DNA from: Symbiodinium sp. CCMP2592
Lineage: Eukaryota > Sar > Dinophyceae > Suessiales > Symbiodiniaceae
Length of the DNA: 64,000 nucleotides
Direction: 5' to 3'
Assembly: GCA_905221615.1 (NCBI GenBank)
Contig: CAJNDT010005834.1
Location: forward strand, 156,460 to 220,459
Shown here: positions 1 through 64,000 of the stretch, one piece after another
Numbering within the stretch: position 1 is the stretch's first letter
Layout: every line of letters starts with the position of its first letter
Translations under genes and position numbers: made by a program
Notes under the pieces: generated by a model
Database searches by the model: none
Told to the model about the DNA's origin: nothing
What the model saw: only the letters and a program-made list of their open reading frames with translations

Positions 1-420
1 ACCCAGGCCCATCGAGGCCACTGCTAGTGATGTTAAAAATTTGATAAATATGATACTCTCGATAGTAAATGATTTCATGGGTGCATCGATCATCCAACCC
101 ATCAATGAAGTAGCTTTCTGGCTAGGGGAGACACCCAGTATTATTGAATATATTATTCAATTTAGGACTGGCTGAGGCCCGGGAAAGAAATACATCATCA
201 GACTATCTCTGTCAGACAGTACAGTACAGGTAACACTAAATTGTGTGGAATACTGCAGCTCACTTCTTCGCAACCCACCAACAGCTTTTCCCGGCCTTGG
301 CCTCATTTGTATCATAACATGTAGATTATACTCACTTGTTTGACTGGGGGAATACGGGACCATCCAGGTTTTAATCTAATATCAATTTATTATTCGCGGG
401 TTGAATTAACAAACCCATCC

Positions 421-548
421 CAAGGGAGTAGTTCTCCAAGTGGGTGTAGTTAAACATTTAAACGGAGTGGTTCTCCAAGTAGCTACAAGGGAGTAGTTCT
501 CCGATCCAATAATAATACAGGGGAGTAGTTCTCCAAGTGGGTGTAGTT
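421..548. repeat. Four short hairpin repeats upstream of an ORF
   Basis: The motif GGAGTAGTTCTCC (stem GGAG/CTCC) occurs at about 425, 490 and 521, with a variant (GGAGTGGTTCTCC) at about 463. Two copies are followed by the same AAGTGGGTGTAGTTA tail. The array sits directly before the ORF at 576, whose body also contains hairpin repeats. Confidence 0.8.
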
Positions 549-575
549 ATTATCCCGAGCCGGGCTGAGTCAGCC

Positions 576-1427
576 ATGGCCTACGAGAGGCGAGTTGAGG
601 ACTGGGTAAAGGCCATCCTGGCGGAGGTCCGCCAGGATGGCCTTGCCTGGATCGAGCTCCGCTGTCAGGAGCAGGTCTTGGATGACCTGCGGGATGCTGG
701 GATCTGGCTGCTGCAGCACCTGCCCAGTTACATTGGGCGCAGTTGCGTCCTGGAGGTGATCGACACGGCCGCCACGCTCTCCGATGCTATTGGGAGCGAT
801 GGATGGGGGCCAGGGGGCAGTGGCCCCCTTCCGCCCCCGGATTCGCGGGTGAAGTTCACCCGAGGAGTTGGTGCAGTGGGGCAGGTGCCCCAGAGCCGGG
901 GAGACAGTTTCTGGGCGACTTGCACCAGAAACACACGCTGGAATGCTTTCCCGGCGACTTACCTGTTGCAGAAGGGCAAGGATGCCATGCACAGGCTCCG
1001 GAAGTTTCTGGAGATGGGAGGCACAGACTGTCGGGCAGCAGTTGCTGCCTGTCTGGCTTTGCTGGAGGATTCCTCCACGATTGCGACCAGTGTGCTTGCG
1101 ATGGCGGTGGAGGATCTCCCTGACGAGGCGCCCGAGGACGAGCAGCAGCAGGGGGAGCAGTCGCTCCGGGAGCAGTCGCTCCGGGAGCAGTCGCTCCGGG
1201 AGCAGTCGCTCCAGCCGTCGTCCTCAGGGGTCCAGCAGGGGGAGCCGTCGCTCCAGGGGGGGCAGTCGCTCCAGCCGTCCTCCTCGTCGTCGGGAGGTTA
1301 TCACAGGCCCACTGAGACGGTGCGAGTCATGGCCCGGATCATGGAGATGGGCAGGGGCTTGTCGTCCCACCCGCGGGGGCAGGGGCCCCCGGTGGTCGTG
1401 GATGTTGACGATGAGGATGAGGACTGA
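576..1427 (+). CDS. Hypothetical protein with EQSLR tandem repeats
   Basis: An open frame of about 283 codons. I chose the ATG at 576 because its neighbourhood (MAYERRVEDWVKAILAEV) reads like a folded N terminus and the frame upstream runs into the hairpin repeats. Residues 1-175 are mixed and partly helical. A 15-bp tandem repeat at about 1155-1213 encodes EQSLR four times, followed by a Ser/Gln-rich stretch and an acidic end (VDVDDEDED). Each 15-bp unit is itself a hairpin (GGAGC-AGTC-GCTCC). I do not recognise the family. It may be a real gene or an ORF kept open by repeat expansion. Confidence 0.4.
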   Translation: MAYERRVEDWVKAILAEVRQDGLAWIELRCQEQVLDDLRDAGIWLLQHLPSYIGRSCVLEVIDTAATLSDAIGSDGWGPGGSGPLPPPDSRVKFTRGVGAVGQVPQSRGDSFWATCTRNTRWNAFPATYLLQKGKDAMHRLRKFLEMGGTDCRAAVAACLALLEDSSTIATSVLAMAVEDLPDEAPEDEQQQGEQSLREQSLREQSLREQSLQPSSSGVQQGEPSLQGGQSLQPSSSSSGGYHRPTETVRVMARIMEMGRGLSSHPRGQGPPVVVDVDDEDED

Positions 1428-1438
1428 GGAGATGGTCA

Positions 1439-1484
1439 GGGACGAGTCGTCCCAGGATGCACAGAGGGACGTGTCGTCCCGGGA
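1439..1484. repeat. Two GGGACG-CGTCCC hairpins after the ORF
   Basis: GGGACGAGTCGTCCC at 1439-1453 and GGGACGTGTCGTCCC at 1466-1480 are near-perfect stem-loops. Both are followed by a GGATGCAC-like tail. They continue the series of compact hairpins seen before and inside the ORF. Confidence 0.75.
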
Positions 1485-1549
1485 TGCACCCGGAGACCCG
1501 GGAACAGGAGGGGGAGTCTCCCTAGTATCTCACTGTAAATAATTATAAT

Positions 1550-3330
1550 AATTAATAAATTTTTAAACAAAAATAATGGTAATTGATATTAAATATCAAA
1601 ACTTGAATGAGACAAAATACTAAGATAACATACTTCCAAGTTCACCAGTCTATGCAGCACAGATCATCTCAGAGAGACTCCCGGACTCCTGGCGAATCAC
1701 TCAAATGAGGGGCCTCGACCAAAATGATCATCAGCCGAGTGAGTGCGAGTGTGTGAGTCTAATTATGAGTCTCATCCGATTCATCTTATAATATAAGACC
1801 CTGCCAGGCCACGACATGTTGGTCATCCACCTGGAACAACAGCTCAGTGGCTTGCCGAAATTTTCATTCGACCTGTCTGTCTGACTGACCTGCATCTCTG
1901 TGCTTAGCTGTCCCTGAGGTCCGGTGGCTGACAGCATCCTCGCGATGGACGGAGTCATCGTCATCCTCGTCTCGTCGTCATTATTCGTCCGTTTCGGTTC
2001 GTCAAGAGTCCTCATAAGCCATCATAACTAACTAACAGACAAACAAACAAGCAAACAAACAAACTAACTAACATTAATATTAACCGCAAATGGGCTTCAG
2101 CATATTATATTCGAGTCCAGGGGGGCTGAGTCCTGGGATATGATTTCATTTAAACAATTTAGGGGTTGAGGACTTAGTCTTAAACTAATTATGAAAATGA
2201 TGCCTCAGGCTGGCTAGGGTTGACGACCTAGGTTGGGCATGTTGGGGGCTAAGGGCTTAGGGGCAGATTGTCCGGTCCTGTCCTCTCTTGGCTTCCTCCT
2301 CTGACTCATGTTTGCTGTTCTGCCTCTACTGCTTACTGCTGCCTGTTTCTGGGATGTTTGTCTTCTATTTGTTTTGCACATTTTGGACTTATATACAGAT
2401 TTCCTTTTTCCTCAGGAACCATCATTGATTTAAAACACTTCGTATTATACCACCCACGAACCAGGTTTTCTCAGATTTATGTTTTGCAGGACTGTTTTTC
2501 TACCAGTTTTAGTTCATTTTGCACACCGTCAGATTCCTAGACCCATCAAAACATGCTTATGTCACTTCCCACGAACTTGTGCTAAATAGCAACATGGTAT
2601 ATTCCCTAACTTCTTGACACGTATGTTCATGCTGAACATGTTGGGCCTTGAAACCGTTTTGCATTTGCGAATGAAAACAGAGAACCTTCTCAGAAGCATG
2701 TTTTCCCAATTTTGCTTCTGAGAAGGGGCGCCGTGTCAGCCCAGCCCCCCCAAAGTTGTCTCATCAAAGCCCACTGGATTTCTCAAGGCCGCAATCCCAG
2801 AGGGTCCAAGAACTCAGATAAGAGGGCTCTAGGTCCCCCAAAACCATTCAGAGTATGGATGTTGGGATCTAAAACCCTACTATTTGGGTACGTGGACGTT
2901 CTGGGAATATTGAACCCACGAAGGAGCCAGAGCTGCATTGGCTCGCAGAGGAAATGATGCACGTGGAGCTGCCGCAAGGCATCTTAATAGCGGATCTAGG
3001 ATTTAGGGCGTCAGGGTTTTAGGTCTAAGGTTTTCAAGTATAGGCCCCTAAATATGGACCCTTAGACCTTTTGAGGGAGTCCTAGGGACCCTTAAGAGTC
3101 TGAGTCTATAAAGGGTATTTACGTTGACTAGGGTTTGGGTGAAGGGTTTGGAGTTTAGGGTTCTTTACACGAACGTAGCTTTCGAACGAGTTTTGTAGGG
3201 TGTCAGCAAGGATTCTTTGGGGTACTAGGGGGGCTTATCTAAAGAGTTTCATAGGGTTTCAGCATCAGGGGCTTGGTGTTTGGGGCTTTGGGTCGGGCGT
3301 TCAGTGTCCGTGGCACTGAGTGAGTCTGGT
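1550..3330. other. No supported gene
   Basis: AT-rich after 1540, with a short AAAC/AAGC tetranucleotide run near 2037-2066. It grades into degenerate TTTAGGG-like DNA from about 2990. No frame looked convincing. Confidence 0.5.
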
Positions 3331-3359
3331 TTCGGGCGGGTGATCTTTGGCCGTTACAC

Positions 3360-3416
3360 ATGGCCGTCATCCTCGCGCAAGACCATGCCCATCAGTGTTG
3401 CTTGAACACCCAGAAA
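3360..3416 (+). CDS. Exon-like stretch
   Basis: Nineteen codons beginning MAVILAQDHAHQCCLNTQ end directly at a GTCTTA donor-like site. Composition is protein-like, but the upstream boundary is unclear. It is one of several + strand exon-like islands in 3.3-8.2 kb. Confidence 0.25.
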
Positions 3417-3602
3417 GTCTTAGGTACCTACATCGTATCAACTAGTCCTTCTAGTCCTTTCTGAGGATTTTGGAGTATAGGGCTTGTGTAAGTAGCCCAC
3501 CAGAGGTACTTTGGATCCCGTGGGGCGTGAAGATGATTTACCCTTGCTGCCCGTTTCCGCCCCCAGCCGTTTCTCTCCTAAAAGCCCCTAAACCTTTATG
3601 GG

Positions 3603-3705
3603 TAGTTGTCAAAACTATGGTCCGTTTTTGGGTCCTTCATATAATACGGCACCTAATGTTTAGGGTACCCAAAAAGGGACCCATTATTTTGGCAACCACT
3701 CATAC
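3603..3705. mobile_element. Palindromic element, family K
   Basis: Inverted arms (GTTGTCAAAACTATGGTCC ... GGGACCCATTATTTTGGCAACCA) enclose a short AT-rich centre. A second copy lies at 37212-37317. Confidence 0.65.
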
Positions 3706-3746
3706 ATATTCCTAAACGCTCTAAACTCTATCTACCCGAAACGAAG

Positions 3747-3800
3747 TATCTTGAATCGCCGCCTTGCCGGCGAGCTCTCAGCCGCTGATTCAAACTCGCC
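3747..3800 (+). CDS. Exon-like stretch with GTAGGT donor
   Basis: The frame reads ILNRRLAGELSAADSNSP and stops at a GTAGGT donor at 3801. An AG acceptor precedes it. Both ends are phase 2. Gene identity is unknown. Confidence 0.3.
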
Positions 3801-4500
3801 GTAGGTCGCGATGTAGTACTGGAGCTTGAGGTTACTATAGGAGCCTCACTAATTACCCATCCTATGTTCGGGGCTCCTTCTTATATAAGTATATTATGAC
3901 AAGCCGCAAAACCCTAGTCTAATTATTAAGGGCCCTTTGTTACACAGCCTCAGACCTATCCTTTCGACATCATCGATCCGTAGCTTTGTCAGGTATGTAC
4001 CCCCTCGACCCCATGTCGGTAGAGTGCAAGACCCTGGACCGCAGCTTGCCTGCAGAGGGCTTCCTTGGTGTGGTTTTGAGTTCAGGATTCAGAGCTTGCA
4101 GCCCAGAATCAAGTTGCGTCAGGTTGGATGTTTTGCATAGTTGCCACTACAATACCACTACTATTGTTTCTGCTTCCTTGTCATACCGATGCTATCATAT
4201 GTGCCAGGGCCCTGCTCTAAGCACTATACAGCTTGAACAAATCGTTGTAGGTCTTCTGTACCAAGCGATGTCATGCGCGTTTTTGAAAGTCCATGTCACG
4301 CTTTCAAACACAGGCGCGGTGTTAGTTTAGGGATTTGGCTATGGTTTCAGGCGTGGTTTTGATTCGATTTGGGGCTGCTCGCCATGGTTTCGGGCGGGGT
4401 GTCATTCGAATTTCGAGTTGCTGCAATTATTTCGGGCGAGATTATATAATTCGAATTTACATGGGCCGGATTGCACAAGGGGGGCTGGAACGTATCCTAA

Positions 4501-4952
4501 CGACGCGACGGTAATTGCCAGTCTTTGGCACGTTGCTTTCCGGCTAGCATTCCCGTCGATCACTGCCACCTTCGGACGGAAATCGTCGGCTACATGACAT
4601 GCAGACACTTGCCGAGTTGTTTGCAGAATGATTTGATAATCATTTCCGGGAGTACCAGAGGGACTGCTCACACATGGCACGCGATGGCTCTTGGGGTGAC
4701 GAGTTATAGTAGAGGGGCCCCAAAACCCTGTCCGCCGGGACGGACAAATGCCTGACTTCCGCGGGATACGTCCCGGGACGTACTGACGTCTTTGACGAAG
4801 GCACTCTCCAAGCTGCGGCTCACTTGCTGATGCGGCCCATTCGCGTCATCAGTGACGTCGAAGACGCTCACCGAGAGTTTACCCACTGCGAAGCCATGGC
4901 TCCTGTGCCTGCTTCTGCGAAACGCCCTAAGGTTGAGCACGGCCGCGCATGA
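4501..4952 (+). pseudogene. Broken OTU-type cysteine protease
   Basis: The first frame carries DGNCQSLAR (4507 on), the DGNC nucleophile motif of OTU deubiquitinases, followed by DHCHLRTEIVGYM as expected for the next helix. The frame then shifts to one with an in-frame TGA where Trp is plausible, and continues through YQRDCSHMARDGSWGDEL, the W-G-D-E motif before the OTU core strand. After about 90 bp of palindromic sequence the frame resumes with GTLQAAAHLLMRPIRVISD. The family role is removal of ubiquitin-like modifiers. I see no C-terminal catalytic His. The break could be decay or unrecognised introns. Assignment rests on motifs read by eye. Confidence 0.5.
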
Positions 4953-5208
4953 TGGTGAACAGTGCAGTCGACTGTCCCTAATACTCCCTGCACGCCATAC
5001 ATCTCCCACCCGAGGATTAAATTCGATGTTAACTTCTCTGGAATGGCTCCCTGTCGCAAAATAGTGAGTTATTGTAATTAGGGGCCTGATTGATTAGAAC
5101 AAGGTTTATTTTTCCAGCAAGGAGCCCAAATGTAATTCTTTAGGCCCCGAAAAAACCCCATTACTGTAGATCCCTTATAGACCCCTTTTTCAGGAAGGCC
5201 CCTACTCA

Positions 5209-5326
5209 AAGGGTCATGGGACTTTCTGACTAGGGTTATAGTTAAGGTCGCTATACATATAAATACTTAGAACCCCAATTAAGGTACTTATAACCTTACT
5301 TACTAGGTCACATGATCCTCCAAGTA
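5209..5326. mobile_element. Palindromic element, family E
   Basis: Starts AAAGGGTCATGGGACTT and ends in AGGTCACATGATCCTCC, with TATAAGTA-type central repeats. Related copies lie at 31449-31547, 39667-39765, 46248-46350, 48353-48474, 58241-58313 and 59298-59435. Confidence 0.7.
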
Positions 5327-5829
5327 GACCCTAAACCCCAAACCCCTATAGATCCCTTATAGAACCCTGTAAGGAACCCCTTGAGGAACCCTTGAAGTTA
5401 CTTTCGGAAACTCCCCTATCCCTAAGGGTCCATAAGTGCCCAAATAGTAGCTAGGGTTTCGAAGTCCAAAACCCATTCAGAGTAATAGCAAATTCGAGTG
5501 TAAGCCGCCAGGCTGGCGGGATCCGGCCCACACGTAACAAAGGATTACCCAGGCATTCTAGATTTCTCTAGCAAAGTCAACCTGAACACCACATCTGAGT
5601 CATCTGAGCAGCAGATCCGAATACTTCAGACCTCCAGTAGTAGAGCAGCTAACCTTTAACCTTTTTGGGGTAGTATAGTTCCTACATAATCCCTAATATC
5701 GCCAAAAAGGTCAACCTTTAGTTCACCATGATACCCGACAAGTAGGACCAATTACGTTTGAACTTGACTTTTTGTGTAAAATTGAACTTCAGCTATACAT
5801 CCCATATACACATACCCTTGACAGAAGTG

Positions 5830-5859
5830 CGTGTGTATATATATATATATATGTATGTA

Positions 5860-5906
<47 letters not shown>
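5830..5906. repeat. TA/TATG microsatellite
   Basis: Near-continuous alternating TA with a TATG interruption. Confidence 0.95.
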
Positions 5907-5908
<2 letters not shown>

Positions 5909-6732
5909 GATTATTTATTTACATATGTAGATATGGATGCATCGTCTGCGTGTGCATTGGTTCTGCCATGGGTGATTTAAGCCATTGTCAGGATTGGCTG
6001 GTGTTTGATTAGAGGGTTCTGTTGTGTTACAATCAGATCTGTTAGTATTTGTGCTCTGAGCTCACAGGGTTTGCAGCTACAGGGTACGAACCCTATAGGG
6101 CTCAACGTGGCCCAAAAGACTTATCAAGCATGATCTATGGTCTTTGGGCCCTGACGGCGTAAAATGTGAGTCTTTGGGGCCTTGGGAGATGTAAGTGTCG
6201 GGTTCTTGGACCCTCCGGTGTGGTCCGAAGAAGAGGACGCTTCCTCCCGCTGAGGCTTCATGTGCCCACATGGTATATACTTAGGCTCTGCAATATATAT
6301 ATAGTTACTTTTGAGGTTGAAGTATATACTAAATAGGGACTCGTACACGAAGCTGTTTATACCCTAACTATCCCAAAGCCCTTATGCATGTACCCGAACC
6401 CCCTTAAACTATTAAAGGAGCCCTACATGTAGGTTCATGGAGCCTTAGGGTCCTGCAAAGTGAGCTATGGCAGGTCGGGATTTGCCACTCGCAAACAGAG
6501 ATTCCTACATTGCTCCTCGAGGGTTCAGCATTTAGGGATCAAGGGTTGGGGTGCACCGGGTTCATAGGGTCTAGATTTAAGGGCTGAGGTTTGCGGAATA
6601 TTCCAAAGAGTTGTTATTAGGAGCAAGGGCACATCTTCAGGCGACATATACAGCTCGAGCTCGTCATTGAGATCATGTCGAGGCATGTGACAACATCCAA
6701 ACTACTTCTAAGGCAGCTCATGATCCTTGAAG

Positions 6733-6800
6733 TATGAGGTAGACCAGCATGAGGTCACAGCCGCTGCCCGCAACCGCCGCCTGCTCTGGCGTTCGCGCAG
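6733..6800 (+). CDS. Exon-like stretch with AG|GT donor
   Basis: Frame YEVDQHEVTAAARNRRLLWR runs from an AG acceptor (CTTGAAG) to a CGCAG|GTCAGC donor at 6801. It enters in phase 0 and leaves in phase 2. An overlapping minus-strand frame is also open, so confidence is limited. Confidence 0.3.
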
Positions 6801-8100
6801 GTCAGCTGATGCTGTTCGTAGCTGTTTGGGCGGGGCGGGGTCAGATTCAGGTTCCAAAGGGCTTAGAGGCTCGAGGGGCTTGGAATGAATTGCAGCATCT
6901 ACTTTACATTGGGAAAGCTCCACAAGATGTACGCCGCTAGCCACAAAATTGGTAGCTATAAGCCCATAGCGCCCTACCCTAGTCCCCGCCAAGCCCTCGG
7001 CCGTAAAGCCCTAAACCCCCCAACCCCTGTAATCCCTAAAGCTTTAAACCACAGAAGCCTTAAATCCTAAAACTCTGAGCCCCCAAGCAGTATAGTCCCT
7101 AAAGCGCTGAACCGCAGAAGCTCCAAATCCTAAAACCCTAAGGCCCCGGGACCTGCGGGAAGGGTGGTGCTACTTGTAGCCTCAAAAGCCTACACTTAAC
7201 AGCAAGCAGGGTTTCCTTCGGTTCACCGAGGAGCAGGCGCATGAGGGCAGGTAGAAGGCGTGAGTTTGTATCATGTCAAGCACAAACATAAATTCGTAAG
7301 TATTGGACTCGAGTAGCCTGAACCCCAAAACCTGGACGCCCAATGTGAAAAGCCCGAATGTAGGAACCTGATTAAGAAACCCTGGGCCTGTAACCCCAAA
7401 ATAGTAGGATTGAAATAAGGAGCCCTAATAAAAGCCCAAAGTTTCTTAATCCGGTTCCTATATTACAACCCGAAACGATCAATCCCTGCACCCGAAGCAG
7501 AAAGCCGCACATATAGCACCCGACAGAGCCCAAGGCTCTTCCAAAGACGCGATGAGAACGATGAGAGCCCAAACAAAACTCCACACCAAACCCGGGTGTA
7601 CGGATCAAGCATATGTTTCTCGTAGGGTGTTCTACCAGGACCCAAATGCCCTTTAATAGAGCCTCTATGGTCCTGAATAGTGGGTTTTGAGGGTTGTGTA
7701 GAGGGTAGTCGGGGGGTTTAGGTACATCTCATCAGGTTGTTGGCCAGAGTTTTAACGGGCTCTTCTTATGGGGATTTTAGTGCTTCGGAGCTTGCACCCT
7801 GACCCTGAACTGCTAACCCAAGACCCGAGCCCGAGACCTCAAACCCAAGAAGGCCAAGAGTGGCCCTCATACTACGGCGGTCGGAACAACTAGGATTAAT
7901 GTCCCATGGCCGTATAGAGTTTGGGGTTTAGGGGGTTTAGGGGGTTTAGGGTTGGGTTCATGGCCTTATGGTCGCTAGTATCAATATAGTTTTGTGTACC
8001 CCGCAACCCTGTTCTACTAGCGCGATGTAATGAGAAAGGCCTTATATGAGAAGTAGGAGTCAGGAAGCATATGAAGGTGTGGGCTTGCCTGTAGGCCAAC
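6801..8100. other. Repeat-rich, no firm gene
   Basis: Telomere-like words, one family I palindrome and unassigned sequence. A possible coding patch near 7800-7890 was not firm enough to list. Confidence 0.4.
7362..7459. mobile_element. Palindromic element, family I
   Basis: Arms GGAACCTGATTAAGAAACC and GTTTCTTAATCCGGTTCC. A sister copy lies at 42767-42862. Confidence 0.7.
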
Positions 8101-8166
8101 ATGTGGGGTAGTTGCAAGAAGCGTTGGCTCAGTCGGGAAGGCCAGCACCCTGCCCGCATGCCCTGA
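8101..8166 (+). CDS. Possible last exon
   Basis: Twenty-one codons plus TGA, starting MWGSCKKRWLSREGQHPA. Protein-like composition and a natural stop, but no linked upstream exon was established. Confidence 0.25.
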   Translation: MWGSCKKRWLSREGQHPARMP

Positions 8167-10333
8167 ACCCTACAAGCCTGACACCTTTGCTAAACACCAG
8201 GGAAAGAGCCCTAAGCAAGCAACTAACGAAAGCTGCGAACTCTGTTTCTCTACAGTGCAAACGGCCCCTAACGCAATCGAACAAGTAATTTAGGGATCAG
8301 AAATTAGAAACAGTATCCCTTATTGGTCCGTATACAAGTATAGTAACCTGACCATAAGACGTAGTCACCCCGCTTTTAATTACTTAGAGCCCCTGACGAG
8401 GCCGTCAGTGAGCTGGCAGGCTGAGACAAGCAAAGGGCTTTCCATGGGCTTTGGAGGGGCATCTAGGGCTTTGTCCAGGGCTTTATAGGATTATCTGTAA
8501 GGGTGGATTATGCATGGGGTTTATGAATTCTACCCAGTAGTATTCTTATCGCATTTTACAAGGTTTGGGTGTTATATATCAGAAGGGAAGTTAAAAGGGA
8601 CGCATGGTGTCCGAGGGTTCACTACAGGGCTTTCGGGATTTCGCGGTTTGGGTGTTTCGGCGCTGCGGGTTTGGATAGGGTTTTCAGGGACCTGGCAGTG
8701 AGGAGTTAGAGCTTAAGGGCTAAGGGGTTATGGGTGGGTTCAGGGGTCAGGTGGTTGGTGATTTTGGCCATTGAGTTGGATAGTCGTTTAACGATAATTA
8801 TTGGGCCTGCTGTGAGAGCCTTCAAGCTACTAGAACGTCCCTCCTCAAATTGCTCGAACCGTACGGTTATGGTACTTGTAAGTCTCTAAAATAACTACTC
8901 ACTAAGTCCCCCGACCCTCCTTATAGAACCCTTATAGACCCCTTTAAAAAACCCTTTATAGAACCCCTATAGATCCCCTTAAGGGTACTTAAGTCCCCCG
9001 ACCCTCCAAGTACAAACCCTGAACGCCTAAATCCTCGCCTCCTCCAGGAGCAAGGGAGGAGGAAGGGGAGGTCTACTTCCATCATCCCTACCAGGAGCTT
9101 CCGCTTCCCAGACCCCCGGGAGGATCCCAAAAGTAGATCCCCTAATGGGGGTTCCTATAAAGTACCCTTAGTAGTATGGGGCCCAAATTAGGGGGTCTAC
9201 TTCCATCATCCCTACCAAGAGCTTCCGCTTGGGGTTGAGATCCCTTTTCGTGCAGGGTTTAGGGTATGGTAGGGTTGAGGGTTTAGGGGTTTAGAGGTTT
9301 AGGGGTTTCGGGGTAGGGTTTAAGGTTTCGGGTTTTCGGGTTTAGGTTCGCAGGGTTTATAAGGTTCTGGGTTGTATGGTTGTGGTCAAGTTTTTGCATC
9401 AGAGTGTTTGCTCATTGTTTTTCGTCGGGAGGACTGGGGTGGGGGGTTCGGGTCGACTTTGGCTCGCTGGTTGGTTTGGGGTTTGCAGCGCTTGTCGCAG
9501 AACATGCCTTTGTCTCGGAGGTTTGAAGGAGCCAGAAAGAGCATGCACATGGGGACACAATACCTGTTATAGTGTCATCTTGTGTTTTTCTATTGAGGGT
9601 TTAGGGTTTGGGTTTCTGTGTATCGTTCTGGTGGAGTAATTACACCACACATGCCGCCAATACTGTGAGCTCTCTTCCTTACTCTTGATCCTGCACCGTC
9701 GTCTACCCTCAACCTGAGCGATATTCAGCAGCAGTGTGCGACAGTTATCCTAAGGTCCTTCACTAAAAAAGCCATGCGGGAGGCCTCGGGCCCTCAACCC
9801 CACAAGCTACCTCTAGTCCCATTGCAGCTCCTTTTTGAGGTTACCTTAGGGTTTGTATTTCCTTTTCGGGGGACACCTTGGGGTTAAGGGTTTAGGGTTT
9901 CGTAGCTCCGTTTTGGGGATACCTTAGGGTTTAGGGTTTTGTAGCTCCTTTTTTAGGAATACCTTAATCAGGGTTTAGGGTTCAGGGTTTTGTAGCTCCT
10001 TTCTTGGGATACCTTATGACAGGAGCCTAAACATGATCTCGGCTGAACCAACAAAGGAACAACAATGGCGACTATAGGTAGACCCTTACATCCAACATTA
10101 AAGTCATATTCCCAAAGGAGGCCTTCGACCCTCGACCCTCTTGTTCAACCCAAAGGAGGTCTGACCCGAAACACCAGAAACCTAGACCCTTGAACCCGAA
10201 TCTCTTCAACGCACAGACCCAGAGGAGGCTTGATCCCCACACCCTACCCAGAGATTCCAATATCACCTAAAAAAATTATTCTGTAAATCATATTAGGGAT
10301 GCTACAATAATTTCAGGTAGACTCCTTGATTAA
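8167..10333. other. Telomere-like and palindromic DNA
   Basis: TTTAGGG-type words dominate 9240-9340 and 9840-10010. Partial family E and family J sequences lie at 8880-9230. No supported gene. Confidence 0.5.
9070..9230. repeat. 37-bp direct repeat flanking a family J element
   Basis: The 37-bp block starting GGTCTACTTCCATCATCC occurs at 9070-9106 and 9194-9230 with one difference. Between them is a family J element whose right arm is replaced by the second copy. Confidence 0.75.
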
Positions 10334-10660
10334 GTTAGCAATGACCATTTCCATTTTCCAACCATGCCCCACCCCCTAGCACCCAAATCATAACAACCTA
10401 TACCTCAACCCCCAATCCACCCAAGACCCATAGGTAGAACCCTTGGAAACCCCACCTGAAGAAGCCAAAACCATAACAACCTATACCCTAACCCTAACCT
10501 CACCAAAATTCCCATAGTAAGATCCACAATATAGAGCCATTAGAAGACCTATAGGCAACCACATAGAAAACCCTCACCCGAAACTCCATACAACAGTATC
10601 CCCATAGAAAATCCCATAACGCCCAGCCCGAAATCCCCAACCTTGAAGGTGGAAATGGTC
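10334..10660 (+). mobile_element. 300-bp TIR element, left copy
   Basis: Begins GTTAGCAATGACCATTTCC and ends GGAAATGGTC, giving a terminal inverted repeat around GACCATTTCC. It is the reverse complement of 29005-29302 along most of its length. No coding capacity, so it is a non-autonomous element or dispersed repeat. Confidence 0.75.
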
Positions 10661-10837
10661 TATCCTAATACTGACAAGATAACAAGAATAACGTTTATGG
10701 ATAAGGTTGCAACGTTCATGAAGGCAGCTGTTTTGGGAGCTATACCTACATCACACTTGTCGGGACGTTCCAGTTCATTCCAGTGCAACGTTCTATGGAG
10801 TCTTGTCTTTGCAGATAGCCTACTTGTCCAAATGACC

Positions 10838-11944
10838 ATGCTTCCGCATCATCGTGCCCTTTTCGCACTTGCCATAGTCTCCTGGACATCCAGCACGGCA
10901 ATGCTGGCGTTGTTACCAGCTCTCGCTGGCTACAGTGCACATTCCCTGCTGGGTCAAACGCGCGTTGGGTTGCCACAGCTGCAACGTGATGGATGCTTCT
11001 CCGGAAACATGCGCAGGTGGACTCGGACTCCGACATTCTCACCATACTGTTGGAAGTCCGTCGTGAGGAAAGACGGTTTGATAGCCTGCAGCGCACTCAA
11101 TGATGTGCCAAAGAGTTGGGACAAGTTTTTGGCAGTCTCAGCTGGCTTTAAACATGCCTGTGCCCTGCGGGCAGATGGTCGGCTCACCTGTTTCGGAGAC
11201 AATGAATATGGGCAGTGTGTTGTGCCAGCAGACTTGGGACCAGTTTTGGAAGTGTCAGCTGGTGCTTTGCATACGTGTGCAGTGCGGGCAGATGGTCGGC
11301 TCATCTGTTTCGGAGACGACAAACATGGGCAGTGTGGTGTGCCAGCAGGTTTGGGACCAGCTGTAGCAGTCTCAGCTGGCAATGGTCATACCTGCGCATT
11401 GCGGGCAGATGGTTGGCTCATCTGTTTCGGATACAATAACTCGGGACAGTGTGATGTGCCAGCAGATTTGGGACCAGTTTCAGCAGTGTCAGCTGGCGGT
11501 GCTCATACGTGTGCAGTGCGGGCAGATGGTCGGCTCATCTGTTTCGGAAACAATGAATATGGGCAGAGTGATGTGCCAGCAGATTTGGGACCAGTTTCAG
11601 CAGTGTCAGCTGGCCTTATGCATACCTGTGCTGTGCGGGCAGATGGTCGGCTCATCTGTTTCGGATTCAATTTCTTCGGGCAGTGTGGTGTGCCAGCAGA
11701 TTTGGGACCAGAATCAGCAGTCTCACCAGATGTGGGACCAGTTTCAGCAGTCTCAGCTGGCGAATGTCATACGTGTGCAGTGCAGGCAGATGGCCAGCTT
11801 ATCTGTTTCGGATGCGAGAGACTGAGAGTGTCGGGGCAGTGTGATGTGCCAGCAGATTTGGGACCAGTTTCAGCAGTGTTAGCTGGCGGTGGTCATACGT
11901 GCGCAGTGCAGGAAGATGGTCGGCTCATCTGTTTTGGATGTTGA
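10838..11944 (+). CDS. RCC1-like Cys-rich repeat protein
   Basis: The ATG at 10838 is chosen because the in-frame ATG at 10643 lies inside the upstream TIR element. The N terminus (MLPHHRALFALAIVSW, then a Leu/Ala-rich stretch) looks like a signal peptide or anchor. From about residue 90 there are seven repeats of about 39 residues with the core HTCAVRADGRLICFG...GQCDVPADLGPV. The repeats are near-identical 117-bp units on DNA. RCC1 repeats form beta-propellers that bind partners such as GTPases or chromatin. The Cys-rich variant is common in dinoflagellate proteomes, and its partner is unknown. The last repeat stops abruptly after ICFGC, so the C terminus may be truncated. Confidence 0.75.
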   Translation: MLPHHRALFALAIVSWTSSTAMLALLPALAGYSAHSLLGQTRVGLPQLQRDGCFSGNMRRWTRTPTFSPYCWKSVVRKDGLIACSALNDVPKSWDKFLAVSAGFKHACALRADGRLTCFGDNEYGQCVVPADLGPVLEVSAGALHTCAVRADGRLICFGDDKHGQCGVPAGLGPAVAVSAGNGHTCALRADGWLICFGYNNSGQCDVPADLGPVSAVSAGGAHTCAVRADGRLICFGNNEYGQSDVPADLGPVSAVSAGLMHTCAVRADGRLICFGFNFFGQCGVPADLGPESAVSPDVGPVSAVSAGECHTCAVQADGQLICFGCERLRVSGQCDVPADLGPVSAVLAGGGHTCAVQEDGRLICFGC

Positions 11945-12254
11945 GTGCCGAGGCGTGCCAAGGTGGCGTGGACCGGTATAATTCATTCACATATTATCGG
12001 CCTTGCCTGTCCAGGCCAAGACCAACCGTTCGGGGTTGCGGTTCTACAATATGTAATCTGGCCACCCGACTCTGTTGCATCCTTACACGTTCGGAGTGCT
12101 GTTTCTGAAAAAGTCTGAATGCGCCCTCGGGGGTGGGGGGGAGGGGGGGGGTCGCTTGTTGCAAGAAACGAAAACGTAACAGCAAAAGCACAGGCAGCAC
12201 CCATACAAGAACAAAAGAAACGCAGTTAAAGCAAGCAAGCACGAATAAAAGCAA

Positions 12255-12690
12255 CTATAAACAAAAGTGAGAAATCGAGTTACTCAACCTATAGGGTTTA
12301 GGATTGCCACAATCATAGCTATAGGGTTTAGGGTTGCTGCAGTCAGCATGATTAATGAAGAATGATATGGCTGTTGCTTGTAGTGAAAATACATACTTTA
12401 CATACTCTATAACTTCCTCGGCTTTCGTATTATAATGACCCTTCCAACCAACCAGCCAAACATCAAAACATCCGCACGGTTTTTTCTTTACTATAACTTC
12501 TTTGCTCATGTAAAGCCATTGAAGCTCGTAGCAGCAGTTTTGTAAAACTGTTTTTTCTAATTTCCTCTGTAACCTTTTCCATATCGGATAAACAGTTCAT
12601 GATAAGATACAACAAGCGACCGTGATATACACTGTGATACCTAAGACGTTCGCGGCCTGGATGGTTTCTGATCTTTACAAACTGCTTCAT
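12255..12690 (-). pseudogene. Unknown AT-rich viral gene, frameshifted
   Basis: Two overlapping minus-strand frames (starting MKQFVKIRNHPGRERLRYH and MSKEVIVKKKPCGCFDVW) appear to be one protein of about 130 residues, broken at an A run near 12475. Family unknown. The end near 12255 fades into TTTAGGG-bearing sequence, which marks the left limit of the island. Confidence 0.45.
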
Positions 12691-13030
12691 TGTCTTTCGC
12701 AGTTGGTAGTTTGACCTTTTGATTATGTTTTTGTTAATTTTAGCCAGTCCATATCTGTATCAATGTCGTAGTTGCGATGTAGTAAGTGACCTGTCCTTCT
12801 TGCACTTTGCTTAGCTTTGAAAGTATTTTGGTTTCATCAGAACCGACGATTGTTTCTATCTTTTTTTCATACACTTGTCGGACTTATCATATTCACATAC
12901 ACGATTACATGTATCAATGGGCAACTTGCTCTTTAACAACCTTGTGTTGTTCATCCCTTTGCACTTCCAGCAACTTTCAAACTGGAACATTTCACACTGT
13001 TATTTTGTGTAGGTATCATTTTTCATGATT
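12690..13030 (-). pseudogene. Cys-containing viral ORF remnant
   Basis: The minus strand reads CEMFQFESCWKCKGMN followed by more CxxC-like spacing, with stops and frameshifts. It may be a small zinc-binding protein remnant, possibly the N-terminal part of the gene downstream on the same strand. Confidence 0.3.
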
Positions 13031-13091
13031 AGTATTTAATTCGCAAGAATAATTCGCAAGGTTATCAAAGCTGGAACAATTCAAATCGTAA

Positions 13092-13863
13092 CTATTGCCT
13101 ATCATTGCCCTCAACTCTGTAATAATCTTGACCTAATTTATTTTCCATACTTTCTATTGTATAAATATTCTGTGACCAGTTTCCAACTCTTTCTTTTTCA
13201 TTGGGCTTTCGTTTCTTAAGAATTTTAACCTCATCGCCCACACCTAGTTCTGGACATATACGATTCTTCTTTCCCTTCATTGTTAAATTTAATTTTACTT
13301 TGAGTTGAACACTGGGTTTTCGGGCTTCTTTGGGGTAAATCCTGTTGCCGAGTGTTTCATCCTGTTATGGTATGTTAGTAGTATTTCAAATATGTAATCC
13401 GTCCATTGAATATTATCTTTTCCTTTTTTCTCATCTGCTTCAACTCTCCTATACAACAAATCTTTAAAAGTGCGGATGGCCCTCTCGCTAAAATTTGGGT
13501 GCGCCCTCGTTCTATGATGTTCTATGTTCTCATCCTTCAACTACTTTTATATTGCTTCCTTGTTCATTGCTCCCTCGTCGTCTGTATAAACTATTTCGGG
13601 TTTCTTTCCCATCTTGTTTAAACACTCAATCATTCCACTCGCCAAATCCTCTTCCTTTTTTCCTTTTATAGGCGCTACACACATAAACTTATCAAATACA
13701 TCAATCATTAGCATACCTACCCTAAACTTTTGTTCATCCAAATCGTTTATGAAAAACAAATCCATCTGATACTCGTAGGTGGAATGAGGGGCGACAAAAC
13801 TGTTTTGACCTACCGGCTTTCTTTTTTGCTCAACATTCTAAAAAACTCGTTAATATCGCCCAT
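13092..13863 (-). pseudogene. Polinton-type retroviral integrase, broken
   Basis: DDE integrase that would join element DNA to host DNA. From ATG at 13863 (MGDINEFFRML) the protein can be followed through frameshifts. First catalytic Asp is in LMIDVFDKF, the second in VYTDDEGAM and the Glu in FSERAIRTFK. A C-terminal SH3/chromo-like segment follows (GVGDEVKILKK...NIYTIESM). Spacing and the phrase ENIEHHRTRAHPNFSER match Polinton/virophage integrases. In-frame TAA and TAG lie near 13540, and frameshifts near 13290 and 13810. Length (about 257 codons) is near the catalytic core plus C domain. Confidence 0.8.
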
Positions 13864-14009
13864 TGTTATGGTTTTGTCCTTCTCCCTTGCTTCGCTAGTG
13901 TTCTAGATTTACTGCCAAACCCCGCTCTATCAAACTATACACCATTAATTATTTTCTGCTTCTCGTTCATGTAAATAAGTAACACAAAATAATGATTTAG
14001 TATAATTAG

Positions 14010-14331
14010 TTAAATCATCATTTTAAAAGAGATAAGCATAATCACTTTGTATGCATTCATATCGTATTTGGGAGCTCCGCGCTTCCTTCCACTAGGTTTC
14101 TTATCGGTCATGATTTCTGTAATTTGTGTAGGTGTCAAATTTTCCTCGCCTATATTTTTTTTTCTATGTATTCCTTAAGCTTCTTCTTTTGGTTGTGCCT
14201 TAAGCTTGCTTCGCGCTTCTTTCGCATAAACTGTTCGTCTTCTTTCCTTTTGTTATAATAAAGCCGTACAGTGCCAGTTGTTGCTTAATCTCGTCCATTG
14301 TCATATCCTCGGGACTTTTGAAATGTGTCAT
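14010..14331 (-). pseudogene. Small basic viral protein, frameshifted
   Basis: Starts MTHFKSPEDMTMDEIKQQLA. After two frameshifts at A-rich runs it continues through a Lys/Arg-rich helix and ends with GRKRGAPKYDMNAYKVIM. About 105 residues. Family unknown. It lies divergently from the polymerase gene, sharing the 14332-14444 upstream region. Confidence 0.4.
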
Positions 14332-14444
14332 ATAACTATACTATATATTTATACTATTTCTATAAATAAGTTTCTAAATATATTCCGCAAATCTTTAAAA
14401 AACATTTTAAAATAGATTCAATTTATATTGTAATTATATTGTAT

Positions 14445-17400
14445 ATGAGCAAAAATATTGAGCGTAACACGAGAGCACTACAAACAACCTGCGACAACCA
14501 CAAAAATCGTCTCACGCAAGGCACCAGAACCAAGTTACAAAAGCTAATTAATTGTCACGAAGATCATAAAATAGCGCAATTCACCACCGCAGATAATTTA
14601 ATCAGACAGTTCATAACCGCAAAAACTGACAAACAGAAGACAAAGGCAAACAACGCACACAAAAAAAATCACGACAAACACCACGATAAAGAACCGCTCG
14701 GGCAACGAATGCTGGAAGCAAAGAAGGACAACAAAAAGCGAAATACAGCAAGTATCTACTCTATAGATGTAATGTTTTATAAGCTAAAACTAGATAAAGA
14801 CGATGCTATTAAAACCGCCGTCAAGGACAGTAAAGGCCGGTCGTTAATTTATTTCTGGAGAGAACCCAAAACCGCAAATGTAAAAACAACAAAATACATA
14901 GAGGACTTGGTAGGAAAGCGTATTTTTCGGTATGAGAAGGAAGCTAAAGCTACATTTAATAAGTTAATGGACTCTTTCAACACAGACCCAGCTTCAGAAA
15001 AAGGATTTGTTTCACACAGAGCAGTATATGGAATGTATTCAAGTAAAAAGCCATGAGCGGGCAAATGGTGATATATAGAGTTCAAGCCAGAACATGAGAA
15101 ACTAACAAATGCAGCTAATGTACGTATGTTTAACATCTACATTCAAACGCCTTTTTTTACCCCGAGTTTGAAACCTTTAAGGAAGCAAAAAATGTAAAGC
15201 ATTACAAAGAAAACGAATGTTGGTTCAACACCATAACCGATTGGTATAAGGATACACTAATGGGCGAAAAAAGACGAGAGAAGAACAGATTAACAAAATA
15301 AAATATGCTGAAACTGATAAATGAAACCGAAGAGGACTTCAAAACGAACGGGGCATCAATACAAGATGTGGTGCCGGTGTTTGAACACTACGGCATTCAA
15401 GTAAGGATATTTAACTCCTTCATAAAGCCCATTTTCAAATATTCACCTACTAAATACAACCACCATATACCAACATTATACGCCCTAGTTAAGAATAATC
15501 ATATCTACACAGCAAACGACAACCTACAGATGTTACGACAGATGGTGGCAATCCGTGAAAATCAAGATGTATCGGTTAAGGCATCCGTAGATTACCACAT
15601 AAACTAAAACAACGAACCTATTGAATGTAAAATGATACAGTCCTTCAACGACCTTAAGAAATTCAGAGAGAAAGACAATTATACGCTAATTTAGGATGGT
15701 AATGATTTAACCCAGTTGTTTTACGAAAGCAAGATGGCGGGCTACGAGCCGCAGGTGAGATTTACTGGCTGTATCGTTCCGATTTGTATTTCAAATTTTA
15801 CATTAAGAAGAAGAGCATTAGATACAGGATTAAAACACAAAATTTAGTGACGAGCTCAGTGGATGGAACTGTAACAGCAAGGACGGAGCAGATTTATAAC
15901 AAAATGTCTAAAGCAATGTATGAATTCAACAAAGCATTTTTAAATCCCTTGCATAAATCTTATTATAACCAAACCGATATACAAATTCTTAAGGAATGCC
16001 CCACAATACCGCCAGTGGGAGAACTAAATAAATTCTACAAGGTGTTTAACCAAAGAGCCGAGAAATACGACAAATACGCATTTATGTCCGAAACAACCAC
16101 CGAAATAGATGTAAGAAAAGCTTATACACCCACGCATTCAACCAAATTACCGAAATCCCCGCGTTTAATCAGTTTGATATATGGAAGCATTTTAGTTACA
16201 AACACCACGACTACAGCAAGTTTCACGAACTGACTTTGTTTTTAGTGAAGCCTAAGGAGCAAGCATTGTTTTTTAATAAGACGCATTGTTTAGTATATGG
16301 TAGGTTTCTAAAGCACTACGCCGATAAATGCGAAATCCTATATTACAAAGAGCCTTCTATAGTGTATAAGGTGAATTACGCGAAACTTATTAAACATTTA
16401 TGGGCAACCGAAATATCAGACCATAATCCAGAAGACGCTAAAATCAAAAAGCTTATAGCAAATGTAAATTTTGGATTGTTAGAGAAGGGAACGAACAAGT
16501 CTTCTGAAAGCTTTGCCGTTGACGGTTTAAGGGAAGCGTTGTACTATCAACAAGAAGTGGGAGGCAAGATTAATAAAATCACCAGAAACGACGAAAACGA
16601 CAAGGAATTGGACAGAAAGCATTACTGCTTAACGGTGACCGATAGAGTGGCATTAAAAAACGGGCATACTTACATAAAGGAGTTACTGCTTCAAATACAC
16701 AATCATAAAAAATACAAGAGGATTATAATAAACTGATAAGGAATGGTGTTGATGTATGGAGTATTAAAACCGATGCCTTTGTAAGTAGGCACGAGCACTT
16801 AAGCAAGGCAAAGAAAGCGATAACATTTAACAATAATATCGGAGGATGGAGACACGAGAAGGGTAAATCAATAATCCCACCAACAGAGCAACACAAAATG
16901 AAGGAGACTACATTACCAACTATACCAGAATATGCCAATGAAACACTACAAATTAAAGACGAGTGGGACACCGAAAGCATAGCAAAACAAATAATTCAAA
17001 AGACCCCACTTATTATAAGAAGTAAATACGCGGGTGGTGGTAAATCGCATATAGCGAAGCATTTCAGCAAGTTAGGTTATAATACATTGTTTGTAGTCCC
17101 CCAGAACAGTTTATCGATGATGCAACCACTACGAATAAATTCTTTGCTATTCCGGTTGGCGATGGGGACAAACTGCCAGAGTTTGACCATAGCAAGTTTA
17201 ATTGTATTGTGTTTGACGAGATTTATCTGAACAGCTTATACATCCTAAATAGAATACGAGAGTTTGTAAAACATAACCCTGAAAAATTACAATAGGAGCG
17301 GGAGACGTTAAGCAACTGCTCCCGATTGAAGACCTAACCAATACTAGAAAGCCTGATGAATACGCCGACGACTGTATCAACCAAACATTTCAATACAACA

Positions 17401-18268
17401 TGATGCTTAAGATTTGTAAGAGGCGAAAGATGACCCAAAAGCGAACGAGAACCGCAACGCATTAAACCGTATGTATGACGACATGTGGATAAACCGCATT
17501 CCTATAACCGAATTTGTAAGGAAATATATTAAATCGACTGCTGACCTAATGGCATCCGAGAAGAACATAGCATGCACCAACATAAGGTGTAAAAATGTAT
17601 CTAACTATATTAGAAACAATCTAGGTCAAAGCGATAAATACGAAGTAGGGGAAACGCTTCTATGTCGGAAGTATAAGAAGGTTGGAAGCACTAAATTTAC
17701 TGTTAATTATCGGTTTAAAACAGTTAATGTATCCGGCAATGTAGTTACCTTAGAGAACATAAAATCAAAATATAGATACACCACCGACATTTACACTTTA
17801 GATAATAACTTTAGATACGACTACTGCGTCACTTGCCATTCCGCGCAGGGGGCATCAATCAAAGGCAAAGTTACTATCCACGAATGGGAGAAGTCATATT
17901 TAGTAAGCCGTGAGTGGATGTCGTGCGCCTTAACGAGAAGCCCTGATTTTAATGATGTTTTGTTTTATGAAGGTGCTACTAACAACGGAGAGCTAAACGA
18001 AGAAAATCTACACCGATATTTGAACAATAAAATTAAGAATTACAAATTTCAGGATGAAGCAAAGAATAGAAAGATAGATGAGACAAAGGTTGTTGATGTG
18101 GAATGGTTTATGAAGAGGTTAAACGGAAATTGTGAGAATTGCGGTTGTCGTTTTGAGTTTGACACGAGTAGCATATATTTAACTTGTCAGCGCTTGAACA
18201 ATGAAGGCCCGCATTACAAAGACAACTGCGAGGCTTGGTGTAAATTATGTAACTGCTCGGCAAGATAA
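14445..18268 (+). pseudogene. Family B DNA polymerase-SF1 helicase fusion, broken
   Basis: One long protein spread over several frames. An N-terminal region of unknown role (14445-15056) is followed by the exonuclease/TPR area (NECWFNTITDWYK; VKNNHIYTANDN). Polymerase motif A is EIDVRKAYT near 16105. The B-like motif is KLIANVNFGLLEKGTNK near 16450, and the C-like motif is WSIKTDAFV near 16770. The same frame runs into an SF1 helicase with Walker A AGGGKS (about 17030), Walker B VFDEIY, GAGDVKQLLPI, and motif V/VI CVTCHSAQGASIKG...CALTRS (about 17830). The end is Cys-rich (CENCGCRF...CKLCNCS). Role: genome replication of the element. At least seven frameshifts or nonsense codons. Confidence 0.75.
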
Positions 18269-18304
18269 ACATTAAAGATTGTTAATGTTTATCTTACTTT
18301 TTTG

Positions 18305-18589
18305 TTATATATTTAAATTAGGAAACTTGCTTTCAATGTTTCTAGTTGCTTGTTGTAAAGTTGGTTTTTCCCAAAGAGCCCACCTACTCCAGAAACCAGC
18401 AGTTTTGTGGTCTTTCCAGTCTTCATTTTCACGGTGTCTATCAATGTAGTTTTTCTCTCTTTCTTCGTCCTTATGCTTTGTAAAATCACTATAACCAGTA
18501 GCACCAAATGAAACTGTCTTTTTCCCATCAATGACAGCATCATATTTCCTTCCATCTTTACTTGACTTTTTAATAATTATATCAACCAT
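18305..18589 (-). CDS. Small DUF5754-like viral protein
   Basis: Intact 94-codon ORF starting MVDIIIKKSSKDGRKYDAVI. The segment KKTVSFGATGYSDFTKHKDE followed by AGFWSRWALWEKPTLQQA is, from memory, the pattern of a small uncharacterised family shared by giant viruses and relatives (DUF5754). Function unknown. Intact although its neighbours are broken, which fits its short length. Convergent with the polymerase-helicase gene. Confidence 0.6.
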   Translation of the reverse strand: MVDIIIKKSSKDGRKYDAVIDGKKTVSFGATGYSDFTKHKDEEREKNYIDRHRENEDWKDHKTAGFWSRWALWEKPTLQQATRNIESKFPNLNI

Positions 18590-18690
18590 TACTATATCTT
18601 AGATATCATCGCGAACCTGAGCTAATTGTTATGGGTCGGCTACTTCTTGAGCTTCTAGAACTAACATACTGAACAGTTCTGCTTGAAGAA

Positions 18691-19299
18691 CTACTTGAAA
18701 CATTTATGTATAGGTATATCTTCTTCATCGACATATTCTATAGTTGGGCTTCTTGAACTATTTACACTAATAGGGGCACTTTCAACTGGTAATACAGCAT
18801 TTATACTAGTTGTTGATGATGATGATGAACTTGATTGTATAGGTGCTTCACTCTTTTTATTTGGCATAGGGTCATTACTTCCTCTTGCGCTACTAGCGTG
18901 GCTTGTTGGCCGTGATCTTGGTAAATCAATTTCAACCTCTTCAAACAAACTATTAAATGACCTTCTCACTAATGATTGTTGTCTTTCTTTCTCTTCCGAT
19001 GCTTCGCTCTCTTGGCGTGAATATTCGCTTTCGGCTTGTTCTTCTTCTTTCACACCCTGGTCTTCCATAGCAGTTTTAGCACTTTCGCTTTTTGGTGTAG
19101 AAGTCTTGTTGAATCTGTCTGTTTGCGTTCCTTTCTCTGGATTTTCATTGAACAATATTGTATTCTTGTCATATTTATCCAAATCAAAATCATCCATATC
19201 TAGATCATCTAGTAGCATTCCTTGTTGTGTTGTTCTTTCCCTTTCTCGTAATATTCTTAATCTTCTTGTTCCTGCCTCCCTTATGGACCCAGATCTCAA
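18691..19299 (-). CDS. Acidic, Ser-rich low-complexity protein
   Basis: 202 codons, uninterrupted. Contains LLDDLDMDDFDLDKYDKN near the N terminus, a Glu/Ser-rich middle and a Ser run near residue 155. It is probably disordered. I do not recognise it. It is transcribed divergently from the fibre gene, with about 80 bp between them. Confidence 0.55.
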   Translation of the reverse strand: MRSGSIREAGTRRLRILRERERTTQQGMLLDDLDMDDFDLDKYDKNTILFNENPEKGTQTDRFNKTSTPKSESAKTAMEDQGVKEEEQAESEYSRQESEASEEKERQQSLVRRSFNSLFEEVEIDLPRSRPTSHASSARGSNDPMPNKKSEAPIQSSSSSSSTTSINAVLPVESAPISVNSSRSPTIEYVDEEDIPIHKCFK

Positions 19300-19339
19300 A
19301 AACTTATGTTAAGCATAGTAGGAATTTTTCATTCTAAAT

Positions 19340-20190
19340 TAGAAACCGAACAATGCCAGTAATACGGGGATAGGGACACTAATGGAATTACAGAATACAA
19401 ATACAGCGGAAATTAGAGTAGGTAGTGCTACTAATGCTCGTATGGGTGTCGGTGCTAATCCAGTGTTAGGTTTTCATTTAACGGTAGGTGGAACAAGTCA
19501 ATTTGGATGGGTGCGAATTAATCAAAATTTGACAGTTGTAGGCAAGTATTGGGTAGATACAAACGGAAGAATTTTTCAAAGAGCGGATGCTTCTAACTCG
19601 TTAAATATCGTTTCAACAGGACGATTAATTTTTCATTACAGACAGAGCAACAGACCCTACAACTGGCACTATTGCTTTACAATTAGATGATACTAACGGA
19701 ATTACAATAAACAGAGCCGTTGTTAATAATCAGATTTTCAACAGCATAGGAAGCATTACAGCAGAAGCAAGTTTAAATGTATGGGGCGAGTTATTATTTC
19801 AACATTCATCAGGAATAAAGGAAACATTAACGGTAGTGATTATGATGTAGATATGAGAAACGGAGACACAGACCGAAGCATTAATATGATTGTAGGAACA
19901 ATCGGAAGCACACCCCAAATATCTATTAGTGAAGCATCGGTCAGTTTATTAGGTAATCTAGATATAACGCACTCAACAGTTACAACAAGTGAAAGGGTCA
20001 AAATGGACAATCCCGACAGTGACGGATTAATATTTTTTAGTATAAGCGGTGCTAATATATGCGAAATTTCAAGTGCGGGATTACACGTCAATGGAACTGC
20101 TACTGAAAAATCAGACGCTAGACTAAAACAAGACATAAAAAGATACAAACAGTAAAGCATGTTACGATATAGTTATATACATTAAACCGA
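19340..20190 (+). pseudogene. Fibre protein with S74 chaperone domain, 5' part
   Basis: Repetitive beta-rich sequence (VGSATNARMGVGANPVLG; DPTTGTIALQLDDTNGITI; ISISEASVSLLGNLDI) in three frames leads to KSDARLKQDIK. This is the start of a peptidase S74 intramolecular chaperone, in which the conserved Ser-Asp marks the self-cleavage site. S74 domains trimerise tail or fibre proteins and then release themselves. The frame is lost at an A run near 20140, and the gene is cut by the transposon at 20191. The remainder lies at 25349-25610. The likely role is virion attachment, by inference. Frameshifts also occur near 19640 and 19810. Confidence 0.7.
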
Positions 20191-20317
20191 CACAAAGGCG
20201 TGTCGTGGACACCTGTTTCGGTGTGCACGATGCGTCTTTCTGGGGAGTTCCGGTACACGTTTGGGGTTGTAGGTTGTGCACAGGGTGTTTTGACATCCAA
20301 ATCGAACTTCAACAGTT

Positions 20318-20412
20318 CACCAATCCACCAACTCACCAATTCAGCAATTCACCAATGCTTCGCCCCCCAGGGGGAGGAGGATTGGTGAATTGGTGAGTTG
20401 GTGAATTGGTGA
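20318..20412. repeat. Subterminal long hairpin
   Basis: CACCAAT/ATTGGTG-type repeats form two inverted arms (about 20318-20356 and 20381-20412) around a GC-rich loop (GCTTCGCCCCCCAGGGGGAG). It lies about 130 bp inside the left TIR. Possible transposase-binding or transcription-control site. Confidence 0.7.
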
Positions 20413-20556
20413 AGTCGTGACTTGGAGACTCGTCTCCTATGTCGACTTCGCGACTTGCTCCATCTTGCTCCTTGCTGATTTCGTATCTCGCCAGCAAGGA
20501 GCTTTGACGTCAGAAAGAAGCGTGAAAGTCATAAAGAGAGGAGTTCATGCACATGA

Positions 20557-20566
20557 GTTTCGAAAC
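20557..20566. promoter_or_regulatory. TTTCGAAA palindrome
   Basis: GTTTCGAAAC about 80 bp before the first transposon ORF. The same core recurs at 21628-21637 (before the ATPase gene) and as a 14-bp perfect palindrome at 25244-25257 (after the transposase). Shared position between genes suggests a control site. Confidence 0.4.
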
Positions 20567-20645
20567 TGTCTCGGTGTTCCGAAACCGTTTCTCTTATGCG
20601 AGACTGCTATTGTGACTCAAGCCAGTATCACATCATATCGCAGCC

Positions 20646-21240
20646 ATGTCGTACAGCGTGAATGTGAGGGGCACCGTGTCAATGTCCAGTGGCAAAGTCA
20701 GTTTGGTCTTGGGACATGATGCACCACAAGCTCCTCGACCAGGGGCCCACGAAAGTGACAAACATTCGTGACATGATCAAGGACAAGATCAGCAACGGCA
20801 CAATCATGGTTCATGAGAGTCGCCAGCCTCTAACTGATCGCACCTTATCGATAATGATCTGTCACGCTCAGGAGAAGCAGAAGTTTCATGCCACTGGGTC
20901 ATTCGGTATGTGGAATGAATCAGCAGAGAAGGCATTGGTGACGGCACTTTTGCGTGGCAAACGCACATCGAAGCAGAGCACATCTACAAGCATCAAAGCC
21001 ATTGAGGACGCCAAGGTGGGTCACAAAGCCGTTGAGGACATCAAGGTGAATCACAAAGCCACTGAGAACATCGAGGTTACTGATGGCTCGGCGGAGACTT
21101 CTGTCAAGCACGAGAAAGACCCCACCAATGAGAAGCACCCCACTAGCGACAAGGATTCATCGGACGATTCCTCCTCGGATGACGAGTCGTCGGGTTCGTC
21201 GTCGGGCTCATCTACAGAGTCTCTACCAGAGTACACCTAG
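20646..21240 (+). CDS. Transposon ORF, acidic C-terminal tail
   Basis: ATG at 20646 (MSYSVNVRGTVSMSSGK) leads, after one apparent frameshift near 20700, to a frame of about 180 codons. That frame contains LLDQGPTKVTNIRDMIKDKI and ends in a Ser/Asp/Glu-rich tail. The same frame stays largely open past TAG at 21238 and TAA at 21385 to 21657, so the protein may once have been longer. Family unknown. It could be a DNA-binding accessory protein, but no motif proves it. Confidence 0.4.
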
Positions 21241-21683
21241 TGGAGCAGTGACTGGCACGACATCTACGCAGAGGTTCGCATTCTAGCAGATGCACAGTCT
21301 ATTAATCCCGGAAAGCGCAAGATCATGTCTGACTTGTTGGGTGCTGTGCGCAATGCAAAAAGCTTGATGGATAAATCCTCCAAGTAAATGCGACGAGTTC
21401 TGCATGCCCAGCAAGCAAAAGAGAAGCTGGGCGGTGTGCCGATATTCTTGTCGGGTCTGCACGCACTGCCGATGTTGCAACACGAGTACTTGCACATGTG
21501 CTGTACGAGCTTGTTCAAGGAACGTGCGCAGTATCTGCATATGCAGTGTCACATAATGATAGTACAGACACAGAATAGCAAGTACAGGTGTAAGACCATC
21601 ACGACATTTACTCTTTTCCGGAATTACGTTTCGAAACGGCTTCGAAACACCACATAGTACTCACTCAATCGCGCTCGCCTGTC

Positions 21684-23414
21684 ATGTCGACTGCTTACTC
21701 CCAGGCCCTTGACGCCATCAAGAGCTTCAACGTGCAGCAGTTAAACACGCCCGTCTTCTTAGAGCAGTCTGGCACCAACGGTGAGATCTCCGACCTACCT
21801 CTCAAAGAACCAAGCTCTGAAACTCAGGCCAAACTCTTCTTCGACATTATCGAGAACATTCATCGTGACGCAGGGAAGTTACCTTTACTGCAGAGCTGTT
21901 TGGTGGAGAACCGTTACGATGACTTGCCTGACTTCGTTCGCCCAAAGAAACCATTGCCGGTGCCATACAAAATGCAGATCGCCATCAAGTACACTTCGGC
22001 CACACACACTGCACTGTCTTGAAGTACTATTACTGCACTGCGAAGATGAGTCTGTCAGCTCTGGACGATTACATTGTTGGCAAAGCCTACTGGTAGACTT
22101 AGCTCCGAGCTACAAGGTTGGACCCATCGCTATACAATACATCCTGACTCGCATCTCGAACTGGTTTGCTTCATGTTAGAAGTGAACCGCACCGATGGAC
22201 CTCTGTCAGGATGGAGCGCCGGCCTCGTCAAGCAATGCCTCCGCAACCATTCCAACTCTCAGGTGTATGCCAAGCCCCAGACTGACTTCTACCTCACCTT
22301 GCACGACATTGCCGGGTGGTTCTTGGATGACGTCCTGGTGAACATACTTGGTGACTTACAAAACAAGACCTTGGTAATGATGGGTTTTGCTGAGAAAGGT
22401 AAGACACCGGTAGCTCAGGCTATCGCCATGGCCATGAGCGAGTACCATATCATTCGCAACTCCAAGGAGAAAGAAATGCAGCCTTCCTTTCGACTATGTG
22501 CATCTCTTGACCAGTTTAGAGGAGACTCCGGGTGTGTGGAGCCCCCAGATATTTTGGACGACCCTGGCACTACCACGCTTCCAGTGTCGAAGCTGAAGTC
22601 CTTCCTAGACTCAACACTGGCCGAGGTACACACTGGGGAGAGATGGACTACAGCTCGGTTTGTTCGGAATCAACTACGCATCATATGTGACAACAGGGTA
22701 AACGAGGATGCGGAACCAAGCAAGGGCACTGGGTATGTCAGCTTGAAAGCCTGTATGGACATGATCCAGCCGGCATTCCCCGACAAAGCCTCCAAGCAGA
22801 ATATCATGGCTTGCCTCAAAAGGTCTCACTGGGTAGTCAATCTACGACAAGGCGTGTACTTACGTCCAGCAGGTACTTCCAACGACGACGTGATGTGCAT
22901 TTCCTACACAGATGGCGTGGATGATTTCATCAGTCCGGCCCTCATGAAGGACGGATGTAAGATTCCACCTCCGGATTGGACCACCAAGCGGCAATGGAGT
23001 CACGACCTCCTCAGTATGCTCATCGAACATCGCAGGAAGCCTCCTCGTACAGCAACCATAGTGTCCAAGTCTCTTTTCACAGGCGAAACCACTCGTCGTG
23101 AGATAAAGCCCTCCCTCGCTTTCTCGGGTCGCATATGCCCAGATTTCCTTGGGGAATCACATGGAGAGGAATCGTCGGGCGCTGGCGACTACAAACCTAC
23201 TGACACACTACCCAAAGAACTGGTCAAAGTGAAGGAAGAGGTCGAGAGCGCAAAATCCTTCCCAGGCTTGCTCGCAGGATCGATGCCGGGTGTCATTGAC
23301 TTGGACTCGCCTAGCCCTACCCCAGCCAAGCGCAGGAAGACAAGCATGAGCGAGATGAATGTGGTCTCAGCTGACAACTACTTTCCACGGGTAGGTGCTG
23401 GTCCAGAAGACTAG
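21684..23414 (+). pseudogene. SF3-helicase-like ATPase of transposon
   Basis: Starts MSTAYSQALDAIKSF at 21684. Two frameshifts at about 22020 and 22090 join it to a 446-codon frame that lacks its own ATG. Walker A is GFAEKGKTP near 22390. The Walker B-like site is PPDILDDPGTTT near 22550, and LRIICDNRVN near 22680 fits SF3 motif C, where an Asn ends a beta-strand. The order and spacing resemble Rep-type SF3 helicases of small DNA viruses. No HUH nuclease domain was seen. The C terminus is basic then acidic, with a KRRK nuclear-localisation-like motif. Role in transposition is unknown. Confidence 0.55.
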
Positions 23415-23529
23415 CTATACTGTTCATGGATACGTGCTCAGTGTAGTAGTCTGCTTTTATCAGAGTGACGCAGCATGGGCCTTGGGGTCAGTACACAACA
23501 GCCTGAATAAGCATCATCATTGTGGTGGC

Positions 23530-24982
23530 TTCAGTGCAGTCACTCGGCTTTTGTCTGACTGTGGTACTGCCGCAGCAATTCAGGACTGCAACGTGAAGTT
23601 TGCGTATGGGAAACAAGTAAAGAAGCTCTGCAAAGTTTCATGCCTTTATGGGCATGGTGCACTGCACTTCAGAATCAGTGACTGCCGTGACCTGAGGCTT
23701 TGCCTTGCAAATCAAGCCTGGCAAAGTAGATCACGTAGTCATGGGGCCTTACGTCTTCCCGCATTTAAAGAATGCCCAGCATGCGGGAAAGCCCTCTTCC
23801 AAAGAAAGGATGTGCACTGTGATGCGATTCTCATTGGGTCTGAATCCATCACCGACATTGACTCCATCTTGAAGATATGCAACAGATGCCGTACAAACGT
23901 GAGGCACAACATGATGTTCCTGAGGGGTGAGAAGATCAATACCATGACCTACAACGAAATGGCAAGCTCGGGCGTCCTCTTCGTCAATTCCCAAACTGCT
24001 TTCGCAATGGATTACCTTCACTTGACCTATCTCAGGCTTCTCAGGGGTAGGCCTGCTCCAGGACAAGAGGCAAGTGTGCTGGAATTGTACCATGAGGGTG
24101 GACTCCTTCACAAGCAGAACACTCGAGATTATCTGCTACATGCTCTCGAAGCTTTTGCATTGGCAAGGCGAACTCCCGACGAAGTCGTTCAGTTCAATCT
24201 CGCGTACCCTGCCAAACACCTTGGTGGACTTCACAAAGACTTCTTGTTCCCACCTCCGCGACCAGTCAACGCTCTGGCATTTGACGGACACTTCGGTATT
24301 CACAGATCTTTGGTGCCGGGTGTTGAGCCGAAGAGAACCATTATGAAGGCAGGCAATCCACGCAAGTTTCTCGAAAGATTATGAGCGCTCATGTTCATGC
24401 CGTCGGAAGGACTGCAAACGCTTCGCTCTTCCCCAACGTACTGGAGGTTGGCAGTTTGTACTTGATCCTGACAGCCGCCGGATCCTGGGAGCCACTGAAC
24501 ACCTAGTGAACGAAAACATGGACGACAAGGTCAAGGTTCTTACAAATGTCATGAAAATGAATAACGTTGATGTTGACTTGTTCATACACGACGACGTCTG
24601 CCACTTCGAGTCTTACATCAAAAAGAGGCGATACTCACAGTTTGACTCCGTGAAATACTACATCGTCGACGTTTTTCATGCACCGAACCACCTCTGCTCC
24701 AAGCGAAAGTGGACATCACGTGGGAAGAAACGCTGTAAACTAGTTCGCACAAATATTGCAGAATCCTTTAATGCCTGGATTAGGTCGTTGAACTTCTGTG
24801 TCAACGGACTGAGGCCACACTCACATCGTTTCTGGGTACGCGAAGCGTGTGACTTTTATAATGCCAACCTGAAAGACGTCCCAATTCGTATGTCACGCAG
24901 AACAAGCGTTCTCAGTAGATCTGCAAAGGTCGCAAAGCGGCCATCTAGAAGAAACTTGAAGAAACCCTCTGCCAAGTGTTAG
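23530..24982 (+). pseudogene. DDE transposase (IS4EU/KDZ-like), one frameshift
   Basis: The N-terminal half has a zinc-binding region (ECPACGKALF...ICNRCRTN). Candidate catalytic Asp 1 is in NALAFDGHFGIHRSL. A frameshift at about 24380 joins to a CSCRRKDCKRF Cys cluster. The second Asp is in LFIHDDVCHFESYI. Next comes VDVFHAPNHLC, the D-x-F-H-x-x-N-H-x-C motif of IS4EU/KDZ-type transposases, and the Glu is in TNIAESFNAWIR. The tail is basic. It would cut and join the TIRs of this element. The start is uncertain, as the frame is open upstream without a good ATG. Superfamily placement is from remembered motifs. Confidence 0.6.
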
Positions 24983-25348
24983 TCGAACTGAATGTGTACA
25001 TGAGAAAGTATATGGTAGCACACGCCTGTTATCGGGATTGCACAAAGAAGAACGGGCGATGCCATGTCGTTTTCTTTGACCTTTCTCATTCAACACAGTT
25101 GCATACACCTCTTCAAATGTTGACTTGCAGTCAAAGAAGAGACGGCAGGAACGACTTGCTAAGTAATGTGATGTTTGCCTGACGCATGTCATCTAAGGTA
25201 CCTTTCCCTGGATTGGAGAGTTGCCTCTTGGGAGTCTGCATCACTGTTTCGAAACAGTTCTGTGCTCTAATATCATTTCTATATAAGTCCAACAACCTAA
25301 AATGGTAGCATCAAACAGGTGTCCAGGACACGCCCCTCCTTAAACCGA

Positions 25349-25610
25349 AGGAATTTAATTTTGTTGGTAAAGAAGAAGGGGAAAGCGGTTTTATAGCGCA
25401 AGACATACCTAATTCAAAGATGCCTAAACAATGGTCAAAATGATAATGAAAGATACTGACAATGAGTATTTAAGACTTACTTATATTAAAATGAATGTTG
25501 TATTATGGGGTGCTGTTCAAGAAATGATGAAAGAAATAACACATTTAAAAACGGAAATTACGAAATTTAAGAATAACACCCGGGGGAAAGGGAAAGGAGG
25601 AACGATTTAA
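25349..25610 (+). pseudogene. S74 domain remainder of the fibre gene
   Basis: Directly after the right target copy the frame reads FNFVGKEEGESGFIAQDIP. After a one-base loss at an A run near 25437 it continues as EYLRLTYIKMNVVLWGAVQE with a C-terminal coiled coil. This is the body of the peptidase S74 domain whose start lies at 20110-20140. Removing the transposon and one target copy puts the two halves in one frame. Confidence 0.75.
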
Positions 25611-25634
25611 AGAGATATTAGGATATATGAGGAT

Positions 25635-26157
25635 ATGAACAGGTAGAATATTGGTAAGATATATAAAACTGTTGGTAATGGATATAATAGATGTTATTTC
25701 GGGAGCACTACTGAAAAAATAGGTCAAAGAATGGCACGGCATAGAAGAAATTACAAAGATTTCCTGGGCAATAAACATAACAGTTATACTTTGGTGTATG
25801 ATTTGTTCAGTGAATATGGAATTGAAAACTGTAAGATTAAACTTGTGGAATTATGTCCAGTTGATACAAGAATAGAACTTCACAAAAAAAGAAGGATAGT
25901 ATGCTAGAATTACTGATTGTGTAAATAAACACATACCAGCACGACCAAACAAGGAATGGAGACAAGAAAACATTGAACAACTACGAAATGATTATATGAA
26001 AAGTTTTCATAAGCATAAATACGCAGGACGAGAGAAACTTAATGAAAAGATTGTTTGTGATTGTGGTGTGATTTATAGTTATGGCAGTTATGGTAACATA
26101 TTAAGGCATAACAACAGTAGAAAGCATCAAAACTATTTGGCAATTAAAACTATTTGA
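25635..26157 (+). pseudogene. GIY-YIG endonuclease with C-terminal zinc finger
   Basis: GKIYKTVGNG...CYFGSTTEKIGQRMARHRR is the GIY-YIG core, with GIY and YIG replaced by close variants (KIY, YFG). The middle part is SYTLVYDLFSEYGIENC, then ELHKKRR. A frameshift near 25905 leads to NKHIPARPNKEWRQENIEQL and a CDCG...HNNSRKHQNY finger. This layout is familiar from giant-virus and virophage-like nucleases. An in-frame TAG at 25644 follows the only nearby ATG. Confidence 0.65.
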
Positions 26158-26170
26158 AACATATTACTAC

Positions 26171-26347
26171 ATGGTTGATTTTCATAGTGAATATAACACT
26201 TGTATGGAATTCATCAAGCAAACAAGTAAAGACATATCCGAAACTGATATACTTCTGAAAGCGATGAAAGATTTGTTACATAAGTTAAACGAAGAGGAAA
26301 AGAAAGTTGAAGCATTGAAAAAGAAAAAAATGTTGGCCGTGATTTAG
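26171..26347 (+). CDS. Small intact viral ORF, 58 aa
   Basis: MVDFHSEYNTCMEFIKQTSK, then a Lys/Glu-rich coiled-coil-like end. Intact, starting 13 bp after the GIY-YIG stop. Function unknown. Confidence 0.45.
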   Translation: MVDFHSEYNTCMEFIKQTSKDISETDILLKAMKDLLHKLNEEEKKVEALKKKKMLAVI

Positions 26348-26414
26348 TTTTACTCATTTACATATGTGTAATCATAGTTTGTTTTGATTAACAATATTAT
26401 TTCACATAATATTA

Positions 26415-27207
26415 TCAAGCAATTACCAATTTAGCGTCAAATCGTTTATCAAACATTTCATTCACATCGCCCTTCATTAGATTAATAAACAAGAAACTGT
26501 ATGGTTCTTCCGTTGCTACATTATACACTTCTAAAATTAGTTTCTTTGCTTCTGCTAGGTTTTTAGTGTCTGCCACAAATGACTTCTTAATCAGTACGGC
26601 GCTAAATTCCTCCACCATTGTTTCTATTTCTTTATAGTTTCTTAACCTAAAGATAAACAAATGACGACTATTGACCCGAACGATGGGACTTAATGCGTTG
26701 AATTTTTGCAGTGCTGTTATGATGTTAATTGCGTTGCGTCTGCCTCTCACATATAACTGATTTAATGACGGACTATTTCTTGAAAACGCTTTGCTGTCTG
26801 CGAAATCATCTACAATAACTAAGATTGAAAATAATTTCTTATGGTCGTTCTTCTTCTGGTATTCTATTACCTTATGTTGTTGGCTTATCACCTTGTTTAG
26901 TTCTTCTGGGATGTATTCATCAAAGAAGCACTTTTTCCTTTTCTAAATCAACCTTTAAATTATTTTGAATGTATATTTAAACTGGTGTCCAATTACTATC
27001 AACTGAAATTGAAGGGCTCCAAATATGGATGCGCTCGAATACATCCCTATATATGTCTAGTATCATTGATTGAAGTAGAATGCCTTTTCCTGAACCACTC
27101 GGGCCGGTCATGATTTGAGAAAATGGTACTCTAGGCGCTACATCGTATTTAGATTGTTTGAAGTCATATTCCTTTACATTTACTGGTTTAATTATAGGAA
27201 TAATCAT
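26415..27207 (-). pseudogene. A32/FtsK-HerA-like packaging ATPase, broken
   Basis: ATG at 27207 (MIIPIIKPVNVKEYDFK). Walker A is GPSGSGKGILLQ at about 27085. An in-fr ame TAA near 26978 and a frameshift near 26930 interrupt it. Walker B is ILVIVDDFADS near 26820, and LYVRGRRNAINIITALQKF provides the usual sensor Gln region. Total about 260 residues, the normal size. The family pumps genomes into capsids of Polintons, virophages and NCLDV. Its presence argues that the element once formed virions. Confidence 0.75.
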
Positions 27208-27246
27208 TATTAATAATAAATAGATATATTTTATCAATAAAAGTAC

Positions 27247-27414
27247 ATGGAAGAAAGTAAAATAACATATGCTGAATGTGTTGAAGTAATCAATGAAATA
27301 GAAACCATTGAACAAATAATCGCCCCTCCTAAATATCGTAGATGTTGTCATAGTGTTTTAGAGTTGGTTAAGGCAGTCGTCATATATTTGAAGAATAAGA
27401 AGAAATCTAAGTAG
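27247..27414 (+). CDS. Small intact viral ORF, 55 aa
   Basis: MEESKITYAECVEVINEIET, then a basic C terminus (YLKNKKKSK). Divergent from the ATPase gene with 39 bp between start codons. Unknown function. Confidence 0.45.
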   Translation: MEESKITYAECVEVINEIETIEQIIAPPKYRRCCHSVLELVKAVVIYLKNKKKSK

Positions 27415-27419
27415 TATAA

Positions 27420-27811
27420 ATGGAAAAGGTAAAAGAAGAAGATAAAAACACTGGTGGTTTTAGTGTCACTAAAGGACGGCATTTCTTGTTTTACTTGTAG
27501 ATGTACAAGAAATTTGATTAACAAAACAAAGAAAAACAGTTGATGAAAACGGAAGGACACAGTTGAACATAATATCGAGACGTGTTCACTCGGTTTTGGA
27601 AATAGAGGGACTACACCTGAACTTCAACCGAGAACTGATAGAAGAACTTGACAGAAAAATTGACTTAATTAGAGACAGAAATATAAGAGACATAGACACT
27701 GGATTCAATCGCGGTGTATCGCACGAAGAACGACTTAAAATTAGGTTAAACAATTTAGAGAAAGAATTAGACATGTTAAAGAAGTATGATTATTCAAAAC
27801 TATTGGATTAA
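27420..27811 (+). pseudogene. Unknown viral protein, probable frameshift
   Basis: ATG at 27420 (MEKVKEEDKNTGGFSVTKGR) meets a stop at about 27500. A second frame then reads TVDENGRTQLNIISRRVHSV and a helical, charged C terminus to 27811. Probably one gene of about 130 residues. It begins 5 bp after the preceding ORF. Confidence 0.4.
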
Positions 27812-27828
27812 AACATAACGTGTAATGT

Positions 27829-28026
27829 ATGGATTGTTTATGCCCGAAAAAAGAAATCAAAGAGTATAAAAAAGAGTGGATGATTGAGAGAAAAAACATG
27901 AATATGTATAATGCTAGATTAAGTGCTATAATAGATGAACTGGAGGATTACCATCATTATGAAGGTTATAAGAAGCGATTTAAATTATTGTTTTTGTTTT
28001 ACCAGTCGGAAGAATTACTAAAATAA
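27829..28026 (+). CDS. Small intact viral ORF, 65 aa
   Basis: MDCLCPKKEIKEYKKEWMIE, helical and basic throughout. Seventeen bp after the previous stop, so it may share a transcript. Family unknown. Confidence 0.45.
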   Translation: MDCLCPKKEIKEYKKEWMIERKNMNMYNARLSAIIDELEDYHHYEGYKKRFKLLFLFYQSEELLK

Positions 28027-28277
28027 TATAAAACTTTAACGATGTTAGTCATTGACAGAGTGCCCCCAGATGCCAGTGCCCCGTGTGCTTCCATAAGCGC
28101 ATCAAAAGAGTGTGGTAATGGTCTTTAACTAGTTTGGAAGTGTTGCCCCGCACTTCATTTCTTTTGACAGCGAAACAGAGACCCCTAAATGTCCTAATAT
28201 TTAATGAACTCAATTATTAGAATGTTTGTTTTAGCAGTCTAACCGTGCCTAAAGACTAGACTGTTCAATATCGTAAG

Positions 28278-28869
28278 ATGGAAAAGCGAGTGTGTAAATC
28301 GTGTTGCGTGACAAAAGGTATTGAAGAGTTTGACGGCTTTAAGGCTTGTAATAGGTGCCGTGAAGCGAAAAGAACATGCTACAAAACAAACCAGAAGGAG
28401 TATAACCAAGCGAGAAGAGAAGAGAGAGCAAAAGGGAGCCAATTATGTGAAGAATGCCGGCACAAAATAAAACACGAAAACTGGGATGCCCATTTCCATT
28501 ATGCGTTACATCCGAACTCGGAACTACATGTATTGATGAAAGATCATTCAAGGAAATTCGGTAATTTAACGAAAGAAGGCAAACAAAAATGACATACAAG
28601 CAGAAATTAAGGCAGAATTCGAAAAGCAGAAAAGGGAAATACGCAAACGATTAAACGACGAGCAATTCCTTAATACATTTGTTGATGAAGAGGAAACACC
28701 AGAACCACAGCCCGAATCCGAGAAACCTAAACCCGATATGGATAAAGTGTTTAATCACGTCCATCAATTGCTAATGAATGATGAGTTTCTAGAAGACTAT
28801 TTTATGCTATTCGGCAAACACAAGGATAGGATATATATATATATATATATTCCTGTTGATGAGTCATAA
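28278..28869 (+). pseudogene. Zinc-finger viral protein, one frameshift
   Basis: MEKRVCKSCCVTKGIEEFDG...CNRCREAKR, then LCEECRHKIKHENWDAHFHY, gives two Cys-pair zinc sites. After a frameshift at an A run near 28588, the frame continues through an acidic, Pro-rich segment and ends at TAA 28869 across a TA run. About 195 residues. The pattern recalls HNH or zinc-ribbon proteins, but no HNH core is certain. Confidence 0.45.
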
Positions 28870-29004
28870 GTATGATGTAGTTATACCCCGTAAGACTTTA
28901 TAGAGTATAGCTACATTATCGTTATTTGCCATCAGGTGCGTCGCGGGCTCAGTGACAACCTTATTCCTAAACCTTATTCCTATTATTGTAAGATTATTTA
29001 AGAA

Positions 29005-29302
29005 GACCATTTCCATTTTCCAGGGTTAGGGATTTCGGGTTGGGAATATGGGTTTTTCTATGGGAGTATTGTTGTATGGGTTTGAGGTTGGGTTTTTTCT
29101 ATGCGGTTACCTATGGTTCTTCTAATGGTTAAAATCTTGTGGGTTTTAGATAGAGGTTGTTATGGTTTTGGGTCTTCGGGTGGGTCTTTCCTAGGGTTCT
29201 ACCTATGGGTCTTTCGGTGAGTTAGGGTTGAGGTATAGGTTGTTCTGGTTTGGGTGCTAGGGGGTGGGGCATGGTTAGAAAATGGAAATGGTCATTGCTA
29301 AC
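29005..29302 (-). mobile_element. 300-bp TIR element, right (inverted) copy
   Basis: GACCATTTCC at its left end, GGAAATGGTCATTGCTAAC at its right. Reverse complement of the copy at 10334-10660 over most of its length. It starts immediately after the last AT-rich viral DNA. Confidence 0.75.
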
Positions 29303-29408
29303 TCCCTGAACCCTAAACCCTACACCCTAAACCCTAAACCCTAAACTAATTAAGGGATATTGGGGTCTCTGGGTAAATCAAAAAGACTCTGCTCTGATCG
29401 CTTCCCCG

Positions 29409-29523
29409 ACCCCCGGTAAAGTCCAAAAAAGTAGATCCTTTAATGGGGGTTCCTATAAAGTACTTTGAGTGGTAGAGGGCCCCAAATTAGGGGATCTACT
29501 TTCTGGATCCTCTGGGGGTCTGG
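29409..29523. mobile_element. Palindromic element, family J
   Basis: Arms GACCCCCGGTAAAGTCC and GGATCCTCTGGGGGTC around a GTAGATCC...GGATCTAC inner pair. Copies at 53286-53399 and, modified, at 9111-9230. A partial family D arm lies just upstream at 29346-29376. Confidence 0.7.
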
Positions 29524-29531
29524 CTTAACAG

Positions 29532-29630
29532 CATAGACCCAAAGGAGGCTTTCGACCATGCCGCGGCCTGTCAGCTTCTGGCCAAGTCTTCCTCCGACCC
29601 TGGCGCGTTGTTGGAGGCCTCGGAGAGGCA
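29532..29630 (+). CDS. Exon-like stretch with GTAGGG donor
   Basis: Frame IDPKEAFDHAAACQLLAKSS, then DPGALLEASERQ, from an AACAG acceptor to a GTAGGG donor. Phase 2 at both ends. Strongly protein-like and placed directly after a family J palindrome. It may belong to the gene that continues at 31.6 kb. Confidence 0.4.
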
Positions 29631-29639
29631 GTAGGGCTT

Positions 29640-30525
29640 TTAATGGGGTCTACCAGGACCTGTTTAATTGAGCCCTTATGGTACTTGATAGTGGGTATTT
29701 AGGGTATATGAAAGGATAGTTCCTTTTTTAAGGGGTCTACCAGGACATGTTTAATGGAGCTCTTAGGGTACTTAATAGTTGCTATTTAGGGTATATTAGT
29801 GGATAGTTTTTTTTGGGTGGTTTCAGGTAGGGCTTTTAAAGGGGTCTACAAGGCCAGGTTTAGGGGTTTAGGGTTTAGGGCTTTTAAAGAAAGGGGTCTA
29901 TAAGGTAGGATTTAGGGTTTGGAGGCGATACTAGTAGGGTTTAGGGTATGAAGGGGTCCAAACGTAGGGTTTAGGGATTTAGGGGGGGGTTTGAGGTAAA
30001 GAGGAGTCTAGAAGCTCGGGTTCAGGGGGATGGGGGTTATAGGGTTGGGACTATTGGGGTATTGGGTTCAGGGTGTAAAGGGGGCTGTAAGGTAGGGTTT
30101 AGAGGTTTAGGGTTATAGGGTTCAGGGTTTAATGAGGTCTCTAAGGTAGGGTTTAGGGGTGTAGAGGCTTAGGGGTTAGGGTTTAGAGGTTTAGGGGATT
30201 AGGGTTTAGGGGCTTGGGGGTTGAAGGTCTATGGCTTGAGGGTATAGGGTTTATAGGGCTTAGGTTTTACTTCAAGGGTCGGGGGACTGAAGGGCTCCTT
30301 TGAACGGGATCTGTAAGGACCACTGTAGGATTTAGGGCTGTTACAGTCTAGAAGGTAGACTGTAGGGTTTGGGGCTTAGGGTAGGAGCCCCTTTAGTGTA
30401 GATGTAGACACCTCTATACATATGCATGCATGTGAACACCTGAGTATACATACACATATGCTTGTATATACTTATACATATGTATATGTATATATGTGTA
30501 ATATAAATATATATATATATATATG

Positions 30526-30556
<31 letters not shown>

Positions 30557-30780
30557 ATACACACATCTACATACGAATAAAATAGTTCCGTATATGCACT
30601 TTCATGTGGTATGGCCCATGGTTATATAGGTGCAAACATGCAGACATGCAGCAAGCATACAGGCAGACGCCTCCTTTCGATGGCATAAGCCTCAATCGTC
30701 AACCCGCAACCTCAAAGTAGCCAATGTAAGGGCCTGAGTGACTAGTCATGTCGTCCCTAACTTTGGGCTCCTGCAAAAGA
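29640..30780. other. TTTAGGG-rich DNA
   Basis: Mostly TTTAGGG-like words on the + strand, then a TA-rich microsatellite (30475-30560). No gene seen. Confidence 0.6.
30475..30560. repeat. TA microsatellite
   Basis: Alternating TATA/TATG run. Confidence 0.95.
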
Positions 30781-30786
30781 ATACTA

Positions 30787-30969
30787 TCGGAAACATGTCA
30801 AGAAACCGTTGTTCTATTCATTTCGGCTTCTAGTTGTTTCGAAAGACCATTCCCTGGAACAGGTTGCGGAGGCTGCATGGACACACCGATATGGGCAGGG
30901 TCTAAGTAACTGGGCGCCTCAGCAGAATTGCCTTCCTGTCCGATGGGTTCAAGGATCAGGGTTTGCAGG
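30787..30969 (+). CDS. Possible exon of the 31.6-34.0 kb gene
   Basis: A + strand frame (YYRKHVKKPLFYSF...EQVAEAAWTHRYGQG) runs from a CAAAAG acceptor to a GCAG|GTTGAA donor in phase 1. That phase fits a following stretch at about 31104 (GCSRCGSGHVFTKLNSN). An equally long minus-strand frame covers the same bases, so strand is uncertain. Confidence 0.25.
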
Positions 30970-31612
30970 TTGAAAGTTTCGGAGTTCGGATGCATATTTT
31001 CTAGAAGTAGTGTTACCTCTAGACTGGGCTGTTGCAATAGATGCTCTCTCTCTATATATATATATATATAAATATTATATAATTATATATACATATACAG
31101 GCAGGCTGTAGCCGTTGCGGCAGTGGACATGTTTTCACGAAGCTCAATTCCAACGTTGAGTTCACAGAAACCACCAAGCCCTTGCAGTTTCTTTTTTTTT
31201 GGCTGAGGAAGAAAATCTCCAGGGAGGTGGCTTCGTCCATCGAGTGACGGGCCACCATTCCCGCCAGGAGCCATTCTTGCACGACTTGTCCTGAAGGGTC
31301 CTCTGAACTCCAAAGTAAGAAGTATGCTATAGGGTCTCTTTTAATCAGGAAGCATGATTGTGGTTTTTGTTATCTAGCCCCTCCCCCCCCTCCCCCGATC
31401 GCAGCTTGGATCCACTTCCCATACCCTAGACCGTTTGTGCTACCTCAACACAAGAAAACCTAGTACCCTAATTGGGGTTATAAGTAAATATAAGTATAGT
31501 TACCCTAGTTATAACCCTGGTTACTAAGTCCCATGACCCTTTAAGTATAGAAAGAGGCCGATGGTTCTTGTACCCTACGCAACTAACTTGCGGGACTTGT
31601 ATCTGGTTCTAG

Positions 31613-33973
31613 CTACAGCTATATCACACAGCACGGTTAAAACTACCCCGAATCCGAGAAGACACCGAAGCCCTGAATGTCCAGGACCCGCGGAGCCACT
31701 TGCTGCGTGAACTGCAGCTGGGGTGCTATCTGATCGCCCGAGCTGCTCGCTCATATCTCTTGTAGTCTCTGTCCGCCGGGTTTCGTTTTTTTTTTTCTGT
31801 GGGTCCCCGGGGCTCGAAATAGCCCAAAGTAGTGCCAAAGTAGGTATTTGTTTATAGACTTTAGGCCTCAAAGTAGGTACTATTTGTATACTTGGAGCCC
31901 CAGGGGGTTGCATGTAGCGTATGCATAGTCATCGTTTTCTGTCTTGGTGTTGAGTGGACTAATGATGGTAATATACCATCATTGAGGTAGATATCATACT
32001 ATTCAGCTGTACATTCAGTCATGCGGCGGGGCCCCGAGAAGCGAGTTATGCAACATCTTGAATACCCAGAGGGGCTACATACACTACCGTTAAGGAATTG
32101 GGCCTCCAAAGACCATCCTCATTATGGCCTAGAGGACCTAATTCCATACTCGTAGTATATATGGACCCTCTTGGATACAAAGGTTCGAGCTCATCTTGGC
32201 ATCCAGTGAAGTTAGCGACGGCGTGGGATGGACTTTTTCTGGAGCACGCTGCGATCATCATTGGGTGGGCGTCATGGAGCATGCTGTATCGAGCCTTTTC
32301 GCACCTGGACAGAGGAAGTCACTGAAGGGCATCCACCAAAGCGTCATGGCATGCCGCTGCATGCTACCGAGAACTTCCTAGAGGCAGGGCACAACTTAGA
32401 CTCATAGTTCAGGTAAGTCCTCTAGACCCTGAAACGACACTACACCAGGGTCTCTGTTTGCCTGGTCTTGGCTAGAGGGTTCGGGATTCAATTACGATCT
32501 CGAGATATCGTCTGCGATCGGACATGCCAGGTGCTTCCTCGTTCGAGATCCTGAAGCAGCCCTTCTCACTGTGCAAATCTCCGCAGAGCCACTGGAGGTT
32601 TGGGTGACCTTGGAACCCATGTTTCATTCTTTTTGGAGTTCACGAAGTCACTTGGCGCTATTGCAAGCACGTTAAGCCTTGCTCTTGCACTTTAAATCCT
32701 AAACCTAAACCTCAAACTCCAAACCGACAGCCTAGTTACATAGCCCTGCTTATTGAACCCTAAACCCTGAACCCTAAACCCTGGGGTTCGCCGTATTTGT
32801 AGTTTGTGCATCAGCCATGTTCTGCGAGCTTGCAAGGGCGAAGTTTCAAAGCGGTTCTGTATTAGGAATTATGGTTTCGGGGTCAAGGGGTAAGGGGTTG
32901 GGGAGGTATTCCCATAACAATACCCCTATACATCCCATAAAGGAACCCTTAAAGGAACCCAAACAGGTCCCTTAAAGGAAAACCTTCAAGTATCTCCCAT
33001 AACAGTACCTAGGTTTGACCTGAGAGCTCTGTGAGTCTCCAGCGCTTGGGCTCTTACGGCCGGCATACCCTAAGGGTCTCATACCCAAAGGCTCCACGTA
33101 CCTTTATAGTAGATACTTAAGCTTTAAAGGGGTCCCTATATAGGTACTTTAAGGCCTGAGTATGTGTGTGTATATATATAACGGGTACATGGAGCCTTGG
33201 GATAGCAACCTATATAAAACATCAGGAGTCAGGGTTTAGGGTTTGGGGTATTAGGGAAGTATGTGGGTTTGGGGTTCAGGGTTTCGGGTAATACGGAAAT
33301 TTGTGGGTTGAGGATTTAGGGTCCAACTGCCAATCTGGTAGGTTCTTAGTGGCTATTTAGTATTTATAGCTTTGGCCGTAGCAGCTCTAGACGGGATGCA
33401 TGATGGCGCTGGCGACTTTTCCTTGTCCGTCAATCCGATCACATGTTTCTGTCGCTGTGCCGCGTCCTTGCTAGGGGGTGCCTGAGCAAATCCGGCTTCT
33501 ACCAACCCTTTTGGCTCCAAATAGCCCAAAAGGCCCTTATGTATGGGCCGAAAATAATTACCTTGCGGGGGGGTTCCTTAATGTGAGTATAGTATAAGAT
33601 ACCCCAAAAACCCTATTCTAACTTTTTTTCAGGCCCATACTTTTTATAGTATGGCCTTTTCACCCAGAACCTTTAAACTATTGAGTCCTTTCATGACACA
33701 GAGCCTGAGTGAGGTAAGTGGCCCACTCTAGAATCTGCATTTATCCAGGTCTTGCCGCCCCTCCTCACTTCCACGAAAGCAAAGATGTAGAAGCCGTTCG
33801 AAGCCTGAAAAATAAGTCAAGGGTTCCTAGAAGGCTTCCTATACATAAGGGTTACTAAATCCCACTGTTGGCAGGTGGCGGCAGCTGCTGCAGCGTCAAT
33901 TGTGTCGAGCTGCCGTCAGAAAAATCAGATCCTTGCGGGGCCCAAGGACACGTCCATGGCGAGGACAATATAG
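31613..33973 (+). CDS. Multi-exon host gene with introners
   Basis: Seven exons join in one frame with GT/AG borders: 31613-31761, 32019-32044, 32207-32317, 32476-32670, 33391-33477, 33749-33822 and 33875-33973 (stop TAG). Sample reading: LPRIREDTEALNVQDPRSHL (exon 1), LATAWDGLFLEHAAIIIGWA with a hydrophobic helix (exon 3), and ARCFLVRDPEAALLTVQISA (exon 4). The donor of exon 4 (GCAC|GTTAAG) is the least certain. The first intron holds a family C palindrome, the second a family N one, the fourth family B, and the fifth family M. The last intron would be only 52 nt. Upstream exons are missing. I do not recognise the protein, which may carry one membrane helix. Confidence 0.5.
31809..31902. mobile_element. 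Palindromic element, family C (in intron)
   Basis: Arms GGGGCTCGAAATAGCCC and a reversed partner ending CTTGGAGCCCC. Other copies at 34382-34468 and 50424-50502. It lies within the first inferred intron (31762-32018). Confidence 0.75.
32086..32178. mobile_element. Palindromic element, family N (in intron)
   Basis: AGAGGACCTAATTCCATA and TATATGGACCCTC arms. A related element lies at about 55365-55440. It lies in the inferred intron 32045-32206. Confidence 0.5.
33087..33198. mobile_element. Palindromic element, family B (in intron)
   Basis: AAAGGCTCCACGTACC opens and GGTACATGGAGCCTT closes the element. Other copies at 38098-38212, 41701-41801, 44818-44920, 47409-47544, 57399-57473 and 59838-59943. 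It lies in the inferred intron 32671-33390. Confidence 0.8.
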
Positions 33974-33974
33974 C

Positions 33975-35435
33975 GGAGCGAAGAAAGCACAGCACATGAT
34001 GTCTTCGTCTGATCAGCACGTGCAGGATCTGCGGACTTTGTATGTGGGCTATAATAATTTGGTTGCATTAGGATTAGGATGCTGAAAAACCTGCAGCCCC
34101 AGTGATTGGTTTTTAAGGGATGAAAAGTACCAATACTATGTTGGTGGTTTTTTTGTGACACTGATTCTTTGATATACCCGGAAACCCTATTCAATTATTC
34201 TGATGCGTCGTGCATTCTCCCGCTGGCCCGCCGGACGAGATTGGACCTATGTCATCAGGTCGGAACAAGTGGAACCGACAGAACGGCTACAATATTCCCC
34301 CCCCCCAAAAAAAAAGAAGAAACTATACTGATGATTAACGCCCCGACACTGTAGAGTGAGAAAGGATGATGTCATTCCCCTGGGGCTCCAAGTAGACAAA
34401 TAGCACCTACTTTGGGGCCTAGAGTCTCTAAAAACAATACCACCTACTTTGGGCTATTTCGAGCCCCAGGTTTTTTACCAAAGCCTACTTTTTTGCGTTT
34501 TTTCCGACTGGAAAAGCTCGAGGCTTGGATTCTGGAGGGTTTGGGAGCCTTGTAAGATTTGTAACCCTAGGCTTCCAGGGACCTTATTATTGGGTTTTCA
34601 AGGGGTCTAGGTCCCTAACTATCAGGTCCTTGGAGGCCTTCGGTTTACCCTAAACCCTAAACTGTCTTGTAAGATTTGTGTCAGGGCTAGGACCCAGAGA
34701 GTCCGAGTACCCAAATAGTCGGGTTTTAGGGATTAGGGTTTTGGGGTTTAGGGGTCCGAGTACCCAAGCAGTATATCAGGCCTTACTCTGAGAGGTTTTT
34801 GGACCTTGAAACCCTATTATTTCTGCACTTGGACCCACTCTTGGACCCTTACGGACAGTAAGACCCTGCAAAAAAAGTCGGACGTCGTAGTTTAGGTGAA
34901 AACGTGCAAGGAGAGATGTTGCTTCGAATGCAATGTTTTTTTGGGTATCGTTAGCCCTCAAAACCTCCGGTGGTCAAAGGACGCGCACGCCTGAACCTTT
35001 TATCCCATAGACTCAATCTGCCTTCCTCACCCCCACTAGCTCAACGTCGAAGCCGTTTTGAATACTCAAGTCAGGCAGTCATGAGGTTAGTGCATGCTTC
35101 CAAAGAGGGAGGCTGCCCGACTCCCGCACCCTAGCCCAGCTTCTACGCCCTAAGCCCTTGACTCCCACATGAAGCCCAAAGCCCTTCTCAGCCCGAAGCT
35201 CCAAAAGAACCGATAACCACCGTCATCACCATTAGACACATTGGATCTGCGATCTAGGCCCTTAGCATTTTTCTGAGAAGCCGTTTGCAGACGAGGACTA
35301 GGATTCACATGACTGATATATGACAAGTGTCCGAATTGATTTGGTTTGTGCTGCGTCTGACCCCTACTTACCAACAACCTGCTTGCTAGGTCGCCTGATC
35401 CGCCAAGAAGGGTAGAAAAGCTACCCAGCTTCGCC
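33975..35435. other. Palindromic and telomere-like DNA
   Basis: Holds a family C element (34382-34468) and TTTAGGG words. A + strand open patch near 34206 was not linked to any exon. Confidence 0.45.
34382..34468. mobile_element. Palindromic element, family C
   Basis: GGGGCTCCAAGTAGAC ... GGCTATTTCGAGCCCC, a full-length copy opposite in orientation to 31809-31902. Confidence 0.75.
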
Positions 35436-36226
35436 ATGGACGACACTCAGCAAGAGTCGGTGACGCTTCCTGGCGGTCAGGCACACCGTGCGAATGTCGG
35501 GGGCGATTCCGGTGGTTGAAGTGCTAACCTTTGGGTCGAGGAAGGCGGTGGGAGAGGGTGGGGGAGGGGGTGCTACAGCATCTGGGATTCACGAGGATGC
35601 GAGGATGTTGTGACGAGCTTGCAACAAGGCTTACCCCAAGGGTCCAAGGTACTCCTTGTTGTAGGACTGTGGGTCCTTTTTGGGGTTGTAGAAGCATCGA
35701 CTGAATATTTAATTACCAAAATCATTCCGTATAGTATAATGTTCCCCCCGAAAACCCTATTCTCATGTTACACATGAGGCCCCTCCCTCGAATAGAATGC
35801 AATATTCACCACAAGCCCTATCATCATTATTAAGGCTGTTGAGCGGTTCGTGAGGATGCCGGGCTTTAGGTTTAGGGTTTAGAGTTTAGGGTTTAGGGGT
35901 TCAACCGAATCCGAATTAACGGACCTGGTGTGGGCCGACATCCTTTGCGGCGCAGTGGGCTGCAGTCAAGCAAAGCCTCAGCTGCGAGAAGTCCGTAGGG
36001 ACATGCAAAAACCTATTATCCCAAAGGGTCCAAAAGTAGCAGCATTGTATGTACATTTGGGGCCCAAAGCTGCAAAGTGCCTACTACACTTCGACACTTT
36101 GGGTCTATAGTGTGTCTAGTCAGTTCATGGGCAGTGCCTGCCTTTTTTCTTGCTGGTCCGTAGGCGCTGCTCCTCATCGGCAGCGCTGCAGCGGGCGACC
36201 CAAGACTGCCATGGCATCACACGGGA
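35436..36226 (+). CDS. Possible 5' exons of a host gene
   Basis: ATG at 35436 (MDDTQQESVTLPGGQAHRAN) to a GTGGTT donor after 35511. Then 35956-35990 (VGCSQAKPQLRE) and 36164-36226 (LLLIGSAAAGDPRLPWHHTG). The phases agree (1, 0, 0). The third exon has a good acceptor, a T-rich tract before GTCCGTAG. The donor after 36226 is the GTTTCCG of a family F palindrome arm. The protein is unrecognised. Confidence 0.35.
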
Positions 36227-36333
36227 GTTTCCGAAAATTGGGGGGGGGGGGGGTACCTTATCTTGGGGTCTGTAAAGGGTCCGACTATTTAGGATGTTAT
36301 ATTCGGGTCCCCTATTTTCGGAAACATTCCACA
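36222..36333. mobile_element. Palindromic element, family F
   Basis: GGGAGTTTCCGAAAATTG ... CTATTTTCGGAAAC. Other copies near 58857-58912, 61425-61533 and 56007-56072. Its arm supplies the GT donor for the exon ending at 36226. Confidence 0.7.
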
Positions 36334-36339
36334 TGTGGC

Positions 36340-37741
36340 TTTGGGTTCAGGGTTCCTGTATGGTTTCGCAGGGTGGCGAAGTTCCGAAGGATCCCACACA
36401 AATGGCCGGACCCCATACTCAAATCAGGTAACTTGGCACATAGACCAAGAGTAGGGTATGTGTGCCTAAACACTATACCCTTACCCTAGCCCGCAGGGTC
36501 TAAGTACCTAATAACCACATACTTCCCAAGTAGTAGCTTGCAAGCCTGCCATCCTAAGTCCAAGTCCTAGTCCTAAACCCTAAACCCCTAAACCCTAAAC
36601 CCGACCTCTTTATTAGGTTCTTCGCACCCTCAGGGCAGACTTATAGGAAACTTAGTAGTATGGGCATCCTATATCATGAACCTTGAACCTGAGTCCTAAG
36701 ATTGAACAAGGAGGAACTTGGATCCTGGTTACATCCTAAACGCCCTAAACCCTCGAACATGCAAACGGTAGTTCCAAATTCGACAAACTGGTTTTTGTGA
36801 ACCCTTGACCAGCTTACCCGATCCCTGAGCACCTCACCCGGTCCTCGAACGGGAATGCTAAAAACACCCAGGTGCAGAAGCTTTCGGAGAATTGGGGTAA
36901 GTAGCCTTTAACCTTTGAGTGGCACTGGCCTCCCTTTCTAATACGCAAATCAACCATCAGTTCTGCGAGGATAGAGGGCGAGAAAGCTTTCAGAGCTGAG
37001 ATTATCAAATCAGGAGCCTCCAGAGTAGGTAGTAACAGTCTGACGAGGCAAGACAGAACATCTCACCTTATGCTAGTTTCTCCCATTACCCTCCAAGCTG
37101 AGTACCTATTAGTGGCCTATTGAGGATTAAGAAGCCCTTTTGGGCAGCACTTATCTCGGACTCCAATGCCTAAACCATCCTACACCCTGAACCCAGCATC
37201 CCCTACACCCGAAACAAAAGGGTGGTTGTCAAACTTAGGCCCCCCTGGTTGGGTACCTAAATATTAGGTGCCGTGTTATAGTAGGGACCCAAAAAGGGAC
37301 CCTAATTTTGACAACCACCCAATTTTAAAAAGCCTCCAGTTCAGGTCGTAACCTTCAGTGCGGTGATGCTTTGTCACTTCGCGCAGCGGGAAGCAAGAGC
37401 CCCATGTTGAGGCGGTTAATGTAGGGGCCTTAATAATAATAATGACAATAATAATAATAGTAATAATAACAGTAGTAATAATAACAATAGTAATAATAGT
37501 AGTAATTATAATCAGAGCAGGGTTTTGGGGTATATTATACTATAATTAGTGATAATATACCCCGCCCAAAGCCCTATTCTAATCATGAAGGCCCCTATGT
37601 TACACAGGCTTGCAGGAGAGGGTGAAGGTTTCATCATTCCGGGTTCGGGGTTTTGCACCTGACCGCGCGGGATCTTCCCTGCAGTGAGTGAGTGAGTTAG
37701 GGTTTTTTGCACGGAGAGATTGCCGGGCCGTTTCCAGACAG
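36340..37741. other. Repeats between gene models
   Basis: CCCTAAA words, a family K palindrome (37212-37317), an AAT/ATA trinucleotide run (37434-37515) and a family M element (37420-37607). No firm exon. Confidence 0.5.
37212..37317. mobile_element. Palindromic element, family K
   Basis: GTTGTCAAACTTAGGCCC ... AGGGACCCTAATTTTGACAAC, the same family as 3603-3705. Confidence 0.65.
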
Positions 37742-39547
37742 AGCCTATTAGCTGTCCACATTAAGGAGGGAGACCCGAAGCCCAATCGGGTACACGACCA
37801 TAATGACATGGATAAAGACTAGACATTTTTGTGCACAGACCTTTGTTTCAAAGGCTAGCAGCAGCCATCCGGATGTATCGAATCACGGCAGTTGAAGCAT
37901 ATCCCGGCGGCTATACATACAATCTGAGGAATGCGTGGTTCACGCTGCCGCTGATCCTGAACTCACTGCCCTAAGGTTCGAGCTACTTGGGCTTAGGGTT
38001 TTAGGGTCCAGGGTTGAGGGACTGCGTGTTCAAGGGTTTACGAGCTCGGTGAATGGTGCTGTTTTTGGGTGTTCTCGCGATGTTGCTCCCGAAGCCGTAA
38101 GGCTCCATGTACCCAAATCGTATATACTTTGGCCCCAAAGTACCTAAATATGGGAAGTACTTTAAGGGCAAACTAGACAACTGTAAACACGAGATGGGCA
38201 CATGAACCCTTAGGGAAAGAACTTACATTACATAATGTCTGCGGACGCAGCGGAATACTCTCAATTTGCTCGGCATCCCGGGGAATAATAACACAATCCT
38301 GAGTTGGCCCAGTGTCGTATTAAACGGTGGGAGCTTTGTCGCAACCCTTCTTATGAAAATGATGCCGGACTTTGCCCTCAGCATAGCATTCTCTTCACCC
38401 AACCTAAACCCCAAACCCTAATCCCGAAGGAGACTTACTCACACTTGCTCTCAAGCGGGTCCAACAAAAAGTGGCTTTAAAAAGTGCCCTGATAGTAGGA
38501 TGCTCAAGTATAAGGATCCTTTAATATGGTATGCCCAGGTCAGCTGGTTCTCCTTCATAACCTCCCTGGCCGGCTTCGTTTTGTCCTTCATCATCATTAC
38601 CCTGGCGCCTTCGGGAGAGGGTAAGGTTCGGGACCCCAAACCCTAAAACCTAAACCCCAAACGCAAATCCTACATGCGAAACCTTGAACCCCAAACTCTG
38701 AAGCCTAAAGCCTAAACTCTGTAAGGTTTCTTGCGCGGATTCCTGAAGGAGTCTCGAAGGGTTCTGAATGTGTTCTTTCATAGTATTCGGGTCGTCCGTG
38801 CTGTTTCACACGGCCTATCATCTACTTGAAGGCTTAAATGTGCAGGGTGCTTCGTCAGTACACTTTGGGGGCTTCCCTCTTCCCGCTCTTGGAAGCTACA
38901 AACCGTGTACCTCCTCAGTAGAAGGTTGCAGTGGGGATGAAGGTCCATTTTCGGGAATCTAGGCCATGTGCCCTGATGCCGCTTCGCACAAGTTTGCAGG
39001 TGGTCACGACATACGGTACATGAGTACGTGCAGCAGAATCAGTGTGATCAATAACAAACATGGTAAGCAGGTTTAGATTAGCGGGACTTGTGTTGATTAC
39101 TTTGTAGCCGTAGCCATTGCAAACCCAGGCGTAAGTTGTGAATCCGAGAGCCCAAACCCTAAACTTTAGCAGTGATCTTGTCGGCCTCTCTCCTGGCAGA
39201 GTGTGCTCTTGCCATCTTCGTCGCTACACTGCAGTTTGTGACTCAACAGTTCTGTGTGATTCAGTCAGGTCTCAGAGAGGCTGGGTTTTCGGGTTTATGG
39301 GGTACAGGTCAGGGTATGCACGGGGTATCCCGTTCTCAAACAAAATTCCCTTCTCGATCATACTAGTATAGGAGCCTTAAATTATTGGAAAAGGGTTTCG
39401 GGGTATACTATAGTATACTCGATGTCACAAGGAACCACCAAAATAGTATTGGCACAGCCCTTGCCTTACATGAAGCTGTTAAGGAACGCTGCAGGGCATG
39501 CAGACTCTCCGCAACCCCGTAACCACGCATCAAAGCTGGAGTCATAA
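37742..39547 (+). CDS. Multi-pass membrane protein, 3' exons
   Basis: Exons 37742-37789 (LLAVHIKEGDPKPNR, GTACAC donor), 38539-38620 (SWFSFITSLAGFVLSFIIIT, GTAAGG donor), 39173-39268 (ILSASLLAECALAIFVATLQ) and 39504-39547 (SPQPRNHASKLES then TAA) join in one frame. The second and third exons encode hydrophobic helices, so this is the C-terminal part of a membrane protein with a short polar tail. A competing last exon, 39504-39620, is open in another frame up to a GTATGT donor. A patch at 38298-38400 (IKRWELCRNPSYENDAGLC) may be a further exon. Family unknown. Confidence 0.45.
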
Positions 39548-39666
39548 TGTCAATGGAGACCCTTCCACTCAGCCCCCTTTCTTGAAGCGCCGTGATATTC
39601 GGATCCCTTTATCATGTCTGGTATGTTGCTTCTCTAAAGAGTTTTGGAGTCCCTCAGCCCTACTTG

Positions 39667-39765
39667 GAGGATCATGGGACTTAGTAAGTAGGGTTATAAG
39701 TACCCTAATTGGGGTTATAAGTAATCATAAGTATAGTTACCCTAATTAGAGCCCTAGTCTAAGTA
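39667..39765. mobile_element. Palindromic element, family E
   Basis: CTTGGAGGATCATGGGACTTAG arm, then TATAAGTA repeats. The right arm is truncated in this copy. Confidence 0.5.
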
Positions 39766-39874
39766 GGCCCTAAACCGGCTCTGCCGGGTCTGCTGAACTG
39801 ACACAGTGCAACGTCGTGCACAACGCCACCAAGTTCCAAACAGAGCAGCGCCCTAAACTTTCACCTAAACCCTA

Positions 39875-40165
39875 AACTCAACCCTAAACCCTAAATGGCT
39901 GCAAACTCAACCCTAAACCCTAAATGGCTGCAAACTCAACCCTAAACCCTAAATGGCTGCAAACTCAACCCTAAACCCTAAATGGCTGCAAACTCAACCC
40001 TAAACTCTAGATGGCTGCAAACTCAACCCTAAACCTTAAATGGCTGCAAACTCAACCCTAAACCCTAAATGGCTGCAAACTCAACCCTAAACCCTAAATG
40101 GCTGCAAACTCAACCCTAAACCCTAAACGGCTGCAAACTCAACCCTAAACCCTAAATGGCTGCAA
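39875..40165. repeat. 29-bp tandem array, about 10 units
   Basis: Unit about ACTCAACCCTAAACCCTAAATGGCTGCAA (shown as ACTCAACCCTAAACCC + TAAATGGCTGCAA), repeated with few changes. Degenerate units continue to 40253. Each unit contains CCCTAAACCC and an ATGGCTG. No spacers, so it is not a CRISPR. Confidence 0.9.
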
Positions 40166-40253
40166 CTCTCACCTAAACCCTAAACTCTACCCTAAACCCT
40201 AAGTGGCTGCAACTTTCACTTAAACTCTAAACTCAACCCTACATAAACCCTAA

Positions 40254-40754
40254 ATGGCTGTGGCTCAAGCCGTTCCTGCTCCACGTCTTATACGGCAGCC
40301 GAACTACAACGCCATGTCAGATCAACCTTGTCTCTGCCCGTTCTTTGCTGCAAACTGTCTTGCGCACTGCTGCAGCAGCTGCTGCTGCTGTGGAGCTAGC
40401 CCGGAAGAGCCGTACGGACGGTGCTGCGGACTGTGCTGCTCTGACAGCCGCCTCGAAGCTTTGGCGGGCTGCTGTGATGCCTGCTGCTGCTGCTGCTGTG
40501 GAGGTGCAGACGACGATCCAGGTTGTTGCACTCTGGCTTTGGACACCTGCTGTGTGACTTGCTTCAGCTGCTGCTTTTCATGCTGCTTCCGACAGAAGAA
40601 TCAGAAGGACCCGCAAGTCGTGATTGCGCAAGGCTCTGTCATGTACCCTGCAAACTTCACCCCGGAGCAGATGGCCATGGGACCACCAGGAATGATGTAT
40701 CCGCCACAGCCTCAAATGATGGGCTATCCTCAAGCACCGGGTTATCAGTACTAG
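40254..40754 (+). CDS. Cys-rich protein with Pro/Met/Tyr tail
   Basis: 166 codons, no intron. The ATG at 40254 lies in the last degenerate unit of the satellite, and a second candidate is Met21 (MSDQPCLCPFFAANC). Residues 26-120 hold clusters of Cys (CCSSCCCC, CCDACCCCCC, CCVTCFSCCFSCC). The tail is GPPGMMYPPQPQMMGYPQAP, ending YQY. Cys clusters followed by a YPPQ-type tail suggest a membrane-associated, palmitoylated or metal-binding protein, similar in style to PLAC8-like proteins but without a clear domain. The CTG/TGC triplet bias may partly reflect slippage. Confidence 0.6.
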   Translation: MAVAQAVPAPRLIRQPNYNAMSDQPCLCPFFAANCLAHCCSSCCCCGASPEEPYGRCCGLCCSDSRLEALAGCCDACCCCCCGGADDDPGCCTLALDTCCVTCFSCCFSCCFRQKNQKDPQVVIAQGSVMYPANFTPEQMAMGPPGMMYPPQPQMMGYPQAPGYQY

Positions 40755-40759
40755 GCATC

Positions 40760-41700
40760 ATGCCTTTGTTGGCCTGACTTGAGACGTGCTTCTGGCAAGC
40801 TTTCGCCTCACAGCAGAGGAGCGGACTTGTAAAGAGAGGTGACATGGCCGGGAACTTGGGTGATGTGCAGAAACACATCTGATCTTCTGTTTGTCAGCCT
40901 TTGGAGGATGTACAGGAGGGGCAGTTCCAACTGCAAAGCCCCCTCAGACCTCGGCGGCATGTACATGTGCCTTCAGAAATTGACTTTCAACCAACGGCTT
41001 GATTTCACAATGCCCTGGTTCTGTCGAAAGAACAAAAGAAGCTGCAGCTACTGAAAAAGATGTGCTTGCCTTCCGAGCGAGAGCTACAACAGTGGGGGGA
41101 GTGAGCCAGCTGTTCTGAGTGTGCCTGCTGATGATGGGGTTGTTGATGTAGAGTTGGCTACTGCCACGTTAAGTGTTAAACTCGTGCTAGCGAATGGGGA
41201 AGCCGGGGTGTTTTAGTTAGCGAACTTGTGCAAGCCTGTGACAACCCAGGGTCATATGCAGGAGAAAGGGCCCACTGCAGTAAAAAGAAACCGAGAATCA
41301 GGCACCCAAGCCCTACCAGTGAAGTTTCTGCATGGCCGGAAGCCTCTACTATAGGGGCCCAAACAATTACCAATACTATTTTGGGTGTTCCTTAATATAA
41401 TGGTAGCATCATGAGCCCCAAACCCAATTCTAATTATTACGAAACCTATATCATAGAACCCTAGCATAGATCCCTTGTGGAACCCTGTTCAAGAGCCCCT
41501 CTAAAGGAACCCTATTCGAATTATTACGGCCCCTATAGTATAGGGATAAGTTCCTCTTGCCCTGGAGGTGCCTTACGACGTTGCCCAATCGCTGGCAGTG
41601 GAGGTTCTGCAATCCTGAGGGTCCATTTGCCCAAATGGGGATCCTTTAAGGGATGTTATGGGGGTTCTATAAGGGTTCTATAGGGTTTAGGGTTTCAGTA
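40760..41700. other. No supported gene
   Basis: Downstream region of the Cys-rich ORF, then a family M element at about 41353-41455 and TTTAGGG words. Confidence 0.45.
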
Positions 41701-41801
41701 AGGGTCCATGTACCCAAATCGTATATATACCTTGGCCCCAAAGTACCTAAATATGGACTACTTCAAAGCCAATATATACGATTTGGGTACATGGGCCCTT
41801 T
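41701..41801. mobile_element. Palindromic element, family B
   Basis: AGGGTCCATGTACCCAAATC ... GATTTGGGTACATGGGCCCTT, near-perfect arms. An exon acceptor follows at 41848. Confidence 0.8.
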
Positions 41802-41848
41802 GGGAAATTCCGAGTCTCCAATTGTCGGTTTCGGCTTCAGGGTTTCAG

Positions 41849-42040
41849 AAGTTGACACTAGCATCCCTCCTGAAGCAGTGTCCTTCGTGCCACTGTGCTC
41901 CAAAAATCCGGCAAAGCCCGACCTACCGAACAACTGAGAGAAACTTCGTCCGAAGACGAGACCACGACATACCATCTTGGAGCGAGTTTGAGCAGCAGAA
42001 TTTGATTGTCACTTTGCTCCGAGTCCTTCGGCGTGCATAG
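41849..42040 (+). CDS. Possible terminal exon
   Basis: 63 codons plus TAG from a GTTTCAG acceptor, starting KLTLASLLKQCPSCHCAPKI and ending NLIVTLLRVLRRA. Protein-like with a CPSCHC cluster. It directly follows a family B element. The next exon candidate begins in the same frame just after this stop, so one of the two may be misassigned. Confidence 0.35.
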   Translation, partial: KLTLASLLKQCPSCHCAPKIRQSPTYRTTERNFVRRRDHDIPSWSEFEQQNLIVTLLRVLRRA

Positions 42041-42049
42041 AAACCCGAC

Positions 42050-42417
42050 ATGAACAAACATAGCAGCGCGGTTTTGGATTCGCCTTTCAGACAGTGGCAG
42101 GAGCCAGAAACATCAGGGCGGTTGTCGCACCTAGCAGAGGGCGTGAGGGTTCTATTGCTCCCTGCAATAAAAGCTGTCATGATAACGACGGTAATGATGA
42201 TGGTAAGGATGGTGATGCTGATGATGGCCGAAAGCCCAGCAAAGGTGAGGTCTACGGTTGATGATATAACTCCTGCATTACCTTAAGGACCCTAAACTAT
42301 GGGAATTGTGGCATATACCTTATTATGGGTAATGCAGGATTTATATCATCAACCGTAGTTAGCTGCTTGCAGGTGGCTACGGAGCGGGGGCAACGCGTGG
42401 ATCAGGCCATGTCATGA
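42050..42417 (+). CDS. Two exons around a family H introner
   Basis: Exon 42050-42244 (MNKHSSAVLDSPFRQWQEPE ... MMAESPAK) ends at an AAAG|GTGAGG donor. The next exon at 42373-42417 (VATERGQRVDQAMS, TGA) follows a TTGCAG acceptor in phase 0. An alternative acceptor, CCGTAG at 42358, is the end of the palindrome itself. The Met-rich, hydrophobic stretch in exon 1 may partly be GAT/ATG slippage. Protein unknown. Confidence 0.4.
42246..42358. mobile_element. Palindromic element, family H, fills an intron
   Basis: CTACGGTTGATGATATAACT and TTATATCATCAACCGTAG arms. With its GTGAGG start and CCGTAG end it almost coincides with an intron. A partial copy lies at 45837-45881. Confidence 0.75.
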
Positions 42418-43022
42418 AGATGGCTGTGTGCTTTGTCGCTGAAAGCTCTAGTTCGAGAGCTCATATGTCCTACGGGCGAAACACGGATGCATGTAATTAA
42501 CGTTGAGCTGCAACGCTTATGCTGTCCGCTGCTCATGCATTCATCAAAGCACGTTGTCCCGACGTTGATCATGTTTCCGTCTCTTCTTGCTGAAAACTGC
42601 GCATGCAAAGCCCAAAACCCTAAACCTTAAACCGGCATACACATGCCTTCGATAAGACCTTCGTGCTCTGGGCGAGGCAGCTGAACACGATGATTTAAGA
42701 CGTATCCTGGTCAAGAAATACGAGCCTTTTCGAACCCTCGTAATGATAAAATAATGTAGGAACTTAGGAACCTGATTAAGAAACCCTGGGCCTATAACAC
42801 CAGAATAGTAGGATTCAAGAAAGGAACCGCAATAAAGGTCCTCTTAATCAGGTTCCCACATCAGCCTTTGCCTAAGTGGTCTGTAGTCTAAAGCCTTTTT
42901 CGAACCTAGTCTGCAAGCTTGCAGCAGCCGTGACTTGAACCCTTGCGAGTAAATACAAGCTTCCAGCTCTACATCCGGAACCCTAAGCCCTAAACCCTAT
43001 ACCTTGAACCCGAAACCCTACA

Positions 43023-43121
43023 GGGAACTCCAGAAAGTTGGAATATGGTTTCATGGTAGGATACCCTATAATTTACCATAGAAGGGTTAGGATAATCATA
43101 TTCCAACTTTCTGGCTTTTAC
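43023..43121 (+). mobile_element. Palindromic element, family A
   Basis: GGGAACTCCAGAAAGTTGG ... CCAACTTTCTGGCTTTTAC. Six copies in the window: also 45202-45300, 45355-45477, 51441-51540 (inverted), 60475-60572 and 63159-63252 (inverted). Confidence 0.85.
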
Positions 43122-43570
43122 CCTATATAGATTTTAGCAGCCTGATGGACCCCTACACCATAAGCCCTAAACCCGGAAACCCCATACAGAGCCAGATACA
43201 CCCTTAAACCCCAAAGCCAGAAACCCGCACCATAAAAAACAGACTCCCAGAGCTCATTCCCTAAGGGCCCAAGTAGTCTTTATTTATATGGTTATTGGTA
43301 CCCAGAAGGCCCCAAAGTCCTAGAACAAGGAGTACTTGGACCCTTCAAAAAATTTGGATTTGGAGTATCACACTTTAACAGCTTTTTTTTGAACAAGTTT
43401 GTCCTTAAAGGATCCATTATGAAGTAAAGGTGTATGCCTTTTTCACCCTGGTTACTTAAAAGCGCACCCTAAACCCTAAACCAATTCGCTTGGTCAGGTG
43501 CTGGTGAGTTCGAGCTGGCAGTTCATCTACTGGGTCCATGGCCTTGGTTTCTGATGGCCGGGACTGGGTT

Positions 43571-43703
43571 CTTGGAGGGTCGGGGGACTTAGTAAATAGT
43601 TATTTTAGAGACTTATAAGTATCATAACCCCCATTTCGGGTCTCTATTAGGGTACTTACACGTCTACTTACTACCTAGTTACTAAGTCCCCCGACCCTCC
43701 AAG
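43571..43703. mobile_element. Palindromic element, family E-like
   Basis: CTTGGAGGGTCGGGGGACTT ... AAGTCCCCCGACCCTCCAAG, nearly perfect 20-bp arms. Confidence 0.8.
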
Positions 43704-43715
43704 TTCTTGTTAAGG

Positions 43716-43836
43716 GTCTACAGTAGAAGCCCAACAGTTGGAAACCCAACAGCCTCAATCCTTGAGAGTAATGTGTATAGGGAATCCCAGCTCTATTTGT
43801 CCTTAATCAGGTTTCCAACTTTATGGGGTTTACTGT
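43716..43836. mobile_element. Palindromic element, family G
   Basis: ACAGTAGAAGCCCAACAGTT ... TATGGGGTTTACTGTAG. A second copy at 46092-46197. Confidence 0.65.
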
Positions 43837-43911
43837 AGTTGAAGCTACCATTTTCGGGTTCCTTTAAGGGTTCTATAAGGGTTCAGGGTTTAAGGTTTAG
43901 GGTTTAGGGTC

Positions 43912-44009
43912 TTGTTAACGGGTTTAACTTAAGTTACCGTAATAAGGAAACCTTATTGTTTACTATAAATTCCTATTATGGTAACTTGAATAGAACTCAT
44001 TAATAGAAG
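43912..44009. mobile_element. Palindromic element, family L
   Basis: AACTTAAGTTACCGTAATAA ... TTATGGTAACTTGAATAG arms. Ends just before the first exon of the 44-47 kb gene. A second copy at 63713-63805. Confidence 0.7.
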
Positions 44010-44013
44010 CCAG

Positions 44014-47000
44014 GGAAATGACCGGGATCACCCAACCACTGCAGAACACTGGTGGAAAGCCCTCCTCCAGGTTGAGGAGCATCAAGAACAATGTGGATGC
44101 CAGTATATGAAGGCCTTGAAAGAAAGGGAGATTAGTGATCATTGGTCTGCATTTGTCTTTAAAGGGATCTCATAGTCTTCATTGAGAGGTAAGTAATGGC
44201 GATACAACCCCGACGAACACAACTACTGTGCCCAGGCAACCTTCCTGCTTTGCTGGCTGTCGGGGCCTGTGTTTCTGCGACGACGGTGTTCGGATGTAGA
44301 CTTCGGGTCTATAAGTCTATAATGGTTCTACCCTACTAAACTATAAGCCGCAGTTGGGTGTTAGGGTCTGTGGGTTGGGTTTTATTCGGGGTCAGGGTTC
44401 ATGGCTTAAGGTCTAGATGGGTGAAGGCAGCCATCAGTGGTACATAATGGTACCTGGGCTTGAGGGGTTTAGGGTTTTAGGGTCAGAGAAGTGGCAGGTG
44501 TTTCGCAAAGCTATTTCGGACAATTTCAGGGTGTGGCTTATTAATGTAGGGGCCTAAATAATTACTTGTACTATTTTGGGGGTTCCTGATTATAGATAAC
44601 CCTGGTCAAATATTAAGGCTCCTATACTAGCTTCCTGACGAAGACCTTCTGCTCACAGAGACGCCCAGGACCCTCCTTGCACCCCCAAATAGGGGGTATA
44701 TGGTCCCAAATAGCGGGTACTTAGGGTTTCATAGAGGGTAGATGGAGGGTCCAGGGCTGTTCAGCTTCGTGACAAGTGTGACAGAAACGGCCTGGACTCA
44801 CGGTTTCTTCACAAACCCAAAGGCTCCATGTACCTTTATAGTAGATGCTTAAGCCTTAGAGGGGTCCCTATATAGGTACTTTAAGGCCGAGGTATATACT
44901 ATATGGGTACATGGAGCTTTAGGGGATTGAGCAGGGGAAACCCCCAACTTTAAGCGTTAGAACTTTTGGCATGAGGGCAAGGATATTGGGACGCCCGCAT
45001 CGCGTCCCGCGGCACCCTCCACTCCAGCGGCAGGATCGAGGCCAGCGCCTCGACGCAAGCCAGCACCTCCTCAGCCCATCAAGCCTTCTGAGTGTTGGGG
45101 TTCCGGCGGTTTCACTGCCGAGGAGTGGGATGAGTGGATGACATCGCCTGCGCCTGAAGGAATGGGAGGAGGAATGCCACCTTGCCAAGTTGACCGCTAT
45201 AGGAAACTCCAGAAAGTTGGAATATGGTTTCAGGGTAGGATACCTTATAATTTACCATAAAGGGTTTAGGATAATCATATTCCAACTTTCTGGCTTTTAC
45301 TTTTCCGTGAACAAGGCCGGCACCCACTGGAGCTTCCGCGCCCAAGGTTCTAAAGGGAACTCCAGAAAGTTGGAATATGGATTAATGGTAGGATCCCCTA
45401 TAATTTAGGATTAAGGGTACCCTATAATTTACCTTGAAGGGGTTAGGATAATGATATTCCAACTTTCTGGCTTCTACTCTACGGGCCAGACAGGAGTGAA
45501 AGCTGCTTCTCCTGCTGCCCCGGACCTGCACAGCCTGGTGCAGGAAGCGGTTCGCGAAGCACGGTTTAGGGTTTAGGGTTTAGGGTTGGCAGCCCTTCAA
45601 AAGGAAAGCGTGACTCATGAGTTGTTGAAGGACTCCGACTTCAATTCGCCGGGTTCGGATGATGTTCGCAGCTTGTTCAGCCGCAGACGGCCGCTCATTG
45701 TTGTGGCTGCCTCCTCTTGGTTTTCCGGAGAGCCTCGTATCCCTTAATCATGGAATATACCCTAAATTATAGTAGGATCCCTGATATGATTCAAGTAGTA
45801 TTCCTTAATTAAGGGATATTATTGGAGTCTCTGGGTTTCCTTACTATGGTTATTGCAGGATTTGTATCATCAACTGTGGTCGGTCGCATAACCGTTTAAC
45901 CCTGAACACCCCGATGCCTTCGCTACTAACTCTAAGCCCTAAGCACTAGACCCTAGGACTGCGCCAAAATGGACCAATCCTTGAACTGTAACAAGTACAT
46001 AACTTAACCTTGGAGCTCCGGTTACCTAAATAGCAGGTTGCTGCGGTCTATGACTATGAGAGTCTATAATATGTAGTAAACCGTAAACCGCATAAAGCTG
46101 GAAACCGGATTAAGGCCAAATAGTGATGGGATTCCCTATACCGTACTTTTACGGATTGAGGCTATTGGGTTTCCAAATTTTGGGCTTCTACTGTATGTAG
46201 CTAGTAACCCACTACTTAGGTAACTGGAGCTGTTGGGCAAGCTCAACTTGGAGGATCATGGGACTTAGTAAGTGGGGTTGGGTTATAAGTATTTATAAGT
46301 ATAGTTACCTCAATTATCATCCTAGTTACTAAGTCCCATGAACCTTTAAGAACTTGAACACATCCAGCCCGGAAGCTGGGTTCTGAGCGTCCTGGCGGGC
46401 TCCGGTTGCAGACGTTTGGGGACTTGGAGCTTTCATTCCCTAAGAGCTTCGATCCCACCGACGACCTGAAACTCGGTTGAGTGTTTAGGGTTTAGGGTTT
46501 AGGGTTTAGGGTTTATGGATTCGAGTAGGTGTTCGATGAATTAAGGGATTAGCAGGACAAATGGGAGGTAAGAACGCCCAAGTTGGGATCTGACTTGCAA
46601 GCGTGCTACCGGGATAAGCGGAATGCTCGTTTCCCCTCCATGCCAGCCTGACATCGGACCTCTAATCATGAACCTTTGAGGCAGAGATGTGCGAACATGC
46701 CGTCGCGTACGCGTGCCATCTGGCACGGCGACAGTTCTTGTATTTGATGAGATTTTCTCACTCCGTTCCCGGCAAGTTCGCTGCGCTGGTGAGCGACACC
46801 ACGTCGGTCAGGCAAAGCTGCTTGGACCAGTTGTCCTCGTGGTGGAAGTGCCTGGAAGCAGCAGCAGCTTGGGTTAAAGCGGTTAGTTTAGGAGTTCCGA
46901 TGCATTGCTTGGGCACAGACGTTTGGCCGACCTACTAGGTCCTCCGATCCTCCCAAAACCCTCAGCCCTAAACCCCGAAATCCTAAACCCCTGCATCCCT

Positions 47001-47192
47001 AAGCCCCTAAACCTTAAACCCCTAAATCCCAAATTGCCCAGACCCCTAAGCCCTAAACCCCGAATCCCTATAGATCTCTTTAAAGGAACCCTACATATAT
47101 AAACCCTAAACCTTAAACCCCTAAATCCCAAATTCCCTAGACCCCCTAAACCCTAAACCCCCAAATCCCTATAGACCTTTTGAAAGGAACCC

Positions 47193-47228
<36 letters not shown>

Positions 47229-47390
47229 CTAAACCTTAAACCCCTAAAGCCCAAATTCCCTAGACCCCCTAAACCCTAATCCCCCAAATCCCTATAGATC
47301 TCTTTAATGGAACCCTAAACCCTCAACTGCCAGTAACTTCATCCCGCCGCAGGGTTTTCCCGGTGCTCATGGAGTATGAGGCCCCCCGGG
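44014..47390 (+). CDS. Host gene of 11 exons with introner introns
   Basis: Exons that join in one frame: 44014-44154 (TTAEHWWKALLQVEEHQEQ), 44489-44530 (WQVFRKAISDNFR), 44961-45188 (IGTPASRPAAPSTP ... GFTAEEWDEWMTSP), 45316-45346 (AGTHWSFRAQ), 45492-45563 (APDLHSLVQEAVREA), 45609-45736 (SDFNSPGSDDVRSLFSRRRP), 46351-46379, 46412-46475 (FGDLELSFPKSFDPTDDLKL), 46685-46872 (RQFLYLMRFSHSVPGKFAAL), 46919-46938 and 47353-47390 (VFPVLMEYEAPRGPG). Donors are GT, acceptors AG. Only the last donor is unclear (possibly GA). Introns contain families M, B, A, A, then D plus G plus E. Two introns would be very short (45 and 32 nt). Protein unrecognised, with a Pro-rich low-complexity segment. Start and end are missing. 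Confidence 0.55.
44549..44626. mobile_element. Palindromic element, family M (in intron)
   Basis: TAATGTAGGGGCCTAAATAA start with an AGGCTCCTATA end. Relatives at 33546-33655, 37420-37607, 41353-41455, 50583-50681 and 53521-53630. Confidence 0.55.
44818..44920. mobile_element. Palindromic element, family B (in intron)
   Basis: CCAAAGGCTCCATGTACC ... GGTACATGGAGCTTT, inside the inferred intron 44531-44960. Confidence 0.8.
45202..45300 (+). mobile_element. Family A introner in intron 45189-45315
   Basis: The palindrome makes up about 80 percent of the inferred intron. The donor GTTGAC lies 13 bp before it and the acceptor AACAAG 15 bp after it. Exon frame is kept (phase 0). Confidence 0.75.
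45355..45477 (+). mobile_element. Family A introner in intron 45347-45491
   Basis: A second copy of the same family only 31 coding bases after the first intron. The centre carries a short internal duplication (CCCTATAATTTA twice). Donor AAG|GTTCTAAAG, acceptor CAGACAG|G. Confidence 0.75.
45564..45608 (+). repeat. Telomere-like heptamers as a possible 45-nt intron
   Basis: GTTTAGGG repeated about three times, then CAAAAGGAAAG, between two coding stretches whose phases match only if this segment is removed. Confidence 0.4.
45736..46350. mobile_element. Intron built from D, H, G and E elements
   Basis: Family D (45736-45836) starts at the donor GTATCCC. It is followed by a partial H arm (45837-45881), CCCTAAA words, a G element (46092-46197) and an E element (46248-46350) whose last bases CTTTAAG form the acceptor. 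Confidence 0.6.
46483..46514. repeat. Interstitial telomere-like array
   Basis: Four perfect TTTAGGG units in a row, inside the inferred intron 46476-46684. Confidence 0.9.
47193..47226. repeat. TA microsatellite
   Basis: Pure TA run between two near-identical CCCTAAA-rich stretches, which are themselves a tandem duplication (about 47036-47300). Confidence 0.9.
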
Positions 47391-47408
47391 GGCCAGGAAA
47401 GCCCCTAT

Positions 47409-47544
47409 AAGGCTCCATGTACCCATATGGTATATACCTAGGCCTTAAAGTATCTATATAACCTTAAACCCTCTAAACCCGAAACCCCTAAACCCTAAAT
47501 CCCTTTAAGGCTTAAGAATCTACCATAAAGGTACATGGAGCCTT
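47409..47544. mobile_element. Family B element with telomere-like insert
   Basis: Normal B arms, but the centre is expanded by about 45 bp of CCCTAAA-like sequence (47460-47508). Confidence 0.7.
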
Positions 47545-48750
47545 TGGGAGCCAGCGATCCCACTATCCTCTAATTCCGGAATATAGCTTCTAGGGTTTCT
47601 TAAGGGGTTCCTTAAAAGGGATCTCTAGGGGTTCTATAAGGGAACTAAGGAAGGTAGCTTAGATTATGGTAGGATCCCTTATTAAATCTGACTGTGGTCC
47701 TTAATTGAAGCCTCCCGGGCCCCAGGAAGGCTTGAGAGGAAGACTTCCGCGGATCTCGGGCTTGAGGGGGTGTAGGGTCTTGGGGTTGAGGGTTTGGGGT
47801 GTAGGTTTTAGGGTTGAGGGTCCAGGGTGTAGGGGGTTGAGGGTCTAGGGTGTAGGGTTTGGGGTTGAGGGTCTAGGGGGCTCAGGGTTTGGGGCCTTTA
47901 GGGTTTTGGGTCTGGGGTTTTGGGTTAAGGGCTTCGAGGGGTGTAGGGTAGAAGACGACTGAAGCGGATCTCGGCTTTCCTCAGGGACTAAGACTAGGTA
48001 GGGCTTTGGGACATTTTACAATTTCCCTTATTGGGCTTAAGAGGATCTTGTTTGCTAATATTTTTCAAAGGCTTTAAAAGCCCTACCTAGAAGAGTTTGT
48101 TTCCTAGGGTTGAAGGTCCGAGGTGCTGACTTTCAGGATGCCATTTCTCACTGGACCGCTGGGTGCAATTCTGGTTTAGGGGGTTAGGGTTTTTAGGGGT
48201 TTAGGTTTTAGGGGTTTTAGGGTTTTGGGGGGTTTAGGTTTTGGGGGTTTAGGGTTTTTGGGGGTTTAGGTTTTAGGGGTTTTAGGGTTTTTGGGGGTTT
48301 AGGGTTTTGCAGGGTTTAGGGTTGTTAGTGTAGGAATTCTGCAAGCTCAGCTACTTGAAGGACTGTGGGACGTAGTCGCTGGGGCTATAAACAAGGTAGC
48401 CGTGACTTACAGCGACTTATAACTTATAACCCAATGAAGCTACTTCGCTGACTATGTCCCATGATCCTCCAAGTACCCAAAAAGAAGGGTTCCAAATTAT
48501 AAAAGCCCGATATACACAGTATATACTTATGTAGAGGGGTTCCAGTCTAGGAGCTTGAAGATATGTAGATACGTGGATCCTTATATATACCCTAACCCCT
48601 AAGCTTTATGGTACCCTGATAGAACCAGTACCCCTGTAGAAACCCTCAAGAGACTCGTATATATACATATCTATATATATATATATATATAAACATCTAA
48701 ACCCTAAACCAAAAAGATTCCCTTACCGGTCTGTGCATCTGGAGTGAGAG
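47545..48750. other. TTTAGGG-rich DNA and palindromes
   Basis: Dense TTTAGGG/TTTTGGGG words at 47760-47950 and 48175-48320, an element with GTAGGGCTTT ... AAAAGCCCTAC ends (48000-48090), and an E element (48353-48474). Confidence 0.55.
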
Positions 48751-48945
48751 GCACGGAATGTTGAAGCTTTTCTGGATGAGCTTCTCGGGGCCAGTGGCCA
48801 GACAGACAGGCCACTGCGCAAGCTAGTTGTTGCAAGTTCTTGCGGCGGCAGTGGCCTGCCCCATTACGTGCTGGAGCTCATGACGCAGGGTCAGAGTACA
48901 TATGTGGTCGGGTCAGAGTATTTGGCAGAAGCCGGGCGCAATTAA
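48751..48945 (+). CDS. Exon-like stretch
   Basis: 64 codons plus TAA after a GAGTGAGAG acceptor: ARNVEAFLDELLGASGQTDR, then LRKLVVASSCGGSGLPHYVL. A donor after ACGCAGG (48890) is possible. Protein-like throughout, unknown family. Confidence 0.35.
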   Translation, partial: ARNVEAFLDELLGASGQTDRPLRKLVVASSCGGSGLPHYVLELMTQGQSTYVVGSEYLAEAGRN

Positions 48946-49229
48946 CAAAGAAACGACCACTCTGTACGATGAGAGCCGTAATCCGATGATTGTCGGCCGA
49001 AGCCCCATACACAAATTTCGTGCAATTCAAAGACCGGGAGCCCCAAACCCCATAATGCCGCAATTCTAAGGGTCCATATAGTTTAATACTTAGGCCTTGA
49101 ATTAATGTAGGCCATATATTGGTACTTAAAGGCCGAAGTATATATACTAGAAGGGTCGTTTAACCCTCAACGCCTGAACCCCCAAAACCCTAAACCCAAA
49201 CTCCTATACACCCTAAAACCCTAAACCTC

Positions 49230-49545
49230 TCAAAGAACCCTATAGATCCCATAAAGGATCCCTTAAAGGAGCCCTAAATCCACCTTGAAGGAACCGTGAA
49301 GCACCCTAACTCCCCCTTGAAGGAACCCCTAAAGGAATTTAAAGGAACCCTAAGTCTCCCCCTCAAAGGGAGCCCTAACTCCCCCGTAAAGGAACCCTTA
49401 AAGTAACCCCAAACCCCCCCTTAAAGGAACCTTAACTCTCGCCCTTAAAGGAACCTTAAAAGGAACCCTAACTCCCCTTTTAAAAGGAACCCTAACTCCC
49501 CCTTAAAGGGAAGCCTAACTCTCCCCTTAAAGGGAACCCTAACCC
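49230..49545. repeat. Degenerate AAAGGAACCCTAACTCCCC tandem repeat
   Basis: More than ten units of about 19-30 bp with variable spacing, read as CCTTAAAGGAACCCTAACTC and variants. Confidence 0.75.
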
Positions 49546-50423
49546 CGTGAAGGCTGCGGGTGGTTTTACTGTGGTGGGCCGCCTCCGGAGTTCCATTCGG
49601 AGGAGCACCGCATGGCCGTGAGCCCGGAGAGGGCTTAGGGGTTTAGGGCTCCGTTAAGGGATCTACCTACAGGATTCTTTAGGGAGGGTAGAGGGGTTTT
49701 GGATGAAAGCTTCCTCACAAAGATTGATACGGATTTGGGGGGTGTAGGGGTTTAGGGTTTTAGGGCTCCTTTAAGGGATCTACAGGGTTCTGTAAGGATG
49801 CCGTTATGGGCTCCTGCAGAAGATCTATAGGGATTTAGGGGTGTAGGGTAAGGGTCTAAAGGGTTCTTTACGGTTCCAGTATGGGTTCCTTAAAAACATC
49901 TCTAGAGGTTTAGGGGTTTAGGGTTTAAGATATGGGGTTGAAGGTTTATTTGGCTTTGCCGGTTAGGGTTTAAGGTATGGGGTTTCAGGTATGGTATTTA
50001 GCTTTTCCGTTGAGGGCTTAAGGTATTGGGTTTAAGGTTTAGTATTTGGCTTTGCCGTTGTTTTAGGGCTTGAATTTCAGGTCTAGGGTTTAATGTGTGT
50101 TTGAGGTTTAGGGTTTACCTGTAGCCGAAGAAGCCCTACCTCCTTGCGGCTCCTTGTTATGGTTTGGTTTAGGGTTCAGGGTTTACGGTTTAGGGCTATA
50201 TTATATACGTATATACTTCACGAGGCATGTTTTTGGGGCTACAGGTAGCGTTAAACCTACTGGATGTGCTCATTCGCAGGCTTGGCGTGGAAGATCTTTG
50301 GTATTTTTTCAGGGGTTTGGAGTTCAAGTCACCTGCGCTGAGGTTTTTTATTGGGTGCTGGATGTGGGTTTTGTGTGGTTTCTGCTGGGTTCTGAAGTGG
50401 AGCAGCTTCGTAACTTTTCCCTG

Positions 50424-50502
50424 GCACTCCAAGTATACAAATAGTACCTACTTTGGGGCCTATAGGGTCTCTAAATACCTACTTTGGGCTATTTGGAGCC
50501 CC
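50424..50502. mobile_element. Palindromic element, family C
   Basis: GCACTCCAAGTATACAAATA ... GGGCTATTTGGAGCCCC. Confidence 0.7.
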
Positions 50503-51440
50503 TGAGTTCCTGAGCGCCCCAAACTAGGCAACATATATAGTGACCCCACACCTATAACAGACTCCTATGCTGCATACAATAATAGGGCCTGACTAAAGTT
50601 ACCAATACTGTTATTTTGCCAGGCTCCTTCTTACAGTACAATATACCTCGAAACCCTATTCTAATTCTTAAGGCCCCAATGGAACCGGCCCGCAAGGTGT
50701 CCTATGCACTCATATCCCTAAGGCTCTAAGGGCTCAGATTCCTAAGGCTCTACGGATTCAGACTTTGCGGCTCTTGGGCCCAAAGACCGTACCGGAGAAG
50801 GCTCTACCTTACTACGATATGGTAGGCTAGTCGTCGTAGAAAAGTTTAACCTGTCGTTACTGAAATTACTTTCCATAGCGCTAGTGGGCAAGTGCAGATC
50901 CTCGGAGGGTTCTAGTGAGGGGCTTCTCGCCCTGGTCATCTGAGGCTCGTGCTTTGTTGAAGAGGTAGGGTCAATAAGCAGTTGTAAAGGAATCTTATTC
51001 TGGTCTCTGATAGGGTCCGGTTTCGGTTTGTTGAAAAAAATTGGCATGAGAAAGACTTCAAGTATGTGGGCCGTAAGAAAGACCCTCCAATCGCTAAGTG
51101 GGAGTGCAGGAGTTAACCGCCCATGTTGAACTGTAGAAACTCTACACCTGACATGGCTGAGACCCTGTATATGAGTAGTTCTCTAAATTAGGGTCCCGTC
51201 TTGGGTGGTTCTCAAATTAGAGCCCCTTCTTAGGTTCCCGAAATGGTACGGCACCCTCTAGAAAAAGTAGACTTGATTTAGAGAACCACCTACATCCTGA
51301 AGGGCCAAGCCCTCATCAGTTGTTCTACATTTATATGCCGTTTGCCTCGACGCTCCAACTGTATGTCTTTGTAGCCCCTAGTGATTAATCTAGTAGTTTC
51401 CATGAGGACTAAGAGACATCCGTAAAGCCCTAAACTAGAA

Positions 51441-51540
51441 GCCAGAAAGTTGGAGCATCATTATCCTCATTCCCTGAAGGTAAAGTAGAGGAAATCCTAG
51501 CACTAATCATCCTAAACTCATGTTCCAACTTTCTGGGGTT
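51441..51540 (-). mobile_element. Palindromic element, family A, inverted
   Basis: GCCAGAAAGTTGGAGCATC ... TGTTCCAACTTTCTGGGGTT. More diverged than the other five copies. Confidence 0.75.
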
Positions 51541-51927
51541 CACTATACTACTGCCTCAATCCCGACTCCTCGAAACCCACAAGCCACCAAGGTGCGCGGG
51601 CTACCTTGTTTGCGCCGGTTTACTCGTGCTCTGGCTAGTTTTAGGCCGGGGCGTGCACTCACCATGCTCTGACGTGCAGAGTGGCTCCAGGGCTTGAAGC
51701 TGAAAACCCCAAACTCCCAACTCTAATCCCACAGACCCTAATCCTGAACTCCTATCCCGGCCGAGCTTTGGTTTGGCAAGAAGCCAAGCGTGCAATACCG
51801 GCAACACACCCAAGTACTTACTTCTAGAACCTGAGCAACACCCTACTTATCAAGCGGTAGTCTGCCGAATTCCTACTCCGCAGACCCTAAAGCCAAAACC
51901 TGAACCCTAAACCCAAGCGTCTTGCAG

Positions 51928-51998
51928 CTGGGACCGGCGCTGCCGGTGTTGGAGCTTGGTGCATCGCGGCCTCCAACGTCCGGGTCCTGAATTTCTGT
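51928..51998 (+). CDS. Exon-like stretch
   Basis: From a CTTGCAG acceptor: GTGAAGVGAWCIAASNVRVL, to a GTGGTT donor at 51999. Phase 1 in, phase 0 out. A further patch follows at 52136 (MAPESKKLTKWRRMEGGTKR). Gene unknown. Confidence 0.3.
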
Positions 51999-52839
51999 GT
52001 GGTTTAGAGATATATGCTTCAGGGGTCTAGGGATTGGGGTTTCAGGTTGAGAGTTTCGGGTTTGGGTTTCGTTCAGGGTTTTGGGGTTGAGGCCATCAGG
52101 TTTCGGGCTCATGGGGCACTGAATATAGCTGTGCAATGGCACCAGAATCAAAGAAGCTCACGAAGTGGCGAAGGATGGAGGGCGGCACGAAACGACACCC
52201 AAGCCCCAAGTTGTACGTGGCCCCTAAAACCCTGAGGTTTGAATTCAGACCCCAAAGCCATAAACCCCCTAGCGAAGCTCAGGGTGCAGTAGTTTCTGTG
52301 TGTTTGGTGTTTTTGTTCTTTTAATTTGTCTTTGGCTTTATATCTTTATGGACTGTAGGAGTTTCCAGACATTCGACATTGGCCTGCTGCCTCGTCAGAG
52401 CCTTTGTCATGATACCGTGTAGAAGCATTAGTAATTAGAGCTACAAGCGAAGGCCCAAACACTGCATACTCTAGACGCCAGCCGTCCATGTCTTCGGCTT
52501 GCAGGCTAGGTGTCATATTGGGTTCTTGTACTGCACTTCAGTCACACTAGCTTAGGTCACACGTTGCATTTCCCTAGGCCGAAACTTTTTAACTAAGTTG
52601 TACTGTCCTCCCTGGCCGCCGGACGCCATCAGTTGACAAGAAGGAGCTTCAACACAGTCTGATAGACTGCTCCACGAAGCGAGCAATGCAAACGAAGGCA
52701 AAGTTTTCGGGTGAGCGCATAGAGCGAACCTCAAACATGCCCTCTCTAGTGGTTCTTCGGACAAAGTCAAGGCACATGGGTAACAACAGCAGTGCCGATG
52801 ATAGATCCGAATACAAACAGCAGTAGCATTCGTCAGACA

Positions 52840-53022
52840 TCCTCTTCTAGGCGATCATCATCATCAACAGCTGCACGGCCATCACCATCAGCCAGATCAT
52901 CATCACCTCCATCATCAGTCGCAGCAGAATCAGCATCGGCAGCATCCTCACCGTCAGCAACACCGCCATGTTCATAATGATGGAGATGATCATGATCATG
53001 ACCATCGTTATCATCATCATCG

Positions 53023-53053
<31 letters not shown>

Positions 53054-53165
53054 GTTTCTCATCGTCGTCGGCTTCCTCCTCGTCCCCCTCGTCGTCATAA
53101 TCATCATCATGGTCATCCTCATCATCCTCCTTGCTATCCTCCTCATCATGCTTAGCTTTGCTTAG
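52840..53165. repeat. ATC/GAT trinucleotide repeat tract
   Basis: Long imperfect TCA/TCC/CAT triplets, densest at 52985-53060. Open frames on both strands (poly-Asp, poly-Ser, poly-Met/Ile) follow from the triplet repeat and are not supported as genes. Confidence 0.85.
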
Positions 53166-53285
53166 CATTGTCCTCATCGTTACGCTTTCTCGCCGGCATG
53201 AACATATCAGTTATCATGCCAAGAGCGATCCTTGAAGCTTAAACCTAAAGCATGCCGAGGCCCTCAGGCTGCATCCTCAACCAGA

Positions 53286-53399
53286 ACCCCGGGAGGATCT
53301 GGAAAGTAGATCCCGTAGTGTGGGGCCCTATACTACTAAGGGTACTTTATAGGAGCCCCCCTTCAGGGATCTACTTTTTGGATCCTCCTGGGGGTCTGG
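53286..53399. mobile_element. Palindromic element, family J
   Basis: ACCCCGGGAGGATCTGGAAA ... TTTTTGGATCCTCCTGGGGGT, the best-preserved copy. Confidence 0.8.
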
Positions 53400-53693
53400 G
53401 TAGCCTTAACCCAACAAGAAGGGCAAAGCCCGAAGACACAAGACTGCCTGAAAGCCATCACCCAAGGCAACCTCGAAACAAGTGTTGCCCCTGATAAAAC
53501 CACACTGAGAGCAAGATGAACAATGTAATATGGAGGCCGAAATAATTACAAATTCTATTTTGGAGGTTCCTTATCCTGATTTTAGTATAAGAATATACCC
53601 AAACCCTGTTCTACTCAGAGCATTAACCTCGCCGTAACAAACGAAATCGTAAGATTTACCATCATATGCATCATAAGAGACCTCGAAGACTAG

Positions 53694-53770
53694 GCCTGGG
53701 GGCTGCTAGTGTCGACCTTCCTCATGGGACACGGTCTCGTAGCGGCGTGTGGCCTCAGCTTGATCCGAGG
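53694..53770 (+). CDS. Exon-like stretch with GTGAGT donor
   Basis: From an ACTAG acceptor: LGAASVDLPHGTRSRSGVWP, then QLDPR, to a strong AGG|GTGAGT donor. Phase 1 in, phase 0 out. Unknown gene. Confidence 0.4.
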
Positions 53771-55757
53771 GTGAGTTCTGGGTTGAAGTTTTAGGATAAT
53801 TTAGGATTTGGGGTTTAGGGTGGGTTCATGCTGGATTAAAAGCTTCAATGCGCAGGACTTGGAGGGTATGGTCGAGGAGCTTTCTTAAACTAACGGGGTT
53901 TTGTGAGGCTGACGAAGAGGCTCCCTCCATTGGTACATCCTACTTATGACCTACTTACTATATCCCCCGGACCCTCCAGGTAACATCCTCAACCCTAAAC
54001 CCTCATAAGCCCTAAGCCTCAAACCCTACATCCTAAACCCTAAAGCCCTAAACCCTAAAGCCTTAAACCCTAAACCCTAACACCCCAACACCCTAAACCC
54101 TAAAACCCTAAACCATAACCTCTGCTTAGATAGCGCTCCCTAGGCCCTAAGCTTCATGAAGCTTTGTCGCTGCGAGTTTCCAAAGCAGGACGAGACCCTT
54201 ACACCCCAAAATGCTACCAACCTTTACCTGGACCTTGAAAAACCCTGCCATGTTGGTGGTTTTTTGGGAGATCATAACAAGGAAACCTCGAAAGGAAGAT
54301 TTTATTGCGAGGATTCAGGCAGGACTATGAAAGCTTAAAGGTGCTTAAAGTGTTGCCGTTCAGACCTGTTGGAGCAAGGATGGTTCTGTACTTCAACATA
54401 CAGATTGTATGGCTGCTGGGGTCTTGCAGTCTTGGGTGAGGGTACCCTAAACCCCAAACCCGATTCTAAACCCGAAACCCTAAACCCTAGTCTAAACCCT
54501 CAACCCTAAACCCGTAAACCCCACACTAAACCCTCAAACGGGTTTAGGGATTTGGGGCTTGACGCTCAGGATGCGTCACTTCCAGCCTCTTAGGGTTGGG
54601 TTAGGGACTCTTCACATTTCGCCTGCGACCCGGAGCAGACAGAGCAACAGGCTGTGCTCTGAGTTTCTTCGAAAACTTAAAGCTCAGCACAAAGCATAAA
54701 CTCAAACCAGCAGTGAAAAGCCCTGCACCCAAACCTCTACGACCTACGCAAGACTTGCTTACAGTTAGGGTTCAAAGGAGTAGGGTGTACCTGTTCCGTC
54801 GCAACCTCCCTTGTTTAGCAATGTGATGTGTAAAATTGCGTAAACACAGAGACCACAACACCCATACGAAGGAGACAAACCATAGTTCCCATGGTTTGGT
54901 GTACCCAATTGAGACTACAGACCCCCCAGATGAGACTTAGAAAGCCGTTAAGAGGCCTCGTAGGTCTTTGAGGTATTTTCACCTTAAGCTCTAGAGCCCC
55001 TAATCCGAATGACTATATATCAACCCCCAAAAAATGAAACCTCCACAGGCTCAGGGTCCCAGAGTGTAATTACCGTATACTCTCCCTGCAGACCCCTAAA
55101 CCCTAAACCCCTAAACCCTAAACCCTAAACCCCTAAATCCTGAACGTGTTCTAGTTACATGCCCTTGCGTGAGGTACCACGGCAGCTTTGGCGCCAGGCC
55201 AGCGTTTGGTGTCAGAGTTGCCTCTTCTTTGCTTAGGAGTGCCATACTTTAATTTAATACTTTGGAACCATTGTGAATAAAAGTTTATGCTTTCTTCTCC
55301 CGGGTTACTTAAAAGCCCAGTCTTTTCGTACGAAAAAGAAGCCCACAGGCTCCAGGGACACTACCATCATGGAATTAAAGACCATAATAGGAATGGTCTT
55401 TTGGGACCTAGTTCCATATATGGACCCTCTGGGGCAGTTTCTAGTAGGTTCTGTTCGAGCTTGTTTTACGGGTTTGTGTTTAGGGCCTAGGATCTGCGTG
55501 GTCTGGGATTTGGAGTTGAGGGTTTTCGGGCTTTAGAGTTTAGTGCTTTTATTTCTCAACATTCTGGATTGTAGGTATTCAGGAGTTCAGACTAAATCAG
55601 ACTGCGTCGAGACCAGAGTCCCCCGAGTCTCTGAGCTTTCAGGTTAGGATTCTAAGGTAAGGTCTAGTTCTATGGTCTATGCTTCAAGCTGTGATGCTTA
55701 AGGATTTATGGTATGAGCTCAGGGTTCGGTCACCAGCGCTACATAACGGAGGCTTCC

Positions 55758-55866
55758 CAGAGGCTCCAATATCTCTTAATTAAGAAATATACCTTAACTT
55801 GTAGTAGGATTCCTGATATGATTTATGGCATATTTCCCTTAATTAAGGGCTATTGGAGTCTCTGGG
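55758..55866. mobile_element. Palindromic element, family D
   Basis: CCCAGAGGCTCCAATATC ... GGGCTATTGGAGTCTCTGGG with TTAATTAA inner arms. Confidence 0.75.
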
Positions 55867-58800
55867 TTCGCAGGTCACGGGTACAGAGTGAATCCTTTCG
55901 AGCCAGATGTCCCCCGAAACAAACTCTTACATTGAAAGCTTCCAGAAGTTGGAACATGGATTTATATTGGAGTTGCCGGACATTAATTAAATAAGCGCAC
56001 CTTCTTTTGGGGGTCCTTATAGTCGTACTATTTAAGGTACGAAATTACAGTCCCCTATCTTCAGAAACTCCCATCTCGGCTTCTTCCGTGGCTAAGTGTA
56101 AGGCCTGAGTCAAGAGGAAACTTGTGCTGCAAGTGTCCCGCGGTTGCTGTATTCCCGGACCCATGATTAAAGTCTACATCGTAACAGCACCCAGGGCTTC
56201 AATGCCGTTAGTAAAACTAAGCCATAGCCAAGCAGCTCTTTCCTGTGTGCAGAGGTGTGGAAGCAGATGGGTGATGCGCCTAAACCCTAAACCCCCGAGC
56301 CACCCGTAAAGCCGAAACCCCTAAACCCAAAACCCCTAAACTCCTAAGCCCCATATTCCAAAGCTGGATCCGGGGTCCGAGCAGCCAAGATGCGGGCACG
56401 CCAAACAGGTCCTCCCGGCTCCACGGACAAGATCTGCAGCTGACCTTCAATTATGGTCCTAGGAGGTTCAAAAAGCAATAACTCCAAGGGTAAAATGGGA
56501 CCCTAAACAAGGACCCCTAGGTATATACCCTTAATATAGCTATTATATACCCATTGTATAGCCCATTATAGGCTAGGGGTCCCCATTAAGGGTCCCTCCT
56601 TTTCCCCTTTAAATAACACTGAGCCAAGCACTGAGCCGAGACCAGGTTTTCATCTCAGGGCACGCATCTCGATCCTCAGCAGAGAATCGATCGCACCTCT
56701 TGGCAGACTTCGTGTGAGGGCGACCGACGACCTGATTGGTCACACCATCCCGGAGGGTCCGAAGTACCAATATGGTAGAATGTAGGGTTTCTATATTGAA
56801 AAATTATTATTATGATTTGGGGAAGTATCCCCCACAACAGTACCTATGACGACTCTTTGGGCATCTTTCGTTGCGACCCACCCCTGCTCCAACAGCGACC
56901 GGCGTGCGTGCATGACCTGTGCCTACCCACAACTTTCTAGGGGTTTTCTGTATGCCAGAGCCTCCTAAGGCTGCTAAGAATATTCTGTGAATCGTAGACG
57001 AGTCCTTTATACTCTGCAAGGTATGTGGCTTACTTGCCCAAACATCCCCTAGACAAATCCTGACAAATCCCTCCTTTATCAATCCTTTGTCGAACCTTCG
57101 TAAACCCTTATACTGCGGGCCCTTATACCGTATGACAGCACCTTATGTAAACCTTATAAAACCCTAAACCCCGAACCCCTAAATCGTAAACCCCAAATTC
57201 GAAACCCCTTATGAACCCCTTAAAAACTCTTACAAACCCAAATAAACCCGCACATACGCCCCTTATAAACCCTTATATAAACCCTCAACCTTAAACCCCA
57301 AACCCTGAACCCTTTATGACAGCAGGCCAGACCGGGCGAGTCCTTGGCCAGGCTCTATGGTCAGGCGGTGGCTCGGTTACGAGGGTCCAAGATCTACCCA
57401 AAGGCTCCATGTACCTTTATACCCTATGTAGGCACTTTAAGGCCTAAGTATATACTGTATGGGTACATGGAGGGGTTCAGAGGGGTCTGTGGTGCAGGGT
57501 TTAGGATTAAAAGGGTCCGAGTTGGGTTTAGAGGGTCCGTCCTCGGATTCTTTCTTTCAGCTCTCCATGTCAGGGTTCCTACAGGGGTTCCACAAGCGCT
57601 TTGGGGTTTGTTTTTGAAATTTCAAGGTTGAGGGTTTTGGTGTTGTTAGGTGTTGGGGTGTGTTTTCTTTCTTCGTTCCCCAAACAGTGTGCTAATGTTA
57701 TGGGGTTCTTGTGTTGGAAGAAGAGAGAATCCCGGCGCGCCTCCAAACGGGGCTCCGCGCCAACAACAGCAGATGGCAACTGGTTGCGACATGTGTTTTC
57801 CCAAGCACGTCAGGCCCTTACGCATGTGACAGTGGTCGCGACTTGCTGGTGCTAGTCGGCTGTTTGGGATCTCCGCTGGCATAATCACGGGTGCTTACGG
57901 GGTTTCATCGGTTTATTAAGTGTTTACGGATCGGGGGTTGGGGGTCTTGGAAATATGATTTACTGTAGCTCCCTTAGCTGCTGTACGCAGGGATTGCTTG
58001 GGGTTTAGATGGGTTGAGGGCCTTGGGTTTAGGGTTTTGTGTCATTGGGTTTGGGTTTTCGTTTTCGTTTCTGGTGTTAGATTCTGAGAATTCTCTGGTA
58101 TATTATGGCCTCTCTCAGGGATTGCACTCAGCTCTTCTGAACCCTGAACCCTACCCCTGATAAACCCCAACATCCCATTGCCTGAAATTCCAAACCGTCA
58201 TACCCTAAACTTTGCCCGTCCTAACGCCCTGATCCTAGATCCCTACTCAAAGGGTCATGTGACTTCGTAACTTGCTTATAACCCCAATTAAGGCTCTTAG
58301 AACTGTACTTACTTTAGAGTAGAACCCGAGACCCAAACCAAGCCAAACCAAGGCACGATTAGACGAGGAGCGGCTGTCTGCGCAGTTCGAGCTCCAGGCA
58401 CCGCGGACTACAGCATTCCTGGTTGGAGGTTGAAACCCCAAAGCATCCGTAGTACCTACATATAGTAGAAAATAGGTCTTCTAATTACGGTTCTAACTAC
58501 GATAATAGCAATCGCAATTGCTATTGGGCTTGGGGTAAACATTTTTCATGGACGAGTTCAGGACCCTGTGGGTACAGCTTTCTTACATGATCTTTCTGGG
58601 GTTGCAGAGTTGACACCGCCAAATCCAGAACCTCTGAAGACCAAAGCTCTGACCGTACCTTTATAAGACCCTATAGACCCCAATTAATCCACAATGTCAC
58701 AACAACTCTATTGTAGTAACCTTAGAACACTTGAATTGAAAACCGCTGCCTATTACTAAGGCCCCTTATACATAAGCCGATACTATAATAGCAAAGCCTT

Positions 58801-59002
58801 ATATATAAGGGTTTCCGTCATAGGGGACCCTAATATAGCACCCTAAATAGTAGGATCCTTATTATAAGGACCCCAAAATAAGGTACCCCTAATTTTCGGA
58901 AACTCCCATATAGCAAAGGCATTATAGAAGCCTGAAAGGCACTGATAGAACCCTGCAGCCACCCTGTTAATTAGGAGGCTCTGCTCTCTATACACTCTAT
59001 AC

Positions 59003-59159
59003 TCAGAGACTCCAATGTCCCTTCATTAAGGAGTATACTTGAAATCATAACTAGTAGGATCCCTAAAATGATTCAGGGTATATTACCTGAAGTTATAGTA
59101 GGATCCTTAAAATGATTCAAGGTACATACCTTACTTATTGGATATTGGAGTCTCTGGGC
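59003..59159. mobile_element. Family D element with duplicated centre
   Basis: CAGAGACTCCAATGTCCC ... GGATATTGGAGTCTCTGG. The centre carries the GTAGGATCC..AAAATGATTCA segment twice. Confidence 0.75.
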
Positions 59160-59837
59160 ATGCCCTCAACCCTTAGAGTTTAGGCTCGTGTTCGTGAGGA
59201 TGTCCTGGCAGAGGCGCGAGCAGAGACTTCGCCCGAGCCTTGGGGCTTTGCTAGGATTAGGGGTTTAGGGTTTAGGGATTGTTAGGTTTAGCCCGTTCTT
59301 AAAGGGTCATGGAACGTAGCAACTAGGGTTATCATTCAGGTAAGTCTACCTATACTTACTTATATCCCCAGTTAAGGTACTAATATAACTTATAGCCTAC
59401 TACTTACTAAGTCTCATGACTCATGATCCTCCAAGCTTGGCTGTCGGGTATTCGGGTGTATTGACGTGCCTCGGGGCCTACCCCAGACTTTAGGATGCCT
59501 TCTTGGAGACATTGGTTCTCAGGTAACCAAACGAGGTACTACATGTTGGTGTCTAGGTAGTGTCCTAGCCCTAGGGATCAAAATAGCCCAAAAGCCTTGT
59601 ATAGTATGGTCTTTGGGCCCACAAGCCTTAGTATATGAGTCCTTAGATCCCTGGGGTAGTACTGATCATATGGATTCGAGGTCGACTTCCGTAGGAGCCT
59701 ACCCTGCTCAATGCCTGCAAACTTGTTCCCTGCGACGACTTCAAGTAGGCCCATGCCAGCCCTCAGCCGAAGTCTACCATAAATTGCGCGTCCCTCCCAC
59801 ACACGGAACCCTTGTTAGGTCATTTGCAGTGTTTTCC

Positions 59838-59943
59838 TCAAAGGCTCCATGTAACCATCTGGTATATACTTAGGCCTTACAGTACCTATATAGGGATCCT
59901 TTGAGGCTTAAGTATCTACTATAAAGGTACATGGAGCCTTTGG
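59838..59943. mobile_element. Palindromic element, family B
   Basis: CTCAAAGGCTCCATGTAACC ... GGTACATGGAGCCTTTGGG. Confidence 0.8.
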
Positions 59944-60474
59944 GTATGCCAGAACCGCAACCCGAGATCTTGTACAGCTTTGTTGCTGGGTTCCATTGGT
60001 TGTGTGAGCCAGCACCCCCTCGAAAGCTGAAAGCCCACTTAAGCCCAGCAAGACCTGCCTTTTCAGGGCTACTTATTACGGCGTTCTGTTTGCATGTCCT
60101 CGAAAAAGGTAGGCTTTCCTAGCCGTTTGAAGCCTAAAGCCTAAACCGACCCTAATTCCTAAACCCCTAAACAAACCCTCTCAAGCCTAAAACCCTGAGA
60201 CGCTAAATACCCTAAGGCAGCGGAGCGTTCAGTTTTGGGACCCATCCCTGGAGAGAGCCTTTGCATTGCTCCAGCAGACGATGGAGGCATGCGCTGGGGT
60301 TTGGGTTTTTTTAGGGTTCGGGGTTTGGGGGTTAAGGTTAATTAAGGTGCTTGTCATTAATTTAGGAATTCGGTTTAAGGGTTCCGAGTTGTTGGTAGAT
60401 TTCAGGGTCGGGGACTCGGCTCAACAGGGCTGCAAGTCTAGGTCTGAGCAGGGTTGGCGGAATCGGGGTAATAA

Positions 60475-60572
60475 AGGGAACTCCAGAAAGTTGGAATATG
60501 GTTTCAGGGTAGGATACCCTATAAGTTACCATAAAGAGCTTAGGATAATCATATTCCAACTTTTTGGCCTTT
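60475..60572 (+). mobile_element. Palindromic element, family A
   Basis: AGGGAACTCCAGAAAGTTGG ... TTCCAACTTTTTGGCC. Confidence 0.8.
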
Positions 60573-60775
60573 GCTTTAGGGCTTCGTAAACCTCGAACCC
60601 CAAACCTACATGCAGTCCTGCAACCCCTACGTGACGACGTCAACTCGAAGGCCCTTACCCATCTCTGCATCCCCCCTGACAAAAGCTGTGGATGAGAATA
60701 CCACAAACAGCTATCCGTTTGCCCTTAGTGTTCCGAAAACATCTCTAGACACTACATAGGTTATTATGTCTGGGG

Positions 60776-60900
60776 GGGTGTGTATGTATGCGCATGCATG
60801 CATGTATGCATGTATAGATTGATGTATGTAGGTGTGTACGTATGTAGGTAGGTATGCATGCATGCATGTATGTATGTGTAGTTATGCATGTGTATAAGTA
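60776..60900. repeat. GTAT/GCAT microsatellite
   Basis: Mixed GTAT, GCAT and TAGG tetranucleotide repeats. Confidence 0.9.
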
Positions 60901-61424
60901 TACAACCCCTCTGTGTGTGTATATATATGTCATTATATGTATACCGTATGTACTTACTGTACGACACTTTAAGTCAACAATATACAATGACATACCCCAC
61001 CACCCTGTTACAGGAGTGCGAGCTCTTGCACTTAGAGCTCACGAACGGCGCGGTGTCTCGCCGGGGGAATCCCGGCGTCGGCTCGACACCAAGGCATCCG
61101 AACCCAAGATAGACTAGTTGCAGTTCTTTTACAGAGTTCCTTCAGGGCTCCAATTCCTCTTGAGGTGTTTTCGGGTTTTGTGGAGGGGCATTGCAATGAT
61201 TAGAAGACACTTTGGGGGTATGCCTAAGATTAAAGACAGCACTCCACAGGATTAGCATTGCTGAGTATGCAGGCTTTTGCATCAGCAGCTGGGTAGCTAA
61301 CCCGAAGGAACAGTGTCAGCAGGGCTGTAGTAGTTTAGGACTTCGGAAGTAATCAGGGTTAGGGAGGATCAGCAGGGCTTTATACGAATGTAAGGGTTGG
61401 AATTTCTCAACCAGCCAGGTTGCA

Positions 61425-61533
61425 TATGTGGGTTTCCGACAATTAGGGGTACCTTATTTTGGGGTCCATGTAATAAGGATCCTATTATTTAGGGTACTAT
61501 ACTAGGGTCCCCCATTTTCAAAGAATCCCACAT
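61425..61533. mobile_element. Palindromic element, family F
   Basis: TGGGTTTCCGACAATTAGGG ... GGGTCCCCCATTTTCAAAG. Confidence 0.65.
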
Positions 61534-62156
61534 GTGCCCGGTCTGATTGAGAGCTGTTTGGGCTTGACGGGGTTCTCTTGCTTGTCGGGCTCCTTGGATG
61601 TAATGTCTTGGGTAACAGATTGACTCTCAGGGTCTTGGGGTCGAGGTTTAGGTTATATTATAGAATCCAAGAAGCAACAACACCAGTGCTAAGCAGCGCA
61701 AACTCCTTACCACATGAGCCCAGTGCCGAAGACTCGACAGCCCTGTATATGCTGAGTCCCTAAGCCGGATAATTCCATCCCGGGAGGGCACACTAGCCCT
61801 CGATTAGGGGGTATACCTTCAATCACACCAAGACTCCCTGGTAGTATCGGAAGTATATTCCTGTTATTACGGGGTTTGTTGTGCCAGCGGGTCGGGAACC
61901 GTAAACCGGGCCCGACCTATAGTCTCCATTGTAGTTGGTTTGTTGGTTAGAGGTAACTGAAAAACAAACTACAGTACGCCTAGATGCCCGAAACCCAAAG
62001 CCCTAAACGCTAAGCCGTGAACCCCAAATCCACGGCCACGGGCTTTCCCAGGAGTTGCGCCGAGGACCTGCTTCGATTTGCAGTTCTGCACTGCTCAGTA
62101 GCTTTGATCACGAGCCCCTACTTTGACAAGGATTCTAAAGGGATCCTTGGAAGCGA

Positions 62157-62228
62157 CATATATATATATACACACATATATACATATACATATATACATA
62201 TATACATATATACATATATATATATATG
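62157..62228. repeat. TA/TATACA microsatellite
   Basis: TATATA with repeated CATATATA units. Confidence 0.95.
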
Positions 62229-62428
62229 TACTCATTCCTCGTCATGGGTCCGACATGTGGGTGAGGGTCCTCACAAAACTGGGTTCTTGTTGAGGCATTC
62301 AGTGAAGTTAGGATGGTAACAAAACTTAGACTTCTTACACAGCACACGGAAAAGGGATTCCGTAAGCCCGCATCCTGGATCCCAAATCCTAACCCCCCGT
62401 GGCCTCTCCTTCCGAAACAACTGCGCAG

Positions 62429-62575
62429 CAGGACCCAGCGCCCCGCGTGGAGTATCTGGCGCAGCTTCATAGTGCTTTGAAGCAGGCTGTTTTCGTGCAG
62501 TAAAAATTGTCGTTTTCCGTGTTTGCGGGGTGTGAAAGGTTTGAGGCCCCGAGCCAGACCAGTGCAATTGCCTGA
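62429..62575 (+). CDS. Last two exons of a host gene
   Basis: Exon 62429-62499 (GCGCAG acceptor; DPAPRVEYLAQLHSALKQAV) ends in phase 2 at GTAAAA. Exon 62539-62575 (FEAPSQTSAIA, TGA) starts after GTGAAAG in the matching phase. The intron would be 39 nt. A minus-strand open frame overlaps, but the + frame is more protein-like and fits the phase. Unknown family. Confidence 0.4.
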
Positions 62576-63158
62576 ATCATGACCTGCAGAGCTGATAGCT
62601 TGCTCTGCACCTTGACCCTGTCGGCCCATTTGCCTAAACTGTATAATTATCCTGAGGCCTCCAAGGGGTTCCTGTACATTGACTGCAGCGCCAAAGTAAG
62701 TACATACCAGACATGGGCCTGATAAAGAGTCTGACGCCCATGTGACCTTGCTAATTAGCAGGCAGCCCTCGAAGCCCGTCCGGAGCTCAGATGCTCACCC
62801 TAAACCCCCTAAACCCTACGCCCTGTTGCTGTCTTTGTGCGTTTGCTTCCGCGGGTCGTCGGCCGCGAGGGCGGGTTAGTCGCGAAGAGCTGCTTTTGGC
62901 TTTCCTCAACGTGTGAATCCTGGACCATGAAGCCCAACGTGTACCGGGGTACCATAAGCCCTCCCTGTGGCCCACAAATCCTAACCTTCCAAGGAACTCT
63001 ATACAGAATCACAGTGATCAACCCCTGTAAACGGAGGGTTTTTGGGCTATACTAGGTATCGATGTCGCATGATGTTTACCTTCCCTTTTTGTTGAATATA
63101 GAGCCCTAATTCGCAATAACCTCGGGGACTGTTGAAATCGACACGTAGAAAAGTAAAA

Positions 63159-63252
63159 GCCAGAAAGTTGGAATATGATTATCCTAAACCCTTTATGGTC
63201 AAATTATAGGGTCTCCTAGCCTGAAACCATATTCCAACTTTCTGGAGTTCCC
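63159..63252 (-). mobile_element. Palindromic element, family A, inverted
   Basis: GCCAGAAAGTTGGAATATG ... CATATTCCAACTTTCTGG. The arms match perfectly over at least 17 bp. Confidence 0.85.
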
Positions 63253-63712
63253 TTTATGGGTATGGACCCTGGACTGGTGGCAGCCTCCTGCTTCGGATCC
63301 AAAGGGTCCTAGGTACTGCTATGGGGGGATGCTTCCCCAAATTATATTCATAATTCCTTTCCTAGAAGCCCTACTTCTTGCCATTTAGGACGTTTTGGGG
63401 AAGAACCCGCAGCAGGTTCATGAGACATCATAAGTAAGTAGACTGGCTACAATTGATCGTAGTAGTCCGTGCGTATAATGATTTATACTTCGAGTTGGGG
63501 GGGGGGGTATGAAATTTATGACCGCAAATGTTTCAAAGAACCTTCATAGCATTTCCAGCCATGGTAGCCTAACAACTCTCACGATAAACCCTGAGCCCTC
63601 AACCGGGGCTTTGGGCTCCGGGTCTTTCCCCGGTTGCGGGTTTGCAAACACATTGCAAAGCTTGAAATCCGATGGCTCCAAAGGCAGGGAGCCCTAAAGC
63701 CTACACTGGGGT

Positions 63713-63805
63713 CTGGTTAAGGAGTTTGTGTTAACTTACCATAATCAAGAAACCATATTATTTACTATAGCTCCCTGAAATGGTATATAACTTAAAGTGT
63801 GTAAG
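63713..63805. mobile_element. Palindromic element, family L
   Basis: GTGTTAACTTACCATAATCA ... ATGGTATATAACTTAAAG. The same family as 43912-44009. Confidence 0.6.
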
Positions 63806-64000
63806 TTCCTCAACAACCACGCAGTAAACCCAACCCCCCCAACACGGCGTGTCGAATCTGCACTGGTCAGCAAGGAAGAGCTGCTTGCCGATGGGATGAG
63901 CTGCTTAGCACCTGTGACCAAAGCAGCTTAGAGTTTGTATTTTGTTTGGGCGTTCCAGCAGGGGTATTTTTGACAGTTCTGCAGGGCTTCGGAATCCCTG

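Follow-up and report, generated by a model that had tools for sequence, protein, structure and literature searches.

A gene-derived fragment with the empty target site of a likely introner in Symbiodinium sp. CCMP2592

Introners have already been published for dinoflagellates (PMC9860276, PMC11453091). The closest descriptions are those of introner family 1 of Symbiodinium microadriaticum (Gozashti et al. 2022, PMC9860276), of the introners of Polarella glacialis and other dinoflagellates (Roy et al. 2023, as summarised in PMC11453091), and of the introner elements of Amoebophrya (Farhat et al. 2021, PMC7789003). In the account given in PMC7789003, the Amoebophrya elements carry inverted repeats and have direct repeats of 3-5 nt at the exon-intron borders, and a similar layout is also found in 1% and 15% of canonical introns.

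We analysed a window of 64,000 nt (C4972:156460-220459) in an assembly of 1.098 Gb. The window holds several families of palindromic elements and a gene-derived fragment. Its relative, part of the C4915 gene, carries a palindrome that we term E1. By anatomy, E1 resembles family 1 of S. microadriaticum as described in PMC9860276 in its 4-bp duplication and terminal inverted repeats, and its predicted splicing would likewise draw the 3' splice site from the element and the 5' splice site from the duplication. E1 shares inverted repeats with the Amoebophrya elements, although these were defined, in the account of PMC7789003, among non-canonical introns, whereas E1 gives GT-AG. The summary in PMC11453091 likewise describes intron-making by several transposon-like families in the dinoflagellate P. 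glacialis, and the likeness to that system is one of description. Unlike family 1 of S. microadriaticum as PMC9860276 describes it, families A and B of the window appear to have 2-bp, not 4-bp, duplications.

Both E1 and the families of the window appear to add new members to kinds already known. Miniature inverted-repeat transposable elements (MITEs) of the Stowaway/Tc1-mariner type have TA duplications, and families A and B are like them in being non-coding palindromes of ~100-140 nt with apparent 2-bp duplications (often TA). The reading that we prefer, with a probability of roughly 0.7, is that the locus is repeat-rich dinoflagellate DNA with at least one decayed gene fragment and several MITE families, and with E1 introner activity beside it. 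A clean pair of an empty site in the window and a filled site in C4915 replaces an unproven multi-intron gene model (Table 1).

Table 1 Features in and around the proposed gene, in positions of the window
Feature	Position	Strand	Remarks
Family A palindrome outside interval	43019..43125	-	
Family B palindrome outside interval	43571..43703		
Family A-prime element outside interval	43719..43836	+	
Interval proposed as eleven-exon gene	44014..47390	+	Frame-keeping exon chain at chance level
Family C palindrome	44816..44924		GGCTCCATGTACC...GGTACATGGAGC
Family A palindrome, copy 1	45198..45304	-	On minus strand: GTAAAAG near start, end CTATAG
31-nt 'exon' between two A elements	45316..45346	+	Only if introns 45189-45315 and 45347-45493 are assumed
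Family A palindrome, copy 2	45351..45481	-	TA at 45351-45352 and 45480-45481; on minus strand: GTAGAAG near start, end CCCTTTAG
TTTAGGG (telomere-like) tract near two GCA copies	45563..45587		Interrupts otherwise open plus-strand frame
Family E palindrome	45738..45836		
Family A-prime element	46080..46195	-	GTTGGAAACC type
Family B palindrome	46243..46350		TTGGAGGATCATGGG...
Gene-derived fragment	46608..46922	+	Related to part of C4915 gene
Empty target site of second C4915 palindrome	46614..46617	+	ATAA
Empty target site of E1	46803..46806	+	GTCG; filled in C4915 copy
Family C palindrome just beyond interval	47408..47548		

Exon chaining across the proposed gene

An earlier note had proposed that eleven coding stretches of the interval, which spans C4972:200473-203849, keep a single frame only if the DNA between them is spliced out. 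We wrote a dynamic programme that searched for the longest chain of at most 11 exons in one frame, allowing only GT-AG introns, of 50-900 nt, and exons of at least 25 nt. The longest chain in the interval was 1656 nt on the plus strand and 1686 nt on the minus strand, and chain length favours neither strand. Dinucleotide shuffles of the interval (n = 100) had a mean of 1680 nt and an SD of 135, and 52 of them were equal to or longer than the plus-strand chain. Seventeen other stretches of the window gave chains of 1464-2397 nt on either strand, and the C4915 gene region gave 2682 and 2826 nt. Since shuffles and other stretches match the interval, a frame-keeping chain is expected from such DNA anyway. 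The proposed single frame is therefore at chance level, and the argument that a kept frame proves a gene was rejected. The eleven-exon gene is unproven; the palindromes are real. The chaining control also shows how little weight a gene model sketched by eye in such DNA deserves, even when its frame is consistent. This gene is unsuitable as an introner example, for which the C4915/window pair is better. A lineage-specific gene in the interval is conceivable.

Part of the earlier description stands. Two introns had been described as little more than family A palindromes, 31 coding bases apart, and further introns as holding other palindrome families. Both A palindromes exist, as do B-, C- and E-type palindromes in the interval, and the spacing of 31 bases was reproduced with the introns assumed in Table 1; these splice coordinates are our reconstruction, the note having stated no splice sites. 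A frame kept by splicing was not confirmed as more than chance, and no coincidence of family A with an intron of a verified gene was found in the proposed gene.

A working or recently working plus-strand gene could have been hit by the two A elements, with cryptic GT and AG sites of the neighbouring exon co-opted and 7 and 6 codons lost. We consider this unlikely. The two reconstructed introns (127 and 147 nt) are both GT-AG, and with inserts of 106 and 129 nt (hand count) the cost of each would be a multiple of three. Coding-like stretches lie on the plus strand, and co-option of both splice sites is described for Florenciella in PMC9860276. Excision of A copy 2 also preserves the proposed frame by hand count. 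A TA-flanked model of copy 1, however, removes 105 nt and loses the favoured frame, and an in-frame GT (at most 40 nt upstream) and AG (at most 40 nt downstream) pair was found around 45 of 60 A copy/strand combinations. The TTTAGGG tract further places an in-frame TAG between the stretches of a 93-aa joined reading (between 45307 and 45737). Apart from itself, this reading found no relative at better than E 2.5, and 44950-45196 had no second copy in the genome by DNA.

Codon scoring, with a small training set of 1673 codons, ranked the proposed plus-strand frame highest among the six frames in 45478-45562, in 45588-45737 and in 46354-46476 (which contains one stop), and not highest in 44985-45196 or 45301-45349. 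By eye, some plus-strand stretches of the interval appear coding. A protein search with a 350-aa join of the stretches gave no match at E 1 or better among the 7993 candidates scored, which were those with most shared words, and Pfam gave nothing over cut-off on the joined stretches. Rfam and tRNA scans led nowhere, as did a set of weak protein matches (L030-L033). A weak match (39%, E 0.49) was found between 44017-44166 and long open frames on C307 and C927, and the one of these frames that was scanned had no Pfam match.

Under the preferred reading, in which repeat-rich DNA holds a decayed gene fragment, MITE families would have inserted both within and beyond genes across 44.0-47.4 kb. The apparent exons would be GC-richer, stop-poor gaps between elements.

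The gene-derived fragment and its C4915 relative

The fragment and the C4915 gene are identical in 304 of 316 columns, two C4915 insertions left out; the 311 aligned bases contain 7 substitutions, and 5 positions are gaps. Other stretches were rejected as exons of the C4915 gene, as nothing in the interval outside the fragment matched that gene region below E 0.003. The C4915 copy has an open frame. Three differences break the frame of the window fragment: a TGA stop at 46649-46651, a deletion of 1 nt near 46675 and an insertion of 4 nt at 46881-46884. Its abrupt end lies 11 nt upstream of where the exon probably starts. Against the preferred reading, the stop and the deletion could be avoided by an exon start further downstream.

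In the C4915 copy, at C4915:177435-177554, E1 is a 112-nt palindrome with inverted ends (CTTGGCG...GCCAAG) that lies between two copies of GTCG, the duplicated target. The empty site of the window and the filled site of C4915 differ by exactly E1 plus one duplication. Immediately upstream of E1 there is a second C4915 palindrome, with duplicated ATAA; it is missing in the window, where one ATAA is left. Removal of E1 from GT to AG would restore the window sequence. The window holds the unfilled site of a likely introner, not an introner-filled gene. The general idea of the earlier note is in keeping with this genome, where palindromic elements make intron-like insertions, with E1 as the best case. 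At the window locus itself the introner reading lacks support, given a chance-level chain, A elements with GT/AG ends on the opposite strand, and a frame-broken fragment that is without E1.

It is hypothesized that the fragment and its C4915 relative separated, and that E1 then entered the C4915 copy at GTCG. The GT of the 5' splice site would come from the duplicated GTCG and the AG from the element end GCCAAG, and E1 would be spliced at these two sites, which would leave the old message restored and unchanged. Mobilisation of E1 would be of the cut-and-paste type, by a transposase encoded elsewhere. The event would be a gain in C4915 rather than a loss in the window, and the window locus is presumably not expressed. 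If so, the E1 pair illustrates how the duplicated target of a transposon can become a 5' splice site, and the divergence between the empty and filled copies bounds the age of the intron-like insertion.

It is improbable that the window fragment instead lost an E1 intron, through precise excision or a spliced RNA copy, and is not an ancestral empty site. Retroposed genes are known in dinoflagellates, and the abrupt end of the fragment near a likely exon start would fit such an origin, but the 11 nt of putative intron are retained in the window. The second palindrome is gone as well, with one ATAA left, and two exact losses seem less likely than two insertions.

E1 copies across the genome

Gain of E1 in C4915, as preferred here, can be set beside the rest of the family. 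E1 has 1008 exact 5' ends genome-wide, compared with 0 for the reversed control. The search gave 2098 first-look candidates, and the best 40 were scored, at 94-100% identity. Among these best-scored, non-random copies, 28 of 40 span exactly 112 element positions and the others come within a few bases; the length is 112 nt in 39 of 40, and 31 of 40 have exact 4-bp duplications. Two of them (L065 and L066) are identical over 512 nt, and therefore local duplication exists.

The 4-mers of the 40 scored copies start with GT in six cases and end with AC in one, and an exact duplication starting with GT is present in four. Genome-wide, the duplication position starts with GT in 115 copies versus TG in 43 (p 9e-9), the TG count being a composition control only. 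With N read as a stop, the joined sense flanks were open for at least 380 nt in 2/4 exact-GT copies versus 0/36 others (p 0.008), and a sense frame of at least 270 nt was present in 3/4 versus 0/36. An earlier count had read N as open and given p 4e-4, and one of its three 'fully open' GT copies contains N. Antisense frames were also open, in 3/4 exact-GT copies versus 2/36 others. Among 500 random 400-nt stretches, 97 had an open frame of at least 300 nt, with a 95th percentile of ~399 nt. Open frames are common at random, so on their own they are weak; the weight of the argument lies with the named domains and with the C4915/window pair.

The joined flanks of one exact-GT copy matched ADP-ribosylglycohydrolase (E 1e-5; 25.8 bits, below the cut-off of 26.2), and those of another matched RCC1 repeats (22.5 bits; cut-off 22). 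Removal of E1 from the RCC1 copy restores the repeat motif ILGDGSVVTW. Coding frames were closed up by GT...AG removal in some E1 copies only, namely the ADP-ribosylglycohydrolase case and RCC1 twice.

The case is weaker in a second sample, which comprised 40 further copies taken in list order, of which 34 were parsed (GT 16/20, other 18/20). Exact duplications were present in 21 of the 34 (GT 11/16, other 10/18), and several copies had odd lengths, from 93 to 168 nt. Sense frames of at least 270 nt were found in 3/16 GT versus 1/18 other copies, and antisense frames in 5/16 versus 1/18. The three open GT copies comprised one with RCC1 at the cut-off, one with ubiquitin and ankyrin below the cut-off, and one without a match; the last (L093), parsed doubtfully at 93 nt, has repetitive flanks and gave no Pfam match. 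The single open non-GT copy likewise had no Pfam match. With so few open frames, most GT copies of this sample lie outside recognisable exons.

Neighbouring E1 copies tend to lie on the same strand. Among the first 100 listed places of the 1008, 45 of 50 adjacent pairs agreed in strand. Without contig C80, on which 24 of 25 listed copies are on the minus strand, the count was 23 of 26, and among the listed GT copies it was 17 of 19. We tentatively suggest that E1 introners were inserted or retained with a single orientation across long blocks of chromosome, an idea that we regard as rather unlikely. Such coherence may arise from transcription-coupled, strand-directed insertion or from antisense purging in one-way gene arrays, and local duplication could be another source. 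If the idea is right, intron gain would be biased before selection on splicing acts. As the E1 family is large, its GT excess and strand coherence could allow selection on new introns to be measured. Despite the strand coherence, most sampled E1 copies lie beyond recognisable exons.

Palindromic families in and around the interval

Family A has many similar copies genome-wide, with 20 matches at 92-100% among the best 20 candidates scored. In the window, further copies lie outside the interval at 51431-51547 (diverged), 60472-60578 and 63149-63256. One general duplication rule was sought among the family A copies and not found: some, including copy 2 in Table 1, have TA on both sides, and many have it on one side only. 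Where a family A copy sits inside a family E element (L023), one extra TA is present, as read by hand. The pairs that flank family B copies are TA, TT or CA. Families A and B seem to be distinct miniature transposons, each duplicating 2 bp.

Both A copies in the interval are antisense to the proposed gene, with their GT...AG ends on the minus strand. On the plus strand there is no AG at the element end, and A elements as exact introns of a plus-strand gene were rejected. As introners, A elements with these ends would serve a minus-strand gene. In such a gene the two A elements would be almost exactly the introns (GTAAAAG...CTATAG and GTAGAAG...CCCTTTAG), with an exon of 49 nt at 45301-45349 between them. 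We regard this as improbable. Both copies have suitable ends and the minus chain is as long as the plus chain, but that chain, too, does not exceed chance. Several of the other A copies have TTTAA or TTTAT, not AG, at their end in this orientation. A Pfam scan of 101 of the 245 open frames listed beside A copies elsewhere gave no match at E 0.001, and the minus-strand peptides are by eye rich in R, W and C.

The two 2-kb bins that hold the interval have a repeat cover of 0.28 and 0.43, compared with 0.07-0.42 in the other bins of 28-64 kb. The interval lies at the repeat-rich end of this range, yet its palindrome families occur outside it too. By its spliced-leader content the assembly very likely belongs to a dinoflagellate, and its RCC1/HERC- and ankyrin-type proteins would fit the Symbiodiniaceae; the dinoflagellate spliced-leader sequence has 429 exact occurrences in it, compared with 0 for the reversed control.

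Palindromes and an insertion in the gene fragment

E1, the palindromic element and likely introner in the C4915 copy of the gene-derived fragment, has about 1008 sites across the genome. Among the first 100 places listed, nearby adjacent E1 copies lie on the same strand in 45 of 50 pairs, and on contig C80 the minus strand carries 24 of the 25 listed copies. The window copy is without the second palindrome of C4915 (CTACTATTTGCTTAAG...CTTAAGCAAATAGTAG), a relative of which (84% over 102 nt) is held by L022, another locus of the assembly. Compared with C4915, the window has four extra nucleotides at 46881-46884, GGTT ahead of AGTTTAGG, and this insertion is possibly a transposon excision footprint.

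Positions of the C4915 palindromes (L034, a locus on C4915) and of a window open frame
Feature	Position	Strand	Remark
E1 copy in C4915 gene	C4915:177435-177554 = L034:4936-5055
Second palindrome	L034:5242-5357 (C4915)		ATAA duplication
466-aa open frame	window 10544-11944	+	RCC1 repeats

Open frames and telomere-like tracts

The proposed coding stretch at window 44017-44166 showed weak similarity (39% over 46 aa, E 0.49) to open frames of L076 and L077, loci on contigs C307 and C927; these frames, of 463 and 537 aa, are closely alike. An AT-richer block at window 12001-20000 (GC 0.36-0.39) contains several long plus-strand open frames, and the five tested gave no Pfam matches. Numerous internal telomere-like tracts (TTTAGGG/CCCTAAA) are scattered through window 28-64 kb, and the tract at 45563-45587 breaks an open frame.
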